From: a virus
Length of the DNA: 22,351 bases
Virus record (IMG/VR): IMGVR_UViG_3300025096_000150
Coordinates: 1-22,351 of that record
Strand: one strand, 5' to 3'
Of this stretch, positions 1 to 22,351 are shown in pieces. Made by a program: the position numbers and the translations under genes. The notes below the pieces were generated by a model. The model ran no database searches, was not told where the DNA came from, and saw only the letters and a program-made list of their open reading frames with translations. Positions within the stretch are counted from its first letter, which is position 1. Every line of letters starts with the position of its first letter.

Positions 1-1
1 G

Positions 2-193
2 GTACAGTATGAGGAGTTCTTAGAGAATCCAATAGAAGTTTTTGTGGACTTTGAAGATATATCAGAGATAACCCTTGATAATATTGGTGATGATATGACA
101 ACAGACCAGAGAGAAAAAGCTCAAGAAGTTGTAGTCCCAGTTATTTTAACTAGAATAGTTAGCATGGCAGCATTTGTATTAAGGAAGTCATAA
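2..193 (+). CDS. 3' end of an unassigned late gene (partial)
   Basis: This is an open frame from the window edge to a TAA, giving 63 residues of a C-terminus. It is acidic (VFVDFEDISEITLDNIGDD) and ends in a short hydrophobic helix followed by RKS. The stop overlaps the next start (TAATG), as in the rest of the operon, so it is very likely a real gene truncated by the window. Nothing in the visible part identifies a family. Its place directly before the lysis genes suggests a late gene, but that is only context. Confidence 0.7.
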   Translation, partial: VQYEEFLENPIEVFVDFEDISEITLDNIGDDMTTDQREKAQEVVVPVILTRIVSMAAFVLRKS

Positions 194-411
194 TGTTTAA
201 AAAGATATGGGCGTGGCTCATTGAAATAATTAAAGAAACTTTGAATCTTAGTTGGACTTTAGTAGGTTTAGTTATTGCTACGCTTACTCTTACTGGTTCA
301 GCTCAACAGGTTACAGGTCTTGCGACTTTAATTACATTAGGTGTATGGTTATTAACTATAGGATTTAGAAAAGGTAAGAGTGAAGTTGGCAAAAAATCAG
401 CAAGTAGATAG
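193..411 (+). CDS. Small two-helix membrane protein, candidate holin
   Basis: This 72-residue protein has a short amphipathic N-terminus (MFKKIWAWLIEIIKE), two hydrophobic segments at about residues 19-36 and 41-57 separated by a tight turn (SAQQ), and a Lys/Arg-rich tail ending KKSASR. That is the usual plan of a small phage holin or antiholin. It starts inside the stop of the preceding gene (TAATG). A DUF5675 gene and a second, r1t-like holin candidate follow closely, so a lysis role fits well. No family signature was recognised, so holin versus antiholin or another membrane accessory is undecided. Confidence 0.6.
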   Translation: MFKKIWAWLIEIIKETLNLSWTLVGLVIATLTLTGSAQQVTGLATLITLGVWLLTIGFRKGKSEVGKKSASR

Positions 412-487
412 TAAGTGTGTATCATATAAAGCTGAGAATGGTTATACAAATGTGACCATTTGTCATTGTAGATACCCAAAAAGATAG
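386..487 (+). CDS. Possible 33-aa Cys-containing small protein (TTG start)
   Basis: This frame begins with TTG inside the end of the membrane-protein gene and runs through the 84-base gap to a TAG just before the DUF5675 ribosome-binding site. The predicted peptide starts MAKNQQVDSKCVSYKAEN and ends with a Cys-x-Cys pair (ICHCRYPKR). A purine-rich stretch (AAGGTAAGAG) lies upstream of the TTG. It explains a gap that is otherwise empty in a dense operon, but it is short, has a weak start codon, and could be chance. Confidence 0.35.
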   Translation: MAKNQQVDSKCVSYKAENGYTNVTICHCRYPKR

Positions 488-495
488 GAGCTAAT

Positions 496-999
496 ATGAA
501 ACTACAAGTTATAAGACACCAATTCGGTAAAGATGCAACCAATGGTTTGTTGTTTATTGATGGTGTTTTTGAATGCTATACACTAGAAGATGAGTATAGA
601 GATGTTAAAGTAAAACACGAAACCTGCATACCTGAAGGTACATACGAAATAAAATTAAGGAATGAAGGTGGATTTTCAAATAGATATTTAGGTAAATACG
701 GAGCAGAATTTCATAAAGGTATGCTTCATGTACAAAATATCCCTGGATTTGAGTGGATTTTGGTGCATCAAGGGAATACGGACGAGCATACGAGCGGTTG
801 TTTAATTTTAGGTGATACTCAACAGGATTTAGATGTCAATTTTAATGGATTTGTTGGTAGTTCTAAGGTTGCATATAAGAAAATGTACCCTAAAGTACGA
901 GATGCTTTATTAAATGGTGAGAAAGTTACCATAGAATATAGTAAAATAAACTTAAGCAAAAAACAAAAAGCTAAATTGAAGTGGAGGATATTAAGTTAA
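496..999 (+). CDS. DUF5675 family protein, probable lysis-module enzyme
   Basis: This 167-residue protein has the recognisable DUF5675 layout: an LEDEYRD segment (about 30-36), a C-I-P-E-G-T-Y motif (44-50), a GMLHVQN strand (75-81), and a core ILVHQGNTDEHTSGCLILGD at about 88-107 with H91, T99, G101 and C102. The family has no established activity that I can cite. The His plus (S/T)xGC arrangement resembles the catalytic motif of L,D-transpeptidase (YkuD) folds, which is my inference. It lies between two holin candidates, which supports a role on peptidoglycan at lysis. An AGGAG lies 7 bases before the ATG. The last 20 residues are Lys-rich. Confidence 0.75.
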   Translation: MKLQVIRHQFGKDATNGLLFIDGVFECYTLEDEYRDVKVKHETCIPEGTYEIKLRNEGGFSNRYLGKYGAEFHKGMLHVQNIPGFEWILVHQGNTDEHTSGCLILGDTQQDLDVNFNGFVGSSKVAYKKMYPKVRDALLNGEKVTIEYSKINLSKKQKAKLKWRILS

Positions 1000-1280
1000 T
1001 GTTAAAAAAAGCGAAGAGAGCAAGAACCTCTAAAGGTACATTCAAGAAGGATGTGGCGTGGACCCCTTGGAATGAAGCATGGAGTTATGAAATGAGTGAA
1101 GAACTCAAAGATATGATTGAAAGGTGCGTTTGGACATTCATAGAATGTTTTATTGGTGCCTTAACAGTTGCCCCATTAGTTGGTGTTGACGCTGAAGTAG
1201 TTCAGTTAGCAGCCCTCAGTGGTGGCGGTGCAGCATTGTCAGTAGTTAAGACATACGCTAAAAAACAAATTTCTAAATAA
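999..1280 (+). CDS. r1t-type phage holin
   Basis: The protein has 93 residues from the ATG at 999, which overlaps the previous stop (TAATG). An in-frame GTG at 981 is less likely because the GGAGG at 983-987 serves as the ribosome-binding site for 999. A charged N-terminus is followed by MIERCVWTFIECFIGALTVA and a second hydrophobic segment, VVQLAALSGGGAALSVV. The pattern of an 'ER..WTF.E' first helix, a Gly/Ala-rich second helix ending in SVVKT and a Lys-rich tail matches the phage r1t holin family (typical of Gram-positive hosts). It would form membrane lesions that release or activate the lytic enzyme. Having two holin-like genes around DUF5675 suggests a holin/antiholin pair. Confidence 0.7.
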   Translation: MLKKAKRARTSKGTFKKDVAWTPWNEAWSYEMSEELKDMIERCVWTFIECFIGALTVAPLVGVDAEVVQLAALSGGGAALSVVKTYAKKQISK

Positions 1281-1335
1281 CATATTTGTCACAGAAGTCC
1301 TGTAAACTGTTATTGAACAGGAAAAGGAGGGCTTC

Positions 1336-2520
1336 ATGTCACATAAAAAGAAACCAATACCTAACGAAATTGGTAACAACTTTTATAAATCAGGTTGGAA
1401 ACCAGGTATAGAAGTTAATGATTTAACAGGTATCGGTGAGATTACTCACGTTGGAACAGACCCAGATTTTAAGAGTAAGTATGACGAAATCTTACAAGAA
1501 TGGGGATTTGACCCTAAAAAATACGAAATAGAAGGTGCTGTAAAGGTATCATCATGGAATACACAGCTAAAAGGAGGACATGTTGAGACTTTTCATGCTT
1601 TTAAAGGCATTGTTAGGAAGAAAAAGCCTGGACATGACAAGTATTTTAAAGAATTATTAAAAAAAGCATCTAAAAAACCACCTTTACAAACAAAAATGTA
1701 TGGTGGAGACACAGCTTTCATGTTTTTTATGTCAGATTGGCAGGTTGGAAAGAGTGATTACGGTGTTGAAGCCATGTTGAATCGTTATGAAATAGCTTTA
1801 CAAGATGCAGTTGCACGTATTAAACAACTAAGAAAAATTGGTGTTGCAATAGATGAGGTACATTTAGTGGGAATGGGAGACCTCACAGAAAATTGTAGTA
1901 TGAATTACTTTGATAGCCAACCATTTAATGTTGAACTTTCTTTGATGGAACAATATGCACTAGCTAGAAATATGATATTTAATACTGTTGAAACTTTCTT
2001 ACCTTTAGTAGATAAAATTATTTTGACAGGGGTCCCAGGAAATCATGGTGAAATGACAAGAAGTGGTAAAGGGCAGGTTCTAACATCTCGCTTAGATAAC
2101 TCAGATACAATGCACCTAGAGATAATGAAAGAAATATTTAATGCTAATAAAGAAAGGTTTAAAAAAGTTAAAGTTGAAATACCTGAAGGCTTTCACTTTT
2201 CTACTACCGTTAAAGGCATTAGTTGTTCTTATACTCATGGTCATATGTCAGGTGGACCAGGCGGTAATCCTGAAAACAAGATAGAAAATTGGTGGAAGGG
2301 ACAAATGTATGGTTTCCTTCCTGCAGGAGATAGTAAAATTTTAGTGACTGCTCATTACCACCACTTCAGAGCCAAGCAACAAGGAGATAGGACTTGGTTT
2401 CAATGTGGAAGTTTAGATAAGAGTATAGATTTTACAGAGAGAACAGGTCTTTGGTCCCATCCAGGGGTGTTGACCTTTACTATTAATGCTAAAGGTTGGG
2501 ATAACTTAAAGATATTGTGA
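1336..2520 (+). CDS. Calcineurin-like metallophosphoesterase (phage exonuclease-like)
   Basis: This 394-residue protein carries the metallophosphoesterase motifs in order: SDWQVG at about 133-138 (motif I, with Gln where the usual D-x-H has His), GMGDLTE at 179-185, GVPGNHGE at 232-239, THGH at 300-303 and TAHYHH at 338-343. These bind two divalent metals. Phage members of this fold, common in actinophages, are often annotated as phosphatases or Mre11-like DNA exonucleases; the substrate here is unknown. Residues 1-120 are an extra N-terminal region rich in Lys. A strong ribosome-binding site (AAAGGAGGG) precedes the ATG. It is the last gene of the left rightward cluster and meets the leftward operon with almost no gap. 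Confidence 0.8.
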   Translation: MSHKKKPIPNEIGNNFYKSGWKPGIEVNDLTGIGEITHVGTDPDFKSKYDEILQEWGFDPKKYEIEGAVKVSSWNTQLKGGHVETFHAFKGIVRKKKPGHDKYFKELLKKASKKPPLQTKMYGGDTAFMFFMSDWQVGKSDYGVEAMLNRYEIALQDAVARIKQLRKIGVAIDEVHLVGMGDLTENCSMNYFDSQPFNVELSLMEQYALARNMIFNTVETFLPLVDKIILTGVPGNHGEMTRSGKGQVLTSRLDNSDTMHLEIMKEIFNANKERFKKVKVEIPEGFHFSTTVKGISCSYTHGHMSGGPGGNPENKIENWWKGQMYGFLPAGDSKILVTAHYHHFRAKQQGDRTWFQCGSLDKSIDFTERTGLWSHPGVLTFTINAKGWDNLKIL

Positions 2521-2521
2521 T

Positions 2522-2623
2522 TTAGATATTACCTGTTACGTGAATACATTTATGAGGTTCGTCTTCCAATAATTCTTGACAATCCTCACAATAATAACTT
2601 TGTCCAGGAACTGGGTGGCTCAA
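2522..2623 (-). CDS. 33-aa zinc-ribbon-like small protein
   Basis: This short frame starts with TTG overlapping the stop of the upstream gene by 4 bases and ends 1 base from the convergent metallophosphoesterase stop. An AGGA lies 6-7 bases before the TTG. The peptide contains YYCEDC (C12, C15) and HKCIH (H24, C26, H28), a plausible small zinc site, and fits the theme of tiny Cys-pair proteins in this operon. It fully accounts for the 99-base gap. The non-ATG start and short length keep confidence moderate. Confidence 0.5.
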   Translation of the reverse strand: MSHPVPGQSYYCEDCQELLEDEPHKCIHVTGNI

Positions 2624-2850
2624 TACATATCCTGACGTTCCTGATATTCTAATTGTTCCATGTATAAGTCATGGTCGCATCTAGCTTTTGGGTCATAAGG
2701 ACTCATACCATGTCGTCTTTCAAATACTTTATCATAGACTTTCCTAGTTAACCTATGGACAGTTTTTTTAAATGTTGTTTCTCTCGGATAGTCAAGTTTC
2801 TCTAATATATCTCCTAATCTATTCATAATAAATTTATAAATACTATCCAT
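2620..2850 (-). CDS. Hypothetical protein, 76 aa, charged
   Basis: Unrecognised. The N-terminus (MDSIYKFIMNRLGDILEKL) is a likely amphipathic helix, followed by a basic stretch (KKTVHRLTRKVYDKVFERR) and an acidic, Tyr/Gln-rich tail ending ERQDMY. The ATG overlaps the stop of the previous operon gene (TAATG), with GGAGG a few bases upstream, so translation is coupled. No domain or catalytic motif is visible. Confidence 0.7.
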   Translation of the reverse strand: MDSIYKFIMNRLGDILEKLDYPRETTFKKTVHRLTRKVYDKVFERRHGMSPYDPKARCDHDLYMEQLEYQERQDMY

Positions 2851-3158
2851 TATTCTTCCTCCTCATTTTTCATAAGTCCTTTTAGTCTTTCAACTTCCTC
2901 TTCAGGCAGACCTTTAAACATTTCTTCTAGTTCTTTTTGTGTTGGCTTTCCATCTCTTTTTTGCATCTCAACAGCCATTAAATTAACATTGTAATCTTTT
3001 ATAAATTTATCTATTAATGCCTGAAGTTTAGAAACATTAGGTTGCTGTCCTGTTATTAAACTTCCACAAGACTCTGATACTTCCATTGCCCACTCTTTCA
3101 TAACTTGTGGATGTTGGAATAAGTTAGGTTTATTTTTTATTTTCTTTTTCTTAGCCAT
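2850..3158 (-). CDS. Hypothetical protein, 102 aa, Lys-rich N-terminus
   Basis: Unrecognised. It begins with a basic tail (MAKKKKIKNKPN), has a helical middle, and ends in a strongly acidic stretch (LPEEEVERLKGLMKNEEEE). The stop of the upstream gene directly abuts its ATG, and GGAG lies about 10 bases upstream. The charge asymmetry (basic start, acidic end) suggests a small nucleic-acid- or protein-binding factor, but nothing in the sequence proves that. It is part of the coupled run 4632 to 2522. Confidence 0.7.
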   Translation of the reverse strand: MAKKKKIKNKPNLFQHPQVMKEWAMEVSESCGSLITGQQPNVSKLQALIDKFIKDYNVNLMAVEMQKRDGKPTQKELEEMFKGLPEEEVERLKGLMKNEEEE

Positions 3159-3455
3159 TTAAAAAGCTCCTTTCTTCATAAGCTCCTTTTGTTCAGCAGT
3201 TCTAATAACTGCGTAACAAGTTTTTATTTTGTAGATAGTCCAATTTTCCTCTGTAACTTCTTTATATTGTTTTATACAGAAGTCATTGCCATCCATATCT
3301 GTTGCCCATTCTTTAGGATTATCATTTTTTAAACTACAGAAATGTTTCCTCCTTGGTTTACTTTTTTCAGTAAAATCATGGTCAGGATAGCGTTTCTGTA
3401 GTTTGTTAATAAGTTTATCTAATCCGTGTGATATAAGTTCTAAATCATTTGCCAT
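3159..3455 (-). CDS. Hypothetical protein, 98 aa
   Basis: Unrecognised. It has a helical N-terminus (MANDLELISHGLDKLINKLQ), a basic patch at about 33-37 (KPRRK), and three cysteines (HFCSL, DFCIK, KTCYA) spread so that they could bind a metal or form nothing at all. The ATG overlaps the stop of the annealing-protein candidate (TAATG), so the two are probably co-translated. It may therefore act with it, but this is context only. Confidence 0.7.
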   Translation of the reverse strand: MANDLELISHGLDKLINKLQKRYPDHDFTEKSKPRRKHFCSLKNDNPKEWATDMDGNDFCIKQYKEVTEENWTIYKIKTCYAVIRTAEQKELMKKGAF

Positions 3456-4381
3456 TAGCTAACCTTATCATTCCAATTAGTAATAATTTCACTAGCTTGT
3501 GTCCCTGTTAGGTTTCCATCTCCATAGATTGCTTTAAGTTCTTTAACACTATCTGCGTCAAGTTTATCTTGTGCTTTTCTCATAATGTCATTAACCCATT
3601 TCATTTGACCTTCACTAGCAGGATTTTCTCCTCCATAATTGCTCATATCTCCACCTCCTTCTTCAATCTCTTCTGTTTCAAATACTTCATTTACATTATT
3701 AATATTACCTGTTGTTCCTTGATACATCTGCTCAAATTCATCAAGAAATTGAGTCATCATATCACTAGACCATTTCTCTACATCTTCCATGAATCCATCT
3801 TCATCAACAAGTCTTGAGTAAACAGTTGCCTGAATTTCCTTGCGTTGCTTTTCATCACTACAAACTTCTTGCATAACATGATTCATTTGCTCTGCATTTT
3901 TCTTATCTTTCCCTGTAGGTGTCTTAGGCTCTGATACCATTTCATCAGCTACCTTTTCCATCTTTGCTTTTTCTTCTTCAGTAGGTTGATTCTCTTTTTT
4001 ACGCATATCAACTTTTTCTACTTTGATATTATCGTCTTTAAATTTTTGAGTCTTAGTCATTTCCTGTATAGATGGGCGTTTTTTACCACTACCTTGATAC
4101 ATCCAATTAGCTAAAGCTCTACCGATAGCAGAAGTTTCACAATTTTCAACCCATGAAGTATTATTTACATAAGCATTACCTTGTCCTTTAGTTTCTTCTG
4201 CTATGCCAGTTGATACTGGGTTTACATCATTAATATCTTTATAAACTAAAGCTCTGATAACAATTACTTTTGCGTCCTCTGAAGTGTAGGTTGGTTCTGT
4301 TTCAATTCTTCCGTTTGGATTATCTTTCCAAAACTTAACTAACCTATCCTCTACATTTTCGTACTCATCTTGCCAAGCCAT
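3455..4381 (-). CDS. Candidate single-strand annealing/recombination protein
   Basis: This 308-residue protein has an N-terminal domain (1-100) with the string IVIRALVYKD (about 40-49), an STGIAEETKGQ turn, and WVENCETSAIGRALANW (77-93). The 'NxETSAIGRAL' helix is typical of phage ERF/RecT-like ssDNA-annealing proteins and of related proteins in actinophages. A low-complexity charged linker (about 105-250) follows, then a C-terminal helical module (ASEGQMKWVNDIM...) of the kind often appended to phage recombination proteins. It would coat or anneal single-stranded DNA during phage recombination or replication. The assignment rests on motif resemblance only. It starts with ATG in a TAATG overlap behind GGAGG. 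Confidence 0.55.
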   Translation of the reverse strand: MAWQDEYENVEDRLVKFWKDNPNGRIETEPTYTSEDAKVIVIRALVYKDINDVNPVSTGIAEETKGQGNAYVNNTSWVENCETSAIGRALANWMYQGSGKKRPSIQEMTKTQKFKDDNIKVEKVDMRKKENQPTEEEKAKMEKVADEMVSEPKTPTGKDKKNAEQMNHVMQEVCSDEKQRKEIQATVYSRLVDEDGFMEDVEKWSSDMMTQFLDEFEQMYQGTTGNINNVNEVFETEEIEEGGGDMSNYGGENPASEGQMKWVNDIMRKAQDKLDADSVKELKAIYGDGNLTGTQASEIITNWNDKVS

Positions 4382-4632
4382 TACTTATCCTCCTTTGACA
4401 ATATCCTATAAACTCTTTGTCTTGTTATATTAAAAACTTTTGCAACTGCTGACACAGACCAACCAATGTCTATTAGAAATTCCATAAGTTTTTTCCTTTC
4501 ACTTGTAACTTGTATTCTTTCTTTTTTATTATCTACAATTTCTTTGTTTATAAAATCACAAGTTAATTTAATTATTGAATCAGATGAGTTTTCATTTAAT
4601 TCTTTACCATATATTTTTACTTCTTTAACCAC
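4381..4632 (-). CDS. Small helix-turn-helix DNA-binding protein
   Basis: This is an 83-residue protein. The C-terminal residues 58-78 read GWSVSAVAKVFNITRQRVYRI, a clear helix-turn-helix resembling Sin/MerR/Hin-like resolvase HTHs (V..AKVFNITRQRVYR). The N-terminal half has no recognised domain. It is the first gene after the 4633-4854 structured gap. Start: an in-frame GTG at 4632 is the only candidate after an in-frame stop; the AGGAGG at 4636-4641 lies only 3 bases from it, unusually close. It is probably a regulator of this operon or an accessory to the annealing protein that follows. Confidence 0.65.
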   Translation of the reverse strand: MVKEVKIYGKELNENSSDSIIKLTCDFINKEIVDNKKERIQVTSERKKLMEFLIDIGWSVSAVAKVFNITRQRVYRILSKEDK

Positions 4633-4854
4633 ATTCCTCCTTTAAAAAAATCAGTTATTCTAAAACTTATATCTTTATAAGTTCATTATCCTCTCTTAAC
4701 ACTTGCGTTGAGAAGTGTTTTTGAGGATAGTCTTTCAACCTTGACACAATTTTCAAGGTTTCTGCGTATGACTCACAGAAAAATTGTTTCTGCGTTCCAT
4801 CTATGCTCGTTGTTATTATTGTGAACATCTATTTACTATGTTAATAGCTATTTT
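4633..4854 (-). promoter_or_regulatory. Structured leader with stacked hairpins and a loop-loop match
   Basis: There is no gene in this 222-base gap between two operon genes, but inverted repeats fill it. AACTTATA/TATAAGTT at about 4664-4683 is separated by 4 bases. A compound stem pairs TATCCTC (4687-4693) with GAGGATA (4723-4729) and AACACTT (4698-4704) with AAGTGTT (4713-4719) around an 8-base loop. AACCTTGA (4737-4744) pairs with TCAAGGTT (4753-4760). CAGAAA (4776-4781) can pair either with TTTCTG at 4759-4764 or with TTTCTG at 4787-4792. The loop of the third hairpin (CAATT) complements the loop of the last one (AATTG). A weak promoter-like pair (TTTACA, 17 bases, TAACAT) lies at 4838-4866 on this strand. 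It looks like a regulatory 5' leader for the HTH gene. Confidence 0.55.
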
Positions 4855-5142
4855 CTATTTTGTAAACAGTTTCAACTCTTCTTTTGGTGTTGCAAGTAAC
4901 CTATATTTGCTGTCTTTTCCTCCACCAAGAGTTTCTATTATCCAATTATCTTGTCTTAAATTAAACAGAATACCACCATGCCTTGTCATTCTTAGCTTAA
5001 ATGTAAGTTCATAGTTTGCTAATGGTCTATCATCTCTAAAAGTTACTAATGCCCACTCGTATAAATCTCTTTGAGTTTTAATTGTGTCTTTAGGAACTTC
5101 AATACCTCTAAAATAATCAACACATTCTCTACTAATAGCCAT
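4855..5142 (-). CDS. Probable winged helix-turn-helix protein, 95 aa
   Basis: Residues 22-85 (TQRDLYEWAL, NYELTFKLRM, ILFNLRQDNWIIETL, SKYRLLATP) follow the pattern of a small winged-helix domain: helix, recognition helix, an 'LR..NW.I' turn, then a Gly-rich wing and a YRL strand. Proteins of this type occur in many phages as DNA-binding regulators. The exact target is unknown. Its ATG overlaps the upstream stop (TAATG). It ends at the structured gap 4633-4854. Confidence 0.55.
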   Translation of the reverse strand: MAISRECVDYFRGIEVPKDTIKTQRDLYEWALVTFRDDRPLANYELTFKLRMTRHGGILFNLRQDNWIIETLGGGKDSKYRLLATPKEELKLFTK

Positions 5143-5285
5143 TACTCTTCCTTTTTAATTAGTGTTATTGTGTCGTATCTTTCATCAATAGATAAGTTCT
5201 CATTTATATAATCACTTTGATAATCATACAAATTTCCATAGCCGTCTTGTAATGTAATTTTATGAACATAATATTCTTTAGCCAT
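5142..5285 (-). CDS. Hypothetical protein, 47 aa (KEYYV family A)
   Basis: This short gene has start/stop overlaps on both sides (ATG at 5285 within TAATG, stop at 5142 overlapping the next ATG) and GGAAGAG upstream. The protein begins MAKEYYVHKITLQDG and is rich in Tyr, Asp and Ile. The KEYYV start, and the 16 bases that encode it, recur in the 54-aa gene at 5682-5846, suggesting a duplicated N-terminus. Function unknown. Confidence 0.65.
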   Translation of the reverse strand: MAKEYYVHKITLQDGYGNLYDYQSDYINENLSIDERYDTITLIKKEE

Positions 5286-5530
5286 TACTCTTCCTCTCCA
5301 AACATTTCAATAAAACATCTTGGGTGTGTTCCTGTCATTATTTGTTCTCTATAATCTTTATGAATATAAGGGAACAAGTCTTGAACTAGTGGTCTAAGAT
5401 GTCTTGAAGTATATTTCCATATTTTATAATCTTGTTTTCTAACTCTGACATATCCATGTGTTCCACAATGAATACACATAGGGGTAAATAACATTATCCA
5501 CTCATCAGCTTTTGGTTTTCCTAAACTCAT
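5285..5530 (-). CDS. Small Cys-containing phage protein, conserved family
   Basis: This is an 81-residue protein with CIHC at 19-22, a W-K-Y segment, a P-Y-I-H-K-D-Y-R-E-Q motif near 54-63 and MTGTHPRCFIEMFG near the C-terminus. The pattern of a Cys pair, a W-x-x-G/R-x-x-x-Q helix, an 'FP.....REQ..TG..P.CF..MFG' tail is one I associate with small proteins repeatedly seen in actinophages and aquatic phages, probably zinc-binding. The function is not known. It starts with an ATG that overlaps the previous stop (ATGA). Confidence 0.65.
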   Translation of the reverse strand: MSLGKPKADEWIMLFTPMCIHCGTHGYVRVRKQDYKIWKYTSRHLRPLVQDLFPYIHKDYREQIMTGTHPRCFIEMFGEEE

Positions 5531-5685
5531 TTACTGCTCTTGGATTGTGCTATTTGAATATCAATAAGTCTTTTTTGTATGACTAATGTATTACAAGCAC
5601 CACAACATCTACCTTTAGCTAGTGGCTCTGCGTTGTGATTATCTAATGAAGAAAGTATCTTTCCACATATACAACATTTACTCAT
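5527..5685 (-). CDS. 52-aa zinc-ribbon-like protein
   Basis: The protein has two Cys pairs, C4/C7 (MSKCCICGK) and C28/C31 (GRCCGACN), spaced like a small treble-clef or zinc ribbon, with a basic helical tail (QKRLIDIQIAQSKSSK). The ATG overlaps the upstream stop (ATGA) and the TGA overlaps the downstream ATG, so it sits firmly in the coupled operon. It may bind nucleic acid or a host protein. No specific function can be assigned. Confidence 0.65.
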   Translation of the reverse strand: MSKCCICGKILSSLDNHNAEPLAKGRCCGACNTLVIQKRLIDIQIAQSKSSK

Positions 5686-5846
5686 TTTACTATTACCTCA
5701 ACTTCTCTGTCTATGACTTTTGTATTTGGTTTATCAACTGTATCTCGTTCATATTCCATATCTTGAATAGCTTGTTCTTTACTATTAGCTTTAACTGTAT
5801 ATCGTTTAGTTGTAGTTTCAAAAACATAATATTCTTTAACTGTCAT
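5682..5846 (-). CDS. Hypothetical protein, 54 aa (KEYYV family B)
   Basis: The protein starts MTVKEYYVFETTTKRYTVKA and continues with SKEQAIQDME, a beta-beta-alpha pattern resembling the small DpnD/PcfM-like fold ('yxVxAxSxexAi'). That resemblance is weak and does not give a function. The start and its coding bases match the 47-aa gene at 5142-5285. GGAG lies upstream of the ATG, and the TGA overlaps the start of the next gene. Confidence 0.6.
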   Translation of the reverse strand: MTVKEYYVFETTTKRYTVKANSKEQAIQDMEYERDTVDKPNTKVIDREVEVIVK

Positions 5847-5858
5847 TATTTATTCTCC

Positions 5859-6038
5859 TCATCTAGTACTAGTTTCTTCCAACTTAAATTCAGTAGGATT
5901 TTTATAATGGATTAGTTTATACTCTCCCATAATTTCTCCCTCTTGAATTGTAGAAATTATCCTATCAAATGCTATTGTATCTAAAGGACTTGATACTAAT
6001 AAAGTTATCTTTTCTACTTTCATATCTCTTTCAATCAT
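5859..6038 (-). CDS. Hypothetical protein, 59 aa
   Basis: Unrecognised. It begins MIERDMKVEKITLLVSSPLD; a second ATG at residue 6 is possible. The protein is predicted to be mostly beta then alpha, with a charged C-terminus (KLEETSTR). GAGGAAGA lies 4-10 bases before the first ATG, which favours it. It overlaps the upstream gene by 8 bases and ends 12 bases before the next start. Confidence 0.6.
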   Translation of the reverse strand: MIERDMKVEKITLLVSSPLDTIAFDRIISTIQEGEIMGEYKLIHYKNPTEFKLEETSTR

Positions 6039-6156
6039 TCTTCCTCTTTTCTTTTTTTAATCCTATCCATACAGCTACATCAGTAGTTTGATGTAACAAC
6101 CAACCTATAACAAAAGTAGTCAATGCTATGCTTAATGTTTGTAATTCAGCACTCAT
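6031..6156 (-). CDS. 41-aa single-pass membrane peptide
   Basis: This frame encodes a short N-terminus (MSAELQ), one hydrophobic segment (about residues 7-34, LSIALTTFVIGWLL and on to VAVWIGL) and a basic tail (KKEKRKND), so N-out/C-in insertion is likely by the positive-inside rule. GAGAGG lies about 9 bases before the ATG. Small early membrane peptides in phages can affect the host envelope or superinfection, but no such role is shown here. Confidence 0.55.
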   Translation of the reverse strand: MSAELQTLSIALTTFVIGWLLHQTTDVAVWIGLKKEKRKND

Positions 6157-6175
6157 TATTTATTCCTCTCTTTCT

Positions 6176-6292
6176 TTATTCTTCTAACAATCCAACTAAT
6201 TCTGCTTTACTATGTAATTGCATACACATAGAACATATACCATTAGTCATACTAATTCTTGGATAACTTTCTTCACATAATCTACATTCCAT
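6176..6292 (-). CDS. 38-aa zinc-ribbon-like protein
   Basis: The protein has two Cys-x-x-Cys pairs, C3/C6 (MECRLCEE) and C20/C23 (GICSMCMQ), with 13 residues between them: a minimal zinc-ribbon. The remainder is an acidic helix (KAELVGLLEE). Its ATG overlaps the SGNH gene's stop (TAATG), so it is translationally coupled to it. Function unknown; it is one of three tiny Cys-pair proteins in this operon. Confidence 0.65.
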   Translation of the reverse strand: MECRLCEESYPRISMTNGICSMCMQLHSKAELVGLLEE

Positions 6293-7137
6293 TAGATACC
6301 TTTCAGTTCTTTAAAGGCGTTGTTGTACCATAACCAATTAAATATTTGCTTACCTATTCGTTTAGCACCTTTATCATTTGGCTCAATATCGTTGTAGTAG
6401 CAAGTTTCGTCCATTACATTTCTTGTATCAACTACTTCTACATAATCTAAATCACTTGCTAAACGATATAATCTATCGTTCCACATTGATATTACAGTTT
6501 CAACTATATCTTCAATTCCTTGAAATTGGCTGTTGTCGTATGCTGGGTTTCCGTCATAAACAGTTAACAGCATAAACTTTCTGCCTTTTTTCTTTAGTTT
6601 TCCAATAACTGTTTTGTAAGCACTCAAATATTTGTCTAATTCTCTATTTAATAGTGCTAACATTTCGTTAGTGTCAACTTGTTTTGATAATAAAGGTAAA
6701 GCACCTAATAAATCGTTTCCACCTGCTGAGATAACAACATACTCTGAGTTGTCGTTTACATCTTTGCAACTATCAAGCACATTATATATTGTGTATCCGT
6801 CCACAGTTTGGTCGTTTACTAGCTCTTCCTTATCCTTTTTACTAATTCCTTGTATTTGGATATTATCTAACATAAAGTCAATAGTTGTCTTATTTGACTT
6901 TGTGTAAGAATCACAATCTAAAATACTATCTCCTAAAAAAGTTATTTTTGCTTTTTCGTTTATAGTTCTAATAGAATTGAAGTTTCCAAAACTATTCATT
7001 AGTTTTATATCCTCATTATCAAATTTATTATAGTTAATTTCGTTACTTGGTCGTAAATTTTGAACTAATCCGTTTTCGTCTAGTTCGTATTGACTTCCAC
7101 TCCACTCATCAACAAATAATTCATTATTATCTGACAA
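6292..7137 (-). CDS. SGNH/GDSL-like hydrolase
   Basis: Residue numbers here count from the GTG at 7191; subtract 18 for the start chosen here. The protein shows block I ITFLGDSILD (GDS at 87-89), block III VISAGGNDLLG (GGND at 157-160) and a block V-like NDIEPNDKG (267-275). These are the Ser, Gly/Asn and Asp positions of SGNH hydrolases (esterases, acetylhydrolases). In block V the usual D-x-x-H reads D-I-E-P, with no His at the expected place. There is no signal peptide. Start: TTG at 7137 has AGAGG five bases upstream, while the more distal GTG at 7191 has no ribosome-binding site and lies in a predicted RNA helix. The substrate may be a cell-surface or nucleotide-linked ester; unknown. 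Confidence 0.75.
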   Translation of the reverse strand: MSDNNELFVDEWSGSQYELDENGLVQNLRPSNEINYNKFDNEDIKLMNSFGNFNSIRTINEKAKITFLGDSILDCDSYTKSNKTTIDFMLDNIQIQGISKKDKEELVNDQTVDGYTIYNVLDSCKDVNDNSEYVVISAGGNDLLGALPLLSKQVDTNEMLALLNRELDKYLSAYKTVIGKLKKKGRKFMLLTVYDGNPAYDNSQFQGIEDIVETVISMWNDRLYRLASDLDYVEVVDTRNVMDETCYYNDIEPNDKGAKRIGKQIFNWLWYNNAFKELKGI

Positions 7138-7164
7138 TTTTTCCTCTTTTCTTTTACTTAACCT

Positions 7165-7380
7165 GCTATCAATAGATAGCTTGTAACACACAAGGAGAAC
7201 TCTGCTTTAATTTTCAACTTGCAAGTTGTTATGGTTATTTAGAGTATTCTTATGTGCTACAAGCTACCTACCGTTTTCAGTCGTAAGACCAACAGGGCTG
7301 TAATTACTTACTCTTACTCACGATAGATAACTTTTTTATCTGTCTTTCATATTATTAAATATAACATCTTGTCGTTATAT
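7165..7380 (-). promoter_or_regulatory. Structured leader with a 21-bp strand-specific helix
   Basis: The gap between the 65-aa gene and the SGNH gene is filled with pairing sequence. TGTGCTACAAGCTACCTA (7253-7270) is complementary to 7173-7190. In minus-strand RNA all 18 positions pair, two as G-U wobbles, and pairing extends to 7273/7170; in plus-strand RNA these wobbles become A-C mismatches. ACUCU/AGAGU (7241-7245 with 7199-7203) adds an inner helix. The top of the hairpin holds a 14-base palindrome (7215-7228). A short hairpin GCTATC/GATAGC (7165-7180) competes with the long one. Further hairpins: GTAAGA/TCTTAC (7283-7288, 7312-7317), AGATAA/TTATCT (7325-7341), ATATAAC/GTTATAT (7359-7380). 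Probably a cis-acting RNA; class not recognised. Confidence 0.6.
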
Positions 7381-7572
7381 GTTTACAACTTCTTGAGATT
7401 TTTCATATCCACAAGCAGACATAAACTTTTCTTCATCAAAATTGCTATTAAATTCCTTGAAAGTTTTTCCAAGTTCTAATGCCATATAAAATATAAAGTC
7501 TTTATCTGCATTCGGCTTTGTCTTCATATTTTTAATAACATTTGCAATAGCTTTGAAATGTTTTCTATGCAC
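7375..7572 (-). CDS. Conserved small phage protein, 65 aa
   Basis: This GTG-started protein (MHRKHFKAIANVIKN) has a C-terminal segment NSNFDEEKFMSACGY that matches the 'NP.FD..RF..ACG' ending seen in many small phage proteins of unknown function from aquatic and other phages. It is all-helical by inspection. AAGGAA lies 6-9 bases upstream of the GTG; the preceding gene ends 2 bases earlier. The stop lies inside a hairpin (7359-7380) at the start of the next leader. Confidence 0.65.
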   Translation of the reverse strand: MHRKHFKAIANVIKNMKTKPNADKDFIFYMALELGKTFKEFNSNFDEEKFMSACGYEKSQEVVNI

Positions 7573-7574
7573 TT

Positions 7575-7823
7575 TTATTCCTTTCCCTGTACTTCTTTGA
7601 CACTATCAATTACGCTTTGCACATAATTAGTGCCTTCATCTTCTCCCATAGATAACACAATGTTGCCTATAAGAATGTCTATTTGCTTTCCAATTCCTAA
7701 AACTGAATTGGCTAACTGCATATCACAACCAAGTTCGGTTGCCTTTGCATGTAAGGTACTTCTAACTCTTTCCCTTTCCTCATAGAGTTCTTTTAACTCT
7801 TTAGGTAATTCGTTTTTTGCCAT
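7575..7823 (-). CDS. Hypothetical protein, 82 aa, first gene of leftward operon
   Basis: Unrecognised. It is helical and charged (KELKELYEERERVRSTLHAKATEL), with a hydrophobic middle (GIGKQIDILIGNIVLSM) that could be amphipathic, and an acidic end. GGAGAAAG lies 8 bases before the ATG, and a near-consensus promoter sits about 30 bases upstream, so it is the promoter-proximal gene of the leftward operon and likely expressed early. Confidence 0.7.
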   Translation of the reverse strand: MAKNELPKELKELYEERERVRSTLHAKATELGCDMQLANSVLGIGKQIDILIGNIVLSMGEDEGTNYVQSVIDSVKEVQGKE

Positions 7824-7852
7824 TATTCTTTCTCCATTTTTAGTACTTTTTT

Positions 7853-7882
7853 ATTATAGGCATATCTTAAATATATTGTCAA
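7853..7882 (-). promoter_or_regulatory. Consensus sigma70-type promoter of leftward operon
   Basis: On the minus strand TTGACA (7877-7882) and TATAAT (7853-7858) are separated by 18 bases; both hexamers match the bacterial consensus exactly. The predicted transcript would start near 7846, about 23 bases before the first ATG at 7823, with a ribosome-binding site between. This is the best promoter in the window and implies the leftward genes are read by host RNA polymerase early in infection. Confidence 0.8.
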
Positions 7883-7945
7883 TAGTTGTTGCATAAATAT
7901 TATTATCTAGTATTCTTTTATTAAGTAAATGAAATGAGGTAAATA
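7883..7945 (+). promoter_or_regulatory. Probable weak rightward promoter region
   Basis: The divergent gap must also supply the 7946-8523 genes. TTGTTG (7886-7891) and TAGTAT (7908-7913) are 16 bases apart, a poor match on both hexamers. It is the only pair with acceptable spacing that I found in this gap. GAGG lies 8 bases before the ATG at 7946. Confidence 0.25.
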
Positions 7946-8128
7946 ATGAAAATAAAATGGTTAGTGAATAATAATTTATCTTGCGTAGATAAAGATGACA
8001 CTTGTTATAAAAATACTTATTGGAAGTGTGAAGTAGATGAAGAAGAAAATATAATTAGAGTTGTTAGTGATTTACAGGCTTGTAAAAAACACCTAAGAGA
8101 AAATGGATTGGTTATTAAGAAAGGGTAA
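7946..8128 (+). CDS. Hypothetical protein, 60 aa
   Basis: Unrecognised. MKIKWLVNNNLSCVDKDDTCYKNTYWKCEV opens with a WLVNNNL strand and three Cys (C13, C20, C28) that might bind metal or form disulphides; a helix (LQACKKHLREN) follows. It is the first of three short rightward genes, with GAGGTAAATA before the ATG. The next gene starts 3 bases after its stop. Confidence 0.65.
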   Translation: MKIKWLVNNNLSCVDKDDTCYKNTYWKCEVDEEENIIRVVSDLQACKKHLRENGLVIKKG

Positions 8129-8131
8129 ATA

Positions 8132-8350
8132 ATGAATAAAGAATCATTAAAAATAGAACTAATGAAGATTAAAAGTAGTTTAGATAATCTTTCTAATAAT
8201 TTAGAAAGTAAAGAATTTGAAGAACTAGAAAGAAAAGTAATTACTAGCTTCATAGAAAGTAATAAAAAATATATTGCTCATCTATGTGAAGAGGTAATTA
8301 ATGAAACTTTCGGTAAAGATTATATAATTGATTTATATGAAAAATATTAA
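8132..8350 (+). CDS. Hypothetical helical protein, 72 aa
   Basis: Unrecognised. It is Lys/Glu-rich and almost certainly all-helical (MNKESLKIELMKIKSSLDNL, then KEFEELERKVITSFIES). Coiled coil is likely in the first 40 residues. AAAGGG lies 7 bases before the ATG. It could be a small regulator or inhibitor of a host protein; nothing specific is visible. Confidence 0.65.
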   Translation: MNKESLKIELMKIKSSLDNLSNNLESKEFEELERKVITSFIESNKKYIAHLCEEVINETFGKDYIIDLYEKY

Positions 8351-8367
8351 AAGAAAGTAGGAAAATA

Positions 8368-8523
8368 ATGGCTAAGAATAAAGAAGATATTACTCTTGAG
8401 GAATTGACACCTAGCGAGATTAGGTTAAATAAATTAAGAGAAATAGCTGAAAAAGTACAAGAAAATGAGGAGAGACAGAAAGAAATTAATCAAGCTCTTG
8501 ATACTTTAAAAAGACTATTGTAA
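8368..8523 (+). CDS. Small coiled-coil protein, 51 aa
   Basis: This short frame encodes a protein that is almost entirely helix: IRLNKLREIAEKVQENEERQ followed by KEINQALDTLKRLL, with heptad-like Leu/Ile spacing. GTAGG lies 5 bases before the ATG. It ends the rightward mini-operon; its stop is the first base pair of an inverted repeat and a strong terminator follows. Function unknown. Confidence 0.6.
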   Translation: MAKNKEDITLEELTPSEIRLNKLREIAEKVQENEERQKEINQALDTLKRLL

Positions 8524-8547
8524 TGTAATTTTCCCATTGTTACATTA
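8521..8547 (+). repeat. 8-bp inverted repeat over the stop codon
   Basis: TAATGTAA (8521-8528) and TTACATTA (8540-8547) are perfect inverse complements separated by 11 bases. The stop codon of the preceding gene is part of the left arm. It could protect the transcript 3' end or be an operator; it has no T-tract of its own. Confidence 0.5.
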
Positions 8548-8551
8548 CTAG

Positions 8552-8607
8552 AAAGCCCTGCTTAGTTACTTTTGCACTCTCAATTAAAACTAAGTGGGGT
8601 TTTCTTA
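8552..8607 (+). terminator. Rho-independent terminator
   Basis: AAAGCCCTGCTTAGTT (8552-8567) pairs with AACTAAGTGGGGTTT (8588 to about 8603): sixteen pairs with three G-U wobbles that work only in plus-strand RNA, followed by TTTTCTT. The loop is about 20 bases. It closes the 7946-8523 mini-operon and separates it from the non-coding block downstream. Confidence 0.75.
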
Positions 8608-8865
8608 TGCCTATTTTATCTGGATTTCAACTGCATCTGTTGTTCTGGGATACAAGTTTAACTGATTATCCCCTGTTCTCAATCAAACTAGGTACATTTC
8701 TATACCATATCTAGTGCAATCACACACACATACTATATATTGTGTGGTATATACTGGATATTCTTCTGGTGGCTAGGCAGTAACTGTGCCATCTTTCACA
8801 TGGCAGGGTTCAATGTGGCGCGGTCTCCTTCATGTAGTAGGTCCCTTAAGAATATGCTGTTAACA

Positions 8866-8902
8866 GGTACTATATATAGCGGTACTATATGTTGTAGGTA
8901 CC
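8866..8902 (+). repeat. Triple GGTAC repeat inside the non-coding block
   Basis: GGTACTATAT occurs at 8866-8875 and again at 8881-8890, and GGTACC at 8897-8902, at steps of 15 and 16 bases. The last copy is self-complementary and can pair with either earlier copy, so alternate hairpins are possible. It may be a protein-binding array or part of the RNA fold. Confidence 0.45.
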
Positions 8903-9234
8903 TCTTATATGGCTTTTTTATGTTTGCTTTTCATTTAAGCAAGTAAAGATAATGAGTACTTCTTACCCTGTGTCATCCCTCCCAAACCGATAACAAATCT
9001 ATTTATGACTTATTTTATATTATGAAGTAATAGGCTTTAACCCTAGTTATGATGGTCTAGCTAGTCCACTTTATTGATGTTCTTATCAGATATTCTCTTC
9101 CTAAGAGCTAGAAAAATATCCTATTTGTACGATTTAATAACTTGTATCTTAACAGAAAACATATTAAAATCAAACTAACTAAACTTTTAGGATTCCTTTC
9201 CTTTGTTTAGCCTCCTTTCAGTACGATAATCCAT

Positions 9235-9341
9235 CCTCTCGCAAGAGAGGGTGACTCTAAAATTGGAGGTGACCAAGTTTATTTTGCTAGGCAACTAACA
9301 AAATATAACGCAGGTTAAAACCCTGCCACCTCCCTTTAGAG
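9235..9341 (+). ncRNA. tRNA/tmRNA-like three-way junction with GNRA hairpin
   Basis: CCTCTC-GCAA-GAGAGG forms a 6-bp hairpin with a GNRA tetraloop (9235-9250). Then CTCTAAA (9255-9261) pairs with TTTAGAG (9335-9341), and GGAGGTG (9265-9271) pairs with CACCTCC (9327-9333). Inside are a long arm (9277-9309: GTT-TATTTTG/CAAAATA-AAC with a TAG-GCAA-CTA tip, again a GNRA loop) and a 5-bp arm GCAGG/CCTGC with the 7-base loop TTAAAAC (9310-9326). The 5-bp/7-loop arm abuts the 7-bp stem with no gap, exactly as the T-arm abuts the acceptor in tRNA, and keeps T at loop position 1 and A at 5. No D-arm, anticodon arm or CCA is present, so it is not a normal tRNA. Confidence 0.6.
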
Positions 9342-9393
9342 ATACCTTAAGTAATAAGAAAATTTTTTTTACAGCCTATGTTATAGTATTTAT

Positions 9394-9459
9394 ATGCCTT
9401 ATACAAAAACAGGAAAAAAGAAAAGCTACTCTTCTAAAAGAAAACCTAAGAGAAAGTAA
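9394..9459 (+). CDS. 21-aa highly basic micro-ORF before terminase
   Basis: ATG at 9394 opens a 21-residue peptide (MPYTKTGKKKSYSSKRK and on), with more than half Lys/Arg/Ser and a basic end. It stops 4 bases before the terminase ATG, which would allow coupled translation. It has no clear ribosome-binding site; TATAGT at 9382-9387 could be a -10 element that would make the message nearly leaderless. Short basic peptides of this type are not rare near phage structural genes, but expression is unproven. Confidence 0.4.
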   Translation: MPYTKTGKKKSYSSKRKPKRK

Positions 9460-9463
9460 CTTA

Positions 9464-11395
9464 ATGAATGACAAGCGAAGAATCTGCTACGCAGCAGGTT
9501 GCAAACGTATGCTTCCAACAGGGAGGAGGAAATTTTGCAGCGACAGATGTTCTAACAGAATACAGATGCAGAAGAAGAGAGCTGCTAAACTGGGGAAAGA
9601 GTGGCAACAGGATGAAGAAACACTTAATATACCTAGCGAGGTTGAAAAGAAAAACGTTCAAAGCCGTAGAGGTACGGTCTATAATGATATTGTTGAGTCA
9701 GGTCTTGCACAAGATATTCTTGATAAGAAAAATACCATTGCAGATGTGGCAAGACTTCTTGAAACAACGCCAGGTGCAGTATCAATGGCATACTCAGCAT
9801 TCCTGGAAGATAAACAAATCAAACAAGCCCAAGACACTTGGGAGCTTCCGCCTGTTGCATCCGAAACTCTTAAAGACTTCTCTAAGTTTAGAGATAGATA
9901 CTTCTTAACCGAACAAGGATTACCATACGAAACTCCCAAATTTCATTTAAAGTGGATAGATTCACTTTTAGAAGCATTAGACGAAGGTGGGCAACAAATG
10001 ATATTGTCTCCTCCACGACACGGCAAGACAGAACTGTTAATACATTTCACAGTATGGTTAATATGCAAAAATCCAAATATAAGAATTTTATGGGTAGGTG
10101 GAAATGAAGAGATTTCAAAGAACAGCGTTGGTGCTGTGCTTGACACTCTGGAAAACAATGAACTTCTTGTTGAGGAAATTTGTGGACCTGGTAGAAGTTT
10201 TAAGCCTACGTCTCGAACTGGTAAGACCTGGACTCAAAACCAATTTACCGTGGCTACTCGTACTGTGTCTGGTATTAAATCACCTACGATTGTTGGGTTG
10301 GGAAGAGGGGGAAAGATACTTTCAAGAGATTGTGACCTCATTATCTGTGATGATGTCGAGGACCACAGTTCTACTATGCAACCTTCTTCACGAGAGAACA
10401 CTAGAAATTGGTGGACAACTACATTGTCAAGTCGTAAAGAAGACCATACTGCCGTAATTGTAATAGGTTCAAGACAACACCATGATGACTTATATCATCA
10501 CTTGTTAGATAACGAATCTTGGAAAACAACAGTTGAAGAAGCACATGATACAGGATGTACATTACCTGATTGGAATGAAGATGAACATCAAGACTGTATG
10601 TTATGGAAAGGTAAAAGAAGTTTTAATTGGTTAATGGATAGAAAAAGAGCTGCGGAAACTACAGGTGGTAGAGCCATCTATGAAATGGTATATCTTAATG
10701 TAGCTATGCCTGATGGACTTTCTTTATTTGATAGAGAAGAGATTGAAATGTGTAGAAACCAAAGAAGAGATATAGGACACATTCCACCTCATACTCAACT
10801 TATTGCAGGATTGGACCCTGCTTCAACAGGCTACCAAGCTGCGTTTTTATGGGCTTATGAAAAAGGAAATAACATAATGTATATGGTGGATATGGATAAT
10901 AACCTTGGTGGAGGTATCCCTCAAGCATTACATGTTATAAAAGATTGGTGGCAGAAATATAATTGTTCTCATTGGGTTATAGAGGAAAACGGTTTTCAAA
11001 AAGCTATTAGACAAGATAGAAGTATTAGAGAGTTTGCATCTCAACATGGAGTATTTTTAGAGGGACATGAAACTTATGCAAATAAATTTGACCCTATCTA
11101 TGGAGTTACTGCTATGAGACCTCTGTACCAAGAACAACTTATAGACTTACCCTACCAAACATTAAATGCACAAGAAAAAGTAAATCTTTTAACAAGTCAG
11201 TTAGTTTACTTTTCTAGTGCTAAAAATAAATCAAAGACAGTAGGTACAAAGACCGACATAGTTATGGCTAGTTGGTTCCCTATGAGAGCAGTAAGAAGGT
11301 TACAAAAAGAACGTCTTGCAGAACTAGGTACTGACTACAATCCAAGCTATACTAATTATGAAACAAGTAAGCTAGATAACGATATTTGGAGATAA
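9464..11395 (+). CDS. terL: Terminase large subunit with N-terminal zinc finger
   Basis: This 643-residue packaging motor ATPase/nuclease has three parts. Residues 8-29 hold Cys8-x4-Cys13-x11-Cys25-x3-Cys29 (ICYAAGC, KFCSDRC), a small zinc finger. Residues 70-115 look like a helix-turn-helix (TIADVARLLETTPGAVSMAY). The ATPase has Walker A SPPRHGKTE at 182-190 and Walker B LIICDDVED at 292-300. The RNase H-like nuclease has AGLDPAS (D451), VIEENGFQ (E507/E508) and KTDIVMASW (D598). It cuts and pumps phage DNA into proheads at the portal. No separate small terminase is seen beside it, so the N-terminal finger/HTH may recognise DNA. No strong ribosome-binding site is visible; coupling with the 21-aa micro-ORF is possible. 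Confidence 0.93.
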   Translation: MNDKRRICYAAGCKRMLPTGRRKFCSDRCSNRIQMQKKRAAKLGKEWQQDEETLNIPSEVEKKNVQSRRGTVYNDIVESGLAQDILDKKNTIADVARLLETTPGAVSMAYSAFLEDKQIKQAQDTWELPPVASETLKDFSKFRDRYFLTEQGLPYETPKFHLKWIDSLLEALDEGGQQMILSPPRHGKTELLIHFTVWLICKNPNIRILWVGGNEEISKNSVGAVLDTLENNELLVEEICGPGRSFKPTSRTGKTWTQNQFTVATRTVSGIKSPTIVGLGRGGKILSRDCDLIICDDVEDHSSTMQPSSRENTRNWWTTTLSSRKEDHTAVIVIGSRQHHDDLYHHLLDNESWKTTVEEAHDTGCTLPDWNEDEHQDCMLWKGKRSFNWLMDRKRAAETTGGRAIYEMVYLNVAMPDGLSLFDREEIEMCRNQRRDIGHIPPHTQLIAGLDPASTGYQAAFLWAYEKGNNIMYMVDMDNNLGGGIPQALHVIKDWWQKYNCSHWVIEENGFQKAIRQDRSIREFASQHGVFLEGHETYANKFDPIYGVTAMRPLYQEQLIDLPYQTLNAQEKVNLLTSQLVYFSSAKNKSKTVGTKTDIVMASWFPMRAVRRLQKERLAELGTDYNPSYTNYETSKLDNDIWR

Positions 11396-13153
11396 ATGCC
11401 TTATACAGGAGAACAACTTTTTAAGAAGGTAGCAACCTTGAGAAACATGAATCAAGATGCTGCTATTGATAGAAGCAGAGTACGTGATATTTTAAATGGT
11501 GGACAGGCTGGTGTTAAAGCACTATTAGGTGAGAAATCATCTTTAGAGTTTTCAGAACTACCTGCACCTAACCTAATGCTTTCTGCTTTAGAGAGATTTG
11601 CACAAAAACTAGGAAGAAGTCCTGATTTAAAAATTGATGTATTTAATGAAAAAGATTCAGAGAGAAGTAAAAAGAAAGCAGAAAAACTAGAAAGAATAGT
11701 TCATGCTTTCGATAAGAATCAAAAACTACATTTACAATTACCTCAAGTTGGTAGATGGATGCCAGGTTATGGATTTGCTGTTTGGGTTATAGGTTATGAA
11801 GAAAAAAATGGTATCCCATATCCTTGTGCAAAACTAAGAGACCCTTTTAAATGTTATCCTGGTTATTTTGGTAATGACCAACAACCTAAAGAACTTGCAA
11901 TTATACAGCAAGTTCCACATGAAGTTTTAGCAAAACAATATCCAAGTGCTAAATCAATAATATACGATACTGAAGATGCACAACAATCTGCACTTGGAAT
12001 GGTGTATACAAAACGTAGTGAATCTTGGGCTAATTCAAGTGGTCAAGGAAAAGTAGTTGTTGAGTATATGGATAATGAAGGAACGTATGTTTTTCTTCCA
12101 GAAAATAAAAAGATTATAGACTTTATGCCTAACCCATTAAAAAGCGGTCCTTGTTTTGTTGTTGCAAAAAGATTCGCATTTGACCAAATGCAAAGTCAGT
12201 TTCATCACATTGTTGGACTTATGGCTAATATGGCAAAGATTAATATTCTTGGAACTATTGCTATGGAAGACGCTGTGTTTACCGAAACTAATATTATTGG
12301 TGAAATTGAATCAGGTAAATATAGAAAAGGAAGATTTGCTGTAAACTATTTAACACCAGGTTCAAATGTATCAAAACCTGTTAACAATTTACCGTATCAA
12401 TTATTTCAACAAGTAGATAGATTAGAAAGACATCTACGATTAGGTTCTGCTTATCCTGTATCTGATGACGGACAATCTCCAAATTCATTTGTTACAGGTA
12501 GAGGATTAGAAGAATTAGGTCAATCTGCATCTATGCACGTAAGAGAGTATCAAACAGTTATATCAGATGCGTTACAAGAAATAGATGCTAAAAGACTAGA
12601 GTATGATGTTGAATTGTTTGGTAAGAAAAGAAAACCGATAGCAGGATATTTAAATGGAACTGCGTTTAAAGAAACATATACTCCTGAAAGTGATATTGCA
12701 GAAATGTACACAACAAGAAGAGTATATGGAGTAATGGCAGGATTTGATGAGCCACAAAAAGTTATAACAGGATTACAGTTAAAACAACAAGGTATTATTG
12801 ACACACAAACGTTACAGGAAAACCTTGATGGTCTTGAAAACATAACTGCTATACAACAAAGAATAAATGCAGAGAAAGCAGAAACAGTATTGTTTGAATC
12901 TCTTATGGCACAAGCTGCAGAAGGTAATGCACAAGCAACATTAGCAGCTATAGAGATAAGAAAAAATCCTCATAAAATGTCTGAGATATTAGATAAATAT
13001 TATACAGCACAGGGAGAAGAACCAACACCTGAAGAGTTAGCAATGATGGGAATGGGTGGACCTCAAATGCCAACAGGACCTGGTGGAGGATTGCCTGGTA
13101 TAGAACAAGTTTTAGGAACTTTGGGACAACAAGGAGGACCTCCTGGTGGATGA
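11396..13153 (+). CDS. Portal protein
   Basis: This 585-residue protein directly follows the terminase (stop and ATG adjacent, GGAG upstream). It has no Cys-pair or signal peptide, shows mixed alpha/beta with long helices, and ends in a Met/Gly/Pro-rich tail (GGPQMPTGPGGGLPG). Segments such as LRDPFKCYPGYFG (about 146-158) and the long helical run after residue 300 (LERHLRLG, EELGQSASMHVREYQTVISD) are typical of phage portals. The portal forms the dodecameric ring at the head vertex through which DNA is packaged and ejected. The assignment rests on gene order and size as much as on sequence. Confidence 0.85.
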   Translation: MPYTGEQLFKKVATLRNMNQDAAIDRSRVRDILNGGQAGVKALLGEKSSLEFSELPAPNLMLSALERFAQKLGRSPDLKIDVFNEKDSERSKKKAEKLERIVHAFDKNQKLHLQLPQVGRWMPGYGFAVWVIGYEEKNGIPYPCAKLRDPFKCYPGYFGNDQQPKELAIIQQVPHEVLAKQYPSAKSIIYDTEDAQQSALGMVYTKRSESWANSSGQGKVVVEYMDNEGTYVFLPENKKIIDFMPNPLKSGPCFVVAKRFAFDQMQSQFHHIVGLMANMAKINILGTIAMEDAVFTETNIIGEIESGKYRKGRFAVNYLTPGSNVSKPVNNLPYQLFQQVDRLERHLRLGSAYPVSDDGQSPNSFVTGRGLEELGQSASMHVREYQTVISDALQEIDAKRLEYDVELFGKKRKPIAGYLNGTAFKETYTPESDIAEMYTTRRVYGVMAGFDEPQKVITGLQLKQQGIIDTQTLQENLDGLENITAIQQRINAEKAETVLFESLMAQAAEGNAQATLAAIEIRKNPHKMSEILDKYYTAQGEEPTPEELAMMGMGGPQMPTGPGGGLPGIEQVLGTLGQQGGPPGG

Positions 13154-13364
13154 AAAAGAAATCTTAGAAAAGTTTATGGATATGGTTAATCAAGAAAATT
13201 GGTCAACTGATATATTTACAGGTAATGAACCTTCTGTATCAAATAGACTAATGGTTGCAACTTATGTAATACCAACACCTTTACCATATTATTTTTTACA
13301 TATTGACGTAGGTTATGAATTTAACGAAGAGTTAGGAAAAGATATTTATGGCGAACAAATATAA
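13146..13364 (+). CDS. Hypothetical protein, 72 aa
   Basis: Unrecognised. It starts with GTG overlapping the portal stop by 8 bases, with AGGAGG at 13132-13139 giving good spacing. The protein is acidic (MDEKEILEKFMDMVNQENW) with a hydrophobic core IPTPLPYYFLHIDVGYEF. A head-completion or assembly factor is possible from its place after the portal, but no motif supports that. Confidence 0.6.
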   Translation: MDEKEILEKFMDMVNQENWSTDIFTGNEPSVSNRLMVATYVIPTPLPYYFLHIDVGYEFNEELGKDIYGEQI

Positions 13365-13737
13365 CAGAGGTAGAAAAAATACTGCATTAAATGAAGCTAC
13401 TGATATGACAGGTGGTGGAGCTTTTGCAGACATTGTTGCACCTCCAAGAAAAGAAGGCGACCCAACAGGACAATCAAAAGCATTAGATGCACAAGCAGGA
13501 GCTATAAGTCCAACTGGAGGTCAAATGTCTCCAGGTGTACCACCACCAGGAATACCTTCTCCATTAAATATTGGAGCAGGAACACAATATCCTAATGAAC
13601 CTATAACTACAGGGGTTTCTATAGGAATGGGAGATAGTGGTCCACAACCTGTACAAACAAAAACTGTAGAAAATTTTATATTAGAAGCAAAGGCTGTATT
13701 TCCAGACCCAATATGGGATGAACTACTTGGAGCATAA
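13348..13737 (+). CDS. Gly/Pro-rich structural-region protein, 129 aa
   Basis: A basic N-terminus (MANKYNRGRKNTALNE) is followed by a long Gly/Pro/Ala/Thr-rich disordered middle (about 25-105) and a C-terminal helix (TVENFILEAKAVFPDPIW). It overlaps the previous gene by 17 bases, and its stop overlaps the next start (TAATG). The low-complexity middle could be a linker between virion proteins; a scaffold or accessory role is inference only. Confidence 0.65.
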   Translation: MANKYNRGRKNTALNEATDMTGGGAFADIVAPPRKEGDPTGQSKALDAQAGAISPTGGQMSPGVPPPGIPSPLNIGAGTQYPNEPITTGVSIGMGDSGPQPVQTKTVENFILEAKAVFPDPIWDELLGA

Positions 13738-16700
13738 TGGAATACAGATTAAAATTCTATTCTCCTTCTCTGGTTAGAGAGTTTATAGCAGAAGAAAATA
13801 CAGCTAATTTAAATGAAAGATTACAGTTTAGAAGAAATATAAGTCCAGATTTAGCAGAGAGTATTGCAAGTATATCAAGGACATATCCTAATTTAGATAA
13901 AAGAGCTGTTGTTTATAGTGGTTTAATGGGCTTACAAGATGATGATTCTACATTATTAGATTTATCACAAAAACAACAAAAAGCTATGGAGAAAAGTCAA
14001 AGAAGTATAAGACCAACATCTACATCTTTCTGGAAAAGAGGAACACAATTAGGTTTCTTAGCACTAGATGCACCATTTCAAAACATATCTCAAAATTTTA
14101 AATCTACTGTATATGCAGCACAACAAACACAAACTCCAGTTTCTAAAGCTGTTTTTGGAACTTTAGCAGGTTCAATATTGCCAGGAGAAGCAATGAGTGA
14201 TGCTGTTAGAGAATCTATGTTTAGCAAACAATTTTCTGATACATGGAAACAAACAAAAGAATCTTATGGACCTACTGAATTTAGAAGAGCTAGAGATGCA
14301 ATGAAAGCAGGAGAACCTTTAAATTTAGGAACAGGTATTGTTCCACAATCAGTAAAATTAGAAGATACAGATGAATATAACAGACAAATTAAACTTGGTG
14401 AATCACCAACAACTGCATATAAAGTAGCAGAAAATAAATACGGAACACCTATTACAGAGGAATTTAAAAAAGATGAATATAGATATAACTATGTAACACC
14501 TCAAGGAGAACACGTTCCTATATCTCCAGGTCGTGTTGTTGCAGGTCAATTTAGCAAAGAAGGAGATTTAAAATATGCAGTTACAAGTACTATTATTGAT
14601 GGAGCTTTTAGACTAGGAGCAGACCCAATTAACTTACTTTTAGGTTATGGTTCTGGTGTAAAAACTGCAGGACAAAAAATAGTTTCTAAAGCTGCAGTAG
14701 ATGATTTTCTAATAAAAAATCCTAAAACTATTGGTAGAGCATTAAAAAGTATGACTCTTGGAAAAAAAGGAAAAGATGCTAGAAAATTTATGTTTGGTAA
14801 AACTGCAGAAGATGTACTTAAATCTAAATGGGGTGATGATTTCTTAGATGCTTTAGTAGAGAACGATAGTATATCAAGATTAAGAGACATACCTTCTTTT
14901 AGAAAAGTAGATACTAGAGTTTTAGAATTGTTAGCTAGTGTAAAAAACAAAAATGCTATGAGAGAAATTGTAGAAAGCATGTTAACAAAAGGAGATTTAT
15001 CAAAATTAGCATCAGCACCATACACAAGTCAATTTGTTGGGAAAGAATTATTAGAAGCACTTCCTGTATCTAAAGTAAATAAATTACCTATGAGAAAAAG
15101 TGTTACAGGAGAGTTAGCAGGAGGTTTAGCTAAAAAATTTAAAAAACTAGGACCAACAGATATTGCACCAATAAGAAGAGGTGTGGTTCCTACAACACTA
15201 ACACTTGGAGAAGAATTAATTAAAGGTATTGGAAAAATACCTGGAAGTCCTTTTAAAAAATTAGCAGGAGGTTTAATTGAAAAAGGAGATGACCCTTTTA
15301 GAGGAATTGTTGGAATGGGTGGGCAATTAAAATTTGCACTTCCAAGAGGAATTACAAGACTTTTTGATTTAGCACCAAGTAAATTTGCATCTTTAAGATA
15401 TGTACAGGAAACTGTAGAAAACATTGATGGACTTTTAACTACTATGGGAGAAAATGCTGAAACAAGAGATTATTTTATAGCTAAGATACTTACAACAAAA
15501 ACTGCAGATGATTTAATAGAAGTAGTATCAGAACTTAATGAAAAAATATTTCATTTTATTAAAAGAGAAAATCCAGATTACGGTAGATATTTAGACTCTC
15601 CAGAGGGTGCTGATGATGCTAAAAAAATATTAGAAGCACATAAACGTTTATCTTCGACAATACAAGAAAATAAAAAATATTTCTATGATGAAGATGGCTA
15701 TCCTATTATTTTTCCAGGAACAAAATTTAAATATCCTAGTTTAGAAACTACTCCTATAGCTGAAGCTGCAGGAAGAGAGACACCTAGGTTTCAACAAATT
15801 GCAGAACCTACAGCATTAGTAATGAGTCAATTTGCAGATAACTTTGTAGCATTAATGGATTACACACAACTTGCTACAGCAGGAAATAAATATAGAAAAT
15901 TAGTTCCTAAAGAAGCTAAAGGATTAAATAAAGCACTATATGGTTGGAACTCTGAAAAAGAATCTATAACTAAAAAAATAGTAGATACAGGAAAATTTCC
16001 TAAAACTGCATTTAAAGATAGTAATTATAGAGGGTCAACTCCTGAATTAGCATCTGCTACTTTAGCTGAATATGTATATAGTGACGTATTTATGCAAAAA
16101 GTTTTAAAACCTGGATGGATGTTAAGACTTGCTTTAGCTGTTCGTGTACCAGGTGAAGAAGCAGTTCGTACTGCTGTATATGGTGGTCCATCTGTATTTA
16201 CACATCCTTTAGAGTTATTATCTTTAAAATTTAATAATCCTTTTTCAAAAAAACAAACAATACAACTTATGGGAAGTATGGGAGAAGATTTTTTTGCAAC
16301 AACAATTAGAGGAGATGAGATAAGTAAAATTGCTGAAATGACAGGAACTCCTGCAATGCAAGATTCAGTAAAAAATTTAACGTATGATGAAATAGAAAGA
16401 GTACTTAAATTTAAAAGATTAAATGTTAATCCGTCAGGAATTGTTGGAGATTCGTATTTAGCTTCTTATATTAAAGATGTTGATACCACAATAGATTTTC
16501 AATTAAAAGAAATTAAAGGTGGATTAAAAAAATTAAAGAAACAAAAAGTAACTCCAGAAGATATAGAAGAATCTGCAAGGTTTTTAGGTTATGAAATAAA
16601 TAGATTAAAAGATGTAGTTCAAGTACGTGCATTTAATAACGTGAGTAGAGTTTCTACAGGACAATTAGACTTTCAAGCAGGTAATGGTATAGCTGTAGGA

Positions 16701-19700
16701 ATAAATAAAAATCTTGAAAAAAGTTTTGAATTTTCAACAGAAAAAGAATTACAAGAAATATTACAAGGATATATGCAGGAACCAGATGTATTAAAAGCAT
16801 TACAAAAAGAAAGTCACGGATTAATAACAGATGTAACAGGTAACAAAATAAATTTAAATGTTGGAATATCTAAAAAAGAATTAGTAAGAGGAACAAAAGA
16901 AGAATTAATAGATGCTTTAGCTTTGGCTATTAAAGGACAGCAAGAGTATGTATATTTAACTCGTTCAATAATAGATACAATAGATTTAGATAATGGATTA
17001 TGGGATGTAATTGAAAGTTCAGGAGACGTGTATAAATTAAAAGTTCATAAGTTACTTGATGATGAAGATTCTATAACTTTTAATACTCAAGTAGCAAGAG
17101 AAGTAATGGAATATATGTTTGAAGAAAATTTTAAGACAGCAAAATTAATAACTTCTAAAAAAGGTGGATTTGCACAAGCTGCACCAGATGGTTCATTTTT
17201 TAATGTTGACCCTTATTATTTAGAATCACAGGCAGAGAATACTTTAATGCAAACATTTAGAACAGGTAAAAGAAGTTCAGATGAAGAGATATACCACATG
17301 GCAGACAAATTAAGAAACGGAGAAATTACAGAAGAATTTTGGACAGGTTTTATAGGTGAAATGATGAATTATTCAAAAGACCCTGCATTTATTATAGTTG
17401 CAAGAGATGGTGTAGAAGAAGCTGTTAAATACTTTACAGAAACTAGACATGGTAAAAAATATATACAAGATTTTATAAATTGGAGTGATGACCCAGGAAC
17501 TCGTGAAATGTTGTTAGATGAAGACAACTTAAGACTTTGGTTAGGTAATATTGAATGGGAAATAGGAAGATTGCAAGGTAATCCAACAAGAAAAGCAGTT
17601 AGTCAATTTACTGGTAATGAAATAAGATTAGAAAGTCAATTAAGAGAATTAATGACTAATGCTGAGGGTACTACTAAATATCCAGTATTTAGTGCAGACT
17701 TAACACAAGGTTCCCAATCTGTTAGAGAGTTTATAGCAAATGGTGGAGTAATTGATGGGGAAGATTTTAATGAATTAATTCAAAAATTTAGTATTAGTAG
17801 AAGAAATAAACCTGAACAAGCTCAAGCATTTAGAAATAAATTTAAAAAATCTTTTAAGGAAGATTTATACAATTTAGATATGGGACCAAAAAGAATAGCT
17901 TATAATACAAATTCTAATGTAACTCCTGATGGAAGATTAAAAGATGGAGCATATTCAAAATATGATGAGTTTTTATCTTTAGGATATAGTGTATTATTAC
18001 AAAAACCTTCAGATTGGTTAAATAGAGACCCATTTTTTAGATGGTCATTTTATACATTATCACAAGATATTATTCCTTTTATGACAAAAGAAGTTAGAGA
18101 TGAATTTTTAGTAGGTGCTAAACCTTGGATAGAAGGTAGTAGTTTGTGGGATGATGTAGTTAAAGCAGCAAACGTTGGTGAAGGTGAAAACTCTATAACA
18201 AGTCTTGAACAAGCTATGGAGATATTGAAATACCAAGCTATGGACGAAGTCAAGAACTTACTTTATTCAAGTAGTGATAGACATGTACTTTCTGACATTA
18301 TGGCTACTTATGTTCCATTTCCTGAAATATGGCAAGAGGTAGCAAAAACATGGGGTAAATTAGTATTAGAAAATCCTGCTAAATTTAACAGAACACGTAT
18401 AGCTATGGATGCAGGAAGAGAAGCTAAACCGTGGGATACTAATAATGCTTTTTTTGAAACAGACCCTGTTACAGGAGAATTAATGTTTAATTATATAGAT
18501 GTTATGAATGTTATGACGTTTGGTATGACAGCAATACCTGGTGCTTTAGGATTTAGACCTTTTCAAAGTGGAATGTTAGGAGAAGATTTAACAGAAGAAG
18601 GTGTAAGAGTAAAGCCACATGGTTTCTTAGAGGGATTAAACCTAGTATCTGCTAATGGATTTTCACCAGGATTTGGACCTGTTGTTACTATGCCACAAAA
18701 ATTCTTTACAAGATATAGAACATTCCCTAAATGGTTGAATGATTTTGTTTTAGGAAACTTTAATTCTCCAGGAGGAACAGCAGACCCTAGAGATGAATTG
18801 CCTGGATGGATGAAGAAGTTTTTTAAAACAACACCATTTGGTTCATTAAAATCAGACGAGATGGATGCTTCTTATGCTAAAACTGTAATGGATATATATA
18901 CTTTATATTATTATGCAGGGAAATGGGACCCTGAAGATGAACAATCTATGAAAGATGCTTTAATAGAAGCAGAACAAGCTGCAGCAACACATTGGAGAAT
19001 AAGAGGTTTAGCTCAATTTGCGTACCCTACAGCAATACAACCAAGATATGAATTACAAGATAAAAATGGAACTTGGTGGGCATTAACTGTTTTATCTGCA
19101 CAATATCAAAAAATGTTAGAAGCAAATGATTTTGATTATTTTATTACTACACAACAATTTGCAAATAGATATGGATTAAATCCAATACCGTTTAGACAAG
19201 CAACAGTTAAAAAAGAAGGTAGATTTCCTGTTAAAAAATCAGCTTATGCTTTCTGGTCTTTAAAAGAAAATAAAGAACTTATGGAGAGAAATCCATCTAC
19301 AGCTATTTATATACACATGGATACATGGGATGATGAATTTTCTTATGCTGCGTTTTTAGATGGTGCAGACCAATTAGAACCAGAACAATATCAAAAAGCT
19401 ATGAATCAAACATTAGCTCAATATGAATATCAAGAACAAAAAGAAATTCTTGAACGTGATAAAACTATCAAAAATGAAGGTGCTTTACAAAATGCAATTA
19501 CTGATAAAAGAATTGAAATAGAAGGAAGATATGGTGTTAAACTATTTGGAAATATTGGTATATCTGTTACGCAACCAGAATTTACACAATTAGTTCTTGA
19601 TTTTAGAAAATGGGAAAATGAACCTAGATTAAAAGCATCTCCTGAATATACACCTTTAAAGAAATATTTAGATAAAAGAGATGAAGCAATACGTGTTATG

Positions 19701-19958
19701 TTAAAAGGAGGAACATTTACAGTAGTAATTAATGGTGTAGAACAATCATACGAATCAAGAGGTGTGCCTGGAAAAAGGGATGTTATACTTAACGGTAAGC
19801 ATGAAGACACTAAGCAGTTGAGAATATTGCTTGATTCTTATGCTAGAGATTTAGCTAAAGATTATTCAGATACTAATTTTATCGATATATACCTCGGTAA
19901 CTTTTGGTCTGAATTAGACAATAGAAGATATTATGACGAGGAAGAGTTAGAAGAATGA
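13737..19958 (+). CDS. Giant virion-associated protein, 2073 aa
   Basis: This is the largest gene, and its family is not identified. It lies between the portal cluster and the 521-aa/lysozyme-like pair. Visible features: a basic N-terminal 100 residues; hydrophobic Gly/Ala segments near 135-155 and 285-310; a segment KPGWMLRLALAVRVPGEEAVR near 795 (split over its predicted helix); charged helices near 920-960 (IKGGLKKLKKQKV); and an aromatic, Trp-rich C-terminal third from about 1420 (DPFFRWSFYTLSQDIIPF and later WALTVLSAQYQKML), ending in an acidic tail (DEEELEE). No N4-type RNA polymerase or transglycosylase motif set was found. Best guess: an internal or ejected virion protein, or large structural platform, on the basis of size and position. 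Confidence 0.7.
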   Translation: MEYRLKFYSPSLVREFIAEENTANLNERLQFRRNISPDLAESIASISRTYPNLDKRAVVYSGLMGLQDDDSTLLDLSQKQQKAMEKSQRSIRPTSTSFWKRGTQLGFLALDAPFQNISQNFKSTVYAAQQTQTPVSKAVFGTLAGSILPGEAMSDAVRESMFSKQFSDTWKQTKESYGPTEFRRARDAMKAGEPLNLGTGIVPQSVKLEDTDEYNRQIKLGESPTTAYKVAENKYGTPITEEFKKDEYRYNYVTPQGEHVPISPGRVVAGQFSKEGDLKYAVTSTIIDGAFRLGADPINLLLGYGSGVKTAGQKIVSKAAVDDFLIKNPKTIGRALKSMTLGKKGKDARKFMFGKTAEDVLKSKWGDDFLDALVENDSISRLRDIPSFRKVDTRVLELLASVKNKNAMREIVESMLTKGDLSKLASAPYTSQFVGKELLEALPVSKVNKLPMRKSVTGELAGGLAKKFKKLGPTDIAPIRRGVVPTTLTLGEELIKGIGKIPGSPFKKLAGGLIEKGDDPFRGIVGMGGQLKFALPRGITRLFDLAPSKFASLRYVQETVENIDGLLTTMGENAETRDYFIAKILTTKTADDLIEVVSELNEKIFHFIKRENPDYGRYLDSPEGADDAKKILEAHKRLSSTIQENKKYFYDEDGYPIIFPGTKFKYPSLETTPIAEAAGRETPRFQQIAEPTALVMSQFADNFVALMDYTQLATAGNKYRKLVPKEAKGLNKALYGWNSEKESITKKIVDTGKFPKTAFKDSNYRGSTPELASATLAEYVYSDVFMQKVLKPGWMLRLALAVRVPGEEAVRTAVYGGPSVFTHPLELLSLKFNNPFSKKQTIQLMGSMGEDFFATTIRGDEISKIAEMTGTPAMQDSVKNLTYDEIERVLKFKRLNVNPSGIVGDSYLASYIKDVDTTIDFQLKEIKGGLKKLKKQKVTPEDIEESARFLGYEINRLKDVVQVRAFNNVSRVSTGQLDFQAGNGIAVGINKNLEKSFEFSTEKELQEILQGYMQEPDVLKALQKESHGLITDVTGNKINLNVGISKKELVRGTKEELIDALALAIKGQQEYVYLTRSIIDTIDLDNGLWDVIESSGDVYKLKVHKLLDDEDSITFNTQVAREVMEYMFEENFKTAKLITSKKGGFAQAAPDGSFFNVDPYYLESQAENTLMQTFRTGKRSSDEEIYHMADKLRNGEITEEFWTGFIGEMMNYSKDPAFIIVARDGVEEAVKYFTETRHGKKYIQDFINWSDDPGTREMLLDEDNLRLWLGNIEWEIGRLQGNPTRKAVSQFTGNEIRLESQLRELMTNAEGTTKYPVFSADLTQGSQSVREFIANGGVIDGEDFNELIQKFSISRRNKPEQAQAFRNKFKKSFKEDLYNLDMGPKRIAYNTNSNVTPDGRLKDGAYSKYDEFLSLGYSVLLQKPSDWLNRDPFFRWSFYTLSQDIIPFMTKEVRDEFLVGAKPWIEGSSLWDDVVKAANVGEGENSITSLEQAMEILKYQAMDEVKNLLYSSSDRHVLSDIMATYVPFPEIWQEVAKTWGKLVLENPAKFNRTRIAMDAGREAKPWDTNNAFFETDPVTGELMFNYIDVMNVMTFGMTAIPGALGFRPFQSGMLGEDLTEEGVRVKPHGFLEGLNLVSANGFSPGFGPVVTMPQKFFTRYRTFPKWLNDFVLGNFNSPGGTADPRDELPGWMKKFFKTTPFGSLKSDEMDASYAKTVMDIYTLYYYAGKWDPEDEQSMKDALIEAEQAAATHWRIRGLAQFAYPTAIQPRYELQDKNGTWWALTVLSAQYQKMLEANDFDYFITTQQFANRYGLNPIPFRQATVKKEGRFPVKKSAYAFWSLKENKELMERNPSTAIYIHMDTWDDEFSYAAFLDGADQLEPEQYQKAMNQTLAQYEYQEQKEILERDKTIKNEGALQNAITDKRIEIEGRYGVKLFGNIGISVTQPEFTQLVLDFRKWENEPRLKASPEYTPLKKYLDKRDEAIRVMLKGGTFTVVINGVEQSYESRGVPGKRDVILNGKHEDTKQLRILLDSYARDLAKDYSDTNFIDIYLGNFWSELDNRRYYDEEELEE

Positions 19959-21520
19959 TAACGCAACAATCTATTCAAGATATTATAAATTTACTTATTG
20001 GATATGATAAATCAAAACAATATAGGCAAAGTTGGAAAGATTTATTTTCAGATTTAAACAAGACAATAATGATTCCTGTACAAGAATCTATTGGTAATTC
20101 TCAATTAGAAGCAAAAGAAATGTCATTAACAGATATAATTTATTCAGAATTTGAAAATGAAGAGATACAAGAACTAGCAACTAATTTAAAAAATGCAGAA
20201 ACTCCTTATGATTATCAAAATTATTTAAAACAATTTTTACTAGCATTAGAAAATCAAGACAGTATAGAAATAACAACAACAGAAGAAATACCAGAAGGTT
20301 ATCAAGGTGGGGATGAAATAACTTTAAGAAAAACTTTTGACTTTACATTAGGTAGTGCAGAAGGAACAGTAGAACAACAATATGAAAAAATAATTAAAGA
20401 AGTAAATGATTGGCATAATTCAAGTTGGTATAAAAAAAATGAACATGGAGTAGAAGTTGAAGGATTCGGTTCTAATAATCCCAAAACACCTGGAGGAGAA
20501 GAATGGATGTCAGAAACAGAACCTATAAGGGAAATAACTTATGAAGGTGAAGATATATCTAGGTCTAAATCACACTACACAGGTCCTTATGCACAAATTG
20601 ATGAAGATACTAATCATTATGTGCAATATAATCAAGCTGAAGATAAATGGGAGGCTGTTAGGTATGGTAAAGACCATCCTTTAGCAGGTGAAAGAGTTTC
20701 TCCACATTTTTATAGAGGTGCAGATTCTGATGTGTTTGAAAATAAAACAGCTAATGAAATATTTATAATTCAACAACAATTACTTGAATTAGGTTTAGAT
20801 ACTACACAGTTTAATTTTGTTCCTGGAGAAGTAGATTTTCAAGCTAAAAATAATGAGATTGCTTTTATTAGAAGTTTAATGACAGCAGCAAATGATTTAT
20901 CCGCTATGAATACAAATGGAGTGTATGTAAATTATAATGCTCCTACTTTAATGGGACAACTCAAACCTTATATAGAATTTAGAAAAGGTGTAAATGAAGA
21001 ATTAAACCTAGAAGGATATAAAGAACATTTAGAAGAATTTGGTACAGAAGTATTACCTCCTACTGAATCAGAAGTAAAAAATTCTATAGATGAATTATTT
21101 TTATCAAAAGGATTAATACCTTCAGCTTCAGACTATGAACAATATGGAGGTATTATTGCAGGATTAAGGTCACAAGCAGCAGCTAGAGAAATAGAAATTA
21201 AAAAGAATGAAGTTACACTTGCTGATTTTGTAGGATTAGGAAGATTACCTAGTGAAGACTTACAAAGTAGAATACATGGTAAAGATTTTCAAGACCCTGG
21301 TTTTGCTGTAAATTATACTCCAACTTTTCCAACAGCAGAAGAAGCAAGAGAACAATTAGGAAAACCTTTGTTAACTCCTTTTGATATAGGTGCAGAACTT
21401 GAAAAAGTTTTCTTAAGTAAGGAAGCTCCAAGAATATTAGCAGGACAACAATTAATGAATAGAAGAGGACAAGCTCAACAATTTAAAAGCAACTTTATGG
21501 AATTTGAGGAGTCGTTCTAA
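19955..21520 (+). CDS. Structural protein with peptidoglycan-binding-like segment, 521 aa
   Basis: The protein appears to lack cysteine altogether. Residues 266-313 (ANEIFIIQQQLLELGLDTTQ ... GEVDFQAKNNEIAFIRSLMTAAN) follow the 'lQ..L..lGl....G..d..t..ai..lm..AN' pattern of a PG_binding_1-like repeat that occurs in many virion proteins of aquatic phages and actinophages. The C-terminus (ILAGQQLMNRRGQAQQF) is basic and Gln-rich. It starts by ATGA overlap with the giant protein and is followed by a TAATG overlap with a lysozyme-like gene, so the three probably form one virion complex that attacks or crosses the cell wall during DNA entry. The family is not otherwise recognised. Confidence 0.65.
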   Translation: MITQQSIQDIINLLIGYDKSKQYRQSWKDLFSDLNKTIMIPVQESIGNSQLEAKEMSLTDIIYSEFENEEIQELATNLKNAETPYDYQNYLKQFLLALENQDSIEITTTEEIPEGYQGGDEITLRKTFDFTLGSAEGTVEQQYEKIIKEVNDWHNSSWYKKNEHGVEVEGFGSNNPKTPGGEEWMSETEPIREITYEGEDISRSKSHYTGPYAQIDEDTNHYVQYNQAEDKWEAVRYGKDHPLAGERVSPHFYRGADSDVFENKTANEIFIIQQQLLELGLDTTQFNFVPGEVDFQAKNNEIAFIRSLMTAANDLSAMNTNGVYVNYNAPTLMGQLKPYIEFRKGVNEELNLEGYKEHLEEFGTEVLPPTESEVKNSIDELFLSKGLIPSASDYEQYGGIIAGLRSQAAAREIEIKKNEVTLADFVGLGRLPSEDLQSRIHGKDFQDPGFAVNYTPTFPTAEEAREQLGKPLLTPFDIGAELEKVFLSKEAPRILAGQQLMNRRGQAQQFKSNFMEFEESF

Positions 21521-22351
21521 TGGCACCTGAAAATTACGAAGAATATACAGCAGAACAGTTACAAGAGTATTTACAGTATGCAGGTAATTATTTAAAAACA
21601 AAAGGTATGGAATTTGTTAGTGATGAACTACATTTAGACCCTGAAAATCCTGAAGACATAAAAAGATTTATTGCTATTGCATTTGCTGAACATGGCGACC
21701 CAAAAACTAAAAGCAATCCTAGACAAGTTGCTACAAATACTCCTGGTGATGAAGGAGATTCAAGAGGTCCATGGCAAATAAGAATCCCAACATGGAAAAA
21801 GATATTAGAAAAATATGATATATTTGACGGATATGAAAGTTTAGAAGAAGCATTAGATAGACCAGAATTAAATGCTATTGCAGCAGTTATTGTTGCACAA
21901 CAAGGAACGGTTGAAAAACGAGGAGAAATGTATGATGGTATCAATAATTGGGAGACAGTTATGGATACAGAACTTGATGAAAATGATGAAAAACAACTTG
22001 TAACAGACGACCCTTACGGAATTAAAAAAGGTAATACTCCTATTTATGAAGGAACAGAAAATTTTGAAACACAGATAGAACCTCCACAAGGACAGATGGA
22101 AGAGGAAACTAAACAAATAAAAGAATTTGTACAAGAAAATACATTAGAAGAAGAAGCAAAAAGCATACCTGTTATGAAAAGAGAACTTTTGGCAGCTAAA
22201 AGAGGTTCTTTATTTTCTGACCCTGATACCTATGTAGCAATGATAAATAATAGATTACAAGAAATAGATGGTTCAGGTATAAATAAACAAACAAGAGAAG
22301 CACTAGGAAACACAGATATAGACAGTTTATCTGATGGAGCTATCTTAGATT
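21520..22351 (+). CDS. Virion lysozyme/transglycosylase-like protein (partial)
   Basis: The gene is open to the window end, giving 277 residues of an N-terminus. The first 150 residues resemble a lysozyme-like transglycosylase domain: IAIAFAEHGDP (candidate catalytic Glu57), a Gly/Ser-rich GDEGDSRGPWQIRIPTW (76-92, the 'S.G.wQI' signature), AAVIVAQQ helix (121-128) and INNWET. It would cut peptidoglycan locally during infection, not at lysis, given its place in the virion operon. An acidic linker follows (150-190). The ATG at 21520 overlaps the previous stop (TAATG). Confidence 0.75.
   Translation, partial: MAPENYEEYTAEQLQEYLQYAGNYLKTKGMEFVSDELHLDPENPEDIKRFIAIAFAEHGDPKTKSNPRQVATNTPGDEGDSRGPWQIRIPTWKKILEKYDIFDGYESLEEALDRPELNAIAAVIVAQQGTVEKRGEMYDGINNWETVMDTELDENDEKQLVTDDPYGIKKGNTPIYEGTENFETQIEPPQGQMEEETKQIKEFVQENTLEEEAKSIPVMKRELLAAKRGSLFSDPDTYVAMINNRLQEIDGSGINKQTREALGNTDIDSLSDGAILD

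Follow-up and report, generated by a model that had tools for sequence, protein, structure and literature searches.

To our knowledge, no function has been assigned to large phage RNAs of the kind of GOLLD and ROOL. For both, tRNAs are sometimes found inside or beside the RNA (PMC12286853). Translation-related RNAs offer further points of comparison. The marine phage Melnitz encodes a complete two-piece tmRNA of the ssrA type (PMC9004378), and the C-rich hairpin loops of RNAIII from Staphylococcus aureus bind Shine-Dalgarno sequences (PMC2837412). How does the locus described here relate to these systems? It lies in a viral record of 22,351 nucleotides, analysed at full length and called the window in the following, and consists of a non-coding element that is, with high confidence, a structured phage RNA.

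The block at 8605-9345 is preceded by an open reading frame (8368-8523) and followed by the terminase gene (9464-11395), each of them encoded on the plus strand; it lies between the early-gene terminator and the gene for DNA packaging. The long hairpin that opens Table 1 is the terminator of the preceding early operon and the upstream boundary of the element; the A/T tract at the other end is probably the terminator-like 3' end of the RNA. A coding reading was considered and rejected: the sole reading frame of at least 60 residues within the block (8740-8946, TTG start) has no match in PHROG or Pfam, and in 51 of 51 relatives stop codons interrupt every one of the three plus-strand frames across the conserved core. 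This bears out the initial annotation, which had noted the lack of any credible gene. A search of the block with ARAGORN called no tRNA or tmRNA gene.

Table 1 Features of the element, with positions in the window.
Feature	Position	Strand	Basis or remark
Long hairpin with T-rich end	8550-8607	+	z -5.7; terminator-like hairpin just before the element also in L022 and L065
Conserved 5' module	8655-8905	+	nhmmer match begins at 8655; alignments; common to subtypes A and B
Dyad ACTATATATTGT, consensus ACWAnATnTWGT	8732-8743		Enriched in elements
Conserved TGTTAA, then two tandem dyads	8858-8895		Dyads at 8869-8880 and 8884-8895, 15 bp apart
Structured core, 168 nt	8963-9130	+	51-sequence alignment; model R1, 155 bits, by construction
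Core helix H1	8973-8976/9022-9025	+	
Core helix H2	9027-9034/9042-9050	+	
Core helix H3	9056-9062/9106-9112	+	
Core helix H4	about 9089-9094/9115-9120	+	
CCUCCUUUC, exact anti-Shine-Dalgarno 9-mer	9211-9219	+	In 91 of 99 full elements
GCAA-capped hairpin CCUCUC-GCAA-GAGAGG	9235-9250	+	Covariation
Outer helix 9255-9261/9335-9341 closing the tRNA-like domain	9255-9341	+	Also in L002
tRNA-like domain	9265-9333	+	Descriptor search, folds
A-tract/T-tract	9359-9370	+	AAAAAATTTTTTTT after the last hairpin in relatives inspected

The surroundings hold some further features. Between the RNA and the terminase gene a very basic peptide of 22 residues is encoded (MPYTKTGKKKSYSSKRKPKRK, 9394-9463, plus strand), and similar short basic peptides precede the terminase in five relatives (L002, L022, L043, L045, L074). 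The leftward early genes have a perfect sigma-70 promoter (TTGACA, 18 nt, TATAAT) at 7853-7882 on the minus strand. A GDSL-type lipase/acylhydrolase-like protein (6292-7191, minus strand) scores just below the Pfam cut-off in the window and above it in the relative L373. The gene in portal position is followed by one for a protein of 2073 residues whose family is unassigned (13737-19958, plus strand); its counterpart in L373 has 2029 residues and no PHROG match.

Relatives were collected by a terminase search, which yielded 80 viral contigs, most of them with DNA homologous to the block, and by motif scans, which are biased toward sequences retaining the motif. Together they gave 353 loci, some contigs having been fetched twice, and the profile matched in 237 of these. 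Wherever a terminase is also present, in 201 of these matched loci, the element lies on its strand, 92-1938 nt before the gene, and every terminase locus that extends at least 3.5 kb upstream has the element. Homologues in which unrelated or coding sequence replaces the block were not seen; non-coding DNA is kept at the same place. The relatives, up to 44 kb long and with genes for an SU10-type capsid protein and an exonuclease, come from an environmental collection, and the group looks aquatic. Among the isolates in the phage collection the block is absent: a single 47-base match, at chance level, was rejected as a sign of an isolated phage with the same RNA. Two routes to a host were dropped as well. 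The conserved 19-base motif has 17 matches in bacterial genomes, none of them by nhmmer and their number of the same order as that estimated for chance, and no WhiB was found that would indicate an Actinobacterial host. In the attachment-site test no tyrosine integrase was seen in ten records, all possibly incomplete. A description of the element was not found in the literature searched, whose coverage leaves out most subscription journals.

Two subtypes can be distinguished. Subtype B, found in five terminase loci (L030, L059, L072, L073, L081) and further contigs, has the 5' module, the anti-Shine-Dalgarno (anti-SD) hairpin and the terminal A/T tract in common with subtype A. Its distinct, highly conserved middle (CUUUCUGCCCCUCGAUGGCAACUUUACUUG) is unrelated to the subtype A core, whose model R1 gave no credible match on subtype B, and is a candidate for a second structured RNA core.

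Turning to structure, the initial annotation had proposed a large ornate RNA on the basis of at least ten inverted repeats and two GCAA tetraloops. We count 13 inverted repeats, and both tetraloops are present (9241-9244 and 9291-9294). As for folding energy, 8609-9370 is more stable than each of 20 dinucleotide-shuffled versions per strand, with z -4.55 for the plus and -4.0 for the minus strand, so that a fold below shuffled sequence holds for the whole block, but most of the excess comes from the 3' end: in a sliding scan it lies in the 3' 200 bases, with z -7.0 for 9226-9362 against -2.4 for 8609-9225 alone. One earlier argument has to be given up. The G-U pair in the helix at 8707-8761 had been taken as evidence for the plus strand; this helix is stable in the window alone (z -3.1), and in 42 relatives the matching stretch, as the first half of the 5' module, shows neither excess stability (mean z 0.02) nor covariation, and hence a single G-U pair there is not strand evidence. 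A better indication comes from column pair 44-51 of the core, which occurs as AU (19), UA (13), UG (13) and GU (3) and never as A-C. Over the core helices 19 G-U cells stand against 8 A-C cells, at this column pair 16 against 0, and U-G pairs also occur in the tRNA-like arm of the relative L002. Judged from the alignments, these wobble pairs favour a plus-strand RNA.

The structured core carries much of the case. In the 51-sequence alignment 95.7% of the cells are able to pair, compared with 86.2% in shuffled alignments, and this signal is lost when the partner is slid by one to three columns. Both sides have changed in 14 of 27 pairs, giving 136 double-changed cells as opposed to 42.5 +/- 5.0 after shuffling. 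The helices were named from the same 51 sequences that were scored, which biases the slid control in favour of the structure; the double changes are therefore the stronger evidence. One pair of H2 (GC 34, CG 18) reaches E 0.005 in our own covariation test with a phylogenetic null. H3 and H4 probably interlock to form a pseudoknot, with H4 as the weaker helix. Outside the core, two pairs of the GCAA hairpin covary (9239-9246, E 1e-5; 9240-9245, E 2e-7), and 14 distinct arm pairs occur. Compensatory pairs are present in the core, the GCAA hairpin and the anti-SD hairpin of the homologues. Two observations count against the explanation favoured below: few pairs pass E 0.05 in single-pair tests, and by folding energy the core does not stand out (mean z +0.44). 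Covariation over the full length on one global alignment is likewise weak, with few pairs passing, because the variable parts align badly.

The 5' module presents a different picture. The dyad ACWAnATnTWGT occurs 3.93 times per kb in the elements and 0.043 times per kb outside, an enrichment of about 90-fold. Its positions 3/10 and 5/8 vary irrespective of pairing, which rules out an RNA stem and is as expected of a DNA site bound by a dimer. On these sequence grounds 8655-8905 is better read as a DNA control region than as structured RNA; since the dyads resemble protein-binding DNA sites, the RNA may start after them and would then be about 450 nt long. Of the proposed large ornate RNA the structured non-coding RNA stands, and its 5' third was overrated. 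GGGUUA in the 5' module and UAACCC in the core are complementary and form a candidate kissing pair, yet without covariation. Elsewhere in the window a small helix-turn-helix protein (HTH_7/HTH_23; 4381-4632, minus strand) is a candidate binder of the dyads.

Two parts of the element were absent from the initial annotation. The first is the anti-SD element CCUCCUUUC, which we take to be the sequence at the 3' end of 16S rRNA in many bacteria. In 60 distinct hairpins of relatives it is invariant within a loop of 15-16 nt, AGUUUCCUCCUUUCG or a close variant, on stems of at least 5 bp in which both sides change at four pair positions. A second copy often follows UUCAU, so that the whole is the complement of an entire start site. 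Two findings speak against the explanation favoured below: 8 of the 99 full elements are without the exact 9-mer, and the window has only one copy, which lies outside the canonical hairpin. The phage genes use AGGAGG start sites, which are possible targets; a search for target mRNAs found none, a further point against that explanation, and no sign of AGGAGG being avoided was seen in the phage's own genes. The exonuclease gene (1336-2520, plus strand) has a strong Shine-Dalgarno sequence (AAAGGAGG), which makes it a possible target of the anti-SD loop, and three relatives have one likewise before genes encoding 388-389 aa, which are probably the same gene. On the minus strand of many relatives a perfect Shine-Dalgarno sequence, GAAAGGAGG, stands 3-7 nt before the ATG of very short reading frames (MNKES, MNKELFFATYGSIIT and others; for example L043, about 8020-8070), an alternative reading of the anti-SD site that also weighs against the explanation favoured below.

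The second part is the tRNA-like domain, which combines an acceptor stem of 7 bp and a T arm of 5 bp with a 7-nt loop; a long GCAA-capped arm replaces the D and anticodon arms, and no CCA is encoded. Together with its outer helix (9254-9344) it folds with z -6.9, and it scores 18.8 bits with the Rfam tRNA model, whose cut-off is 29. A counterpart is found in L002, whose terminase is 92% identical to that of the window. There, 4699-4773 matches tmRNA (RF00023) with 43.4 bits and E 7e-16, the gathering cut-off being 47. The acceptor has G3-U70 and A73, a D stem is missing, a long P2-like arm is present, the T arm has a UUCAAUU loop, and 298 positions of RF00023, comprising the tag reading frame and the pseudoknots, are replaced by 9 nt. 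Given the score below gathering and the missing mRNA-like part, we call this domain tmRNA-like without assigning it to tmRNA. In the window the corresponding residues are A3-U70 and C73, and RF00023 finds no match; the copy has lost the L002 features that suggest alanine charging, which counts against the explanation favoured below. Each variant has its own relatives, L002 with L232, L376 (L002's own contig) and L377, the window with L378. L002 still has its domain next to a core of a different type; the two parts hence behave as independent modules.

What could such an RNA do? The conservation, the fixed position and strand, the compensatory pairs, the conserved loop and the tRNA-like fold are observed; transcription, the start site, the targets and each step of action are what we infer in the following. 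The element would be a plus-strand RNA gene with the dyad control region, then the pseudoknotted core, the anti-SD element and the GCAA hairpin; the 3' part would be formed, in the lineage of the window, by the tRNA-like domain, followed by the terminator. The RNA would be made during infection under a regulator binding the dyads and would act in trans on translation. In analogy to RNAIII with its C-rich loops, the exposed CCUCCUUUC may pair with Shine-Dalgarno sequences in mRNAs of the phage, the host or both, and so block or re-time their translation. The core might be a platform for proteins or a scaffold, and the tRNA-like domain, in the lineages of L002 and the window, might function in processing or protection of the 3' end or in contacts with factors that bind tRNA or tmRNA. 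This explanation is preferred because of the fixed strand and place, the compensatory changes, the plus-strand wobble and the terminators that the element has on both sides, and also because of the UUCAU-CCUCCUUUC copy, the AGGAGG start sites, the tmRNA-like domain of L002 and the precedent of RNAIII. Action on translation through the anti-SD loop, as an RNAIII-like phage riboregulator, is argued by analogy and put forward tentatively, at somewhat less than even confidence. It seems rather unlikely, though worth stating, that one phage RNA mimics both tmRNA in its tRNA-like domain and 16S rRNA in its tail and thereby seizes start sites or ribosome-rescue factors.

The strongest competing view regards the element as an ornate RNA of the GOLLD/ROOL type, abundant in infection and acting chiefly as a large and perhaps multimeric particle in which the anti-SD is a structural loop only. 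Phage origin, a length of up to about 750 nt, the pseudoknot, GNRA loops, conserved loops, exchangeable cores and a tRNA-like insert all agree with it; the molecule would however measure only about 450 nt if the 5' third is not RNA, and neither the GOLLD nor the ROOL model finds a sequence match. GOLLD (RF02032) gave none with cmscan, and the best score seen for it was 8.8 bits on the opposite strand at a cut-off of 150; ROOL (RF03087) gave none either, one of the ROOL-model searches being also silent on control genomes and proving little alone. At gathering score no Rfam family, including group I/II introns and riboswitches, matched the block in the window or in its relatives, and no match below threshold was credible for the whole RNA. 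A known Rfam family is thereby excluded. By the tests made the element is not a member of GOLLD, ROOL or tmRNA, and of the two options left by the initial annotation, GOLLD/ROOL or a new class, it is the new class that remains. An ornate particle appears doubtful, if conceivable.

A regulatory leader of the late operon, at which RNA polymerase is modified or terminates at the A/T tract and read-through leads to the terminase and structural genes, in the manner of put- or lambda 6S/Q-like antitermination RNA, would account for the constant position immediately ahead of the co-oriented late genes, for the terminator-like end and, as possible operators, for the 5' dyads. It is nevertheless unlikely: element and terminase can be separated by as much as 1.9 kb and by whole genes (in L043, for example, by one resembling DNA methyltransferases), several relatives show on inspection promoter-like sequence after the A/T tract, and neither a conserved anti-SD loop nor a tRNA-like domain would be expected. 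Less probable again is a replication origin with the dyads as initiator iterons, an A/T tract that unwinds and a transcript that primes, as ColE1 RNA II does. The tandem dyads are indeed confined to the locus with their strong enrichment, and in the five relatives examined the GC skew changes direction at the element, a turn that is confounded because gene direction turns there too; the 15-bp dyad spacing is not one helical turn, and the anti-SD loop and tRNA-like domain stay unexplained. That the locus is solely a DNA-level packaging or control site (cos/pac or an operator array), with hairpins that act in DNA or are incidental and with no functional RNA produced, is very improbable, for although it adjoins the terminase and its 5' module resembles protein-binding DNA, single pairs show several compensatory solutions, wobble follows the plus strand, GNRA loops sit on varying stems and L002 has a tmRNA-type fold.

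Returning to the structured phage RNA, its fixed place, the many homologues with two exchangeable cores and the anti-SD and tmRNA-like clue bring the function of a large phage RNA within direct experimental reach; the loop and the domain are a clue in the sequence itself that points to translation. With GOLLD and ROOL the element shares being a large structured, phage-borne non-coding RNA with pseudoknots, but it has no sequence or model similarity to them, and they are located in tRNA islands whereas the element is fixed beside the terminase and has an anti-SD loop. The likeness to RNAIII, a structured RNA with a C-rich hairpin loop complementary to Shine-Dalgarno sequences as in the 60 distinct hairpins of the relatives, is one of possible mode of action and not of descent, the element being a phage gene. 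With tmRNA it has only the tRNA-like part in common (acceptor, T arm, no D stem, P2) in L002, the window sharing the fold and aligning with L002; the mRNA-like domain of tmRNA with its tag reading frame and pseudoknots is represented by 9 nt, and CCA is not encoded. The literature searched describes complete phage tmRNAs and prophage ssrA fragments, and not the tRNA-like half of tmRNA alone in a phage. Melnitz encodes a complete tmRNA; here the tRNA-like part alone is joined to another RNA, and a phage seems to have retained no more than this part of tmRNA.
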